Origin: Taiwanofungus camphoratus
Lineage: Eukaryota > Basidiomycota > Agaricomycetes > Polyporales > Taiwanofungaceae
Length of the DNA stretch: 64,000 bases
Direction of reading: 5' to 3'
Assembly: GCA_003999685.1 (NCBI GenBank)
Contig: CP021223.1
Span: 682,001-746,000, forward strand
A model generated the notes under the pieces. It made no database searches. It was not told the origin of the DNA and was given only the letters and a program-made list of their open reading frames with translations. Below, one piece after another: positions 1 through 64,000 of the stretch (position 1 is its first letter; each line of letters starts with the position of its first letter). Made by a program: the position numbers and the translations under genes.

Positions 1-49
1 CTTTCGCCATTGTGTGTTCTGTTCGTACTGATGTGTGTGATATCTGCAG

Positions 50-1943
50 TACCACCTTCTTTTCTGTAGTATTCGCCACGGCAAATAGCTTGCGTTTGCA
101 AGGTTTGTGTCTTCACATTGACGTCGTACATTCGCTGGGCTCATACTTGACGGTGAAATAGAATATGTTGCTCGCGCAATCAGCGATTACCTAACGGCAG
201 AAACAGGCATCACCATCATTTTCGAGTCTGCGATCGTCCCAAAGTGGAAGGACTCGCGCCTCTCTTTCAAGAACGTCTACATCACCCGCCGTCCAGCCGA
301 CACTGATCGTTCTGGTTGGCGCAAGTTGGATAGGAATGCGGCCCACAAAGCCGCAGCCGGGTATGACGTCAGTAATCACCCGTCGTACCACGGCACTGGC
401 GACGAAGAGGATGATGCGAACATCCAGGACCACTCAAGTGACGACTTGAATTACTCGATGTTCGATCTGAGCGTGGACTCGATCGACGTGACACTTTCTC
501 TCGCACGGTGGCTCGACGGCAAAGGCCTCATTGCCGATGCAGTGGTTAAGGGTGTGCGAGGGGTTCTAGGTACCGTTGACATTCACTCTTACAGATCAGC
601 AATCTGAATTGCATTGTCAGATCGTCGCTCGGTGACTTGGGATTCGGACCATCCGCTCGACCCAGCGTCGTTCCGGCACCGTGCGCAACCGGGGGACTTC
701 GAGCTCCAGTCGCTCCAGCTGGAGGATGTACTGATCACGGTGTACCAGCCGGGCAGTTTCCGCCCGTATACGGCATCTATTTTCCGTGCGGACATCCTCA
801 CGTTCCGGAAGCAGTGGGTTTGCTACGACTTCCTCTCCGCAGAGAACGCCGTCGGGCAGATCGACAACTGCCTCTTCAGTCTACACCGTCCCCAGAGCAT
901 CGGCCGTACTACTGACCAAGACCTCAAGGACGGACAATGGTCGCGAATGGTAAGCGGGCCGCAATGTCGAACTGAACAAGGATTAATGATGTTACGGTCT
1001 CATGTTAGTCGCGCTTCCGGATGGATGGTCTGAACATTGACCACCTGCAAGCTATGACGACCCAAGAGGGGCCCATTTCCTGGATCACCTCCGGCAAAGT
1101 CGACGCGGTGTTTGACGTCAAGTTCCCGCGTGACCCTCAGGGCGACCTGGCATTCAATGCACTTCTCGGAGAGCTCGCAGATGCGATCTCGACAGCCGCT
1201 TCATCCGTCACGACGGACCGCATCCCGGGCCAGCGTGAACTAGCGAAGCCCCCGCTGAGTGCACCATCGGATGATAACCAGATGGCGGAGGACACGCCAC
1301 AGGTGGTGATTGATATCGACCTCCGTTTCCGGGACTTAAAAGCTGCTGTGCCGATCTTCACGAATGATTTAAGCTACGTGAATAATGCACTTATCAGACC
1401 CATTGTTGCGTTCATGAAGTGCGTGGATTATGACCTGATGATTTGCTCTCTCCACTCACCTTCTTTGCAGTGCGAACAGGACGTTAGTGCCAATACGCTG
1501 TAGAGTAGTCAAGCCTCTTAGTGCTTTTGATGGATCATGGACGGTGAGTTTTGATTACGCCAGTTCGTACCATTTCATTTATGCTGATGTGTCTTTGATA
1601 GTTGTGGGAAAGTAAGCCTATCAAAATCTTTAGCTAAGGACAGCCATTGACCCTTACATTGACCAGCCGAACTCATGGACGCCGTCGCACTGAAGGTAGC
1701 TGTCTTGGACACCTTATGCCTCACAGGTACTGATGTCCTGTCACTCAGGTGTACGAAGCCATGGCCTATCATGTTACACAAGCAAACTTCAACTGCCGGG
1801 TTAAAGCCGTTAGCGCCTGGAGCCTGCAGTTGACGGCCAATGCGGTCTTGTCCGCATTACGGACATTGGTGGACCCAGTAACTGCGCATCTGCGGGAGCT
1901 TTACGAAGAGACCATCCCTCATGATCTGCTTTCCAGTCATTAG
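50..1943 (+). CDS. MDM31: Mdm31/Mdm32-family mitochondrial inner-membrane protein (5' end outside window)
   Basis: Mdm31 family proteins span the mitochondrial inner membrane and are needed for normal mitochondrial shape, mtDNA nucleoid inheritance and phospholipid homeostasis. Seven coding exons can be followed here: 50-102, 162-569, 621-949, 1009-1418, 1471-1543, 1602-1611, 1677-1695 and a last exon 1749-1943, separated by GT...AG introns of about 50-60 nt. Family landmarks are the hydrophobic stretch TTFFSVVFATANSLRLQ, then FESAIVPKWKDSRLSF, DPASFRHRAQPGDFELQSLQ, CLFSLHRPQSIGR, DGLNIDHLQ, DLSYVNNALIRPIVAFM and the C-terminal helix AVLSALRTLVDPVTAHLREL. The 10-nt exon 1602-1611 encodes only LWE plus one base. 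The start codon and presequence lie before base 1. The family assignment is from memory of its conserved blocks; reading frames agree across every junction. Confidence 0.9.
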
Positions 1944-2245
1944 GGTCTTCGCACCATGCGTAAGCTTCCCTTATTGGTATACGCCCACCTTCAAGCAGTA
2001 CTCTTCGAGATTTTTGCGAACATTAAATCGTGATACTGCTGCGTTACTTCCGCCATTCCACTTGATTGTCGGATAAAAGTAGGATCTTTACTTAGCTTGT
2101 AGAAGTTATTTCATAAACTTTGACGACTCACGATGATAAGGTATGCCGACGCCTTTCAACCACTCATGTATTACAGCGAAACCCTTGTACATATACACAT
2201 TCATATAAAGACTAGTTCTACTCAAATAAATAGTCCATCGACGCC

Positions 2246-4405
2246 TCAATCATCTCGGTATTTCTTCATGCTCTCGGCAACCGAACCACCGAGAAGGGCT
2301 ATTAGAACCATTACAACCACCCATAGGTGGCCCCCAAGAATGTTTTTGGATGCAGAAAAAGCGAAAAGAGAGCTGCACGATGCCGATCACATACATGAGT
2401 ATCTATCACTGAGGGAAAAACCAAACGTCGACTCACCTCACAAATGCTGGACCAAAGGAGCCAGCTAGGGATTGGGCGAACTCAGCAAGCCCATTCGACG
2501 TTCCCAGAGATGACGAGCCGGGTGTATGGTCTTTAGTAAGTATCATGATGATCCTGTTGCATATACCATCAGCCACCCTCGAAAGACAAAACTACAGCCA
2601 AGTCGGCGCTTACGAGAACGCCATGCATCCAATCCTCGACAGGAACAACACAAAGCCAACGGCCGTCCACTCTACCGCCTTGCCCTCCGCAGCAACGGCA
2701 GCCTTCGCAAGGATCGATAGCAACGACATTGAAGCAAACGTCACGGGCCAGGATTGCATGCAGAACCGAAACATCGTGAGCACGCCAAAGCGCCGCAGTA
2801 GTGCAGGTAATGCCAATTTTAGAAAGATTGAGACGAAGCCCATCACGGAGAGTGCACGGCCAATCTGAGAGGGCTGGGACAGCGTATAAGTGTATAAGTC
2901 CACCTCCGGAAGGAACGGAGATGCGATAGAACTACGTACAGACAAAGCAAGGCCGCCACTCTCGATAGGTGTATATGCTTGGAGGACGAGGACGGTGTTG
3001 AAGCACGACGCTACGAAGCCGAGGGCGGCGCTCAACGAGCAGACAGCGCGGATGACGGGAATGGATATGAGGGCCTTGACACCGAGGGTTTTTGAGCGCG
3101 GGAGCTGGATCTCATGATCTTCTTGCGCTGCTGTTGGGGCATCCCGATCCGAAGCTGCATCGTCACTTAGTTTGATCGCTTGGCGTTTGCTTGGAAGAGT
3201 CTACGTCGTCGAAAACAGATGATCATTGGCAATATGAACACATCGTCGTGCTCGAAGGCATACCTCTTCCAAAACAAAAACGGCTAAAATCAACGCAATC
3301 GTGGCTATCAGTGCCGTGACCAGGCAGGGTAGGAAGTAGGGATAGGTCCTCCAGAACGGGGTATCAAACCATCGAGGAAACTCAGTGGCGGGGTTGGCAA
3401 ACGTCCCACCGATAAGCGGTCTGTCAGCTTGTCAGCGTTGCCCACAATCAGTTCGCTCGGTCAGCGTTTTACCCTATGACAAATCCTACTGCGGAAACAA
3501 TGTCGTATAAAGGAAACGCGGTGGACTCATTTGTCTCGTCAGTCAGCTCGCCTACAATTGAGTGTATGGCTCCAGTGGTTCCGGAAAATATACCAGCTGC
3601 ATGCATACAAATCAATTATCTTGATGAGGAGGAAGATAGAGCTATGGAACACCGACTCAAAAATCGCGTCAAGAGCACTGTGACAAATGAGCGAGATAGA
3701 CCGAAGAGAAGTGTGAAAAGAGTAGTCCAGGCAGTGCCAATAATGATGATGGGTTTCCGCCCATACTTATCTGAGGCAACCAAAATTAGCCTAGACTCGA
3801 TGACGACATACTCCTTGAGAAAATAAGTGAATGGAACAGTCTCGATATTCCTAGGAGTGATGGGGTCCGTTCTGCGATGACAAATGGGATAGATTCTCAA
3901 CCAGCGCAGTCAAACGGCGACCGAAGAGGCACTTTGGCAATGAACACAGTTAACGACAAAGGCGCATTGAAAGTATTGCCCATGAATAAATCTTTATAAC
4001 TGCGCCATCGAAACTGTGTCTGGACATCATGGACATTAGCCTGCGCACCAGACAGTCGGCCCCATAGGTAAATTGTCAGTAAGTGCGCAATGGAGCTAGC
4101 GCTTCCCTGAGTTCAGTTCTATTAGTCGTTAATATCCGACTATGGCTTGAGGATCAGCAACTGACCACAAGTCCGCTATAGTAGCCGGTCTCTGCACCTT
4201 CAGAGGAGGCGAGTTCGGCTACCAGGACATTCAGGTATGGTAGAATCTGTGTCGAAGCGATGGGAATAACAACTTTGATTGCATACACTGCCCCCAGTTG
4301 AACCTTGGGCAGCGGATTCGGACGCATCCGAGTACGGCCGTGCAGGAGGGGGTCAGTCTCGATATCCTCAGTAACGATCGCCTGTTCAGAGTCGTCAACC
4401 GACAT
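2246..4405 (-). CDS. DHA1-type major facilitator superfamily transporter (ZIFL-like)
   Basis: A twelve-helix MFS efflux or uptake permease of the drug:H+ antiporter-1 / zinc-induced-facilitator-like group, broken by several short introns. I chose the ATG at 4405 (MSVDDSEQAIVTEDIETDPL), which opens the usual acidic dileucine-like cytoplasmic tail; a further in-frame ATG at 4444 is possible. After helix 1 (around 4200-4300) comes the MFS signature DKYGRKPIIIIGTA (about 3750), then GIFSGTTGAIHSIVGELTDE (3540-3600), PLIGGTFANPATEFPRWF and a helix ending in VFVLEE (3270-3420). Helices 7-12 are at 2470-3035. The tail is HLWVVVMVLIALLGGSVAES then MKKYRDD and stop at 2246-2248. Substrate cannot be read from sequence; relatives move metal ions, drugs or organic acids. 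It is divergent from the Bax-inhibitor gene with 233 bp between starts. Exact junctions in 3830-4160 are uncertain. Confidence 0.82.
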
Positions 4406-4638
4406 GGTGGAAGTCAATCTGAAAGAAAGAGAGCTGCGGCGCATGAAGAGCGCTGGTTGTTCTTAAGTACCCATGCTTTATGCGTGCTTGATGGTGCGAA
4501 TTGCGAACTCAAAGACACAGAACCATGAATACCATATGGAGTCACGTGAGTTGCTATGACAGATCCGCTGCGCCAAGTTAGCGCTCCGGTGGTCTAGCCA
4601 AGGCTGTTCCTCCACATTCCTCTTGACCGTCAACCATC

Positions 4639-5990
4639 ATGAGCACCAGCAATTACACCACAGCACCCCCTGCGTATCAGGGTTCGCCCGCGAAATTATC
4701 TGCTATTCCACCCGATGAGGGTGCTGCTCAGCCCCTGTTGGGCAGTCCGAGGTCAGGACCCAGTGTTGGACCAGGTGGTATTTACGACCAGCCTGCATCT
4801 GACGACGTACCAGACGATTTCAAGGTGAGACCTCCTTTGTCGTCTGCGGTCTCGCATTCCCTTATTCTCATTATCAGTATGGAACTACCGTCTCGGAGAG
4901 TTCGCTCGAGATAAGGAACGCATTTGTGCGCAAAGTGTATTCCATCCTCTGTGAGTGGAAGTCATCCGCCCTTCTATATCCACTCTGACATCTTATATGT
5001 AGTCTGTCAGATTGTAGGTCTTCTTACCTTCAGTTTATTTGGAGCAGCTCATGGACTGTTGTGTTGGTAGTTCGCAACCTGCATCGTAGCCGGCGGTATC
5101 TCGCATTCTCCTGATACCATCTTCTGGGTTCAGACACAGTGAGGCATTCGATAATCTTGGGCAATCCCAATGCTAAAAGTGTACTCATAACCGAAATTGT
5201 GCAGTACTTGGTCGCTCTATATCCCTCTCTTTGGAACCTTTGTAAACCTGGGCCTTCTGTACTGGAAACGCCACAGCCACCCGTCCAATTTGGTTTTGCT
5301 GTCCACTTTCACTCTTTTCGAGGCATTCGCGATTGGTGTTTCCACCGCATTCTTCAACAACGTGATTGTCTTGCAGGCTCTGTGAGTTTTGCCTGCTCTG
5401 TACCATCCAAGCTGCTCATTCGTCCATACAGCCTGATCACCTTGGGCGTGTTCCTTGGTTTGACGCTATATACGTTGCAATCCAAAGTGAGCTCAGTTCA
5501 CCCCTCAGGTTCGATAGATGTGCTAATTTCCCGCAGTATGATTTCTCTGGTCTAGGCCCTTGGCTCTTCACCGGTCTTGTCGCTTTACGTACGTATCACT
5601 CTCATCCACATTATCGAAATGTCGTTCTCACACCATGAATTAGTGATGACGGGCATCGTCGGCATTTTCATCCCCTTCGGCCGGACCATGGACATCGTAT
5701 ACGCTGCGGGCGGCTGCCTTATCTTCAGCGGTTACATCGTGTATGACACATACGTTATTAATAGGAGGTTGTCGCCCGACGAGTACATCATGGCTGCGAT
5801 TAGCCTGTATCTTGAGTACGTCCTTCATACTCTTTGGAAGCCATTCACACACTGACTATGCAATCGGCTCCAGCTTCATCAACCTTTGTGAGTATCAATT
5901 TTCTGAGTTTTTATGTCCTAGACTGAAGTCTTCTTGGTAATACCAGTCATCAATACCCTTCGTCTTCTCAACGACACCCAAGAGCGGTGA
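4639..5990 (+). CDS. BXI1: Bax inhibitor-1 / TMBIM-LFG family membrane protein
   Basis: A seven-helix membrane protein of Pfam family Bax1-I, which forms Ca2+-leak channels in ER, vacuole or Golgi membranes and dampens cell death and ER stress. Exon 1 (4639-4824) encodes a Pro/Ser/Gly-rich cytosolic tail ending VPDDFK, exon 2 (4878-4950) YGTTVSESSLEIRNAFVRKV, and following exons the helices SHSPDTIFWVQ, WSLYIPLFGTFVNLGLLYWK, LFEAFAIGVSTAFFNNVIVL, LITLGVFLGLTLYTLQSK and MTGIVGIFIPFGRTMDIVYA. The C-terminus carries the family hallmark SGYIVYDTYVINRRLSPDEY, then FINLF, a last intron and INTLRLLNDTQER, with the stop at 5988-5990. The conserved Asp pair expected for Ca2+ gating is plausibly in YDTY and at the C-terminus (inference). 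Six to eight introns of about 50 nt. Confidence 0.88.
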
Positions 5991-6654
5991 ACGCATGAAC
6001 CCTAGTCGAGGACACTGGCATAGAACCCTATGTTGTCAAGAAATATGGAGGCATATTCAGCTTGTAAAATATTGGCTTACTGAGGAGTAATCTTCTCATT
6101 TCACGAATGAGTGACGATTGTGCAGACTAATCACTACTTTGGCTTGTACTGAACCTGTCCTGTACCGTAATGATCTTTTGTAATGATACTGATTTTTCAA
6201 GATCCAGCGTGATTGTGTTCCCGTAGTAGCTTCGGATTACACTACCCTATCCTACTTTTGTGAATACTATTTGTTGTTTTCTTGCTCATCTTCTTCCCGT
6301 GTGTTGTATGCTATTCCTTCGGTTTCCTCAGCTTGTGCCCTGGAAGGAGATTTTAAGTCCCGCGAACGTTCTGCTATGAATTGCTGTATGTAGCCGACGC
6401 CACGTGGGAATGATAGATCGTGTGGCGCGCACAAAGAACACCTGAAACAAGTCTGTGGCAGGACCCTCCCTTCCATGCAACTCAGTTCTCTTCCAAACCC
6501 CCACGACATCGCCTCACGACTCATCCCTCTGCGTCCTCTGATACGAACAGGCATCTCCAAAAACTTTCTATATATCCAAATATCCACTTTGCACGGGGCT
6601 GGCTCAACCCACCCATACCCACGCCCTGCTCGTTAACCAGGATCGTCGTTCATC
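5991..6654. other. Intergenic: BXI1 3' region and ELL promoter
   Basis: No gene recognised. The left part should hold the BXI1 3' UTR; the CT-rich, C-rich stretch at about 6590-6650, just before the ELL start codon, looks like a fungal leader or promoter. Short open frames on both strands show no family features. Confidence 0.5.
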
Positions 6655-9121
6655 ATGCCACTACCGGGGAGCAGTACGCTGTCGTTGCAAGGTCATTCCA
6701 GACCGGGAGACACCCTTCACTCTAAACCCAAGCAGGCCATGATCGTCCGCATGTCCGCAGAAACCCTCGAGGCACTTGAGGGCTTCCTCCCAAACCAGCC
6801 ACAGATGGATTTTGAGTTCGGCGAGAGCCCAGTAAAGTCTCACTGCGAACCTACTTATGTCAGTGTACCACTGACGCCGGATTCAGGGTATCTACATAGG
6901 AGATGTCTTCTTTCCCGTACGCCCGCTGAAGGAGGGCACGCCACATGAATTGTACCTTCGTACATCATCTGCCGCTAAGCCTATGGCTCCACTGAAGCTG
7001 TATGCGAACGTGACGGGCAAGTTTACGGTCGAACGCGAACTCGGCGAGAAAGTACAGGACAAGGTACGCGATCGCACGCTCGTCGCAGAGAAGCAGCGCA
7101 CAGAGCGCAAAGCTATCCTGCTTGAAACCCCACCCGATCTCGGTCGCTCGAGCGCAACTGGGAAGAGGCGAAGGGAGGGACAGGTGCCCAGGCGCCCTGT
7201 GCACCCCGCAGATCGGAATCTGCCCGCATCATCAAGTGCCCCGCCTCTGAGAGTGATGTCACCTTCGCAGGCGAAAAGTCCTGTTCCTTCTGCAAGGAAA
7301 AGACTCATCCACTGTGTTGCTTTGTCTTCGCGCACGGTCGATGAGGCTGTCAGATTAGTCGGGGGCAAAGACTGCGATTCGACCACTCGGAAGCAGATCA
7401 TCGAACTCCTTGAGGAGGTAATTGCGAAACCTTTACTTCGTGTTCTTTCTCTGATATTCTATACTTTCATCTGTCAGGTCGCGGAGCGAGTCCCGACGCC
7501 CAGGCACGACGCGCAAGACACGCCTCCGCGCTGGCAGTTGAAGACGCAATCTTGGACAGAAGTACGACCCTACGAGTGGCAGAAACTTGACACTTCAGAG
7601 CGGACGTATCTCGCCCGTCAGGCGCGTGCAGCCTTCAGTCGACTTAAGATATCAGAGACACACGCTTTGTGGGATCATGTTCGCTATCGTAATACCGAGG
7701 ATCGTATTCCACCTACCGCAACGGCGAGTGGCATACCTGAGAGTACAGTCAAGCCTGAAGCGAGAAGGGGTATTATATCGAAGGAGACGAAGCAGAAGAA
7801 AGTCAAGACTACGGACGGTGCAAAGAAGAAGGCAACGGACTTGATCACAGCCAAGGACGAGAGCGCGAGACCACTGAGGGAGGTGGTGGGTAAAGGGAAG
7901 CAAAGAGAAGTAGGGTCCCCCAGCATAGAGACGCCTACACCTACCTCGAAGCCCACAGGACGCAGACTGCCTGGCTCTGGGTTCAAGGTGAAAGTAGGCA
8001 GCGCCAGCGCGACGCCACCTGCGACGCAAGTATCGCCGGCTTCGTCACAGCCGTCTAAAAGAACTGGTCCTGTGGACGTCCGGGATAGCAGAAGAGGTGA
8101 AGTGCCGTCGCCTTCAGGGCCTGCAAGGCCAGCGCCTCCCATTCCTCCTCCAGCGGCCAGCCAGGAACGGAAACAATCAGCCGCGACTGTCGCGCGTGTT
8201 CAGAAGAAAGCACCAGGGTCCCACCATCCTTCTGCGGTGCTGGGGTCGGACAGAGAGCGCGATCGAGACTCATTAGCTAGCGCAGCCACGACCAAGAAGC
8301 GCAAGAGATTGGTTCCTGATGGAGAGTCAGAATACTCGGAACGAGATACTTTCGTTAGCGCCGCCTCGCAGAAGAGGCGGAAGACAGACGAGGTCAAGAT
8401 ACCCAGAGAGGACTTCAAGGAACGAGACCCTGACGGGCATAGAGAAAGGGACAGAAGCGTGTCGTTACCCCAGAAGCTTCTGAAGCGTGAAGGCTCACCG
8501 CTGGCCGCTCCGCGTGTGAAGGTCAAGAAGGAGGCCTCGCCCCTGCTGATCGCGCGTTCACCTGTTCCGGTACGACCCTCTTTACCTCCGGCGCGCGCGC
8601 CAGCGCGAGACAAGGCAGTACCATCGCCGTCTTCTTCGTCCACCTCACGAACTGAACCATCTCGTCGTATGAGTGGATCAGTCAAACCTCGTCGAAAATC
8701 ACCGATTTACACGTCCTCTGAAGATGAGAGCTCGGAGCCGCCTAAGCCCCTGGCTAATGGTAGAGACAGGCCGCGCAAAGAGAAATACACCCCATGCTTC
8801 AAGGCTTTGCACTCGTTACCGTCTGACCGTGCTGGCCTACGAAAGTACTATAAGAAGTGCTTTGTCGTGTATATCAAGCTGTACAACGAGAAGGTCTCTC
8901 GGCGGGACCAGATCGAAAGATTGTTGTCACAGAGCGACAATACGTCGGTGTCAGTATCGGACTCAGAGGCGGAAACAGAATTGGATATACTAGATCCTGA
9001 CCTGGTCACGGCGTTCGCGGCCGATCTGAATGCAGTTACGGAGGAGATGAAGAAGGTCAAACAAGCTTGGGTCAGTCTAGGAGGGAAAGTTGATGCCTCA
9101 GGGAAGCTCATGGATGGTTGA
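6655..9121 (+). CDS. ELL1: RNA polymerase II elongation factor ELL (Ell1)
   Basis: ELL binds RNA polymerase II with Eaf1 and suppresses pausing, raising elongation rate. Exon 1 (6655-6831) starts MPLPGSSTLSLQG and holds the N-terminal block MIVRMSAETLEALE; exon 2 starts at 6887 with GIYIGDVFFPVRPLKEG followed by the ELYLRTSS block. The ELL N-domain continues through MAPLKLYANVTGKFTVEREL, the helix EKVQDKVRDRTLVAEKQRTE, and the winged-helix part QIIELLEE / RYEWQ-like VRPYEWQKLDTSERTYLARQ. An intron at 7418-7477 (60 nt, no stop, in frame) splits LLEE from VAERVPTP. The middle (7740-8780) is Pro/Ser/Lys-rich and disordered. The C-terminal helical piece CFKALHSLPSDRAGLRKYYK is the region that resembles the occludin/ELL domain. 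Stop TGA at 9119-9121. Length, about 740 residues, fits basidiomycete homologues. Confidence 0.85.
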
Positions 9122-9447
9122 TTGAGACTATCCTACATTCGAGCGGTCTGAGGAACATTTTGGCTAGTCACAGTACAGAATCTTTGTATAACTAAAGGCC
9201 CGCCAAATTTGTGAACAGGGTCGTACGGCACGAGAATGCCTTGATTCAGTAATGCTGATGCCCAGTTACCGGTCGTACACAACGAGTGTGTTCGTGAGGG
9301 CACTAGGTACAAATTGATCGGAGCTGGCATGAAGACTGATATAGTTACAGAACGTGAACATTCGGCTAACAACATCCAATACTTTACAAATCCATTCGAC
9401 CCAGATGAAAAATGAAGTTAAAACGTTAAGATTCAATCTGATATCTG
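9122..9447. other. Intergenic between convergent ELL and membrane-protein genes
   Basis: 326 bp between two convergent stop codons. AT-richer, holds both 3' UTRs; no feature seen beyond that. Confidence 0.5.
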
Positions 9448-11296
9448 TCATGTCACGTCATGGGCCTTCTCTGAGGTCATGTTTGTATCGTCATATTCCG
9501 CAGGTCTGTCGTCGGGTTCATTGATCGTGAATGAGGCGTCATCGAATGTCTCATCGTGGACAATGTCCAGCTCTGTGGTAACGGTGATCTAAGGTGTTGT
9601 AAGTCATTGATAAACATAACAGAAGACTTATATGTGTGAGGGCAGAAACCTCACCTGAATCTCACGCGTCAATTCTTCATCACTAGCACTGCGTCCAAGG
9701 AATGACCCGAATCCTCTGAAAGGCCACCTGATCCGGTCGGGTGTGTGTGACGCACGATCCTCAATGATACCCCCATCTAATGTAGACTTGTCCGTCTGCG
9801 CTTCCAGGTCTCCAGAGTACTGCTCGTATGAGACCTTCGTCGGCGAATGACTTGTTAGGCTGACTGACGCAGCGCGTCGATCCCTAGGAAGAGACGGTAC
9901 ATCGTTGATCAACGACGACTGGCGTGAATCGACGCCAACGGGTGTGCGCCGCAGGCGCATAGCCTTGTCTTTCATGCCAGTGTGGTTCTCTCCCTGCACG
10001 TGTATCTCCTGAAGTGGCGGGCTCCGTGACTGGGACTCGCTTCCGCCTGATGTCACCCAGAAAAGCACGACGGCGTTGACAACGACCTGAGAACGACGTC
10101 GGCCCATTCAGTGGTGTTGCGCAATCAAAACGCTTTGCACACGCACGTCTATACCACAGCTTCCGAGGCAAAGCCAACCTAGTTGCTTCCCGCGCATCAG
10201 TGTGAGGACAAGGATGTTAACGCATGATGTAGTCAGAGCAACAGCAGCAGCCCTTCTCATAAAAGTCAAAAGACGCCTATTATGATCGTCTTGAATCTCA
10301 CCATACAGTGCGCACGGCAACTCTACGAACTCGAGCACTACGGAAGGTGGACCTGTACAGAGGCCACAAGAACAGAGAGGTAAAGAGAACATTGATAGAC
10401 CTTTAAAGTGAATAAGTAGGCGTGACACAGTAAAAGAGGATACAACGCACAAGTCATATGCGAGGAGAGTGATGGAAGCCGGTCGTTTAAGCCCTATGAC
10501 ACAGGAACCATCTTCCCGGAAGAATGAGATCTTCTCTAAAGCAGCTGTAAACACACTGGGCGATCAGAAACAAGTGTGCAATTACATACCAACAATGAGA
10601 ACAGCGGCGACTACTGTGTACAACAACACGATGACAAGACATGTAACATAAATTGGAGAGGAGAACCGCTTTGAATGAGGAGAAAGGCTCCAGACCACAT
10701 GCAATTTTTCGACTAAATCCGCACAGATCAGGAGAAGGCTCCTACTCATATTGGAAAAAAGAACTCACGAAGAAACATATAGATCAGAATCTTCGACGTG
10801 GTGTAAAATGCAACACAGTTATATATCCCGAGAGCACACACGGTCCGGTTGCGCTCCATGCCGACACCTTGGATCAGGAGTCCAGCTACTCAAAGTTTAG
10901 ATTATATGCTCCTTATCAGGACCGACGTGACTCGTACATGTAAAAATAAACAGCCATCTTTGAACAGAGTTTGGGTTAGTCTTGATCACTCTCGAAGCAC
11001 GCAGGAAACTTACGAATCCAGGAACGTCAATATCACGAGCAGTCGGGGGAGGTTGATATGAGAGAGACCATGAAGTGACCTTGTGCCTTTCAGTTTGAGC
11101 CTTCGGGAAAGGAAGAACGACAAGATTGAGGCACCTGTGGTTAAGGGTCCCAGCTTGAGGATCAGATACATATGTCACTGATGAAAAAAGACTGACCCAG
11201 CAAGTGCACAATACAACTCAACAACCGCAGGCCCACGTTGGGAAATTGCATGTGAGATGCGCCGCCATTCTGAACGGAGGCGAGCACGAACGACAT
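9448..11296 (-). CDS. Agaricomycete multi-spanning (about seven-helix) membrane protein, function unknown
   Basis: A multi-exon gene of a family common in Agaricomycetes and usually annotated only as transmembrane protein. The ATG at 11296 opens MSFVLASVQNGGASH and the start of helix 1 (LRLLSCIVHLLG). Later exons encode ASILSFFLSRRLKLKGTRSL and LPRLLVILTFLDS (about 11000-11130), the block VGMERNRTVCALGIYNCVAF and YTTSKILIYMFL (10790-10870), VEKLHVVWSLSP and YVTCLVIVLLYTVVAAVLIV (10590-10730), FREDGSCVIGLKRPASITLL (about 10480-10540), and RRAAAVALTTSCVNILVLTL plus LGWLCLGSCGIDV (10130-10260). The helices are followed by a polar cytoplasmic tail (9660-10070) and a last exon 9448-9590 ending SEKAHDVT and stop. 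The layout suggests a receptor-like protein, but no ligand or G-protein motif is visible. Junctions between 10800 and 11250 are the least certain. Confidence 0.7.
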
Positions 11297-12020
11297 ACTA
11301 GGTGGTCATGGTGAAAGGAGAGGGGGTAGAACGGCCAGAGACTTTGTAGCACGGCTCATGAGGCCGGATGCTGGGGTATACCATAGCAGCCGTCCGCAGG
11401 GATCAGTCTGTATCCCACACGCTGTGGTCATTCATGCGGGATTGACACTGGTTTTGGCCGTCTCTGTTGGATCCGTGACCCCTGAAGCTACCCCCCTTGT
11501 CCGACCGCACTACGTGACGTAGACTTACAAGACAGAGTGCGCGGGCAGTTTGCTTCCGCTGGCGGTGGCCAGGACGGAAAACATATCGGCGGTGATCGAG
11601 ACCCACCAAAACAGGTAATTCCATCAAAAATGGCCTCACGTGATAGGCTTTCGAAGGAGCTACTGCCTACGGAATCAGTGTCAGTGATCAACAGCGGTGA
11701 AGGATTCAGGGACTACACTGAGACATATCCTGCTCCGCGAAGCAAGATGCACAGGAAAGTAGTCTCGTATGGATGTTTTCTTTGAAATGTTCGAATCGTC
11801 GTCGATGAGCAGCGATGTCCACCGCAATAGGCATTATTTCTACCAAGATATCCGTTCACATTCCAGAACGTTATTCCATGTGTCTATAGTCACAACATGT
11901 TTAGTACGAAACGCACGCCTTACACCCCACCGTTGGTATACAGCCACGTTCAGAGGTGAGAGCGGCGTTGGACCAATCTTGCAATTGAACTCCAGGGCCG
12001 GGTCCCACATCGTGTGACCT
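11297..12020. other. Intergenic, no gene recognised
   Basis: Short overlapping open frames occur on both strands (for example 11537-11785 on + and 11488-11691 on -), but none shows a family motif, a signal peptide or consistent splice partners. The right end is the KTI12 3' UTR. Confidence 0.4.
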
Positions 12021-13148
12021 TCAAGTCTTCAAATTGCCTTCGATATACACAGCGAACTTATCTGCTATGCTTTCCTCGCTCCAGTCCACCGCCCCCTTCT
12101 CCGTCGTCCCGAGCGTGATCGCCTTCTTGTGCACAGTCACAAATTGCCGCTTCAGGCGCTGCAACTCCGAGAGCGTTATATTGCGGGGAGGAAGCGTGAC
12201 GCGCGGCTTCACAGCGGTGGTCAGTACGAGCGTCACTGTCCCTCCTGATCCTTGAGAGGCGGCCTGCTCTGCCATGATGGCCGCAACCATCGACGTTGTA
12301 GTACTTTCTAGAGTGCGCAGGGCATCTGTGGGAGCCTTGGGTACCTGGACCAACGACGGAAGCATCACTATACACATTCGTGGAAACCCAGAGGGTCCAT
12401 ACCGCTTGTGTGCCCGCGTTAGGAGGCTTGACGTTCCCTTCCGTCACAGCTTTCCAGATCCCGTCCACAGGCACATCCTCGTCCGTCCAGAGCACAGTGA
12501 AGAGAGGAGAATCCCACCGGACCATTGAAGATGGCTCTTCATAGCGTAGCAGCAAATTGTCGAGTCTTTTGCGTGGGGTGAGCATCAGCAACGCGTTTTG
12601 TCACAGACGGACGCAGGGACTCACGTATCTGGAGGGTATGCTCGCCCATCTTGTCGCGAGGCGTTCCACTCTTTGCACAGCTCTTGACTCGCCACGACAT
12701 AAACCTTTTGAGATGTACAATAGATACATTATACTCTCGGTGCGGAAAAATAGGTCACGACGCACGGTGCAAACCCTTATTTTTTGCTCCCTCGCCGCGC
12801 AGTACATCTGGTACCGGAACCCCTTGATGTAGTTCATCGCATCCACGATCAAAATTGTGTCTTGCCCCATCTGCCGCTGCATCGCCGTAAAAAGGGCAGC
12901 GCGAGCTGGCTTTTCCGACCGACCATCTGCAGAGGTGTTTATTGCATTCATTGGAAGCACATGAGAAATGACATACCACCGTATACATCTCGCCCAATGT
13001 TGAGCACGTCGTCAGAGAGAATCGAGACCTTTAGCTTCGGTCCCACATAATTTGGGTCCTGTAGGCGCGACTCGAGATGTGTACGGAGCTGTTCAGCACG
13101 TTTTGTCTTCCCTGAGGATGGATATCCTGACAATGTGATCAGCGCCAT
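12021..13148 (-). CDS. KTI12: Kti12, Elongator-associated P-loop ATPase
   Basis: Kti12 is a tRNA-binding P-loop ATPase, related to the O-phosphoseryl-tRNA kinase PSTK, that works with Elongator in 5-carbamoylmethyl modification of wobble uridine in cytosolic tRNAs. The ATG at 13148 starts MALITLSGYPSSGKTKRAEQ; the Walker A motif GYPSSGKT is residues 8-15. Then LKVSILSDDVLNIGRDVYGG closes exon 1, exon 2 carries DGRSEKPARAALFTAMQRQM and the Walker-B-like strand DTILIVDAMNYIKGFRYQMY, and exon 3 carries VASQELCKEWNASRQDGRAY. LDNLLLRYEEPSSMVRWDSP precedes TVLWTDEDVP, and the C-terminal tRNA-binding half ends with LSELQRLKRQFVTVHKKA and GNLKT. Three introns of about 50 nt are visible. I used the ATG rather than an upstream in-frame GTG. 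All the family's key parts are present. Confidence 0.9.
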
Positions 13149-14619
13149 GATCACATTGTATCATCCAATTTGAGCTGTGATCAATGTTTCTCACCAACAC
13201 AATCCTAAAAACATTGTCCACTACTCTACCTGAGGAGCATCAAACTTTACAGCAGACATGTTATATAGATAAGCAAAACAATATATTATTCCATTCAACA
13301 CAGTACATCCATTGTATATACCCAATCCCAAGTTCCCTTCAGATAATCCCTCCAACTGAATCAGTTGTCACTGGGAATGAAGATTTTCCAAAAATTGCTG
13401 GAGGCCGAAGCCAACAGACGTGTTCGGATGTGTAATTTGCAATCAGCAAAAGACTGTGCCTCGGTAAAGACCTCACTGGCGACAGTACGTGCCCGAGCAC
13501 AAGGATAAGGAAAACATTCACTAGAGGCTGATTTATATAGGAAGAGACGCGTGCGCACGGACCAAACGGCTTAGGGTGGGCGATTGCCATCACACAAAGT
13601 CAGGATTGCTTTCTCTACTACTATGTACAACCACTTTTTTTTTCGCTGTCTGAGACTAAGTCGTGCTTTCGTAGAGGATTTGAAAGGTTGGACCGAATGT
13701 TCTGATAATGGCATCTTGTCGTGCGGCTCTTCAGGTCAGGTCCGTATGTATGTGGGCATCCATGATATGTCAGGAGGCATGAGTCTGTCTAACGCAACAC
13801 ACTGGAATTGGTCGCTCATGCATTGTACAACGTCGGATGCAAATGAAGTACGTGAGTCACAACTGCTTGCTGTTGTCCATCGTACTGCTCTTACCGCGTA
13901 GAAATCTTACAGGATAGCTGCATACAATACCAACGGCCCATGTGCTATGAGACTAGCCATACAATCACGCCCGGTGCATTCCGTTGTAGTACATTGGGAT
14001 ATTATCCCGGGGCCTATCGTGGCAGTCGTTTCTGCCCTGTCTCACCCTGGGGCCGCCTGCAAGTTGTCCCAAGGGCATGTGTTCTGGGTATCTCAAGGGT
14101 CCATATCTCACCGGTAATGCTTCGCTCTTTGCCTAATTTGTTTCCTCGAATATGTTTTTCTTAGGCAGTTGATCTTACGTAACCGGTGTACGAGCTCTTC
14201 ACGTTCACAGCGTACAACTTTAAATGCAATCCTCGTTTCGCGATCCACAAAGCTTGCGCGGGTTGCATAGAATCGCGTCTCAATGTGGATGTCCCATCCA
14301 TGTTGAGCATCTTGATTGAGGTGACCATCCCTTCGTGGAATGAACTCTGCGAACATTGAGCCTGCCGCGAACGGTCCCGGTCGAATGTCTTCGCACCATC
14401 TGCAGCGAAGTGTGGAAATGACCATGTTTCCGTGCACTCGATGTTATTTCCGCCCGGACATTGCAAGTCTAGGCTCAATTTAGACGAGCGCTCGGGCCAG
14501 GAACACCCGTTCTCACGTACAACGGTAGCCGAATGTAAAGTTGTGAGCTCGACCAGGCGACCGAGGGCTGCTCTCCTCTGCCACTTGTCCCAACGCCCAG
14601 TGCCAGGGCTGTCGACAGC
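13149..14619. other. Intergenic, mostly unexplained
   Basis: 1.47 kb without a recognised gene. The left 400 bp are AT-rich and probably the KTI12 promoter. A 105-codon minus-strand frame at 14161-14478 is listed separately as a weak candidate. Confidence 0.4.
14161..14478 (-). CDS. Weak candidate small gene, unrecognised
   Basis: A 105-codon open frame starting MSLDLQCPGGNNIECTETWS, with three cysteines in its first half and a donor-like GTAAGA just after SSYTGY near 14180, so a downstream exon is possible. No family is recognised, there is no obvious signal peptide, and frames on the other strand overlap. It could equally be chance. Confidence 0.2.
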   Translation of the reverse strand: MSLDLQCPGGNNIECTETWSFPHFAADGAKTFDRDRSRQAQCSQSSFHEGMVTSIKMLNMDGTSTLRRDSMQPAQALWIAKRGLHLKLYAVNVKSSYTGYVRSTA

Positions 14620-16573
14620 ATGGCTGCCGCTTCTCCCCCAGACTCACGCACAGCGCCCCTGGTGATTGAGTTGTGTATCTATCTGGCAGGCCGAGCCCAC
14701 TGACCCCATCAGGAAGCAGATGCCAGAAGCAGGCGAGCAGGCCACGGACGACGCTGAGCCAGCGCACCAGCCCGACGAACAAGGCCCTGCGCGCGCTGCA
14801 TCTTCAGCCAGTCTCCGAACAGCCCACCGTGCTGCCCAGGCAGGTTCTCAACAAGCCAACAATACCCATGTCACCCAGGATGGTGCTCCGGCTGCAGGCG
14901 ATCATTCATTATCTAGCGACATCTCCGTGCAGGCACCTTCTCCCTCTTCTTCAACGCCGCAGCCGTTTTCCCCTGCTGGGCTGGGACCAGCAACCATGGC
15001 TACCACGCTCACTCCAGTAGAGAAGCAGCAGGCCGAGGCCGAGAAGGTGGACGAGAAGGGTGCAGGCACTGCGACGACGTTCACCATGCCGCTGGGAAAG
15101 CGCCGCAGACGCGAAGGTAAGGAGATGTCCGAGGGGATACACACCGTGTCGAGCACTACAGAGCGGCCGTCGTCGCGCGGTACAAGGGCCTCGTCCAAGC
15201 GCGCGAGAAAGTCGCTCTTCGCCAGGATAGCGGCCGTGTGCACGTCGTGCATAAGCTCCTCTCGCCGCGAGCACGAGATTGATGTCGACGAAGGCGCGTC
15301 TCGCACGTTGGAGGGCGAGAAGCACACCCGCACCGAGACGGAGACGAGCCAGCAGCACACCCAGGAGTCTTCGACGTCTCTCACAGGTCAGAACTCCCCG
15401 TCACTTTATGAATGAAATGTGCTGATCTCCGGGGCAGTGACGCCCCCGCCCTTGCATCCGATCGTAGACCCGGGCTCCACCGCTGATCCTGAGATTCTCA
15501 TACCACCTACTCCCTCGAGGCTTTTGCCACGGTCGGAGACGCACGGGCTGACTGCAGGCGCTGTGCAGCCCCCAGGGTCGACCGGCCATGATGTGACTTT
15601 TGAACACGGCCATGCCCATGCTCCAGACTCGGCTGACGAGTCTGACAGCTCGTTCACGGAGGAGGAGGTCTTTAGAGATCTCATGCGTATGGACGAGGAA
15701 GATGAAGAGCAGGTTCTCATTCGGAAGGGCGGAATCGGGATTCCTATCGGTCTTGTAGGTCCACCTTTTTGTCAACACCCGTGAACATATACTGACCTGC
15801 GCACTACCTCAGGATGGCACGCCGCAACCACTTTTGCCGCCAGTTGCGCCGGAGCATCTCGGCCGCAAGTGCCTTGTCCTAGATCTTGACGAGACCCTGG
15901 TGCATAGCAGCCTAAAGGTTCGTGCGGCTAGTCACTCTAAAGGCAGCTAGCTCAATATGCGCCGTAGGCGGTGCCATCACCGGACTACATCGTCCCGGTT
16001 GAAATTGAGTCCTTCTGGCATAATTTCTACGTCCTCAAACGGCCCGGTGTTGACGGCTTCCTGAAACGTATGGGCGAGATCTATGAAGTCGTAGTCTTCA
16101 CTGCGAGCCTGAGCAAGGTCAGTATCCGTTTCTGGCTTTAACTTCCCATGTCTATCACAGTTCCTTGAATTTGAATTTCATGTTTACTATCTCAGTATGC
16201 CGACCCGGTCCTCGACAGGCTTGACCCTGACGGCTCCGTCGCACACCGACTGTTCCGAGAGAACTGCTACAATCACCGAGGCAACTATGTCAAAGTCAGC
16301 CTTTCTTCCAGCTGGTTCTTGCCAGATCATTGACGTCATTCACTTTTACGATGTGCTGCGCAGGACTTGTCGCAACTGGGCAGGCCGATTGGGGACACCA
16401 TCATCATCGACAATTCCCCCGCATCCTACATATTCCACCCGCACAACGCAGTGCCCATCTCATCGTGGTTCAATGATCCGCACGACACGGAGCTCACTGA
16501 CCTGTGCCCTTTCCTCACCGACCTGGGCATGATGCCTGGCGACGTGCGCGGCATCCTGAACTCTTCCGTGTAG
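14620..16573 (+). CDS. NLI/FCP1-type (Psr/Scp-like) HAD phosphatase, copy 1
   Basis: A small-CTD-phosphatase / Psr1-type Ser phosphatase of the HAD superfamily. The catalytic part is spread over exons downstream of 15810: [16 protein letters not shown] (nucleophile and acid/base Asp in DLDET), [69 protein letters not shown]-like [32 protein letters not shown] (HAD motif III Lys region to DNSP) and [17 protein letters not shown]. The N-terminal 250 residues are Ser/Pro/Glu-rich, with a basic patch [19 protein letters not shown] and a Cys pair CTSC that may be lipidated as in yeast Psr1 (inference). An intron at about 15386-15437 interrupts the disordered part. The start is uncertain: ATG 14620 ([10 protein letters not shown]) needs an intron that looks too short, so the first coding bases may differ. 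A paralogue lies at 33668. Confidence 0.83.
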
Positions 16574-17655
16574 AGCCCTGCTACGCAGAATTCAGTTTCT
16601 GCTCGGGCCTGTGGAGGCCGTGAACAAGTCGTCAAGACCCGCGTCACAGGCCCACGCCACCTCACACGAAATGTCATCGTCCAAATACACTGACTGTATA
16701 GGCGCATCGGTAGCCTGGGGTTCTCCGCTCGACTTGGTCTGGTGACCAACATTTCCAGCGTCGTTCTTTTCCGTCTGTTCTCCGGCGCATTACAGTCAAT
16801 TCTATTCCCGTATACCCCCCAAACAGGTGAGGGTTTATCCAGCATTCTCGTTTGCGGCTCGTGAGAATGCTCATCAAGTTTTCTCACCCTATCAAGCAAG
16901 ATTGCTTCTCATCGTGTCCCTGCAGGATCATCGGGAAGGATGTCCCGCACACACCCTCTCAAGCTTCCCCACACTCCCTTGTCGTATCTCTCCTGTCTTT
17001 GCCCGCGTACGTCTCCTCCAGTTACCTGCCCTTACCCTTGCTCAAGCATTCCATGCCCGTCTAGGTCTCGCAGTTATTTATTAGATACCCCTTCTCTTAG
17101 TCGGGCTTCATTGCTGCTGTCTTTTCGGGTACTCATGTGACGCACCGATACGAATACATGATGAGAACTCCCTTTCCGTTTCAACGTGTGCCATCCCGAT
17201 CTTGGGTAAAATTCGCAGCGTCGCGATCTTCTCCGCACTGTTGTGCCATTTTGCCGAAGAGCTTCAGCTGCTTCTCCTTCTGCGGCCTCAAAATGAGACT
17301 CAGTTGCTGCCGCGATAGTTGGCCTGATTACAGGGGTGAGTCAGTCCCGTGGTGAGCCAGGTGAGGCAAGGTGCCTGGGCGACGTCGACATCCTTATGGC
17401 GGCCATAGCAGCTGCGGTCGGCACAACGTCAGCAAATGCAGTATAGATAAAAGCACCCTGTTGGACACATGTCATCAACGAAGCTGGAAATTGACGCTTT
17501 ATCATTTCAAATCGTTACTGCATTCATATACAGAGAACCTGTCTTCTACTTTCCCCCCTCCCTTCTCCCCGGGCTACTCCAGACCTTGCTTGGTAATTAC
17601 TCGCACATTTACTGCCCTATACGCTCCCAGAGCTACTTAACAATAAAAGAAGCAG
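16574..17655. other. Intergenic between convergent genes
   Basis: About 1.1 kb holding the 3' UTRs of two convergent genes, with pyrimidine-rich stretches at about 16970-17060 and 17540-17580. No coding frame with recognisable features. Confidence 0.45.
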
Positions 17656-20600
17656 TTACTTGTCGTTACACCCATTGCTCCCCTCCGTCGGTACCTCATC
17701 CTCCCACGGACTGAACCTACTCTTCTTCATACGCGGCAGATTCTGTAGCCACGACAGACCTGGCGATAGAAAAGTTCTACTACCAGTCTCAGGAACAGGC
17801 CCGACAGACGGCCGCTGTGACGCAATGGAGTGGACATGCGACGGTGAAGACGGCATGCTCGCGATCGATACCTCGCTCAAGGTAGGTAATCGCTCGAGGC
17901 TGGTATTGGTGGAGCTCCCCAGGGCACGCTGCAACGCCTCTCGCTCTGCAGGCGAGGGTGCGAACGCACGCATATTGATGTTTGAGAAGAGCGAGTCCGA
18001 CTCAGGCGGCGTAATAACACTGGGGACGCCAGGGGCCATACCCGTAGGCTGCGACGAGAGATCGAACTGCGGCGGCCTTGAGAAGGACGGGAGGGACTGT
18101 TTCGTCAGGCGAAAGACCTTGGCCTCAGGGTTCAGTCCTTTCTTCTCTTTCGGGTCGGCCGAGTGCCAGCGCCGGTGAGCTCCGTTAGTCCTGTCACCTG
18201 AATCGTCTTCGCGTGTGACTTGCTGCGGCTCGGAAATCGTGCGATTCGGGGATGGGAAGACCGCACGCTGCATGTCCATAGCATCAGGCGTCAGGTGATG
18301 GCGCAAGGTAGGAGGAGGCCTTATTTCGAAAGGGTCCTCTTTGTCAACCCCATCGAACGACGGATGGGTGATCGACGTAGGCGACGAAGCCAAAGTAGCT
18401 GGATGCTCGACGGGTGGAAGAGGAGGATGAGAGTCACGCCAGTTGGGGGCCAGGACATCGTCACCTTCTGTCTGGAAAGACCGCGACACATCTTCAGTGC
18501 TGCCACCGCCTTCCAGAGAGGTGATGAGGCTGGAAGGAATCAATGAAGTACTTCTGGGAGAAATAGCCACCCCGCCTTGCATACCACCGATGAAAGGGTC
18601 ATCATTCTCGCCGAAGGGTGAGAAGCGAGACGAATGAGACTGGGCAGTAGAGAGGGGAACTGATGAGTTGCCGTCGAGAAAAGAGTATCCTTGAGGACGC
18701 AGGAATACTGCACTATTGCTGTCAGACCCATTAAGGTGGAGACGGTCGCGGAAGTTAGATATTCCCCCAAGAGACAGGTTCTTGGGTCTGGGAGAGATGG
18801 ACAAATCTCTGGCCTCTCCAGATCCGGACGATCCCGACCCCCGCCTAGGAGGCGCTTGAAGAATGTGTGGGAAGGCGTTTGAGCCTCGCGAAAAGTCAGC
18901 GTTGATGTGAGTGTGAGGATTTTGTATGAGAGGCTGGGTGTACGTAGTCATAGGCGACCAGAGACTCGGTTCATCTTCTTCAACAGTGGTGACAACATGC
19001 AGCGGATAGAATGAGCGATCCTGTTTCCTCAGCTCTGCCTGTTCCTTTGCATGCTTTAAGCGCTCCTCCTCCTGCACAATGCGCCCTTCCAGCTCTTTCG
19101 CGCGCACATTCAACGCAGCAACAACGTCCTCCGCGACCTTGATCTCCTTCCGCTTCCGCTCCAGCTCCTCCGCCATTTCCTTCTCCGCGACATCCCCCTC
19201 CTCCTTCACGCGCACGGTCGCCTGCTCATCCTCGGACATGCGCTCTCTCAGCGCGCCTATCTCTGCGCCGAGTCGCTCGATGCGCTGGCTCGCGCTGTCC
19301 CGCGCGCTCTCCGCCGCGCATAGACGCTTCTCCGCGTCGCGCCGTCCACCCTCCGCGACGCGCTTCGAGTCCTCGAGTGCCTTCGTGCGCGTCTTGATCT
19401 CTGCGCGTGCGGCATCCTCAGTTCGCTTGCGCTCGCGCTGCACATCGAGGTCGCTCTGGATGGCGGTGTGTGATGCGGTGGCACCTGCCCGCACGTCAGA
19501 GAGCTGCGTACGCAGCTCGTGCACGGCAGACTTAGAGTGTGATATTTGCCGCAGGAGCTCGGCAATTGCGGGGGACTGGTCGAATGATGAGGTGGGCGAG
19601 GGCGAGTAGGTCAGTACCGGGGGTGTGTTGAGCTTAACGTGGTCAATCGGTGCAGGTGTCTGGGGCTGCGTTGGCGAGTGATTATGCCGTTGCGACGGAG
19701 TGCGTTCTCCTTTGTGCGGTGTTGATGCCGATGACGGTAACCGTGGTGCATGAAGAGGTAGCGATGCTGATTTCGGGAGCGGGGGCGGCGTCGTGCTACG
19801 GGGCGTGCTATTAGTCGTACGATGTGCCGAACGTTCTGTGCCCCTCGATTTGGGAGGGGTTTCGGGAGTTGGAAGACGCAATCCAGTAGACACCGATTTG
19901 TAAGGCACTATATCAAATTGAAATGACAATCTTAGGCGATCCATTCATGTGCCCTGATTTGTAAGTTTGCTTACCGTCGCATCCTTCAAGGCTATCGAGC
20001 GCTTTCACGTCTAGGATGCCGGAGCTGAGCCGTTCAGCGTCTTTGGTGTTGGCAAGTGCGTCGTGGCACCATGCCCGCACCGTCCCACATCGCCACCACT
20101 TTCCAAAAGCACCGATGAACCACGAATCCGCAGCAATTGAGGCGGCACCCTGGGCATCATGAACTGCACTCCGAGATTGAGAGGAGTTTGGGAATACCGC
20201 CGCGATCGTAAGTATACTAAAGCTATGAAAAACATGCTTCGGAGTGCGCAGAGATATCGAGGCGCGGTTAACAAAGTGAAACGGTTTGTTGTTGTCGAAA
20301 TCCCTTCCCGATTTCTGTGATACCGGAGGCGGTCGTCGAGAGACAGTATAATGGACGCCACTGTCCTCTGAGTCAGAGTGGTCGCCTTGGGAATTCTCGT
20401 CGAGACGGCTGAGGTGTTGACGAAAGGACTGTTCGGTGAGATAGTGACGAAAAGATGTCTCCGATGGATTAGTGAGGTAGGCTGATCCACGTAAGCGATG
20501 CAAGGCGATTCGATATGAGAAAGCCGACAAGAAGGGAGACACAAATGAATGAACAGCGGATAAGAGATCAAACTCTGGGACCAGTATGAAGCAAGGGAAA

Positions 20601-21015
20601 TAAACGCACCCAAAACCAGCAACACAATCATGAACACTGTTGCGAAGAACACGGTGCGCATGTCGACCTTGCGCAGGAACATGTCCATCGAGAGTGTTGG
20701 GTGATGTGCACCATAGAACATTGCGCTCACTCCACCAAAGACCATGGTAAGGAGGAGGAAAAACGGGCGACTTCCCGCAGGATGTGCGCCCGGACGTGTG
20801 GCTATGCCTCGAGGTGGGGGTGGTGCGTTCCAGGGGTTAATGTGGTTGGTCGACACCGTTGCGGGGGGACGACGACGGAGTGTCCCCGGCCAGAATGAGT
20901 TGGATGTTGCGGGAAACGACGAGGAAGGGAAAGAAAGCGACGAGCAGAGGCAGAAGACCAGAAAAAGGAGCGAGTAGGAAAGAAAACTTGAGCCACGCCC
21001 GGCGCGCTCGGTCAT
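17656..21015 (-). CDS. Putative membrane-anchored coiled-coil protein, function unknown
   Basis: Not a family I recognise. From ATG 21015 (MTERAGRGSSFLSYSLLFLV) the first exon encodes a hydrophobic start, a Pro-rich stretch, and two likely membrane helices, PFFLLLTMVFGGVSAMFY (about residues 84-101) and VFFATVFMIVLLVLGAFI (about 120-137). After one or more introns in 20160-20610, an exon with GAASIAADSWFIGAFGKWWR and ERLSSGILDVKALDSLEGCD joins across an intron (about 19908-19974) to PYKSVSTGLRLPTPETPPKS. The large last exon contains a Ser/Pro/Thr-rich linker, a long coiled coil (about 19000-19560; Arg/Glu/Ala heptads such as ELERKRKEIKVAEDVVAALN), then a disordered Ser-rich tail to the stop at 17656. 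It resembles organelle-tethering or scaffold proteins in layout only. Internal exon borders are provisional. Confidence 0.6.
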
Positions 21016-22422
21016 CTGACCACTTTTGAACTATGGCCCGGTCATATTTCACCGCCTTCGGCTCCGCCCTCCGGTCGCGGGCCCGCACCGCTCCCGAGTT
21101 CTTCCCTCTTAGGGCTTCATCTTTCTACCATCCCAACACGTTTTCTTACTGTTATTTAGTAGGATTGTGCTTCAAGACATTGAACGACTGTATGTTATTT
21201 ATTCTACACCACTGCTTTCTTTTCCAACTCGGCCATTCTACACGACAATCCGGCCTATGTCTAACTGGGAATGCCGCCAGAAGTCAACGCTATCACTCCG
21301 CCATTTCCGGGCCCAAATCATTCTTCGGCGACCGGGTCTACCATGCACGTTCTGTCTTCTGGAAACACGCCGATGTATGATCCAGACGAGTTTTGTGCGT
21401 CTTCCTGCAAAGCATCTGCACTCTTTGTCCACGAGATACCCTCACGACTCCATACACACACCAGAATATTAACTTCTTGTGGGGCACCTGGCCGTTCTCG
21501 TGAGCACTCGTTATCTCCAGCTACAGCCAGCCTTGTCCAGAAAGTCTCGATATGTCCTCGGAACCCAAACCGTGTTCTTGGCGCGAGGGCGGCATCTTCG
21601 GCGATCTGCCCACCACTGGTTGGAAACGGCGTCGCGCGATGCCATCTCCATTCTCAGATGAATCCTGATCATCTTCCTTCGTCTCTGCTCAATGCGTTCG
21701 CCTTGCATGGCGTATGACTCGTTTTCGCAGGTGTTTTGATCCACGGAACGCTCATCGGAACATTTCCAGCGCTTGCTCACTCGTGTCTCACCGCATGTAG
21801 GGACAAGCACGGTCGCACGCACGCAAAGTGAGGAGCCGGTTACATCTCGCGCGCGACATGAGCGGATGATCCCAATAACCCTACACTTTCGTCGTCCTGT
21901 CGTCTGTATAGATCTTCCTTTTGATCGCTGTTCGACAGGCCTGTATCCCGAGATGCAGACTTGTGGCGTAAATCGATGTACTGATAAACGCATGATCTGC
22001 GCGCACGACTGCACCAAGCCATCGATATACCTGTCGTTCAACCAGCTTGAAGATCTATAACTGATTGCGTGACCTAATCTTGTGGCCTCGGTACATGGAG
22101 CATTCTTCTCACATCAGCAGGTCTTACATACTTAAATTGTAGTGTCGTAGGTATGTTTACCGACAGATCGAATTGGCCGTCTCCTGGTGTCGTCAGATTG
22201 TAGGGTCCACATGAGGACATGTTCTTCGTCAGGAGCCTCTCGTGGACAATACGCTCCCTTCTACTGCACCTCGTCGTATCCGGCAGCATACCTGCATGCA
22301 CCCGGACACTCTCGCATCGGATATGTCAAGCTATCGCGGGATGCGCGTTTTTGTTGTTTAGATTCAACTGGGGTGTAGGTAGGTACCAGATGACAACAAC
22401 AGACAACGGTGTGTTCTCCGGA
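21016..22422. other. Intergenic, no gene recognised
   Basis: Several 60-176-codon frames overlap on both strands (longest 21511-22041 on -). None has recognisable motifs or convincing splice partners. The left end is the promoter of the coiled-coil gene. Confidence 0.4.
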
Positions 22423-22603
22423 TTAAGCTCGGCGCAACCATTCGTGCACGCTATCGCCGGTGGTGCTATCACAGGGCTGATCCTCAAACGTAAAGTCACT
22501 GCCTGGATACTGGCCGTTGTCCATGTCAATATCCGCATATTCGGAGTTACCAGCGGTCAGTCTCTGCACGATCTCGATCTCGATGGCGAGCTTGACAAAA
22601 TTC
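22423..22603 (-). CDS. Possible last exon of an unrecognised gene
   Basis: A 60-codon stretch preceded by an acceptor-like CTGCAG: it reads NFVKLAIEIEIVQRLTAGNS, then EYADIDMDNGQYPGSDFTFE and ends VHEWLRRA stop. The acidic, evenly polar composition looks more like protein than the surrounding frames, but no upstream exon was found and no family is recognised. Confidence 0.25.
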
Positions 22604-23172
22604 CTGCAGGCAGCAGGTCGGCTTCAGGTCGAGCTCCCACGGGCAGTATCACCGCGGCCTGTTGTCTTGCAGTATGCCAGGGCATTGCGATGGCCTCCGC
22701 TCCGATAGTTGGGTATCACATCAATTAACTGATGGATGGCCTATGAGCACATCCTCCAGTCGATCTTCAGGCTTCATTTGAAGTCATGAGCAGTGCTGCA
22801 GCAGACTTATCCCCTTTTCCAATGGCATGATGTTCCCCTACCTGCTAAGCCATGACTCTTCTGTGCAAATATACACGTAAACCTACGTGAATCACCCAGC
22901 AGCTTTCGAGGTGCCGACTGCATGGCAGTCCTGATGCTATGTGAATGATGACGAAAGAACTTAGCAGCCCAGCTTTCAGTGCACGTGGGCTATTGAATTG
23001 CCGCCTACTCTCAAGAGTCTCATCCAGGATGCCATGCTATCAGTTCCATTGATACTGCAACCTATTTGATTTCACGTACATCGTAGCAAACATTCAACCT
23101 AGTACAAATACAATTTTGATAGGGTCTCATATCCACAGACAATCCCTCCACCCCAAGAATGAGTCTGTAATC
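22604..23172. other. Intergenic, nothing seen
   Basis: No coding signal, repeat or RNA gene was recognised; the right end should be the 3' UTR of the VIT-vWA gene. Confidence 0.4.
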
Positions 23173-26052
23173 TTACAACAACTTGGCGGCATCCATGACT
23201 AGACGCTCGAACATGATCACCCCACCGCTTAAGACATGCGTGACATAGTACTTTGCTTTATCCCAGAGGCCTCCCCATATATCTTTCTCGTCAGCTAACT
23301 TCACCTTCAGGTAAGCAGCAGCGAGCACCGTAGCCCAGACTATCTCTGCTTGGGGACTCGACCTGATGGAAGACGGAATGGAATTTTTTAGCTTCTGCAG
23401 CGAGACGTTGCTGGCAGATAGGAGCGAGCACAGTGCTGCATCCAGCTGGAACGAGCCGTCGAACGACTGCAGCCTCGCTACCGCAGTGACGGGGTCGTCC
23501 GCTGAAACGAGCAAGGCGCGCTCCGTCTTGCGCGGGGGTTGAGCAGCAGAAGCGGATGGTGCCGCCACATTCTGGCGAAGAATAGGGATTGCCATAGCAC
23601 GCAAGCCGGCAAACTGGCTCGGTTGGGCTGCATCAAAAAGTAGCTCGTCAATTAGAGATAAAAAGCAGACGAAATAATGCAGCCTACGCTTGTAAGCATG
23701 TTGAAACGAAGCTGCAGTGAGCGCTCCACCTCGAAGATGATGGCCGTCGTCGCCAAAGGAGTCCTTATCACTGCTAGGGGTATCGCTACTCTTGTCTACG
23801 GCGATGAACGATGCATACTTGCTTGCCAGCTGGTACTTTTCGCTGAGATGCACTATAGCAGCTTTTGCAATCTGATCATGCAAGTCCTTGTCATTTTCAT
23901 CGTCGACGCCCTGAGATGTGATGTTCCCATCCTCAAGCTCTTGTATGAGTCGATGCGCTGCCAAGGTATGAATAAGGGGAGGGGTCCTCGGCTTGAGCAT
24001 TGTTTTCTGGACCGGGACTGGGAGCGGCCCCAATGCCTGGCCACTGGGTGTTTTCCCAGACAGGGTAACTGTGTTCGGTACATAAACAGTATCAGATAAT
24101 ATAGCTGACACCAGGAAACGGTTGCCCGGATAGAGATTCGGGACATTGGATGGAGCCTGTTGAATAGAAGGTGGCGGGCCAAGAGTGAATTGGAATCCAG
24201 TGTCCTTGGCCGGGGCAAGTGGGTCAAAGTCAGCATCGAAAAGACTGATGGGACCTTGTATATTCGCTACTTGTTGGCTCTCGTCCTTCACCTCATTTGC
24301 AGACGACTTCTTGGTAGCAGTATAACCCCAGTCGATCCGTAAGTCTCCCATACTTCCGAGAGGGGGGACGCGACTAGCGGCGAGCAGTCTGCTGCACTTT
24401 CCAGCTATGTCCTCGCTTTGCGTCGTCATGAGACAAATTCCGTTTCCAGCTCTTGCAACACCCTCACACAACGCCGTGGATGCAGCGTCTCCGACGCCAA
24501 GGGTGAAAAAACGGACGTATCGTCCTGAGGAAGGATCTCCTGAAGAGGAAACAGCCGTGCGGACGGAGGATATGATAGCGTCCGTGTTCCAGACCTTCGA
24601 AGAGAGGTCAAGCCAAGTGAAGACATGAGAAGAAACGAGAACAAAGTACCTCCCCGTCTGTCAAGACAAAGAAAGACGTTGGCAACGTCTTGACCCGCGA
24701 GTTGATCGCACCATTCAAGGCGGCGCCGATCTCTGTACCCCCCATATTGGCGGTCATGGAATCTACGTGACTCGTCTACACAAGGAAGCGTATATCATCA
24801 GAGAAACGACGGTGAGAAAAAGCTTAATCAACGGACAGCAGTAGCAAGGGAAGTTCTTGTGTATTTCTGACTTGAAGACCAGAGTGACGAATGACCGGAT
24901 CCGAAGCTGATGATATTGAAATAAGTATCGTTGGCTGGAAGACTCTTCAGAAGTACGATTAAGGCCTTTTTGGCATAATCAATCCTGTAGGTTGTATCCA
25001 TACTTCCGCTTCGGTCAATGAGGAAGACATATTCTTGAGAGGGAATAGGTGGCAATCCGAAATGTGGTACCAGAGTCAGGGATATTGCCACAGAATTCTT
25101 CGCAGGTAGTACTTCCGCCACGCAACGCGGAGCATCGAGGCTGGTTGCTATAATAGACAGAATAAATTCCTTATCGAGGAATGCTGGGTATGCTGGGTCT
25201 AACGTTACAGTCGATGAATACATTGTGGAGCCTTTCTGTGTGGGGGCGACCTTAATGAAGTGGGAAGGAGAGGCGATGTCCTTAATTTGTGAGTTCATCT
25301 GGACATCGGCGGTGATATTGAATGTGGCAGATGTACTAGAGGATGATGGCGAGTTCGTCTGAGAAGGTGGAGTGCCATATCTATCTGCAATATATGTTGG
25401 GAGCGAGAAACGGACTTCGTTGAGTAGCTCATCGTCAGAGAGCTCCGTAACATACTGGGCAATAGAACTTGAGCTGCAGGACAATGCAATATATGGGGTG
25501 GGTGACTTACAGTAATATAGACCTTCACGTCTTGTTCTGGGGGAATAGCTCCGATGGATATCACAAAGACTATGATACAAGTAAACTTGCAACATATAGA
25601 AGTGAACAAATGACAATTACAAACCATCTGAAGACGCCTCTGTGAGAAATCCGGCCCACTTATTCTGAGAAATAGCGGTATCGAAGTCCTTCTTGGCCTT
25701 GGATGTCTCTTTGACTACTCCACTGACCGCACTCCCATCCTCGGCTTGCATCTCAAAAGCACAAACCGCAGCATTCGCAGGAATAGGGAAAATATACTGG
25801 GCTGCGGTAGTGTCCTTACTAGCTTTGTTGGCATTGTGATAGGTCTGCGTCAGAACGACACGAGCCGATACTGAGGTAAGTTACAATTGGAGTACGTCAA
25901 CGCGAGCATGGAGACAAAATTCAGTACGGATTCTTACCATCTACGATATACGCTTCGACAGAAACAGACTTGAGAGGAAGATATACTGCCTGATTAGAAT
26001 GATAAGCGACAAGGCCAAAGGCCTTCGAGTTAGCTGCATTGCCGGCGCCCAT
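23173..26052 (-). CDS. VIT and von Willebrand A domain protein
   Basis: A fungal relative of the inter-alpha-trypsin-inhibitor heavy chain / PARP4-type layout: VIT domain followed by a vWA domain. From ATG 26052 (MGAGNAANSKAFGLVAYHSN) the VIT part runs through VYLPLKSVSVEAYIVD, YIFPIPANAAVCAFEMQAED, GVVKETSKAKKDFDTAISQN and FVISIGAIPPEQDVKVYIT; YVTELSDDELLNEVRFSLPT ends that fold. The vWA domain opens PSQEYVFLIDRSGSMDTTYR: DRSGS is the MIDAS DxSxS metal site. It continues with SLPANDTYFNIISFGS, the MIDAS Thr region TANMGGTEIGAAL, and FFVLTDGE. Further exons carry RYVRFFTLGVGDAASTALCE and an alpha-helical C-terminal half (23173-24350) ending VMDAAKLL. No signal peptide is seen, so it is probably cytosolic. 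Several introns; its ligand is unknown. Confidence 0.8.
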
Positions 26053-27408
26053 GTTTTAAAAGTCAGAAAAATGTAACAACCTGGAGCGGTACGAGACTTG
26101 CTCACCGAACAAACGACTCTTTATAGTGTCGGTTCAGAAGGTCTGTCATTGTCAGCGCAGCGCTATTGAAGCTGGCCCCGGGCCTAGGACCTCTCGGGCA
26201 ATTGGCTGTTCGCTCTCATCAGGCCGTGAGCGTCTATCACTTCCCTGACCAGAAGTCACGACACCGTGTTGCGATCAAGATTCGTGCTATCCTCCTTCGA
26301 GCCTTTCTCATGTCACAAGCTCGCCGATTGCAAACCTCCGGGTGTGAGGGCACCTGTGCTTCCCTTCAGCCATGTACGCTTCCCTGTCGTCGCCCATTGT
26401 TGGGTCCACCCGTACCTAAGTTGACGATTTACACCTCTTGGGACATCTAACAAACACGGTCGCCATTGAATGTTTTTCGTGGGCCGCAGTTCGCTCACTT
26501 ATCCCTCTTGAAGTCTTAGTACTCGTTTCTGTTTCGCGTCGAACGCTTTATCCAGGCATATTGAAAGCCTCAGCTGATCTACATACAGCCTTCTATACGC
26601 GCTTCAGCGGACATGAGGTACGTATGGATCCATGTGTTCCTAGACTTCGACATCGGATAGTTATACGACTTCTTACGCTTTCCAAGTCCTCTCCTGGGGC
26701 CATTGTGCACCGCTTGGGCTCGGCGCGCAGATTCCCCGTGAAGCTGTGCAAGACTCCGTTGCATCTTCAATCATGATATTCATAGATTACCTTTGCACAG
26801 CTTGGATGTGACGCATCTATACACGCTACCGTATCTTCGTCGATGTTAACCGAAACCAGACATAGAGGGCGGTCCTCACTGAGACTCGCCTGTAAATGAT
26901 TCCGGCCCGCAATATACGCTTACCCACTCGAGCCGATTCATCAATCACTTGAAGTAGAAAGATGAAGCTACAGAAACAGGATCAAGGTCAAATTCCCCCT
27001 TGACATTGGTAGCAATTAGCTCCGTTCGGCATTATATTTGTGAGCCAGATGTTCCTCGAAGGACAGCCCTGGACCTCGAGTAGGAACATTCAGATGGTCG
27101 AGGTAGCAAGAGGGGCCCGAAAACGATATCGCATGCTGAAATTTGATTGATCACCGTAGCAATCCGTGTACCCATGTATGTATAGGCTTGTTGCGCGGCG
27201 TGAATGTGACAAGTTCAGCAACTAACAGATAGTGGGGATGGAGATTAATGAGTCCTCCGGAGCTTGGACATGGCCGAAAGGCTGTTAGCACACAGGCATA
27301 ATCACTGTGAAATAAATATGAATGGGGGATAATACGGGGCAGTCAAATTATACAGATGTGCTAATGCTATGATTCTACGACGTACTCTCTACTGTTCCTG
27401 GTTTAAAC
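26053..27408. other. Intergenic, no gene recognised
   Basis: 1.36 kb between the VIT-vWA start and the PAM16 stop. Short frames at 26166-26450 and 26438-26776 (+) have no recognisable features. The 26930-27350 part is AT-rich. Confidence 0.4.
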
Positions 27409-28061
27409 CTATGGCTGCGACCCTGACGATGGTGGAGGCGGTTGAGGGGGTGACGTTGGTGATGGCTCTTCTTTCGCCTTCATTTCTGCCTCTATCCGTT
27501 CCCGCGCACGAACCACTTTTGACTGGAGATAATGGGAGTAGGCAGGCGGAGGTGGAGCTCTTGTGCCACCAGGTGGTTTTGGCGGGGCGGGTGGCGGGGA
27601 ATTCGCTTTGAAGAGGTACTCATAATGCTGTAGCACGCAGTGACAACGTCAGCACTGCGGGACTTAAGTGAGATAAGAAAAATACAGGGCTCGCCTGGAG
27701 TATGTTTTCCGTTTGGTCACCTTTCTTGACGTTGAGAATTAGTCGTGCCTCGTCAAGTGTCATCCGATGCTCCCGGGTCAGCTTATCCGTTATGGATCCC
27801 GAGATAGCATTGCCAACGCCTGCGACATCACTGCCTATTGCGCCCTGTGGCCTGTGCTTTGCGTCTGCAACAAAAGTCAGAGTAATGAGGACGGCAAAAA
27901 GGAGGGACGTACTTTGTACCGCTTGTCTGCCCGCTGCAAAGAATGCTTTCCCAAGGATCTGTGCGCCTGCAATCGCGATTTGCACGATGACTTTTGGGGA
28001 GGACTAGACATGAAGGATCAATTCAGAAGTCTTTATGCTCGACTGGAATAACACAGACCAT
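27409..28061 (-). CDS. PAM16: Pam16/Tim16, import-motor J-like subunit
   Basis: Pam16 is the J-like partner of Pam14/Tim14 at the matrix face of the TIM23 translocase and controls mtHsp70. The protein reads SSPKVIVQIAIAGAQILGKA, FFAAGRQAVQ, an intron, then KHRPQGAIGSDVAGVGNA, the degenerate J domain KLTREHRMTLDEARLILNVK and, after another intron, HYEYLFKANS and YLQSKVVRARERIEAEMK with a Pro-rich tail ending SGSQP. The J-like domain correctly lacks an HPD motif. The only suitable start I see is the ATG at 28059-28061, followed directly by a 55-nt intron (28004-28058, GTCTGT...TCTAG); splicing gives MSSPKVIVQ, which matches the family N-terminus. It is divergent from RPA43 with 197 bp between starts. 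Confidence 0.88.
28004..28058 (-). other. 55-nt intron directly after the PAM16 start codon
   Basis: Donor GTCTGT immediately follows ATG (28059-28061) and acceptor TCTAG ends at 28004; the next exon is in frame with the conserved SPKVIVQIAIAGAQ block. Without this intron no ATG would be in frame with that block. Confidence 0.65.
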
Positions 28062-28258
28062 CAGTACAGACCAACACCCGTCTGAGGACAAATCGAGAAT
28101 ACGAAAGTGACGGTCTTCACTTCGCGGCTTCCGCACAGACGCGCCGGTCCCGGCACGTGGCATCTGTCTCTTCCAAAATTTCCTGTGTCATTGCGCGTAA
28201 ACTGGACTTATAGTCATACACACTCAACTGTCGAGTGGTGGGATAGCTTATTATTTTC

Positions 28259-29579
28259 ATGTCCTTACACCAAGCACATCAGAAAGCCAAAAAGCGCAAG
28301 CATGCCGTTGCTGAGATCGGCCTGGAGACGGAGCCCTCCACCAAGAGAGCCAGAAAGGACGGAAAGGTAAAGACGAAGGATAGGACAGGAAAACAGGACA
28401 AGGGGAAAGCGCGTGCAGGTGCAGGTGAAAGCGAGTTTCGAGTTGTTCAAGCATCTATGGTCATTTCTATACCACCCGTCTTCGCAAATAACTTGCGCGC
28501 GGGCGTAGAGGACATGTTAGACTCGCTGGTCATGAGGTATGCTACGATCCTTTCGTGATGCGACCGTGCCAAACTGAATTGGAAGGTCGGAAATTGCGCT
28601 AGGTATATACCAGCGCTGCAAGGGGTCGTCCTCACACATGGCAATCTGCAGTTTATTGATTCTACGGCCACTATAAAAGCGGACTGTCCGTTCGCAAATT
28701 GTCGCATTGGGTTTGATGCGACGGTATGGAGTCCCCAGGTGGGCATGAAACTCGGTAGATGTTCCTTCCACTACTCGTAGTGCCTAGCTCATTCGACATG
28801 TGCGTTACAGTGGGTAAAGTCAATCTCTGTTCACCCGATCACATAGCATTGCTTGTACATCGCACTTTCAATGTTTCAATACCTCGGCATCATATACCCA
28901 CAGACCAATGGGAATTCGAGTATGGACCTGCTGAGAATGATCCAGAGTTCGGTCCAGGCGCTGCTGAGGAGATAGTCACCAAAGAGAATCATGTAGAGGG
29001 GATGGAAGGAACTGGCCGGTGGGTGCACAAAGTGACTGCTGCCGAGCTAGGAGGAGATGATGGATACCTTGAGTTCACCATTGTGGGGTACGTATCGTTG
29101 TATACATAGAGACATTCCGGATATTTACTCTAATGCTAACCACTGAATCTCACTTGTACAGACTGACCATTGCAAACCAGATGCTGTCACTGGTCGGGTC
29201 CGTTCAGCTAGACCCATTCGCACCAGAGCATGTACCGGAGCACACAACTGCCGTCAGTACAAATTCGCAGAATGTCGGAACATCTGCAAGACCATTTTCG
29301 CAAACTGGGGGGACACTCGTCGAGGACGCGCCAGACGCTGAGATGGATGACGAAGGTGATAGTTTAGAAGATACGTTCGATAGGCTCGGACGCCTTGGTG
29401 ACGAGGCCGTTGCACTGGAGGCTGAGCGCCGCGCGCAGGAAATGGAGGCGGCGAAGAAGGAACGTAAGCGCGACAGGAAGGAAGCGAGATTGCGCGGTGT
29501 CCATGACGGAGCGGATGCGAGCAAAGGGGGACATGTTCCTGCAGGAGAAAAGAAAGTGAAAAAAAGGAAAAAGGGTTAG
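28259..29579 (+). CDS. RPA43: RNA polymerase I subunit Rpa43
   Basis: Rpa43 is the Rpb7-like stalk subunit of RNA polymerase I and contacts the initiation factor Rrn3. ATG 28259 opens a basic tail (MSLHQAHQKAKKRKHAVAEI), then ESEFRVVQASMVISIPPVFA and AGVEDMLDSLVMR close exon 1. After an intron, YIPALQGVVLTHGNLQFIDS and FDATVWSPQVGMKL form the rest of the N-terminal stalk domain. A second intron leads to VGKVNLCSPDHIALLVHRTF and NVSIPRHHIPTDQWEFEYGP, the S1-like part that is typical of A43. Next come an acidic loop, WVHKVTAAELGGDDGYLEFT and LTIANQMLSLVGSVQLDPFA. The C-terminus is a charged, lysine-rich tail (VKKRKKG) with nuclear-localisation character; stop at 29577-29579. All expected blocks are present. 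It shares a short divergent promoter with PAM16. Confidence 0.88.
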
Positions 29580-29770
29580 TGCTGTATGCTACTCTTTCCC
29601 AGAGGGTCTATGTGCTGTTATACACCCTACATCATATATTAATTGAAAGAATACAGCCACTTTCGCTTGAATATGCGTGCGTGAACACTGGGTTCATGAG
29701 GGCTAGTACTTAACCACGTCTAAGATGTGTGAGAGCGAAAAGCCACAAAAAGTGACAGAAAACACGTAAC

Positions 29771-29880
29771 AGGCGCTACCAGGGCTCGAACCTGGGTTTT
29801 GGGAAGACAATACCTCAAGTCCCTCCAGCAAAGTCGGACAAAGTCAGAATCCCAAGTGATAACCACTACACTATAGCGCC
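29771..29880 (-). tRNA. tRNA-Gln (anticodon CTG) with 38-nt intron
   Basis: Read on the minus strand from 29880: acceptor GGCGCTA pairs with TAGCGCC (29772-29778), discriminator T at 29771. A D arm GTGTAGTGGTTATCAC, anticodon stem TGGGA/TCCCA, loop TTCTGA with anticodon CTG at 29845-29847, and T arm CCAGG-TTCGAGC-CCTGG follow. The intron occupies 29806-29843, directly 3' of the purine at position 37, the canonical site. The B box GGTTCGAGCCC is intact. Confidence 0.88.
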
Positions 29881-30492
29881 CACAGTGGTTGGGTCTTCAC
29901 TCAAACAATTCTTCTGAGTGATGTAGGCGTCACGCAGGTGAGCGCAGATAGTTGCCATATAAGGTAGGTATTCTGCAGGTACGGAGCTTCATTGCGGCAC
30001 TGTACTGGTATGGTGACTCCGTGATCAGAAAAATTGTCAAACACTAGACCCTCCACCGGAACATCCTTGAGCATCTCACTATGAAAATAATTAAAAATGT
30101 AAGTATATGGCCATGTAGCCAGGATCCATGACCACAAAATGACACTGCTCCGAGAGCAATCCGTTCAGTCGTTGTGGAGCTGAAACAGAGGAAATCTTCA
30201 AACACTGGTCAAATGATAGTATAGCGGCGTCAGCGCGAGCAAGATCTCTGCAGCTGGAGCCCGAGATGAACAGAAGATTACTACTGTACGGAAACTCCAA
30301 ACAGTCCGAACACAACAAATCGCTCATCAAGACACTAACAATTCGTATCGATAACACAAATATAACAGGATAATTATAATTTGTACGCGAATGCGGACCA
30401 AAGCTTACAGAACAAACGAACCTAGACCCTGGAAACACGCAAAAGAAATGAGTCGAGCGTGAGCGTGGCAAGAAACCCAATATCGAGGACGA
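29881..30492. other. Intergenic, bZIP 3' UTR side
   Basis: About 600 AT-rich bases with no recognisable gene; part must be the bZIP 3' UTR and tRNA 5' flank. Confidence 0.4.
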
Positions 30493-31482
30493 TTATTCCT
30501 TCTGGTCTTCTTTTTCTGTGGCCACACCACCTGCCTCAACTGGATCCGCGGTACCGTCTTTCTTATCATCAATGTGGTGCTGCTCTTGCAACGAGTTCGT
30601 GTGCGGCTGGACACCATTCGCGTTCCCATTCGTATTCGCGTTTTGACCGTTCATTGCCTGCGCCTGGGCGAGCGCAGCGCGCAACGCAGCATTCTCAATG
30701 CGGAGTTGGTCCACGAGGGCACGACACTCCTCCCAGCGGCGATTGGCCTCATCGGCGGAGGCGAGTGCGGCGTCGAGCAGCTGTGAGCGTGACTCGAGTG
30801 ACTTGACATGCCTACAAGACACAGAGTCATGGCCATCAACACTCAATAGGGCAACAAAGCATGCGCACTGGTCTCGCCGCTCGCGGAACGCACGCTGCGC
30901 CTTCCTATTCTGCTCGGCACGTTTGCTCTGGCTGAGTGTGCGGCCGGCCGATCCAGGGGCCTGTGGCTGCTGGCCATCGGGAGCCTGCGGTGGCGGCGGG
31001 CCCTGTGGATGTGGTAGGGGAGGAGGCATGCCGCCGGGAGTGTAGTCCGTCGGCGCGTACTGATACCCATGTGGTAGTGGTGGGCCGCCGAGGTGCGGGG
31101 GCGGTGGGGGCCCTGGATGGACGAGCGTGTGTGGTGGAGGAAGTGTGTGTTGCATCCCGGGAGGTGGGTGCTGATGCATGCCTGGTGGAGGGCCCGCTCC
31201 AGGAGGAGGGGGTGGGGGAGCTTGATTGGGCTCAGGGTTGGCGGAGGGGGGCGTCTTGCGCTTGCGAGAGCGGGAGGGCTGCTGGGTCACTGGCGGGGGA
31301 TCGTCACGAAGACGAAGGGTAGAGAACGTCCCCGGGGGTTGAGGATGAGGTGGGGGCGGATGTTGCTGGTGAATGGCATTGGGGTCGGCAGGGCTAATTG
31401 TGGCGGGTGCGGCAGTGGGCGGTGGATGGTTTGGCGGGGGACCCGCGGGAGGTTGCTGGTGATACGGGGCGTGTCCTAACAT
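30493..31482 (-). CDS. Yap/AP-1-like bZIP transcription factor, proline-rich
   Basis: A nuclear bZIP activator. From ATG 31482 (MLGHAPYHQQPPAGPPP) the first 180 residues are extremely rich in Pro, His and Gly. The basic region is SKRAEQNRKAQRAFRERRDQ, which holds the Yap-type NxxAQxxFR DNA-contact motif. A 57-nt in-frame intron (30812-30868) lies between the basic region and the zipper; splicing gives RRDQHVKSLES. The zipper runs LESRSQLLDAALASADEANR and LVDQLRIENAALRAALAQAQ. The tail is Asn/Gly-rich then acidic, ending EKEDQKE. The first in-frame ATG was chosen over an upstream TTG. It lacks a clear Yap1-type C-terminal Cys-rich domain, so an oxidative-stress role is not supported; related Agaricomycete proteins are simply bZIP factors. 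Confidence 0.85.
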   Translation of the reverse strand: MLGHAPYHQQPPAGPPPNHPPPTAAPATISPADPNAIHQQHPPPPHPQPPGTFSTLRLRDDPPPVTQQPSRSRKRKTPPSANPEPNQAPPPPPPGAGPPPGMHQHPPPGMQHTLPPPHTLVHPGPPPPPHLGGPPLPHGYQYAPTDYTPGGMPPPLPHPQGPPPPQAPDGQQPQAPGSAGRTLSQSKRAEQNRKAQRAFRERRDQCACFVALLSVDGHDSVSCRHVKSLESRSQLLDAALASADEANRRWEECRALVDQLRIENAALRAALAQAQAMNGQNANTNGNANGVQPHTNSLQEQHHIDDKKDGTADPVEAGGVATEKEDQKE

Positions 31483-33667
31483 GGTCAATCTCCAGCTGTT
31501 GAGGTGAGCGGTGTATTAGTAAGAATCATCGCGTGGCGGAGATTCATTCGTCCTTCCGGCGCTATGGCGGCTGATCCGGCAACCCCCGGAGGAGCAGACT
31601 CCGACAGCCGTGCCGCCGGCATTGCGCCACAGCCTATGCTCGCATTGAACCCGACAGCTTCGAAACGTGTTGAACACCATCGACAGAAAGCAAGGGATAG
31701 GTCAGGATATTGCCAACACGGTGAGTAACAGCCTGATTGCTCGGCCATTGTTAATGAGAAGTATAAGCCGAAGGTAGTTCTCGTGACACAGCCATTCCGG
31801 CGTCCCAGTGCCCATAGCATTTCTCGCAAGGTATGCATCGCGAAGATACTTACACTCCAATCCTTGTTGTTGTCCATATCTTCCAATTCCCAGCGAGGAA
31901 CGCCTTCGAATGCGACTATCCTGCAGCTGCGGCGCCAGATCGTGGTGGGATTCTTGCAAATCTGGGTGCAATTACCGACTTTCGCCGTCTTGGAATGGAT
32001 CGCAGTCCGCACAGTCGGAGACGCAGCAATGTCAGCCATAGTGGCTCACTGACCAGTTACAGTCCATAAGGTGTCATGGTGATTTACAAGCAGATTTCCA
32101 TTCCCGACCTCTTGTTCCTGCGATAAGGTTCAGGTGAGTGTAAGCAGGAGATCTGGCCCATTCTTGTATGTCATCATATACAGTTTACCAGTACCGGTTT
32201 TGACGTTCACGATCACCTGAGGACGTGTGAATCCCGGCAGCTGTGCGGGCCATCTTACTGTACCACCATTACAGTTTGAGGGAGATTGAGTGGGCACAAC
32301 TGTAGCTGAAGCTTGAGAGCCAGGGTGAGTGGAGTCGATCCCCGTGGCTCACGTAATATCTGTTTTTCCAGCCTGCCGGTATGTAGGCAGCTCGACATAA
32401 GTATACGTGTTACGGTGTTGCCACACGGAGACAGGTCAACAGTCCCGGGAGTTCTCCACGAGAGCTGCCAACCGTGGTTTTGCTTTGGGTCCTTCCCTGG
32501 TCACTTTGTGACGCAGCGTTTACATTGAAGCGTGCAGCTATGTTCATCTTCACCATTCCTACCGTGTGGGCACAATGGTGTGGTTCAGTAACTTGGTTTG
32601 AGCCGGTGATAAACATTTACGAGGAGGACACACCTTTCTGGCTTCTTTTGTACGTTCGCACCGTTCAACTAGCCGTACGGCATAATGCGTTTCGATGTCT
32701 TCGCTAGCTATAGGGGCATCGACCGCAGCGTCTTACCGGCGCCTCAAGGCAAACTCAAGACGTAGCTGACATATCCCTATGATCATGCCCAGATCTCAAA
32801 TTGCCAGCGCGTGACAAGCGGAGGCATTTCCGGATTTGTCTCCGGTTTGCAGTTATGCAACATAGTTGCGAGGCGCATTCGATATTCAAGTCTTGTCATA
32901 TTTTCTTGTACTAATTTCAAATGGTCTACAGGCAGACTGTCATGGTTATCGTCGATTACTGCCCTGTACAAAGCAACGGAACGTATCTGCTGGTAAAATC
33001 TTTTGTTTCCAATGGCAGGATTTTTGTCGCCTCGAGGCTGATGGTATCGGTGAACAGCAAGACCACTTTGCTGCCGCTCTTAAAAATCAGCATACTACGT
33101 GGGAAGGGAATCAATGTACCATCATCGCCACTATGCATCTCATCGGCATGTAGTGCCGTGCAAGCTGGTTAAAAGGACAAGCTGATAGGGCGCCGGACGA
33201 TCCTTCAATGTGCAAACAGGACGAGGAGATCGTGTTGAAGACAACTGAAGAAACAAATGCCGCAGCGGCATTATTTTTGATTCCACTCATAGTCATTCGC
33301 CGGTGAAGTGATCACGATCGGCTTTCATGGAACTGGACTTAGGTCGCCTATTGACCTCCTTGTTGCGCGCATCGGACGAGGTCCACACACACAGCAGGAG
33401 CAGTTCTCAGACCTCAGGACTGAGTTGCAGTGCGCCGAGTTGTTGTGGTGCCGAACAATACGAATGAATTTTTCGGAAACGTCAAATGTCAATGTATATA
33501 ATTTGTATTCGCTGTTGATGAGGGAACATAATGACCCGGCTACTTTCCATATATGGAAAGTCTTGTTCTCACGCATACACGATGCAGCGCGCCTCGAAGC
33601 AGAACGCCGGACAGTGTTTCTCACTTCCCGTCTTCATACCCCGGTGTCCTCTGCAGTGCTCTCTTAA
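31483..33667. other. Unassigned region with scattered coding-like minus-strand stretches
   Basis: About 2.2 kb between the bZIP start and the second phosphatase. Besides the candidate at 31726-32039, minus-strand stretches such as NCNGGTVRWPAQLPGFTRPQ (about 32220-32280), GDDGTLIPFPRSMLIFKSGS (about 33060-33130) and RRAVIDDNHDSL-like YRAVIDDNHDSLPVDHLKLV (about 32910-32970) have protein-like composition. They do not join into a gene I can defend, and the plus strand is also open over parts of them. It may be a decayed or unannotated gene. Confidence 0.35.
31726..32039 (-). CDS. Candidate small gene, unrecognised
   Basis: An open stretch starting MADIAASPTVRTAIHSKTAK, followed by VGNCTQICKNPTTIWRRSCR, IVAFEGVPRWELEDMDNNKD and LREMLWALGRRNGCVTRTTF. 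The even amino-acid composition suggests a real protein, but I cannot name the family. The frame stays open to 31485, next to the bZIP start codon, so the true 3' end is unclear; it could end at an intron near 31720. Confidence 0.35.
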
Positions 33668-35601
33668 ATGGCCGCTCCAGACGACACAAGTACCCAGGTA
33701 CCATACCCAGACTTTGCATCGTTCTGTGACATGCATGCTAACGCTACTGGTACGAAGAATACCAAGGGGAAGCAAGTAGAGGCAGAGCCTGCCCGTGCAC
33801 AGCCTGCAGAGGGGCCCGCAATTCAAAATGGCATCGAAAAGACTGCCCAAACAGAGCTAGAACATGCCTCTATGTTGTCACCCAGTGAGACATCCAATGG
33901 ACGTGCCAGCGCTGCAGGTGACGACGTTACCGCCAGCCGAGGGCAGGTCCCTACTACTCTACCCCAACCACCAGCACCGCCTTCCGAGACCCACCAAGCA
34001 CCTCTAATGAGCACTGCGACGCACAAGATGGACGACTCGGATAGATCGAAGGAGACAGAGAAGGATAAGGGCTCGTTAGATACCACACTGGCCGGCACTG
34101 CCACCCGCCGGAAAGACGCCAAGTCCGCGTCCGAGGGCGCGCACACTGTCTCTAGCACCGGCGAGCACCCGAATGGTACACAACCCAGAACGACAACGAG
34201 GAGGGTGCGCGTGTCAATTTTTACAAGGATTCTTCACGTCCTTGTGCCGTGTGCTGGTCCTTCACAGCGTGCGCGTTTCATGAAGGAGAAGGCCATGCCA
34301 CCATCCCCGCCAAAAGCGGGCGCCAGCACGTCGGTGCTCAAGGAAAAACAGGCTGCGAAGGAGGCCGAGGAGCTCCCACCGCCGCCCCTACCCGCGCAAG
34401 AATCACCATCACCTCCCCCGCATGAGCCTGTGCAAACCCAACCTGCCGAATCATCAAGTATGCCTCCGCAGTCGACGCCATCGCTGCAGCCGCTCACGAT
34501 ACCAGCACAGGAAGAATTACCGTCTGCGCCGTCAGTAATCATCCCGCCTACGCCGACTAAATCGTTACTTCCACAGGATGAGACAGAGGGTATGACGTCG
34601 GGAGCGGTGCAGCCACCGGGGTCAACAGGCGAAGAAGGGGTGCCCGAGCATGCGCAAGCGCAGGGCCGGGAGTCAGGCGACGAGAGCGATGGCTCCACAA
34701 GTTTCACGGAGGATGAAGAACTCGATGAGGGTGGCCCATTGGATGACGTAGAGGACGAGGAGGAACGGCTGATAATGAATGGCGGCGCAGGGATCCCTAT
34801 AGGTCCTGTAAGTCTTCTGTTGCGAACCTATATTTATAAGGTGCTAATGGGAATTCGTCGGTGCGCGATAGGATGGCGTTCCCAGACCTCTCTTACCTCC
34901 AATCTCACCTAAACATGCGGGTCGGAAATGCTTAGTACTCGATCTTGACGAAACATTGGTGCACAGCAGTTTTAAGGTGTGTCTGACGATTACTGCCATA
35001 AGATATCTTGACAGATACCCGTCTAGTCGATTCAACAAGCAGATTATGTTGTGCCTGTCGAGATCGAGTACCACTGGCATAATGTGTATGTGATCAAGCG
35101 GCCAGGTGTAGACAACTTCCTGAAGCGAATGGGGGAAATCTACGAAGTAGTCGTGTTCACTGCGAGCCTCAGCAAGGTTGGTAGTCGTCAAATGACGTTT
35201 GCATTAAGAAGTGTACCGACTGATATGTCTCCCTAGTACGCTGATCCTGTTTTGGACAAACTCGATATACATCATGTTGTATCTCATCGATTGTTCCGGG
35301 AAAGCTGTTACAACCACAGAGGCAACTACGTCAAGGTTGGTTCCAGACACATCAAGTTTGATCCTAATCTTTGACATAGAATGGGTGGTTCTAGGATCTT
35401 TCTCAGCTTGGGCGGCCCATTTCAGATATGATCATCATCGACAACTCCCCCGCGTCATACATCTTCCATCCGAATAATGCGGTGCCCGTCTCGTCGTGGT
35501 TCAATGACCCACACGACACGGAACTCACTGACCTCTGTCCGTTTCTTGCGGACCTAGGCCAGGTAGACGACGTACGGGGTGTCCTTGACGGAGGCCTGTA
35601 G
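33668..35601 (+). CDS. NLI/FCP1-type (Psr/Scp-like) HAD phosphatase, copy 2
   Basis: Paralogue of the gene at 14620-16573, with the same order of parts. ATG 33668 ([10 protein letters not shown]) opens a long Ser/Pro/Glu-rich N-terminal region that shares [41 protein letters not shown] and the acidic block before GAGIPIGP with copy 1. The catalytic exons encode [107 protein letters not shown] and [20 protein letters not shown]. Introns follow IPIGP (34807-34871), HSSFK, SLSK and NYVK, the same places as in copy 1; the intron in the disordered region of copy 1 is absent. Stop TAG at 35599-35601. All HAD catalytic motifs are kept, so it should be active. Confidence 0.87.
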
Positions 35602-37855
35602 TACGCAACATTGGCGAGGAGTCGATTGGATGGTGGACCCATTTCATTATCCATATCTGCCCTGAGCTGTTTGTCTGTCTATCTGTCATATTAATGTCGT
35701 GCGACGCGCAACATATGATGATGAGTTGCTGCTGCAGTCAAGGCGGTATCGCACTACGACGATCCAGACCTCCTCTGACCACTTCTGATGTTGTCATCGC
35801 CATCCATCGCATTCTCCCCACACAAATCTTGTTCCTTCTCACAATCGTACATACGCAGTCAATTCAGCTTTCGATACACTCGCAATTCACTCTAATTCAA
35901 GTCGCTCGATCGCCCGTGCCTATATAATCAATCCTGCCTATCTCATGACAGTCTCTACGTATCCATGCGGACCCGTTGCACAATTCCTGTTGGCGTCTTG
36001 TCCCTTGCATGTAGCTTTCCTTACGTCTTGATCCGTCCCCACACTCGTTGTATACAAAAAGTCGTCGTCTTCGCAATATTGCTTTCGGCTTTCTGTGGCT
36101 CTTATGTTCCTCATTGCGAACACACTTTTCTTATCCCTTCTCTTATTTTCTATGGCTCCTCGCCGTTCTTCCATTCTATGGACATCGTACTGGCATAGTA
36201 ATTGAGTCTCGGGACGTCTCTCGGTCGAGAATCGCCTTGTTCTTATGTATACTTCTTCGAGATATTTCTTCTGACTTTGATTCGATCTACGCGACGCGGT
36301 TACTACTCACATACTCTACTATCATGAATCGGTACGAACGCGATGACAAATTTTCAAAAAGGCGATACATACATAGCTTCATTTCCCACAATGTGCAGTA
36401 AGAGCGAATAAAATAGTACGTCAGTGCCAGTCGGATACATTTGGGTAAGTTTTCCAATTTCCTTCAAGATGAATTGTCTATGTTGGTCGTTACTTCAATG
36501 CCAATACGCAGACTTCTGATAAAGACTGCAACTGATATTGGAAACACTGCGTGGCACCTGTCAATCGTTACCAGGTGCAAGAAGCCCTCCGCCATTGGCA
36601 AAAACCGGTATATGATGAGAGTTGCCCAGTGTGAGTGCATCAGAGCCCTTATCTGGGTCATGACCATCTTAACAGTGGTCCTAGAAGGTCTTGTTCCCGA
36701 GCCTTTAAAGTATCCCCAGTCCAATTCTGAAGGCCGGGCGAGGCCTCTCCAAATTCCGTTTGTCCGGCTACCCAAAGGCAGATTCGTCTGGGATACACGG
36801 AAATGCGTTTTCGCTGATTGCAACGGTCTTGCCACTATTAGCCTGGCCTTTCTGTGCTGCGCCGGGTGTTGGCAAAGGGTTCTGGAAGCGTTGTTACCAC
36901 AATATTAGCTACCGAGGACAAGCCCAGTTGGTTGAGTAGCTTCGAGTACGATTATAATCTTCATACACGAGATCACGATCGACCGGATGTGAGCAAACAC
37001 TGGTAATTCTGTAGTCAGCGTTAAGAATTCCCCAATTGCTCAAACATTCGAACCAAATGAATCAAACCGTGAACTTACGATTACAGGCCCTAAAACACGG
37101 GTGCAGACAGACTTCTCCAAGCAGAACACGTATGGACTTCGGTCTGCGCAGTTGCAGGTTGTCATGAGAGGATTGCTACCAGAGATTGAGGGTAGACAAG
37201 CATAGTGCGACGGCAGATCTACCGAGACATAAGAGACGAAGAGGGACATACTTTGCACGAGCGCCCATATAAGGTTTTAAATACACCCCTTTCCTAAGTT
37301 TCCTTGGTTGCGAGTAAACCTATATGAACGGCGATGACTGATGGTTCAAGCCATAAAAATCGGAACACGTTGGCAACCCTGAGGTCGAGAAGCGCACGGA
37401 GACGAAGCTGGCTGGAGCCAAAGGGGTTCAGGAGCCTGAGACAAACCAACTCGGAGGGTGTGAGCCTGTGTATTTTAATCTGGTTAAATGAGGGTCAATG
37501 TCCTGTCAATTGCAGTGACATCTGAGCTTGTATCGCACTTTTTTGTCTGACATTTGACCGTGGAGACCGCATCATTGAAATCAATATCCGAGTGAAGTCC
37601 AGCATACTTCGTTGACGACAACAAGGCCACAAGTGATATATTCAAAGACAGCTGGCTGCTTATCAGCCCGACAAGGTGTATGCAGAAATCGGATTTAAGA
37701 CATGAGGTCAAATCCCGGTTAAGCACCCAGGAGTCCCCCCTGCGTTAGTTGGCACGTGATTGATGTCACTGACTTGTCACAATGTAACACTAGGAGCTAC
37801 CTTACCATATATGGCAGCATACAGACATATGTATGGTCAATGGCTCTCGAAATTT
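35602..37855. other. Long intergenic region, no gene recognised
   Basis: 2.25 kb of AT-richer sequence between the second phosphatase and the LINE. Frames up to 155 codons (36441-36908 +) overlap frames on the other strand and carry no recognisable motif. Confidence 0.4.
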
Positions 37856-37868
37856 AAGTAAGAGACTT
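37856..37868. repeat. LINE target-site duplication, left copy
   Basis: AAGTAAGAGACTT here is repeated exactly at 55591-55603, directly outside the two ends of the LINE. The last two T overlap the tail, so the duplication is 11-13 bp. Confidence 0.88.
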
Positions 37869-37881
37869 TTTTTTTTTTTTT
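37867..37881. other. LINE 3' A tail (T run on + strand)
   Basis: Fifteen T on the plus strand, i.e. a poly(A) end on the LINE's coding strand, about 290 nt past its stop codon and touching the target duplication. Confidence 0.85.
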
Positions 37882-38169
37882 AATTCCTCGGGTTTATACT
37901 CCATACGACGTAGGTACATGTAGAGTAATAATGATAGTAAGTGGGCATCCGCGCCCGCATGAGCGGCACACTTACATGTTTCGGTGGCCTCGTTATGTGA
38001 CGTGGGCATGTAATCCAACAAGGCCTGTAAAAGGAAGGGTACAGTCGCCACAGGACGCCGTACCCGACCCGACCCGTTTTTCACGCTCTGTGTGTTTACT
38101 CGGCCCGGTAATCCCGTTCCGTCAGTAAATCACTTATGGAACTGAGTGTAGCCCTACAGATTTCAGGCC

Positions 38170-41100
38170 TCAGTTATCGTTCGGATTGATGTGGGGGTCG
38201 TCGCGGATGCTGGGTTCCGCTATCCCCTCATCTATCCAATTATGGTACATTTCAAACACCTTTGCTTCGGCGTCGTACCACTCGCAGAAATCCCGATATT
38301 TTCCACCCAGGGCGGTGGTCATACCGGGATCTAAATGTCGGTCCGCATGGAACCGCTGCCAGGCCGCTTGTCTTCCGACAGTGTGGCACATAAGACGGGC
38401 ACGAGTGAATGTTCTCGTGTGCGCAGCTTCAGCTTCAAGCAGGGATTCTGCCAAAATCTCCGCCCAATCGAAGGTGGAGACCATCGGGTTGAGCCGAAGG
38501 AACTCCATTATGTCATCCGGGGTCCATCCCCTTTGTTCAGGGGGCCCCATCAGAAGCAGATCACGAGGACCCTGTTGGCGCTTCGTTCTGATCCAGAATG
38601 GACAGTCGAAGAGCACGTGTTCCCTGGTTTCCTCCGCTCCACATAGGCAGAGGTGAGGGCCTGGGATATTGAACCTAGAGCGGTATTCGCCGCCTGGGAA
38701 ATGGTTGGTGAGCACACGACATACACGTGCCACCTCCTTGTTGGACTTGCCAGCTGCCTTCAAGACCCACGTGCCCTTGGCCGTAGTCCCGTGCAGCGGT
38801 AGGGCGTCCTCGGTTACTTTCCATAACCGTCGTCCGCGGTAGCTGGGGTTATCGACTAGTGTCCCCCATCGCTTTTTGACCCTTGCCTTGACATGAGCAA
38901 GGGCCATTGATTGTGAGATGAATTCTGGTTGGGGATCATCCAATGCTTTCTTCGCGAGTTTGTCGACGAACTCGTTCTGAAATATGCCTTTATGGGAAGG
39001 AACCCAAAAAAGGACTATGCGTCGGCGTTCATCTGCATCGAGGAACGCTCTAACGTGTTGAGAAGCCATGACCGCCGCCATCTGCGACGGTCCGACTTCC
39101 GGCTTGAATATCCGGTCTAGTGCCGATTGGTTATCGGAACAGACTATTAGGGTGGTGATGTAAGCAGGGACGTCACGGACCGCTTCTCGCAGCCCACGCG
39201 CCAGTGCCAGCATCTCCGCATCGAAGCTCTGGACCTTTCTGGCTCCGAACTTTCCATGGGCAACGTGATCTTCCCCGTCAATGACGAGCCACGCACTACC
39301 AGATCTCACTGTGGGTGCATTTGCATACGACCCGTCAGTGAACAACATTCGCCCTTCTGGCTGGGCCAACTGGCGCCAGAATTCCGGCCACCAGGTGAAC
39401 TCCAACCAGTCAGCAAATTCTGGTGAGCGTTTGTTTGGACCTTTTCCGTCCAGGAACACTCGCTCGCATCGATCTATGTACCGATCCACGACCCGGTCAC
39501 CGGGCCGCGCCTCCAGGTGGAGGGGTGCAAAATCTTCTGATGACTGCCGCCCGATGCAATCTATGAACGTCATGGGGGTGACAGCCTGTTTTTTGCCACA
39601 GCGCGAATTAAGTGGCCATGGCGCATTGATATTGGTGACGTTGGTCGCCCAATATGGTGGAAGAGCGGCCCTCATTGGGTGCCCTTCATGAACTCGCCGC
39701 GCTCTGAGCGCAGCTTTTTCCATGTACCGGTCGACCTGGATGCGGATGGGGACCAACCCACCCAACATTTCCATCGCCCCGATCGGTGTGGTCTTAAAAC
39801 AGCCGGTGATCCACCTAGCTGCTCTTGACTGAGCGGTCTGCAGTTCTTTTGCAGCCCATTTGAGGCCCTTCCACTGTGGGTTCCACCACAGTTGAGCGCC
39901 GTATAGCATCAACGGAACGACGTGCGCAATGTAGAGCCGCCGTTTGTTGATAGGATGGAATCCGCGTGCCGAGTTACCGAGCATGCGAAGTGCATTGCAC
40001 GTGCTGGCCGCTTTGTTGGCGTAAAACCGCACGTGTGCATGGAAGCTAAGCTTGGGGTCTAAAAAGAACCCAAGATAGCGCATCGTGTCCTTTGCTCGCA
40101 AAGTGACGTCATGTCCATCAGTTCGGATAGTTAGATCCGGACCAAGGGGTCGGGAAGTCGAATACCCCTTCTGGCGCTTCCAGAAGTGCATCAACTCCAA
40201 TTTATCTCCTTCGACGCCTAAACCTAAACGGTTCAGGTCACCTACGAGATTATGGAAGACATCCACCAAAATGGTGTTGTTCTTCAAAATAAGGGCTTGC
40301 GGGCTGTCATCAACAGCCTTCGGCGAAGCCGCCATGATGAGACCGTCATCCACATAGAACTGAGTCCCGGTTCGGCCCGGTTGTACCAAATGGACTGGCG
40401 CCCACTTGTGTATAACCGATGCAATATAAATCCCAGATAGAATCGGGGATAAGCTAGAACCCTGACCAACTCCGACATCAAAGTCAGATGGATCAGTCAG
40501 AGTGCCGTTAAACAAGAATCGGGTTTTACGCCCGATCAAGTAATTTGCCATGAAATTACAGAGCTTGCTATTGAAGCCCTGCTTTCGCATGATTCCTACC
40601 AGTGCATCATGATTGATGGACGGGTAAAATTGTGACACATCGAGCAATAGCACCGATGGGATGAGGTTGCGCATCCATGCCTCTTTGACATTGTGCACTA
40701 ATTGAATGCCAGCGTCAGTGGTACTATGCTGCATAGCCCCACCGAATTGGCATGGATGTAGGATTCCCCATTTCTGGGCATCCCACTGCATTCGCTTGGC
40801 AATGATCTTTTCGAACAATTTACCAAAGCAATTGAGCAAGCAGATAGGCCTATAGGCCTTCGCTAGCGTATAATCCGGTTTGTTCGGTTTGGGTAGGACC
40901 ACCGTAACAGACCGTTTAAAAACGCTCGGATAAACCTCAAAATCGAGGCAAGCGTTATAGTACTCGCGCAGCCAATGCCGCACGTGTATATCGAGATCGG
41001 TCTCGATGCCCTCCTCGGAGCGCTCGATCCGGTCCACCATCCATTTAATCCACATCCAGTTCACGTGATCGGGACCGGGTGCAGACGTATTGCTAGTGGA

Positions 41101-41739
41101 TTTGAGATTCTCGCGGATCTCAAACTCACTAATGTCCGGTAGAGTCAATTCCTCCCTTTGGGGAATTTCATCTACAAATGACAGGTCCACCGGCCGTGGG
41201 TTGGCAGGCGTGAACTGAGCTTGAAAAGCGCAACTGAGATCAGTCGCACTTTGGACTGGCGCACCATCAGCTTGTCGCAGCTGAATAGTGGCCTCTTGTC
41301 GTCTCGGCTTTGTCCATGCAACAAAGTCCGAGATTGATTGGGGATTGGATTCATCCATGATCCGATCAAAGTGTGCTCGCTTCGCCCGCTTCGTGGCAAG
41401 GCGAAGTGTTGCACGTTGTTTATGCCGTTCGGACCGAAGTTCGGCAGCAACGTCGTATGCGTCTGCAGTGGCCTGAGCGCCAGGTCCTGACTGATGACGT
41501 ATGTAGCGATACTGTCCCAACGCCACACTAAGGCGGTGTTGAGTGTTCGCCAACTTAGTGGCCGCATGGGAGCATGCAGCATCCCACCACGACTTTGAAC
41601 GTTTGGATGGTCGTTTTACTGCCGAAAACTCCATCCATAGTCGTTGGAGGTCTCGTTCTAAGCGATCCCCCATTCTTTCAACGCCTTGGGTGCTGCTGAA
41701 GTGTGTAGGGTAATCGACGAATAGTTTCGCCGTTGCCGT
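38170..41739 (-). CDS. LINE ORF, 3' part: reverse transcriptase and RNase H
   Basis: This piece holds the RT and RNase H of the LINE. RT blocks: LPDISEFEIRENLKSTSNTS, APGPDHVNW, the thumb/finger block KRSVTVVLPKPNKPDYTLAK then AYRPICLLNCFGKLFEKIIA, LLLDVSQFYPSINHDALVGI, VGVGQGSSLSPILSGIYIA and the active site YVDD at 40345-40356. The RNase H domain has its catalytic set: LFTDGSYANA (Asp), FDAEMLALARGL (Glu), VCSDNQSALD (Asp) and WVPSHKGIFQNEFVDKLA (His/Asp). A zinc-knuckle-like CLCGAEETREHVLFDCPFW follows, as in many RNase H-bearing LINEs. The stop is at 38170-38172, followed by about 290 nt of 3' UTR. The frame is open from the LTR-element border (the first internal Met is at 41673), so this is the continuation of the endonuclease piece at 54132-55536. 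Confidence 0.88.
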   Translation of the reverse strand, partial: TATAKLFVDYPTHFSSTQGVERMGDRLERDLQRLWMEFSAVKRPSKRSKSWWDAACSHAATKLANTQHRLSVALGQYRYIRHQSGPGAQATADAYDVAAELRSERHKQRATLRLATKRAKRAHFDRIMDESNPQSISDFVAWTKPRRQEATIQLRQADGAPVQSATDLSCAFQAQFTPANPRPVDLSFVDEIPQREELTLPDISEFEIRENLKSTSNTSAPGPDHVNWMWIKWMVDRIERSEEGIETDLDIHVRHWLREYYNACLDFEVYPSVFKRSVTVVLPKPNKPDYTLAKAYRPICLLNCFGKLFEKIIAKRMQWDAQKWGILHPCQFGGAMQHSTTDAGIQLVHNVKEAWMRNLIPSVLLLDVSQFYPSINHDALVGIMRKQGFNSKLCNFMANYLIGRKTRFLFNGTLTDPSDFDVGVGQGSSLSPILSGIYIASVIHKWAPVHLVQPGRTGTQFYVDDGLIMAASPKAVDDSPQALILKNNTILVDVFHNLVGDLNRLGLGVEGDKLELMHFWKRQKGYSTSRPLGPDLTIRTDGHDVTLRAKDTMRYLGFFLDPKLSFHAHVRFYANKAASTCNALRMLGNSARGFHPINKRRLYIAHVVPLMLYGAQLWWNPQWKGLKWAAKELQTAQSRAARWITGCFKTTPIGAMEMLGGLVPIRIQVDRYMEKAALRARRVHEGHPMRAALPPYWATNVTNINAPWPLNSRCGKKQAVTPMTFIDCIGRQSSEDFAPLHLEARPGDRVVDRYIDRCERVFLDGKGPNKRSPEFADWLEFTWWPEFWRQLAQPEGRMLFTDGSYANAPTVRSGSAWLVIDGEDHVAHGKFGARKVQSFDAEMLALARGLREAVRDVPAYITTLIVCSDNQSALDRIFKPEVGPSQMAAVMASQHVRAFLDADERRRIVLFWVPSHKGIFQNEFVDKLAKKALDDPQPEFISQSMALAHVKARVKKRWGTLVDNPSYRGRRLWKVTEDALPLHGTTAKGTWVLKAAGKSNKEVARVCRVLTNHFPGGEYRSRFNIPGPHLCLCGAEETREHVLFDCPFWIRTKRQQGPRDLLLMGPPEQRGWTPDDIMEFLRLNPMVSTFDWAEILAESLLEAEAAHTRTFTRARLMCHTVGRQAAWQRFHADRHLDPGMTTALGGKYRDFCEWYDAEAKVFEMYHNWIDEGIAEPSIRDDPHINPNDN
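41736..41739. repeat. Target duplication of the LTR element, left copy (CCGT)
   Basis: CCGT lies directly before the left LTR and again directly after the right LTR at 54132-54135. Discounting one copy restores the same LINE reading frame on both sides, which supports 4 bp as the true length. Confidence 0.8.
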
Positions 41740-43504
41740 TGATACGACCTAGGGGACCCTGGTACCTAGGGAGTGCTCCGCAACGTGGCTGGGGGTAGTG
41801 TGATAACTGTGAGGGTGTGAGGGTAGGAGCTACAACCTGTATGATACCGGGAAACCTGTATGTCTTGTTTTTGTAAGTAGGGGAGTAAGGGGTCAAGGGT
41901 CCTGCACAACAGGATCTTGTTCCTAAGTGCTATACTATCCCTAAGGCCTTGCGAGGCCCTCCGAAGTACACGAAGTCCTTCGAGATTCTGCGACGTCCTT
42001 CGAAGTTTTAGCTAAATCGCGCGAGCTGACTTCGTAGGCTGTATAGAGTTAGGGAGCAATAAGCCAATGGACTATAATTTCTACTAAGCGGCAGAGGGTA
42101 CGAGACTGCTGCGAAGTCCTTTTAGCTAGAGTTAGCTAAAGGGTATAAGGCTTAGAGGTTTGTTAGAGCGAGGTGGGCGAGGTTTGGCTGGCGTAGGAGA
42201 CTTGTAGGAGAGGTCAGATGGTTCGGAGAGCTAATACTTGGAATAGGAATGAGGGAACGAGGTTGCTGGAAGCTCTGAAGTGTCTGATGACGCCGAGGTG
42301 TGGGTCGGAGAGTTCGAGGGCGTAGAGAGATGTACTATAGCCTGTAATGAAGGCTATGGGGGAGTCGTAGGGTTATTCGTAGGACGTAGGGATGATGCAA
42401 CGTGAGCCTAAGGGTATAACTAAGGCGGAGGCCCACCGGATAGGTGCTATAAGAGGTGCTGAAGGGCACGAAGTCACGGCGACTTCGTAGATCGTAGTGC
42501 GTAGTTCGGGAAGCGTAGACGTAGTTCGTAGATATATCGCGAGCGTAGACGTAGTTCAAAGGTACTGAAACGGAGCTGGGGTGGAGACTTAGGGACCTTG
42601 GGACCGTTCCTAAGGTTGTACTCGCGGCGCTTTCCTGAGATCGGAGCTACAGGGGAACTAGTATTCCAACGAGAGAAGCGTGCACTGAGGGGTCTCTCTT
42701 GTACATAGTAAACTACCTCTGACTAAATAGGAGAGCGTGAGGTGAACTAATCTTGCGCGAAGTGATCCTTACGAGTCCGAAATGTGTACTAAAACGCATG
42801 GACTCCGAAGTGAACACGAGGGGGATAGGAACTAATTAGGAACTGAAACAGGGGAACTACGAACGGTAGAAAGGTGACCAACTTCATTCACGAGGGCGGG
42901 ATGACTATCCGAGAGCAGCCATGCGCCGTGATCACCTATCTTAGCGGGCTAAGAGCGCACAAAGTTCTTAGCAGCGGGACTTGGCCTAATCGGGGCAGGA
43001 GGTGTCCTAACTGGGTGGAGGGTCATATGGGTACGCCCTAGGATGACCTTATGGCATAGGATCGAGACCCATGGGGGTGCACAAGGCTTCCTAAGTCCAA
43101 CTTCCGGAACTTCGGACCGTTTCGGAGCCTATCGGAGGTAGCTGCAATCACAAGAGCTAGGAGAGACTTAGCTAAGACTTCTTAGCTAAGCCCGGGATGA
43201 GTGACGTTGTAGATAGGACCTAGATCCAATGGAACAGTATGGGAGGGCCGGCAGTGTCCGATAGTGGACTTAGCAGGAGTTAGGGACTTCGCGTCTAGCA
43301 TTCGAAATCTCGTAGCACCTCGTGTGACTTCGCAAGACTTCGTAGGGTGTTAGGAGGGTTTAGGAAGGAGAGGGGGCGTTAGGAACTTTATAGGAACCTA
43401 TCCCTCCTGTCGTAGGCTGTAGGAGAGTCTTAGAGTGGTCGGTTGGGGGATTAGAAAGCTCCTAAAATCGCGATTCGGGGGCCAGGAGGCTACGGGACTC
43501 ATCA
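41740..43504 (-). repeat. 3' LTR (left copy), 1765 bp
   Basis: Starts TGATACGACC and ends GACTCATCA, giving TGAT...ATCA inverted ends. Matches the right copy over its whole length. Rich in CTTCG/CGAAG and GACGTAGTTC-type short motifs. Confidence 0.93.
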
Positions 43505-43541
43505 CCTCCTCCCTATTGAAATCCTGACTGTCCTCAGTCAG
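43505..43541 (-). promoter_or_regulatory. Polypurine tract and adjoining hairpin
   Basis: On the element's strand the bases just before the 3' LTR read AATAGGGAGGAGG, the expected polypurine primer for plus-strand DNA synthesis. Directly upstream is a perfect 7-bp hairpin CTGACTG-TCCT-CAGTCAG (43524-43541 on +). The module recurs at 47022-47058. Confidence 0.8.
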
Positions 43542-43629
43542 TGTGCGCGACCGTGGGAACTTGTAGCCTATCGCGTCCGATCTGCGAAGCGGGCGATATC
43601 CTGATAGAAGCTAATTGTGGGTGCCTCTT

Positions 43630-43671
43630 ATCTTTTTCTCCTTTCTCCCCTTTTGCCTTTCTCTTCCCCAT
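43630..43671 (+). promoter_or_regulatory. Pyrimidine-rich leader before the antisense start codon
   Basis: An almost pure C/T run lies immediately 5' of ATG 43673, a common feature of fungal promoters and transcription starts. It supports real plus-strand transcription here. Confidence 0.5.
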
Positions 43672-43672
43672 C

Positions 43673-45050
43673 ATGTTCGACGATATGGACTCTGATGGTG
43701 TTGGCCTAGCTCACAGCGATGTCCTGGTGCTCCTCGATTCTCGTCCGGAGGGCGTAGCGGAGGCCGAAGATTACCTGCGGTGGGCGAGGAACTTAGGACG
43801 TCGTGTGGTACGTACCCTCCTCGATCGCTCGATACATCGTCTTCACTGCGTTATAGGGTAACTGGCGGGTCCTGTCCCAGGCTTCGAACGCTCCCGCCGA
43901 TCCTACCTTAGAGGCCGCCATCGTCGAAGGTTTGACGGCGATCCTCCCTCTCGCGGACTCGTCGTGGATCTCGTGGGCTCGCACCGGCTTTCCTCAGTTC
44001 GCTGCTATGCTTCAAGAGCGAGACGCACAGCGCGAACTCGCCCGTGCGACCGAACGACTTCGTGTGGAGGCGGTCGAGCGCGCTGCGCTTGAACGTGCTG
44101 CCCAACTTGCGGCTTCGTCTTCTGCTCCTTCGCCGGCTCCTAGTCGTACCTCCTCGCGTACTCGTCGTCCCTCAGCTCGGGCCAAGGCAGCGGCTTCTAC
44201 TCGCGCGGCTTCCCAGGCCAGCTCGATCATGGCCTCCGTTTCTAGCGGCCAAGTTGGTGAACTCGCCTCGTCCACTAGTTCGGGTGTCTTCGTAGGGGTC
44301 CCTCCTACTCCGGGGAAGGACGCTGCGAAGGCGAAGGCTCCTCCGACGCCCGAAGCCCTGGCTAACATGGCGAAGGCGGCGGAGCATAGGCGAACTCATG
44401 CGAAGGTGAGTGCACGTCCTTTTCGTGACTGTTCGCGGCTTATCATTGCTACCTAGTGCGATCGCTGCAGCACCTACACCGCAGACTTCGAGTGCGAACT
44501 CCCCGCGGGCGCCGTGAAGTGTGGTAAGTGCCTGCGAGAGTCGCAGGGGTGTTATTGGGGCGGATTCTCCGTAGACGGTAAGGAGCGCGGCGTGCGCGTT
44601 TCGAAGCGTGGTAGGGCTTCTCGTGCCCTCGTTATCGCGACATTGCTGATGTTAGGACGTTCCCTAGCTGCGGGCCAACCTCCTCAGGTGTCCCCGCCTC
44701 GCGCCCACGAGTCCAAGAAGGCGAAGTCGACCCCTGCGCCTACGATGTCGCTCGAGGCCTCGCTGGCCCTTAACGGCGCCGAATACTTGGACGGCCTCAC
44801 CCCTGCGCATCAAGCCGTTGTCGAAGGCCTCTGGTATGACCGCGCGATGGCCGAGAGTCGCGCGATGCGTCTCGAAGACTACATCTCGGGGCTCTATCGT
44901 GCCGAAACCGCCCTAACCGGTCGTACGCCTGCGCCGCTCGACTTGAGCTCTCTCCCCCTTCCTCGCCGTCGCGTCGCCGCCTCCTCTACCGATCCTGGTC
45001 CCTCTGGTGAGTCCGAGCAGGATGAGGAAGATGCCGAGGCCGAGGTTTAG
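43673..45050 (+). CDS. Antisense accessory coding region of the LTR element, Zn2Cys6-like cysteine cluster
   Basis: Between pol and the 3' LTR, on the strand opposite gag-pol, three open stretches (43673-43861, 43932-44456, 44514-45050) lie one after another with splice-like sequence between them. The first begins MFDDMDSDGVGLAHSDVLVL. The second is an Arg/Ala-rich helical and Ser/Ala-rich stretch (ARATERLRVEAVERAALERA). Near 44455-44560 is a cluster of six cysteines spaced C-x2-C-x8-C-x8-C-x2-C-x6-C, close to the fungal Zn2Cys6 DNA-binding layout. The last stretch contains LTPAHQAVVEGLWYDRAMAE and ends in an acidic tail (EQDEEDAEAEV). Composition and the pyrimidine leader favour a real gene. 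Function unknown; DNA or RNA binding is inference from the cysteines. Confidence 0.55.
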
Positions 45051-45582
45051 AAGGTGGGGGGTTCGTAGTTCGTCATCTCGCCCGTTCCGTATCTGTCGCA
45101 CCAACGTGCTGTATTCTCTCTCGTTGCGCGTCCCTTTGCTAGGGACCTTTTCCAATATGTGTACAGTAGTCTGAATAAAGCGGACGCAAACGTCGTCCTT
45201 GTGAAAAGGTTCCTAAGTGTGTGAAGTAACCAAACAACACAGCGAAGAATTAGAAGACTTAGGGGGATAAAATGCGCTCATTTAGGCTCAGTAAATCATC
45301 ATGGCCTTGAAGGGCTTAAGGCCCCTCGCGCAATCTTCGCTCCGCTCGGCGTTTTAGGAGCTTTTTAGAACGATATCGCGACTTCGTGAGTTGAATCACT
45401 ATAGTAAAAAGTAGGAGATGTTGTAAGTAAAAATTCGTAGACATTCGGAACTTCGTAGCTGTCAAACTGAGTGGGGGCTTGTTGGGGAAAGTAAAACATG
45501 ACCAAAAGGTAAGCGAAAAGTAAAATGGACGTAGCGTAATCTTAGCTAAAGTCGGGGTATCGTCGATTGCTCCTCTGATTCT

Positions 45583-48500
45583 TTAGTGAGCTTTGGATGG
45601 ACTAGAGCCGGACTTAGGAGAGTAGGGATACGATCCTAGTTCTTCGTCATCGCCTTGGGTGGTAGTCAGCTCTAGTTCGCGAAGTCGCTCCGTCGACACG
45701 TCCAAGAGTTCGGTAGGAAGTTCGAGGGCTTTTCGCGCTAAGTAGGGGATGACTCGGAAGGCTGCCGTAGGCCTGTCGAGTACCGAACCATCCAATTCGC
45801 ATAGGATATAAGCACCACCTTTGTTCCTAGATACTACGAGTACTGGGCCGAGGTAGCGAGGTCGCAGCTTCCGATTTAGGGACTTTTCTATCTGCGTGTT
45901 GCGAATTAGTACTAAATCGCCCTTTTCGAAGTTGAAATCGTGGATGGTGTGCTTATGCTTCTCTTCGAATCGCAGAGCAGCTTGTCTTCGCGCTTCGTAG
46001 ACCTTCGAATGTAGTTCCGCTATCTGAGTCACCCACTTTTGCAATGCGATAGCTCGACGTGCGATAAGATCGGTCGTGGATAGCATAGAAGACGGAGGAG
46101 GAAGGATATAGGTGGCCTCTACGACGTCCAAAGGGATAACAGGGTGGGTGCCAGTGACTGCGAAATAGGGCGAACATCCCATGCGCTTTCGAGTCGTGAT
46201 CCTTTCGGACCAGAAGACTGAGTACGTTGCCTGAGACCATTTAGACTCTTCGCCATCCACGGCCTTGAATAGAGCCTGCCTAACATCGAAGTGAGGCCTC
46301 TCCACCAGTCCGTTGGCACGCGAATTGTACCCGCTAATTCGGATGTGTCGTAGCTGGTACTTCTTCGCTATGTAGTTCGTAGCTTTTACGAAGGGAGCGC
46401 CGTTGTCCGTGACTATCTCCGATAGCGCACCCCACCTACAAACAAAGTCTTCGAAGAGCCATTCTGCCAAAGCTTTAGCCGTCTCCTTGCGAAGCATCCG
46501 AAATTCGGGGTACTGGGTTAGAGAACACCGGCCTTGCACCAAGTACCTAAATCCGTTAGAAGGGGGCATATGCATGGTATCTATATGAACCTTTGCGAAG
46601 ATCGGAGCAGGCGTAGCGACCGTAGGAGGGATTAGGATCTGCCGCACTTGGCGAATCTGGCATAGGTGGCAGCTTCGAACATACCAGGCAATGTCGATAT
46701 GATGGTAGGGCCACCAAAACCGCTCTGAAATCAGCACCTTCGTAGCGTGTATTCCTCGATGCGCGACTGCATCGTGACATTCTCGGAGGATTCGTAGACG
46801 ATCTGCCTGCTTAACAACTAGTTTGTGAGCTCCTTGTGGATCTTTGCGCCATAGTATGTCCTCATCGAGGAAGAATAGAAGACAGTATTTTACGAAACCT
46901 TCGTATTCTGCATCCGGTAGGTTGGCAGGTCTCGCGAGGCTTCGTAGGAATTTTGCTACTAAGTCAAGTCTTGCGTCAGCTTCCTTGGCCATTTCGGATC
47001 TTGGGACGGTATCGTAGCTCTCCTCCTCCCTATTGAGACCTTGGCTGTCCTCAGCCAACTCGGAGGCGAAGGTTGGAGCTATCGGAGGTGTGGGTGTTGT
47101 GATAGGAATGTTAGAGGCGAATTCGTAAGGGAATAGGGTAGAAATCGATGGTATAGGATGGGAAGGGGGGGCTTGGATGTGATGTAGAAACGAGTGCATT
47201 TTGTCTATCCAGTCTTCGAAGTCTTCTTCGCTGCTCTCTTCTTGATCTCCTGGCTGGGGGGTTCGTCTTGATAGTCCATCTGGTCCATGCATCGTACCTG
47301 GTACATGTACTAGGGTGAAATGGAAGGTTAGAATCGATACGATCCAGCGATTTATACTCGCGCTGGGTGCGATGTCCGGATTTTGCAACATCCCTTTGAT
47401 ATAGCGTGCGTCCACTTCCACTATAAGGTTCCTGACTCCGATTAGGTAGATTCGTAGTACGCGAAGTGCTCGAAACAATCCGTAGATCTCTAACTTCGGT
47501 TGCGAGAACCTCCGCTCGCGATCATTTAGGGTGATGGATCCGAAACGATTGTAGAATCGGACTTTAGGGTTGTCCTCATCGCATTGGCAAAGGTGATAGC
47601 CAACTGCAATATAGGAGGTGTCAACCGCTAAGATCACGGGCGCACCTGACAAATAGTTAATGGATCGGAGAGCTGGAAAGGACAGCAAAGCATCCTTAAG
47701 GTCCTCTTGCGCTGCGATTTGCGCTGGACCAAATTCGAAGGGTACCGCCTTTCGCGTTAGGCGTACTAAGGCATCTGCACGATGCGCGAAGTTTCGGATG
47801 AAGATACGGACCACTCCAATGGTTCCTAAAAAGGCTCGAACGTCAGATAGGGTCGCACAAGGTCCCCAGTTGCGTATGGCTGCAACACGAGACTCGTCCG
47901 GTAGGCGACCTTCTGGAGTACACCGATGCCCCACAACGGTGATTTCGCGGGCAATTAGAATGCTTTTAACTCCAGAAAAGGTACCTCCTGCGTAGCGCAT
48001 GCGTGTGACTATCCTATTGAGGTTCGTAAAATGTTCCCAAACAAACTTTCGAATGCCTGGGTTCTCCGAAATAGGCACGAGATCGTACGAACTTTCAGGG
48101 CCTTTGACCGGAACATCGTCGATATAGGGAACCGTTAGGTGAGGAATTTCGGGCTGTAGGATGTGCGTAACATCATCGTGGAAGATAGGGACCGAGTTGG
48201 TCCATCCCATAGGTAGAGTGACCAATCTCATAGCTCCGAAAGGTGTTTGAAATGTCGTAAGATCGCGCGAAGTCTCCGCTATCAAGCGTTCATCGTAGCC
48301 TACATATAGATCCAACATAGCACCACAAGGTCGTCCTCCGAACTGTTCTGCGAGGTGTTCGGGAGTCGGGGGAACGCCTGAGTGTTGAATCGTGACAGCG
48401 TTTAGGGGTTCCAGACTATGTACAAGGCGTAGGGACTTTCCGTCTTTCTTCACCACACAAAACCATCGTGAACGATAGGAAGAATTTGAAGGTTCGTAGA

Positions 48501-49437
48501 CCCCAGCTGCCATCTTCTTTTTGATGATTGCGCACACTTCGTTGTAGATTCCGGGTGGGATAGGAATGTTCTTTTGTACCCATGGCGTGTGCGGTACTAC
48601 CGGAAAGTCGATAGGAGGGAAGTACTCCGGCTTGAAGCACCCTCTTTCGGAATCATTCCAAGCGAACGCATCAGCATGCAGGGTCATAAAGTGATGTAGG
48701 AGGTCCCTCTCTGCTGGTTGTAGGAAGTCTCCACTGTGTAGCTTGTCCGTGAGATCGTGCCGTTCTCGCGTATATCGCAAAGTAGGTTCGAAAGGTGGTG
48801 GAGTCGGTGATAGGGTAGGCATCGTTGCTAAAGGGTCGCCTTTAATTTCGCGAATGATTCGGAATCGTTCGTCCAAAGCTCCCAGAATAGGGCGAGTCTT
48901 CAGCGCTACAGGCTTGTACTTCTTTTTCGATGCTGCAAATGTAGGAATAGGGGAAGAATCTGACAACTTAGGAAGGGATACCATCGGATTAGGAGCAAGG
49001 GAGGGTCTTCGGGCTGACTTCGTGACCTTCGTAGCGTTCCTGGGACCTGGAATGGGGATAGAGGATATGTCTTTAGAGGCGGAAAGCGAAAGCATAGGGA
49101 GAGAATTCGGATTATCGTGTGAAAGGAAGGGAGCCTCGTGCGGTGTTGCTGCTGCTAGAAAGCCAGATAGCCACCTAGTATGATCAGCCGGACCTTCCGA
49201 GACTTTCGAAGTTTCGCTAAAATAGAGAGACTGCAGATAGCTAGACACAGAGTTAGAGACTGATAGATAGAGCGCAGGAACAGAATTGTTATCTGCCGCA
49301 TTTACAGCAGCGAAAGACACGATTTTAGGGGTATCGGATTCATACTCAACGACCAGGGCGACCTCTCCTTGATTTCTCAAATCCTCGAAATCTAAAAACC
49401 CGATCGTAAATGATTCGAAGAGTTCGCGTGGGGGCAA
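45583..49437 (-). CDS. LTR element pol frame: RT, RNase H, integrase
   Basis: A 1284-codon open frame. In order: an N-terminal linker; RT with SRWFCVVKKDGKSLRLVHSL, PFGAMRLVTLPMGWTNSVPI and the active site YIDD at 48115-48126; connection and RNase H (PVILAVDTSYIAVGYHLCQC, LIVEVDARYIKGMLQNPDI); a linker carrying the second PPT-like module; integrase with the HHCC zinc site (HRGIHATKVLISERFWW, SCHLCQIRQ), the D,D,E core (KVHIDTMHM, IVTDNGAPF, SRANGLVERP) and a C-terminal GPF/Y-like module (KLRPRYLGPVLVVSR). RT-RNase H-integrase order defines Ty3/gypsy. It overlaps the end of gag in the -1 frame. Confidence 0.92.
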   Translation of the reverse strand: MPPRELFESFTIGFLDFEDLRNQGEVALVVEYESDTPKIVSFAAVNAADNNSVPALYLSVSNSVSSYLQSLYFSETSKVSEGPADHTRWLSGFLAAATPHEAPFLSHDNPNSLPMLSLSASKDISSIPIPGPRNATKVTKSARRPSLAPNPMVSLPKLSDSSPIPTFAASKKKYKPVALKTRPILGALDERFRIIREIKGDPLATMPTLSPTPPPFEPTLRYTRERHDLTDKLHSGDFLQPAERDLLHHFMTLHADAFAWNDSERGCFKPEYFPPIDFPVVPHTPWVQKNIPIPPGIYNEVCAIIKKKMAAGVYEPSNSSYRSRWFCVVKKDGKSLRLVHSLEPLNAVTIQHSGVPPTPEHLAEQFGGRPCGAMLDLYVGYDERLIAETSRDLTTFQTPFGAMRLVTLPMGWTNSVPIFHDDVTHILQPEIPHLTVPYIDDVPVKGPESSYDLVPISENPGIRKFVWEHFTNLNRIVTRMRYAGGTFSGVKSILIAREITVVGHRCTPEGRLPDESRVAAIRNWGPCATLSDVRAFLGTIGVVRIFIRNFAHRADALVRLTRKAVPFEFGPAQIAAQEDLKDALLSFPALRSINYLSGAPVILAVDTSYIAVGYHLCQCDEDNPKVRFYNRFGSITLNDRERRFSQPKLEIYGLFRALRVLRIYLIGVRNLIVEVDARYIKGMLQNPDIAPSASINRWIVSILTFHFTLVHVPGTMHGPDGLSRRTPQPGDQEESSEEDFEDWIDKMHSFLHHIQAPPSHPIPSISTLFPYEFASNIPITTPTPPIAPTFASELAEDSQGLNREEESYDTVPRSEMAKEADARLDLVAKFLRSLARPANLPDAEYEGFVKYCLLFFLDEDILWRKDPQGAHKLVVKQADRLRILRECHDAVAHRGIHATKVLISERFWWPYHHIDIAWYVRSCHLCQIRQVRQILIPPTVATPAPIFAKVHIDTMHMPPSNGFRYLVQGRCSLTQYPEFRMLRKETAKALAEWLFEDFVCRWGALSEIVTDNGAPFVKATNYIAKKYQLRHIRISGYNSRANGLVERPHFDVRQALFKAVDGEESKWSQATYSVFWSERITTRKRMGCSPYFAVTGTHPVIPLDVVEATYILPPPSSMLSTTDLIARRAIALQKWVTQIAELHSKVYEARRQAALRFEEKHKHTIHDFNFEKGDLVLIRNTQIEKSLNRKLRPRYLGPVLVVSRNKGGAYILCELDGSVLDRPTAAFRVIPYLARKALELPTELLDVSTERLRELELTTTQGDDEELGSYPYSPKSGSSPSKAH
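47022..47058 (-). promoter_or_regulatory. Internal copy of the polypurine tract plus hairpin (candidate central PPT)
   Basis: Matches 43505-43541 at about 31 of 36 bases, including an identical 15-base purine/pyrimidine core. The hairpin here is TTGGCTG-TCCT-CAGCCAA, perfect again, with two compensatory base-pair changes against the 3' copy. It sits inside the pol frame, between RNase H and integrase. Confidence 0.6.
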
Positions 49438-52325
49438 CTATGATGATGGGCTGGTAAGAACTTTTGACGTCCTCGAGGCATCGTAGGGATGGTCGCGACT
49501 TCGCTCGTGTTCGGGCATACGATCGTGATGGTCTGCTCCTCGTTTCCGAAGTTCTTAACCACACTCTCGGTTACCACATCGAAGGGTCGGCCTAGAAGGA
49601 TATCGTAGGAGGGATTGCGTATGACGTGTATCTGTAGATACAACACGATGTCGCCTACTTGGAACGAGACATTTCGAACCAGTCCTAAGGAACGGTCAAT
49701 ACTGCCATTAGCCGACTGCATATTTAGCTGCACGGAAGGGTCGTAGATTAGTCCTAAGGCATGACAGACTTGCTCTGACATCGCAACCACTTGTGAACCA
49801 GGGTCCACGATGCATTCGATTCGCTCTTTGTTGTCAATTAGGGCTTCGATAGAACGGATAGAATTCGAGTCGCGGGCTACTATGATTTCGGAGGGTTCTT
49901 CCTTTCCGGGTACGTGTCGTAAGTACGTTTCGTAGGGGTCTGGAATGATGGTCGAACCAGGGACAAGGGGTTCACCATGGCACGATAGTTCGGAGGTTGC
50001 TAGCGTCGTTTTAGAAGCGAGATCGTCTGAGAGTTCCGTAATTTGAGCCATATGAGTAGCCTTAGGATCCATAGGCACACGTTTAGGGGTGATGGCTTCG
50101 CGATATCGCGCACGAACATCCGGGGATATAGATAGTAACTCCTCAGGCGTTAGTGTAACCACTGGTGTCCTCATAGATCGCGCGAATATTTCCTCTGTAA
50201 GCTTCTCCTGATGAACCGGTGTGATCGTCTTATAGGCTACGTCCTTGCCCTTGTCTGCTGTAGGCTTCGGAGCTGCTGCGAAATTTCGAAGATTCGGAGG
50301 TGCGTAAGTAGCATCTCGAGCATTAGCGAAAGGATGTACTGGTGGAGTGGGCGGTGGAATGGCTGCCTGTGATGCGGGTTGGGCTGGTACGTTAGGTGTA
50401 GACGAGGCATGCTCCGATGAGTTCGTGGGCGGATCGGACGCATTCGCAGGCTTCGGAGGCGAAGGCGCTGAATTAGAAGGATAGTTGGATCGCCTTAGAA
50501 TGGTAGGAGGGGTCTGGTTCTGCGTCTCTGCCACTGGGGCATCTTGGTTAGCAGGGGGATCCACTACCGGATGTCGATCGTGTCCTATCGGAGGTGCGTT
50601 GGCTATGGGTGGGTTTCTAGGATCAGACTGCGCATTAGGAGCACCCTGCCTTCTGCGCTGGGGTACTTCCACACCATCGAAGACTTCGCGACGTCTCCGA
50701 AGTTGGTAAATCTCGTGTTCTAAAGCGGCTATACGATCCTCGGCAGATAGTGAGAATGCAGGCACATTTAGGCAATTGTCGATTTCGAATAGGAGCTGTG
50801 GGGAGGAATTCGTGCCATTTCGTCGATGATATTCGTAAAGCCTATCGCGAATTGTACGTCCTGGGATCGTTCTGGGTACGAAATTTCCATTTGGCAGCAC
50901 TATCTTTCCATCTGGGTTGCGCTTGCACTTGCCATCCTTGATGTCTTGCTCAATGTGCTTGCAACACCTAGTGCAGCAGTCCAAGTCCCCGCAATAGTGA
51001 CAGTACTGGCCTTCTACATGAGTGTGCTCGCCGCGCGAGCTGTCCAATCGAGGGGGTCGCTGGTTCGCAAGAACAGGAGCTAGCGCACTGGTTACGGACT
51101 TCGTGAGGATCTCTGCGAACATCTGTAGATCCTCTATCTTTAGCGATGAGCCCCCCACAGGCACGGCAGTGGTCGAAGCAGTTACAGTCGTAGCAGAGGT
51201 AAGAGTTGTAGAAGTACCAAGGAGTACGAACTTCGCTGCGCTATGTAGCTGGTCCAAGGTGTAGGGATCATCGGGTAAGTGATCAGGGAACTTTAGCTGT
51301 AACCTAGTAGACACGTGAGCCCATAGCGAAGGCTGGAAGGCCCTCGCGAAAGCACGGCTTTGCTCAATGGTAGACAACCTATTCTTCGAAATTAGATACT
51401 TCGTGATGGCATAAAACTCACGATAGAAGCTTCCTAAGTCTGCCGCATTGTTGATTCCAATTCTAGCACGTTCTCCTATCAACTGATCCAAGTCGGACAT
51501 AGACCACATTCTATCGTCCTCTGTGCCTGGGTAGAGGCTTCTAATCTCCTTCTTGAAGTCTTCGTAGGTCTTCGTGACATCGGAACACTCAGGGAGGGAC
51601 TCCCATAGGTCCGAAACATCGATAGGAGGGTAGCGAGTAGTCCAGTGTTTCTTCGTCGCCTCATCCGCTATCTGGCAGCGGACAAAAAGTGACTCTAAGT
51701 CCTGGAAATACCTTCGGATGGTCCTAGGCTGGTCAGGATCGAAGGTGGGGGATGTACGATCTCCTCGAGGTGGCATGAGTGGAGGTGCGTTCATGGTTGA
51801 CACAGAAATAGGATTTAGGGGATTAGCTAAAATGGGTGCGGTCAAAGATGGGTTCGATGCTGAGTTGATGCTAGCTGAAGAAGATTGGGTCGTAGAAGCG
51901 TCGGCAAGTGTAATAGAAGGAATCGGAGGGGAACGCGAAGCTGATGGGAGTGTAGAGGATAGCTGAGGGGATTCCGGTAAATGGACTAAGATAGGGTCAG
52001 ACGCTGAAGAAGGACCACTTTCTTCGGAGGTGTTAGGAAGCTCAGGGGACGTGGACTGAGGTTCGAAGTCCTCAATTGGTGAGTCTTCGGACGTGGTAAG
52101 CGTGTCTAGAGACCCTTCGAAAAGAGCCTCGAAGTCGGGGGTCGATTCGGAAGATTCGAGTGTAGAAATGATATCGGAGGGGATAGTCGTAGGTGTTCGC
52201 AAAGAGGTGCTTCGTGGAAGGCCTGCTTGAGTATAGTAACGATAGCCGACCTGAAAGAACTCGGATAGTAACTGATCGCTGTTTCTCGGAGAGGACTGGT
52301 TAGACGTAGGATGATCTGAAGGCAA
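49392..52325 (-). CDS. LTR element gag and protease frame
   Basis: A 977-codon open frame from ATG 52325 to TAG at 49392-49394. The N-terminal 190 residues are Ser/Pro-rich; a capsid-like helical region follows (RTIRRYFQDLESLFVRCQIA, TRYPPIDVSDLWESLPECSD, LGSFYREFYAITKYLISKNR, LKFPDHLPDDPYTLDQLHSA). A Cys/His-rich patch with CHYCGDLDCCTRCCKHIEQD may bind nucleic acid. After a Pro/Asn-rich linker comes an aspartic-protease region: IECIVDPGSQVVAMSEQVCH, with the second-half strand SYDILLGRPFDVVTESV. Gag ending in protease, with pol in the next frame, is known in some gypsy lineages. Confidence 0.88.
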   Translation of the reverse strand: MPSDHPTSNQSSPRNSDQLLSEFFQVGYRYYTQAGLPRSTSLRTPTTIPSDIISTLESSESTPDFEALFEGSLDTLTTSEDSPIEDFEPQSTSPELPNTSEESGPSSASDPILVHLPESPQLSSTLPSASRSPPIPSITLADASTTQSSSASINSASNPSLTAPILANPLNPISVSTMNAPPLMPPRGDRTSPTFDPDQPRTIRRYFQDLESLFVRCQIADEATKKHWTTRYPPIDVSDLWESLPECSDVTKTYEDFKKEIRSLYPGTEDDRMWSMSDLDQLIGERARIGINNAADLGSFYREFYAITKYLISKNRLSTIEQSRAFARAFQPSLWAHVSTRLQLKFPDHLPDDPYTLDQLHSAAKFVLLGTSTTLTSATTVTASTTAVPVGGSSLKIEDLQMFAEILTKSVTSALAPVLANQRPPRLDSSRGEHTHVEGQYCHYCGDLDCCTRCCKHIEQDIKDGKCKRNPDGKIVLPNGNFVPRTIPGRTIRDRLYEYHRRNGTNSSPQLLFEIDNCLNVPAFSLSAEDRIAALEHEIYQLRRRREVFDGVEVPQRRRQGAPNAQSDPRNPPIANAPPIGHDRHPVVDPPANQDAPVAETQNQTPPTILRRSNYPSNSAPSPPKPANASDPPTNSSEHASSTPNVPAQPASQAAIPPPTPPVHPFANARDATYAPPNLRNFAAAPKPTADKGKDVAYKTITPVHQEKLTEEIFARSMRTPVVTLTPEELLSISPDVRARYREAITPKRVPMDPKATHMAQITELSDDLASKTTLATSELSCHGEPLVPGSTIIPDPYETYLRHVPGKEEPSEIIVARDSNSIRSIEALIDNKERIECIVDPGSQVVAMSEQVCHALGLIYDPSVQLNMQSANGSIDRSLGLVRNVSFQVGDIVLYLQIHVIRNPSYDILLGRPFDVVTESVVKNFGNEEQTITIVCPNTSEVATIPTMPRGRQKFLPAHHHSCPHANSSNHLRSGF
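49395..49401 (-). promoter_or_regulatory. -1 frameshift heptamer G GGT TTT at the gag stop
   Basis: On the coding strand the gag frame reads G GGT TTT then TAG. This fits the canonical X XXY YYZ slippery pattern directly before the gag stop, and pol is open in the -1 frame across the same bases. Programmed -1 shifting between gag and pol is known for this family. Confidence 0.72.
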
Positions 52326-52344
52326 TGAAATCTTGACTGCTCCC

Positions 52345-52361
52345 CCTCGCGGTGGGCTCCA
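52345..52361 (-). promoter_or_regulatory. Candidate primer-binding site
   Basis: Four bases inside the 5' LTR the coding strand reads TGGAGCCCACCGCGAGG. TGG start and position fit a tRNA primer-binding site; the tRNA was not identified. Confidence 0.45.
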
Positions 52362-52365
52362 GAAA

Positions 52366-54131
52366 TGATACGACCTAGGGGACCCTGGTACCTAGGGAGT
52401 GCTCTGCAACGTGGCTGTGGGGTAGTGTGATAACTGTGAGGGTGTGAGGGTAGGAGCTACAACCTGTATGATACCGGGAAACCTGTATGTCTTGTTTTTG
52501 TAAGTAGGGGAGTAAGGGGTCAAGGGTCCTGCACAACAGGATCTTGTTCCTAAGTGCTATACTATCCCTAAGGCCTTGCGAGGCCCTCCGAAGTACACGA
52601 AGTCCTTCGAGATTCTGCGACGTCCTTCGAAGTTTTAGCTAAATCGCGCGAGCTGACTTCGTAGGCTGTATAGAGTTAGGGAGCAATAAGCCAATGGACT
52701 ATAATTTCTACTAAGCGGCAGAGGGTACGAGACTGCTGCGAAGTCCTTTTAGCTAGAGTTAGCTAAAGGGTATAAGGCTTAGAGGTTTGTTAGAGCGAGG
52801 TGGGCGAGGTTTGGCTGGCGTAGGAGACTTGTAGGAGAGGTCGGATGGTTCGGAGAGCTAATACTTGGAATAGGAATGAGGGAACGAGGTTGCTGGAAGC
52901 TCTGAAGTGTCTGATGACGCCGAGGTGTGGGTCGGAGAGTTCGAGGGCGTAGAGAGATGTACTATAGCCTGTAATGAAGGCTATGGGGGAGTCGTAGGGT
53001 TATTCGTAGGACGTAGGGATGACGCAACGTGAGCCTAAGGGTATAACTAAGGCGGAGGCCCACCGGATAGGTGCTATAAGAGGTGCTGAAGGGCACGAAG
53101 TCACGGCGACTTCGTAGATCGTAGTGCGTAGTTCGGGAAGCGTAGACGTAGTTCGTAGATATATCGCGAGCGTAGACGTAGTTCAAAGGTACTGAAACGG
53201 AGCTGGGGTGGAGACTTAGGGACCTTGGGACCGTTCCTAAGGTTGTACTCGCGGCGCTTTCCTGAGATCGGAGCTACAGGGGAACTAGTATTCCAACGAG
53301 AGAAGCGTGCACTGAGGGGTCTCTCTTGTACATAGTAAACTACCTCTGACTAAATAGGAGAGCGTGAGGTGAACTAATCTTGCGCGAAGTGATCCTTACG
53401 AGTCCGAAATGTGTACTAAAACGCATGGACTCCGAAGTGAACACGAGGGGGATAGGAACTAATTAGGAACTGAAACAGGGGAACTACGAACGGTAGAAAG
53501 GTGACCAACTTCATTCACGAGGGCGGGATGACTATCCGAGAGCAGCCATGCGCCGTGATCACCTATCTTAGCGGGCTAAGAGCGCACAAAGTTCTTAGCA
53601 GCGGGACTTGGCCTAATCGGGGCAGGAGGTGTCCTAACTGGGTGGAGGGTCATATGGGTACGCCCTAGGATGACCTTATGGCATAGGATCGAGACCCATG
53701 GGGGTGCACAAGGCTTCCTAAGTCCAACTTCCGGAACTTCGGACCGTTTCGGAGCCTATCGGAGGTAGCTGCAATCACAAGAGCTAGGAGAGACTTAGCT
53801 AAGACTTCTTAGCTAAGCCCGGGATGAGTGACGTTGTAGATAGGACCTAGATCCAATGGAACAGTATGGGAGGGCCGGCAGTGTCCGATAGTGGACTTAG
53901 CAGGAGTTAGGGACTTCGCGTCTAGCATTCAAAATCTCGTAGCACCTCGTGTGACTTCGCAAGACTTCGTAGGGTGTTAGGAGGGTTTAGGAAGGAGAGG
54001 GGGCGTTAGGAACTTTATAGGAACCTATCCCTCCTGTCGTAGGCTGTAGGAGAGTCTTAGAGTGGTCGGTTGGGGGATTAGAAAGCTCCTAAAATCGCGA
54101 TTCGGGGGCCAGGAGGCTACGGGACTCATCA
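52366..54131 (-). repeat. 5' LTR (right copy), 1766 bp
   Basis: TGATACGACC...GACTCATCA, nearly identical to 41740-43504 (about five differences and a 1-nt length change seen by eye). Confidence 0.93.
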
Positions 54132-54135
54132 CCGT
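54132..54135. repeat. Target duplication of the LTR element, right copy (CCGT)
   Basis: Matches 41736-41739. Confidence 0.8.
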
Positions 54136-55536
54136 CACGAATTGTTGGGCCACGTCGCCGGTACGAGGAATCCCCCGTACCGGTTCCGGCTCAACCTCAA
54201 TCGGCATCTCCCACCGCAGGACCGCGTGGTCGCTGTTGTGGTGATGTGACATGAGTACATGAAGGTCTTGGCCTTCATAGTACACTGGGTCGATCCACAC
54301 CAAGTCTATGACTCCAGGTGTGAGAGCGATGTTGTGGGAACGCCAAGTGACTGGACCGTCCTGGGCATTCATCAAGACCAAATCAAGTTCGGTCTGGGCC
54401 AATTCGATGAGGCGATTGGAATCAGCGTAGTGCGGAGGCCGCACCCGAGATCCCGCAGCGCGTGTATCCCACAATGGGTGGCGGAGATTGAGATCCCTGC
54501 ACATACACGCAATGGGTGGAAGCGCGTGTACACGTGTTTCCAGATATCGGACAGCATCAAAGGTGTTGCTGTCATTGTACACGTTCAGGACATTGAAGTC
54601 TCCAGACAGAAGCTTGAGCGCTACCAGAAGGCAATCCTTATGGGAGACGCTATGGGTGACAACTTGCGGAGAGGCCGACGCCCACCGCTTGTTGACATAA
54701 ACTGCAACCCGGGAATCTTTCGATGCCCCGAGGCACTTGAACGAGGCATGGGCAGACGTATTCTCATACGCCTCCCCGTCTCGTGACTTTGCTGAAGCCA
54801 CATCCTTAATGCGGCCCCAGAATATCTCTTGGACACAGATAATATCGGCGTCCCTATGTCTCTCAAGTAGAATGCTCATATTTTCCGCAGATTTCTGAAC
54901 ATTCGCACTTATACAGGTGAGTACGGACCTCGTAGGCTCATCTCTCAGAATGTCGCCATCAGCCGTTGGGCTGGGCGTACGGGAGGGGTCCGCTTCCACC
55001 CTCATGGGGGACTCGGGCCGTTCATTATGTTGTGAAGCCGGCGGAGTTCCAGGCGGTGGGGCCGAGGCACCGTCGGAAATTTCCGGTTCACACGGTTGTT
55101 CATTACTCCCATAATGGGTTAATGGTATTGAGCCCCTTCCGGTGTGCCATGCACTACCGGCGTGGGTAAAGGGCATGGATGCAGCAAGGCTGCTTCCAGC
55201 GCTAATGTGGTCGTTGCCCCCTCCCCCAGAGGGGATTGAGCAACGTCCACGTCTTTGTGAATCGTCTGGCACAATGGCCATTGATTCTAAGAGAGGACCT
55301 CCCAAAAGGAAGGAGCTCGAAGTGGATCTCTCCCCATGATAGGGTGAGATCAAGGATGTGTCCAGTGGACGAGAGCTCGGGGGTTCCGAGTCGACTTGAG
55401 TGCGATGAGCAGGGCAGCCGCCATGCACCGACATCGCACTCGACGAGGTGGGTGCACCATCAGTCCTAAGACCAACAGCGGCTATGGGGGCACCAGTATG
55501 GGGAGAATAGGGAAGGGAACGATGGGATTTAGACAT
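54132..55536 (-). CDS. LINE ORF, 5' part: APE-type endonuclease
   Basis: From ATG 55536 (MSKSHRSLPYSPHTGAPIAA) about 210 residues are Ser/Pro/Gly-rich without a clear CCHC knuckle. The apurinic-endonuclease-like domain follows: VLTCISANVQKSAENMSILL, the Glu motif DADIICVQEIFWGRIKD, SRVAVYVNKRWASASPQVV, VLNVYNDSNTFDAVRYLETR, CRDLNLRHPLWDT (where GDFN is more usual), GVIDLVWIDPVYY and NSDHAVLRWEMPIE (the SDH motif). The frame reaches the right LTR border and agrees with the frame of the RT piece at 41739, so the LTR element is what separates them. Nicking of target DNA is the family role. The Asp and Asn of the DxN motif are kept. Confidence 0.85.
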
Positions 55537-55590
55537 GCTGGGCACGGGCACTAAATCGAGATGGTGGTGGTACTGGTTCAAGAAGCAGCG

Positions 55591-55603
55591 AAGTAAGAGA
55601 CTT
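55591..55603. repeat. LINE target-site duplication, right copy
   Basis: AAGTAAGAGACTT, identical to 37856-37868. Confidence 0.88.
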
Positions 55604-55753
55604 AGCTACAGTATATATCACTTACTTCGAGTGTCTATATTCACATGATAGCTCATTTAACACTGAAAGAAAATCCCGCTAACCGATAACAAATTCGGGT
55701 TAAGGGCCCCTGGGGTAACCCCCCCTACCCTGTGTCTCGGCCTCTGCCGGTGC

Positions 55754-55761
55754 ATACCAAT
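55754..55761. repeat. MITE target duplication, left copy (ATACCAAT)
   Basis: Repeated exactly at 56233-56240 on the other side of the terminal inverted repeats. Confidence 0.82.
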
Positions 55762-56232
55762 AGGACCACCGCCAATCCCTATACGAGCTTTGATCCCAAA
55801 TCACCAAAAATGGGGGCTTGGGAGCCGAAATGTTCGATGCAAATAACCGAATTTCTGGCCCGCCGGGGCGCATTGTTGGGTGCCAAAAATCACTGAAAAT
55901 GGACCGATAAACGGGAGGTCCGGTGCCTAACCACCGAAATGGGGGGTTTCCGGACATGGAGACATTACAGTCATGCTTCCGGTCAGGTGCCGATATAAAA
56001 AGATTTTTTCGGTGAAAAATAGGGTGGTGCTCCAACACCGCGGAATCCATTTTGAGGGGCAAAAATGGCAAATCAGGCTGCGAGCGTTTTTGGAGGTTTG
56101 ATCCCATTTTTAACCGAGAATGACCATTTTTGGTCGATGTTATGTCCAAAATCACCGAAATTGCACATGCTCGGACCACCGAAAAAGGTTACGTTCGGGA
56201 TCAAAGCTCGTATAGGGATTGGCGGTGGTCCT
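55762..56232. mobile_element. MITE-like non-autonomous DNA transposon, 471 bp
   Basis: Perfect 36-bp terminal inverted repeats (55762-55797 and 56197-56232; left end AGGACCACCGCCAATCCC) flanked by 8-bp ATACCAAT duplications. An 8-bp duplication suggests hAT-type mobilisation, although the AGGACC end is not the usual hAT terminus. The interior has no coding capacity of its own; long frames across it are chance. Perfect ends suggest a recent insertion. Confidence 0.87.
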
Positions 56233-56240
56233 ATACCAAT
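56233..56240. repeat. MITE target duplication, right copy (ATACCAAT)
   Basis: See 55754-55761. Confidence 0.82.
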
Positions 56241-56528
56241 TGAAACAAATGTCACGTGACACGAGCGCCCAGAGTGAGTTGGACAGCGCGCTTATGGTAA
56301 GTACGCCCGCCGCTCGTTCTTTGACTATTCGACGACCTCAAAGAGGCTCCGGAAAGCCTTTCTTCTTGCAACTTACCCCTGCCCCGTCTTTGGTGACTTG
56401 GGAACTGATATTGTCAACAACTGTTATCGGGCACAGGACGCAGTGCGCGGTCCCTTGGTTACTTGCCTAGTATTTGCTTTCGTTCTATACCCTCCATGAT
56501 ACTTTAGTTTTGGATTTCACTCTAGACA

Positions 56529-59500
56529 ATGTTGGCTGCTCTAACGCCCAATCCTGTCCCGATGTCTGAGGTACCTGGTATCGATATTCCCAGCAGCACT
56601 ACAGTTCCTGATCCGAACTTTTTGACTGAAAACCGCTTCTGCCCTGGCTGCAAGAGGTCGGTTGTTGATGAAAACGGAGGTGTAGTTGTGGCATTTGGGT
56701 GAGTATTTCTCGACTCCTTGGGGAGTGAACCTGTCGCACGCGAAAAGTCAATGTTCCACCGATCGCGACCCTTTCATTGCCAGCTTGGAGTGCCTGTATG
56801 ACCACTGTCTTTGGCATTGCCCACTCATTCTTGATGTGATACTGACAACATTGACCGATTAGCCAATCTTTCTTCCACGTCGACTGCTTTAAATGTGCAA
56901 AATGCGGCAATCAAGTGACGGCAGATACGAACTTGCTCCTGCTTTCCGATGGGTCGCCTATATGCGCCAATTGTTCGTACTGCTGTAACGTATGCAAGCT
57001 GCCGATCCTGGATGAAGCCATCATGACGGGAGACGACTCGTATCACGCGCACTGCTTCAAGTGTAAGGTTTGCAAGAACCGCATCGACGAACTGGTCTTC
57101 GCCAAGACTAGCCAGGGGATCTACTGCATGAACTGCCACAACCAACGGGTTGCTCGCAGCAGGCGGCACGCGCAGCGCCAGCGCGAGAAGGAGAGGGAAA
57201 GAGAGAAGGAGAGAGAGAAGGCTATTGGTGCTCTGGCTGGACGTAATGGCCCAAGCAGTTCGCGGGATGACACGGCCAAAGCCCAACAAATGAATGAGGT
57301 GGGTGTTGATCAGACGTCTTTGCTCATTATTGATATTGATGACGATCTGTCTACTTTTACTTCTATCTCAGACGAGTTCATCTCAGGCTCAGTCGCAAGT
57401 CCAAACCCCTTTGGGCTATCAGTCGTCTTCAGAATCGTCCGCCGCGTCTCCACTTGGTGCCTCGTCTCACACCGAATCGATATTCAGACTTGGTCAACTT
57501 GGTACCCCGCGCTCTAGTGAACCAGCGTCCGACTCCTACTTTACGAAGCGCGAATCGACATCGTCAGTTCCAGGTAGGCAGGAAAAGACTGGCCGCGGCG
57601 GTCCGTCCACACCTGCGTCGGCGCCAATGCCGTCCATTTCTTCGACGTTAAAGTCGCCTCCGGCTCCTTTGTCCCTCTCTAAGAGACCTTCCACCGCCCC
57701 CGTTGCGAATTCACCGTCACCTTCTGTGTCACGGTTCTCTAATCCCATTGTATCCATACCGCCAACGAGTTGGAATGAGCACTCAGTTGATCCTCCTCAC
57801 TCATCTTTTCCAGCTCAGCGGATGGCCACTCTTACTGTGCCGACCGGGTCGGAGAGCCCAGAACAACCATTACACAAGAGGAAAAGTTTCGATGGCGGTG
57901 CGCGGCCCCTCAATCCTCAGCTTCGACCAAGCACTAGTACATTCTCTCTGAACGCTGCTAGCAGTAGCCATAGCAACACAGTTTCTAACGGCTTGGGTTT
58001 GCCCGGCGGAGAGACATCACGCAGAGACAGACGGAGGTCTATCAACCCAGCAGTCGCTCAGTCGTTCAATAATACCATTCCTTCGCCGTCATCTGTCCAC
58101 TCTCCAAACAATCCCTCTTTACTCTCGGCATCCCCAGTACACGACTCTCCCCGACCTCCTTCCCCTCTTCGAGACTATGTCTCCACCAGAAAAACGTCGA
58201 CTCCGCCGCCTTACACAGAGAGTGTTGAGCCTACTCCGTCACGCAGTGGGCCTTCGTCTCCGCATCCTTCTATACCTTCGTCTACCCGAGTCTCTCCGAA
58301 CCTTGATGCTCATCTTCCTGTACGTGCTCGTTCGGGCTCTTCGGGCGCGTATCTAATCCAACGCGCCCATGAGCTGGATCAAATTTCGCGAGCTCCCTCA
58401 CGAACAGGATCTACGCCGGACTTTCCAATTTCGCGTTCCAGCAGTCGTACGGATCAATCTCCAGAGTATTATTCCAGTTCGGCATCTGTTGGTGACAGTC
58501 TATGTGGGCCGGAAGGGAGGAGGCCCCCGAGTCTTAATTTGCCCAATGGGAATACTGTCAAAGCTCAGAGGACTTTTGACGGTGGGGTGCGCGCAAGCCC
58601 GCTGCCATCTATGCGACGTTCTCGGGATAGTAGGTCGTCAACCGGGACTACAGGCATGGAGCTTGAGTTGCCTTCTCGCCCCTCCAGCATCCCAACACCG
58701 ACATCGCCTGCTCATCGCGTGGATGTGCCACATGGAATTGAGAGCGGGACCGACACGGAAGCTGAGTCCGAGGACCTCAGGGTGACCCAGGAGCCCGAAA
58801 GCATGGACGAGCTTCCACCTGCGCTGCCACCGAAAGATCTCCGGAAGGGCAACACACGTCCGCCGCAGCTGCGCCTCGATACTCTGGACATCAGCAACAA
58901 CGGCTTGGATGCTGGCCATCCTGATAGTGAAGGTGCTTCCGAATCGCCCGAGTCGTCCCCTGTGGAGCGAACCTCTCATGCGACATTCATAGCCCCTGCC
59001 TTGCCGCCTATTAGGATTTCTATGGGTGGCACAGACTTCTCTGACTTATTGAAGTCCGTCGGCGGAGATGTCTTTAAGCTCGATCAACTTGCAGAGACTA
59101 CGGAGGATGGCAGCCTGAAACTCGATCTGACCCTGACCTCACCACCAATCTTGGTGTCGCAAAGAAGTTCAGTCCAAATGTTGACCCCAAGGAGTGATGT
59201 CACTGTCACGGATACGTCGGATGGCCATAATAGCACCCGCAATCATCCGGAAGCTGCAGACATGCATAGGGACTCTTTACACGGTCGAGTATTGTCGCGA
59301 GACAATATCCCAAATCCGAGTGTGTCTCCTGCGGCCCCGTTGGTAAATAGCGACAATCTGTCAGAAATCCCTACCATTCCAATGGGGAGGCGAGTTAGTA
59401 TGGACAGCAATTCTGAGTCTTCTCACCTCTCGGAGGACCATTGCCCAAATGCTGGATCTTCCGTCACTCGTTCAGCCCCGTATGCAGAGTCCGAAACTCC

Positions 59501-61893
59501 TAATGCTCGCCCCTCTTTAGATGCAAGGTCCAGCCGTCGAGGCTCTCTTAGTTCATCCGGCCATGATGCCTCAACTGGATCGCGTGAGGCTACCCGAATT
59601 ACGGTGACGTCACCTGACAGTGCAAGCGCAAGTGCGGAACTCTTTCGGCCAGACACAGTGAGCTTGGTGAAGCAGCGACTTCAGAACGTGATGTCGACTG
59701 CAGCAGAATGCGGTGCCACTCATGTGACCGTTGAACTGGATGTGATGGAGACCGTTATTAAGCTGCTCGATCAGCAAAAGGAAGAATGCAGTGATTTGAA
59801 GCACAGATTTGAGGGTATCAAGGTCAATTTCGCGAATATGTTGAAAGCTGAGCAATATGACTTATTACTCCCTCCCGATTTGCATATAGAGGGCCAGTCA
59901 GCACTACATGGATGGATTGACCGTGGCACAGACTGAATATGATCGAGAGCTCAAGGCTCGCCGGGACGCGGAGGCCGAAGTCACCCGCCTGCGTGTCCTC
60001 CTGTCAGGCCAAGCGGTACGACTATCAGCGATTTCGGGCGAATCCAAACGGCATGAAGCGCAAAAGCAACTGTCCCAGGAACTGAGTGACAATCTTTCTA
60101 CTCTGGAAAGATCGCTCTCCAAGCTCAAGGTCGAACGCGACATGACTTTGGCTGAGGTGGAACAGCTGTCCGCGTCGAGAAGGTCAGTCTTCGCTATGAA
60201 CATATGTTACGAGTTGCTGATGTTGATAATCGTCTTAAGTTCTACTACAGTGGTGGATAGCGAAGACAGTGCAGTTTCTCTTACCAGGGCGCTGTCTATG
60301 CGTTTTGATAACATCAAGAATCAGTACCAGCATGAGCTCCTTCCTCTAACTGAGCAGCGAGAAGCCCTCATGCGAGAGATCACTGAACTTAAGGCTTCGC
60401 GCGATTCATTCCTTGAAGAAACTACCATGCTTAATGCTCGTAACGAGGAGTTGGCACAATTGAATGCTCAGTATGTGCGTCGCGTAGAGAACGCCCGGGT
60501 TGAACCTTCGTTTGGCAACCAAGAGCTCAGTACACAGGACCGATCGGATACTATATACAACAAGGCCAGAACTATTCAGAATCTCTCTTCTTCCGTTACA
60601 TCGTCGACAGTAGCTTTAACTGAGGAATCAACCGAGTCCAAATTTGTCAAGATCTCCAAGCCGGACGCAATAGACAGCCCAGCACCACAATCCAAATCAA
60701 CAAAGTTTATCAAATGGCCAGGCTCGAGGACACCTAAGGATAACGTTACGATAGCTTGGCCCGATAACAACAAACCTAACAAGGGGCGCAAAGAACATGT
60801 CTTCCAGCAAATCAGCGTACTGCGTGTTGCACGCTGTGACCATTGCGGAGACAAGATGTGGGGTTCCCAATTCCGTTGCACAAGTGAGTGCATGCATAGC
60901 TGTATCCACTGCTTTTGGCTCATCTCTATGGCTGAAGATTGTAACATTGCCGTTCATACACGCTGTGTTCATCATGTGGGCTCAGCATGCTCTCAGCAAG
61001 CCATGAATGGCCACGAGCCGCCACTTCCATCCGTTCCACTACGTGTGTTTTATAACCATAATTCCATCCGACGGAACTGACTCTTACCTTCCATAAGCAC
61101 CGTCGATATTTGGGCGCCAACTTATAGAGCAAGTACGGGCTGACTCGCGGGACGAGCCTCGGTTCATTCCCGTCATTGTTGAGAAGTGTATTGAGGCTGT
61201 TGATACCCTTGGTAAGCTTAGCTCATTATGCTAGAGGTATCGTCGGTTGGCCTGACGCGATACCTAGCATTGGATTATGAGGGTATATATCGCAAAACCG
61301 GGGGCTCAGGTCAATCCAAAATCATTACTCAACTGTTTGAACGTGGAGATTATCGTTCATTCGACCTCAAGGATTCCGAGCGGTTCAACGATATCTGCAG
61401 CATCACCTCTGTGTTGAAATCGTACTTCCGAGCCCTTCCCGATCCGTTGTTAACATATATACTCCACGACAAGTTTATCTCTGCTGCAAACATCCGTGAT
61501 CCCGCTGCAAAGGGCAAGGCGTTGACTGAGCTTGTTAATGAACTGCCTAAAGAGCATTACCACACGACCCGCGCTCTGATGTTGCATCTGCATAGGTAGG
61601 TCTTGCGTTGCCCAAAGTCACTGTATGTCCCTAAACCTTCGACAGAATAAGCGAACGGAGTGACAAGAATCTCATGCATGCCAGAAACCTTGGCGTCGTA
61701 TTCGGACGTATGTATTTCAAAATTCAATCATACCACGATGCCCAGAGCTCTGACTACTGTATCAATTTCAATAGCGACTTTGATGCGCTCCAGGGACCCT
61801 AATGCCGAGTTCAGTGATATGGCTGGCAAGGCGCTCTCTGTTGAATGGCTCGTAGAGAATGCACCTGCCGTGTTTGAGCAGATAAGTTCGTAA
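56529..61893 (+). CDS. LIM-LIM-coiled coil-C1-RhoGAP protein (Rga1-like)
   Basis: A Rho-family GTPase-activating protein acting at growing tips and septa. From ATG 56529 (MLAALTPNPVPMSEVPG) the first LIM domain runs FCPGCKRSVVDENGGVVVAF, intron (56699-56862), QSFFHVDCFKCAKCGNQV, CANC; the second CCNVCKLPILDEAIMTGDDS, YHAHCFKCKVCKNRI, CMNC. A charged RERE-like stretch and an intron (57298-57371) lead to about 850 Ser/Pro-rich residues. Coiled coils follow (VKQRLQNVMSTAAECG; AQTEYDRELKARRDAEAEVT; YQHELLPLTEQREALMREIT), with a stopless 78-nt intron at 60183-60260. A C1 zinc domain (HVFQQISVLRVARCDHCGDK...HTRCVHHVGSAC) precedes RhoGAP. RhoGAP: arginine finger in YEGIYRKTGGSGQSKI, LKSYFRALPDPLLTYIL, ELPKEHYHTTRALMLHLHR, NLMHARNLGVVFG and LMRSRDPNAEFSDMAG. 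It ends VFEQISS. Roughly 1,500 residues. Confidence 0.88.
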
Positions 61894-62881
61894 TGAAGCC
61901 TTGTTTATAACTATCCTATTCTTTTCTGGATATCATTGCAGTGCATGTTTAGAGCCGCTGGACTGCACTTCCTTGTAGACCACTCCTTTCCTTTATCCCC
62001 TTCGTTCAGATTTTCGGTGCACTATTATTCGATTCTCCCATTGCCGGTTATATAGCGGCCGCCTCTCATTCGACCTTCTTATCTTCATTATCTTCATTAT
62101 CTTCGTCTTTGTAGTATCAAATGCCTCGCACGCACATATAACATCACGCACATATACCCACCGCTTTATGAACATGTATCTCATCATACACCGGTTACAT
62201 TACTATACACTCTTTGGGCGGAGCCCAGGATTACTAGGCTGTGTGTAGCATGTGCAGACACCATGCACAAAGAAAGAGCCGAAGAACAGAGTAACCTCCC
62301 CATGGCTTAAGACACCTCGCGAGATCGCTTTCCACGCGTCGGCTGCTCTCCTTTCAGCGTGCAGTATAAGAAATGGCGCCGCGGGCCCGTTGTCGCGCCT
62401 GCAACGGCGGCAACACGTGCGCCTAGGGGAGCGGTGTCGGTGCCGCTGCCACGGACACCTAGGGAAAACATTCTATCGAATACTGCCCGTTCCAGTAGAT
62501 CAGCTCGAGATAGCAGTAGTAACAACATTGCAGGACTGACGTGTGGCGATAAATGCCTTTGCCGTTGTCTGGCAGCTGAGGTGTGTCAGGGAAAGGGGCG
62601 GACTGACACCTTCAAGCGTGCGCAGATAGCGAAAGACCATGGAGGGTTGGCACGGGCCTATGCACTAGTCAGATATAATGGGTAGACATGGAAGCGCCAT
62701 ACTTGCCGAAGCGGAAGACAGCGTGGTAAGCCTGTCGCCACTTCTCCTCGAGCAACCGCGCACAGGTAGGTGGATCGGGACATGTTGCGCACTGAGAAAC
62801 ATGGCTTAAGGCAATCTTATCAAGTCCCGAGAAAATCACCCACGCATTGATACTCTTTTGCGATCACGACTAGTCCAAGCT
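61894..62881. other. Intergenic between convergent genes
   Basis: About 1 kb. A short 9-mer tandem repeat (TTATCTTCA units) lies near 62080-62110. A 108-codon + frame at 62359-62685 is Arg/Ser-rich and has no recognisable motif. Confidence 0.4.
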
Positions 62882-64000
62882 TCAGAACGCGTTCCAGAAA
62901 CCACGTCCGCCTGCCGAGACGCGCGCCATAAACTTGTCAGCGACATATGTCATGATGAAACTGCTCCAAATTTACCTTTTCTCGAGCTTCAGTAGCGTTT
63001 CTTGGCTGAGCGTGCTCAACTCCTCCTCGCTCCAGCCACCGGGGTTGTCCAGTACGAAGCGACTAGACTCGCGATACAGCTCTTCCTCGCCAAACAGCTC
63101 AGCGATACGCATCGCCTTGAGCGGGCGCCCCGCGGCGTGTGTCAGCAAGAAAGTAAGACACTCGCGCTCGAGTGCGGGCACGTTCAGCTTGTGTGCGATG
63201 TTCATGAGTCCCTCAACATTATTCCACGTAATTGTGCAGACGAGGCTTTACAGGGGAGGTCAGAAACAAGACAGGATGCCCATATGCGAACGAAAGCTCA
63301 GCGAGGCTTACTGGGGGTATACAAACTTGAGGAAGTCGTGGAAGGTGTTCGCCTGCGATATACACGCGTCATGAGGCCTTCCTGCTATGTATAAGGAGAG
63401 AAAGGATCACCTTCTCCTCCTTCAGTATAATGATCGCGTCAGGCTTCTCGCGATTCGTGGCATGGGGCCCTCTCAGGTCTATTTCTAGCGCCTGTGGCTC
63501 CCCTGTGTCAGTTCTGGCTGATGGACCAGCCGCAGTCTGTGACACGCTGCCGCTCTCTAATTTATTGAGGCTGCTCTCTCTGGCCTTAGACTTGTCCTCT
63601 GCGCCTCCATCCGCATCGCTCTCGTCGCGCTCGAGCGGGTCTGCTTTCGCGTCACGATCGGTGTCGAGGTCCGTCTCGGTATCCATGTCAGATTCCATGG
63701 ACGCGAACGTTATCTCAGTCTTGACCTCGCGCTTCGCTCGCCCTGGTACAGACGGTGTCTGAGAGATTGTGATGACAGAGGACATGGACTGCGGTCTGCC
63801 GGTCTCCGCCCATTCACCGCTGAGGGCCGCCTGGAAGAACGATGACGCGAAGTACAGGACCTCCTTGTGCGCCCTTGATTAACCAAACTCGGGTAGAACC
63901 TGCGACTGCCCCTCGGTAGCAGGCACGGACAAAGTACTCACCAGAAAGTGGTGGTCTCCACAATGATTTTGACGGTGCCAGGGAAGCGGCTGGTCTTGGT
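62882..64000 (-). CDS. BTB/POZ domain protein (5' end outside window)
   Basis: The visible exons encode a BTB fold: SRFPGTVKIIVETTTFW, intron, AHKEVLYFASSFFQAALSGE, WAETGRPQSMSSVITISQTP. A long acidic, Asp/Glu/Ser-rich insert follows (63450-63700) and then IIILKEEK, intron, ANTFHDFLKFVYPQ, intron, LVCTITWNNVEGLMNIAHKL, NVPALERECLTFLLTHAAGR and a BACK-like helical part LFGEEELYRESSRFVLDNPG, WSEEELSTLSQETLLKLEKR. A last intron of about 43 nt precedes FMARVSAGGRGFWNAF and the stop at 62882-62884. BTB proteins often dimerise or serve as Cul3 substrate adaptors; which role applies is not shown. The acidic insert inside the BTB fold is unusual but seen in Agaricomycete members. Confidence 0.72.

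Follow-up and report, generated by a model that had tools for sequence, protein, structure and literature searches.

A lineage of gypsy retrotransposons in the genome of Taiwanofungus camphoratus carries, as comparisons between its copies indicate, a third gene that is conserved and whose introns have been kept through many rounds of copying. The representative described here lies in a 64,000 nt stretch of contig CP021223.1 (hereafter the window), where positions 43673 to 45050 almost certainly constitute an intron-bearing protein gene antisense to gag-pol, as judged from its reading frame, splice sites and pattern of substitution. The first-pass annotation of this DNA had interpreted the region as an intron-bearing gene of the element, with a domain close to the fungal Zn2Cys6 type and a product of regulatory type that might control the element or its host. 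At the level of sequence, the conserved antisense gene with introns has stood up to the analyses reported below, and the proposed closeness to Zn2Cys6 has not.

Structure of the element and its antisense gene

The host genome comprises 33.2 Mb in 15 contigs. Within the window, the gypsy element sits on the minus strand between two LTRs that begin with TG and end with CA (ends checked), and the 4-base direct repeat CCGT is present on both outer sides (Table 1). The LTRs are 99.7% identical and the element is therefore young; with 68 close matches to exons 3 and 4 of the antisense gene in the genome, it is also abundant. Matches above the Pfam cut-off (PF13650, PF13975, PF17917, PF17919 and PF17921) place a protease, an RNase H and an integrase zinc domain between the LTRs, as is characteristic of Ty3/gypsy elements. 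Pfam reports no match to RVT_1 or rve in pol at E ≤ 1, and the reverse transcriptase and integrase core thus appear to be divergent. The stop-to-stop frames of gag-protease and pol overlap by 46 bases (49392-49437) in different frames, an arrangement that perhaps serves a programmed frameshift. Four bases inside the 5′ LTR end, at 52351-52361, the minus strand reads TGGAGCCCACC, which is likely to be the tRNA primer site.

The space between the end of pol and the 3′ LTR, given earlier as roughly 2 kb, measures about 2.1 kb and houses the plus-strand gene. The best model for this gene has four exons, three short introns and 406 codons, and extends from an ATG at 43673 to a TAG stop at 45048-45050, exactly the start and end of the plus-strand coding region that the first-pass annotation had placed opposite gag-pol. 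The pyrimidine-rich leader that it described before the ATG was likewise found (C or T at 46 of 49 bases, 43624-43672), and the splice-like sequence that it saw between open stretches corresponds to introns 1 and 2. The third intron (GTAGGG..CTAG) was absent from that description. In the window copy this intron is in frame and free of stops and so is easily mistaken for coding sequence. Among 55 aligned copies, its branch-like site TTGCTGATGT and its AG are present in every row and its GT donor in 52. The first bases of the leader region form a polypurine tract on the minus strand.

Three candidate features were considered and set aside. An alternative in-frame acceptor for intron 1 at 43880, used in our first model, was dropped in favour of 43856 because both subfamily B and the lone homologue L076 (see below) place the beginning of exon 2 there, with a W aligned. 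A single exon 3 of 197 codons was divided into exons 3 and 4 because of the comparison with subfamily B and the near-neutral ratio of 44611-44667. An AATAAA at 45174 was rejected as a poly(A) signal, since it is conserved no more strongly than its surroundings.

Table 1. Features of the window element and of the gene model antisense to gag-pol (window positions; pN/pS with codon bootstrap interval where given).
Feature	Position	Strand	Remarks
3′ LTR, TG...CA	41740..43504	-	carries dispersed heptamers CGAAGTC/GACTTCG (8) and TAGCTAA/TTAGCTA (9)
Leader and presumed promoter side of antisense gene	43505..43672	+	
Exon 1, 45 codons	43673..43807	+	pN/pS 0.19 (0.08-0.56), no stop in 55 rows
Intron 1, 49 nt, GTACGT..TATAG	43808..43856	+	GT donor and TTATAG acceptor in 55/55 rows
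Exon 2, 183 codons, Ala/Arg-rich	43857..44405	+	selection scored from 43881
Intron 2, 51 nt, GTGAGT..CTAG	44406..44456	+	GTGAGT in 55/55 rows; acceptor CTAG (46) or CCAG (9)
Exon 3, six-cysteine domain C-x2-C-x8-C-x8-C-x2-C-x6-C-Y	44457..44610	+	44457-44585 pN/pS 0.11
Intron 3, 57 nt	44611..44667	+	pN/pS 0.91 (0.37-2.09) when read as codons
Exon 4, basic stretch, C-terminal part, acidic tail, TAG	44668..45050	+	
pol open frame (RNase H, integrase H2C2)	45583..49437	-	convergent with antisense gene
gag-protease open frame	49392..52391	-	
5′ LTR	52366..54131	-	

Copies, subfamilies and constraint

At least 40 copies at 96-100% identity emerge from a DNA search in which 40 of 77 candidates were scored. 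The frame at 44457-45047 has 114 matches in the genome, a few of which are pieces of one gene; 68 are at ≥70% identity (close) and 46 are more distant (divergent). For comparison of copies, 59 were aligned with the window to give 60 rows, some of which are not independent because they derive from tandem or mirrored copies. The tandem array holds four copies of the element region at C10:627069-659974, evenly spaced at about 10,468 bases. The mirrored pairs, which have identical scores, are found at C3:1638230 and 1645470 and at C5:1507637/1509486 and 1519784/1521609, and look as though they came from inverted duplications.

In 46 of the 60 rows the reading frame is intact from start codon to stop and each of the six splice dinucleotides is in place; one further row lacks only the donor of intron 3. 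Clean loss of an intron was seen in none of these 60 subfamily A rows. The region 44457-45050, intron 3 included, shows no insertion or deletion in any of them, and indels in introns 1 or 2 are confined to one row, L057, which is a diverged mix. Retention of the frame among copies and an excess of synonymous change between them had been proposed as checks on the first-pass annotation, and both were observed.

Five rows that are truncated or mixed with flanking sequence (L034, L055, L057, L059 and L069) were set aside for the pN/pS analysis, which sums over pairs of the remaining 55; its intervals come from a codon bootstrap, which is only a guide because the pairs share history. The spliced coding sequence gave a pN/pS of 0.17 (0.14-0.22; 398 codons), with a stop in the spliced frame in nine of the 55 rows. 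The ratio is similar in exon 2 (0.18) and in exons 3 and 4 together (0.17), and exon 1 and the cysteine domain fit the same pattern (Table 1). Since the first intron 1 acceptor was used for scoring, the overall figure omits eight codons, which on their own give 3.62 with almost no synonymous change and a bootstrap interval that runs from 0.13 upward with an undefined top. Other frames of the same exons range from 1.0 to 2.4; the minus frame that shares third positions reaches 0.23-0.26, but contains 201-345 stops. The non-coding stretch 45060-45560 yields 0.46-0.82 over six frames, with wide intervals, and the method is therefore biased downward somewhat, though far less than the signal of the gene. 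When the same eight copies were used for both genes, the antisense gene gave 0.21 and pol 0.17.

Nucleotide diversity at the three codon positions, measured over the 60 rows, shows the third-position excess expected of a coding sequence in exon 2 (0.039/0.037/0.093) and in 44457-45047 (0.031/0.0145/0.065), and more weakly in exon 1 (0.049/0.031/0.059), whereas the non-coding stretch 45051-45581 is flat (0.061/0.054/0.052). Pairwise diversity is 0.080 in intron 1 and 0.078 in the leader, and intron 2 is the most variable of the ten segments measured (0.102). The corresponding values are 0.046 for exon 1, 0.056 for exon 2, 0.037 for 44457-45050 and 0.056 for the non-coding sequence before pol.

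The association of the gene with its lineage was examined through pol. In a search with 300 residues of pol, 131 of 173 candidates were scored, and the 152 matches listed out of a larger number were merged into 109 lineage loci; at 93 of these the antisense gene lies beyond the 3′ end of pol, on the opposite strand and within 5 kb. Seen from the gene, the match to exons 3 and 4 is antisense to and beyond a pol within 6 kb in 59 of the 68 close cases and in 34 of the 46 divergent ones; for nine close and ten divergent matches no pol is listed within that distance, and two divergent ones have a pol in another orientation. Among other gypsy elements, represented by the best 150 RNase H loci (150 of 370 candidates scored, with no overlap with the 109), the gene occurs at two, and neither of the gene copies concerned (C1:3711214 and C14:623978) has its own lineage pol within 6 kb. 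In L101, L102 and L103, three gypsy elements from outside the lineage, the pol frames of 1403, 1667 and 1336 codons end 487, 247 and 559 bases from the LTR and thus leave too little room for such a gene.

Fungal relatives were sought within the genome that holds the window, and the viral contigs contained no relative of the cysteine domain or of the pol piece. A second subfamily, B, encodes an antisense protein of 386 residues that is only 24% identical to the 406-residue protein of subfamily A, compared with roughly 80% and 60% identity in two parts of the pol piece; on these values the antisense protein diverges faster than pol between A and B. Despite this distance, A, B and L076 share three introns at aligned positions in phases 0, 0 and 1. 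Subfamily B has a fourth intron, and the introns of this subfamily appear canonical, CTAAY- or CTGAY-like sites preceding the acceptor. Because intron 3 varies in length in B, the frame without splicing is open in one copy (L077) and closed in another (L078). The 15 copies of subfamily B1 are partly broken, with stops in six rows, and give a pN/pS of 0.53 (0.41-0.68) in the gene's frame (0.33 in exon 1 and 0.90 in exon 2a) versus 0.64-0.95 in their other frames. Constraint within subfamily B copies therefore appears weak and has less support than in A.

L076, at C3:1164016-1165346(-), is an intact, open homologue of 385 residues that shares 39% identity with A (375 aligned positions) and 29% with B (343). 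A DNA search gave one match, so that by this measure L076 is single-copy, and its third intron reads best as GC-AG. Searches of the surrounding 10.5 kb for gag and pol gave nothing better than E 0.29, and internal repeats are absent, such that neither gag, pol nor repeat was found within about 4 kb on either side; long open frames lie upstream. L076 may be the donor of the element gene, or an element gene domesticated by the host, two histories that look alike here because three sequences cannot root a tree. A remote match (26%) to exon 2 alone is present at C7:741136-741597, in an open frame of 195 codons, with no cysteine-domain exon nearby among the matches listed.

The cysteine domain and repeated motifs

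The cysteine spacing C-x2-C-x8-C-x8-C-x2-C-x6-C is as first described and holds in all five aligned domains, in which C-D-R-C, C13, G18, C22, C25, G31-C32-Y33, G35, S38 and G41 are invariant. The canonical Zn2Cys6 domain (Zn_clus, PF00172) has the spacing C-x2-C-x6-C-x5-12-C-x2-C-x6-8-C. In both, six cysteines are arranged as two halves that each open with CxxC, the first as C-D-R-C, and the basic stretch and acidic tail elsewhere in the antisense protein add to the likeness. The second spacer, however, is x8 rather than x6, and none of the five domains matches Zn_clus in Pfam at E ≤ 10, even though the same profile finds 26 places in the genome as a positive control. None of those 26 lies within 5 kb of the 114 matches to exons 3 and 4. 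We therefore rejected membership in the Zn2Cys6 class, and the closeness suggested earlier is not supported.

Pfam gives no match above chance for the antisense protein, DNA-binding domains included, and a PDB profile search produced no convincing match (one chance match, E 0.94). A single-sequence AlphaFold model of 44457-45047, in which intron 3 was read as coding, was uninformative (mean pLDDT 42.9). On these results, the six cysteines probably make up a metal-binding domain that forms a class apart and is not a filed Zn2Cys6 domain.

Repeated words in the LTRs and leaders were analysed in an exploratory, post hoc manner in the two subfamilies and three control families. The subfamily A LTR contains CGAAGTC eight times (0.28 expected) and TAGCTAA nine times (0.44 expected), and in neither case were any of 200 shuffles as extreme. 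In a leader-LTR stretch of subfamily B the enriched word is instead GAGTGGC, which occurs eight times (0.12 expected; 0 of 200 shuffles), and in three further B-type stretches it occurs 7, 11 and 14 times (0 of 100 shuffles each); these four stretches (L099, L104, L105 and L107) are related by descent and about 72-96% identical in aligned pieces. L106, fetched as B-type, is A-like in its words (TTAGGAA and TAGCTAA). An A-family LTR fragment (96%) at L099:1500-1852, beside the B leader-LTR stretch, reads as a nested or abutting insertion.

The LTRs of L101, L102 and L103, which at 501-571 bp are much shorter than the 1765 bp of A, hold no significant word (27, 28 and 11 of 200 shuffles as extreme), and neither do the insides of these three elements (17, 24 and 68 of 100 shuffles). 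A fourth such element (L100), which has no LTR pair in the piece examined and was left out of the shuffle test, has a best word at p 4e-4. Among 28 flanking segments of the same length, one reaches p 1e-8, and its word is a poly-A. Within A itself, no word in the non-coding stretch 45051-45582 reaches significance (22 of 200 shuffles were as extreme) and gag-pol is also enriched, for CTTCGAA (0 of 100 shuffles); part of the A signal may therefore be compositional. Copies of GAGTGGC outlast CpG-free, GC-matched heptamers in four of six pairwise comparisons (p < 0.05; the pairs overlap), with no such excess in the other two. In general, the motif arrays hint at a role for a DNA-binding regulator, as motifs not tied to the antisense protein itself.

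Possible functions and comparison with known systems

The survival of the introns can be explained if the RNA that is copied during retrotransposition is the gag-pol strand, on which the introns would run backwards and remain unspliced. Introns should disappear from a gene that passes through its own spliced RNA, and their retention here presumably results from copying of the other strand. We propose that the gene has a promoter to itself, close to the U3 edge of the 3′ LTR, and that the antisense transcript is spliced; translation would then yield a nuclear protein, about 406 residues long, carrying the metal-binding six-cysteine domain, the basic stretch and the acidic tail. This protein would bind short motifs repeated in the LTR or leader of its own element, and binding would raise or tune transcription of the element or protect it from silencing. 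It would thus work like retroviral accessory regulators or the VANC proteins of plant VANDAL transposons, without being assigned to either group. The reading towards which we lean, with modest confidence, is that the antisense protein binds DNA and regulates its own element. We are more doubtful of a fuller version, which we put forward tentatively: an element-borne, sequence-specific transcription or anti-silencing factor that co-diversifies with the LTR motifs between subfamilies, as VANC does with its motifs in plant DNA transposons, with a single host-kept copy possibly turned against the element.

Several other explanations were weighed against a regulatory role. Cysteine-rich basic proteins often bind nucleic acid in particles, and the conserved protein could work in the particle or integration complex (nucleocapsid-like, in nuclear import or in target choice) rather than in transcription. 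Its pN/pS is similar to that of pol and constraint among copies suggests a protein that helps its own element, both of which such a role would accommodate; a separate antisense transcription unit would, however, be an odd route to a structural protein, and the acidic tail and motif arrays fit a nuclear DNA-binding protein better. Neither of these points is decisive, and we regard a structural role as unlikely. The gene might alternatively be cargo, captured from the host with L076 as the donor and serving the host or neutral to the element. L076 suits this proposal in being single-copy and open, with the same three introns and no gag, pol or repeat within about 4 kb, and antisense capture would keep introns. 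Unused cargo decays, however, and the A gene is as constrained as pol and is present in subfamilies whose proteins are only 24% identical; L076 may instead be a domesticated element gene. Cargo therefore seems to us a poor explanation.

An equally poor one, in our estimation, is a repressor or copy-number brake, in which the antisense transcript or protein dampens the element and spares the host. Antisense transcripts can form double-stranded RNA with the genomic RNA, as proposed for plant elements (PMC7264820), but a pure RNA effect would not retain codons, frame, introns and splice sites, and since the element is young and abundant any brake must be leaky. The first of these objections leaves room for a brake that acts as a protein. 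The trivial explanation, a chance open frame with splice-like sequence and no gene at all, was rejected on the codon-position, frame and between-subfamily tests: pN/pS, the shared introns, presence throughout the lineage and the many intact copies refute it at the sequence level and leave it almost no probability.

Several properties of the lineage render the function of this antisense gene testable. It supplies dozens of young copies and a clear spliced model under constraint similar to that on pol, together with a candidate metal-binding domain and candidate target motifs that differ between two subfamilies. Controls are present in the same genome, in the form of other gypsy elements that lack the gene and one lone homologue.

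Comparable arrangements exist in other systems. HBZ of HTLV-1 is an antisense-encoded, spliced nuclear regulator and a bZIP protein; it resembles the present case in that its antisense RNA is read from the 3′ LTR side, as we predict for the fungal gene, and differs in its bZIP, of which the antisense protein has none. Laboratory retrotransposition reporters use an antisense-intron trick, and the element looks like a natural version of these, with introns that lie backwards on the genomic RNA. VANDALs of Arabidopsis are DNA transposons. Their anti-silencing protein VANC, whose binding was demonstrated by ChIP-seq and EMSA, is likewise encoded by an element-borne, intron-containing accessory gene, and short motifs that differ between related subfamilies are dense in the non-coding DNA of those elements, according to the account in PMC5735166. 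Here too, short motifs that differ between subfamilies are over-represented in non-coding DNA of the element, as seen post hoc in two subfamilies and with one of the two A stretches examined negative. The likeness is one of arrangement, with no homology claimed, between the VANC described in that account and an antisense gene known from its sequence. In the mussel element MchSLE-1 the 3′ LTR drives antisense RNA, but the antisense ORF described there is only 67 residues long (PMC10974842).

The closest counterparts are antisense genes of LTR retrotransposons in the same location. In fungi, Boty (BcGypsy1) of Botrytis cinerea carries the antisense gene brtn (Zhao et al. 2011, as cited in PMC7264820 and PMC8365987), which by these descriptions lies in the same region of a fungal element. 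A survey of fungal gypsy elements that includes basidiomycetes marks an 'add. ORF' of unknown function in its Figure 3, and its text, which uses neither 'antisense' nor 'opposite', gives no orientation (PMC2864245). The literature covered, which includes few subscription papers, yielded only the known antisense cases and this 'add. ORF' for a fungal gene of such a kind. The aORF-3R genes of plant Ty3/gypsy elements (Grande gene23, RIRE2 and Retand TRP28) are antisense between pol and the 3′ LTR, are kept in most copies and are conserved about as well as other element proteins, and the Grande product is nuclear with a promoter of its own (PMC7264820). The function of antisense gypsy genes is called unknown in PMC7264820 and in the text of PMC11963269. 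The fungal gene has the same place and orientation, is retained at most lineage pol loci among the matches listed (93 of 109), and within subfamily A is conserved about as well as pol. It differs from the plant genes in having no Pfam domain, and hence no TRP28 match, and in its three to four introns and six-cysteine domain; the Retand paper (PMC11963269) does not use the word intron in its main text. The first-pass annotation had called an antisense protein of regulatory type in a gypsy element unusual, a judgement to be moderated, as antisense ORFs in the same place are known from plant Ty3/gypsy elements and fungal Boty (PMC7264820). Antisense accessory ORFs are thus an established feature of such elements, and the intron-rich, six-cysteine gene described here is a variant of them.
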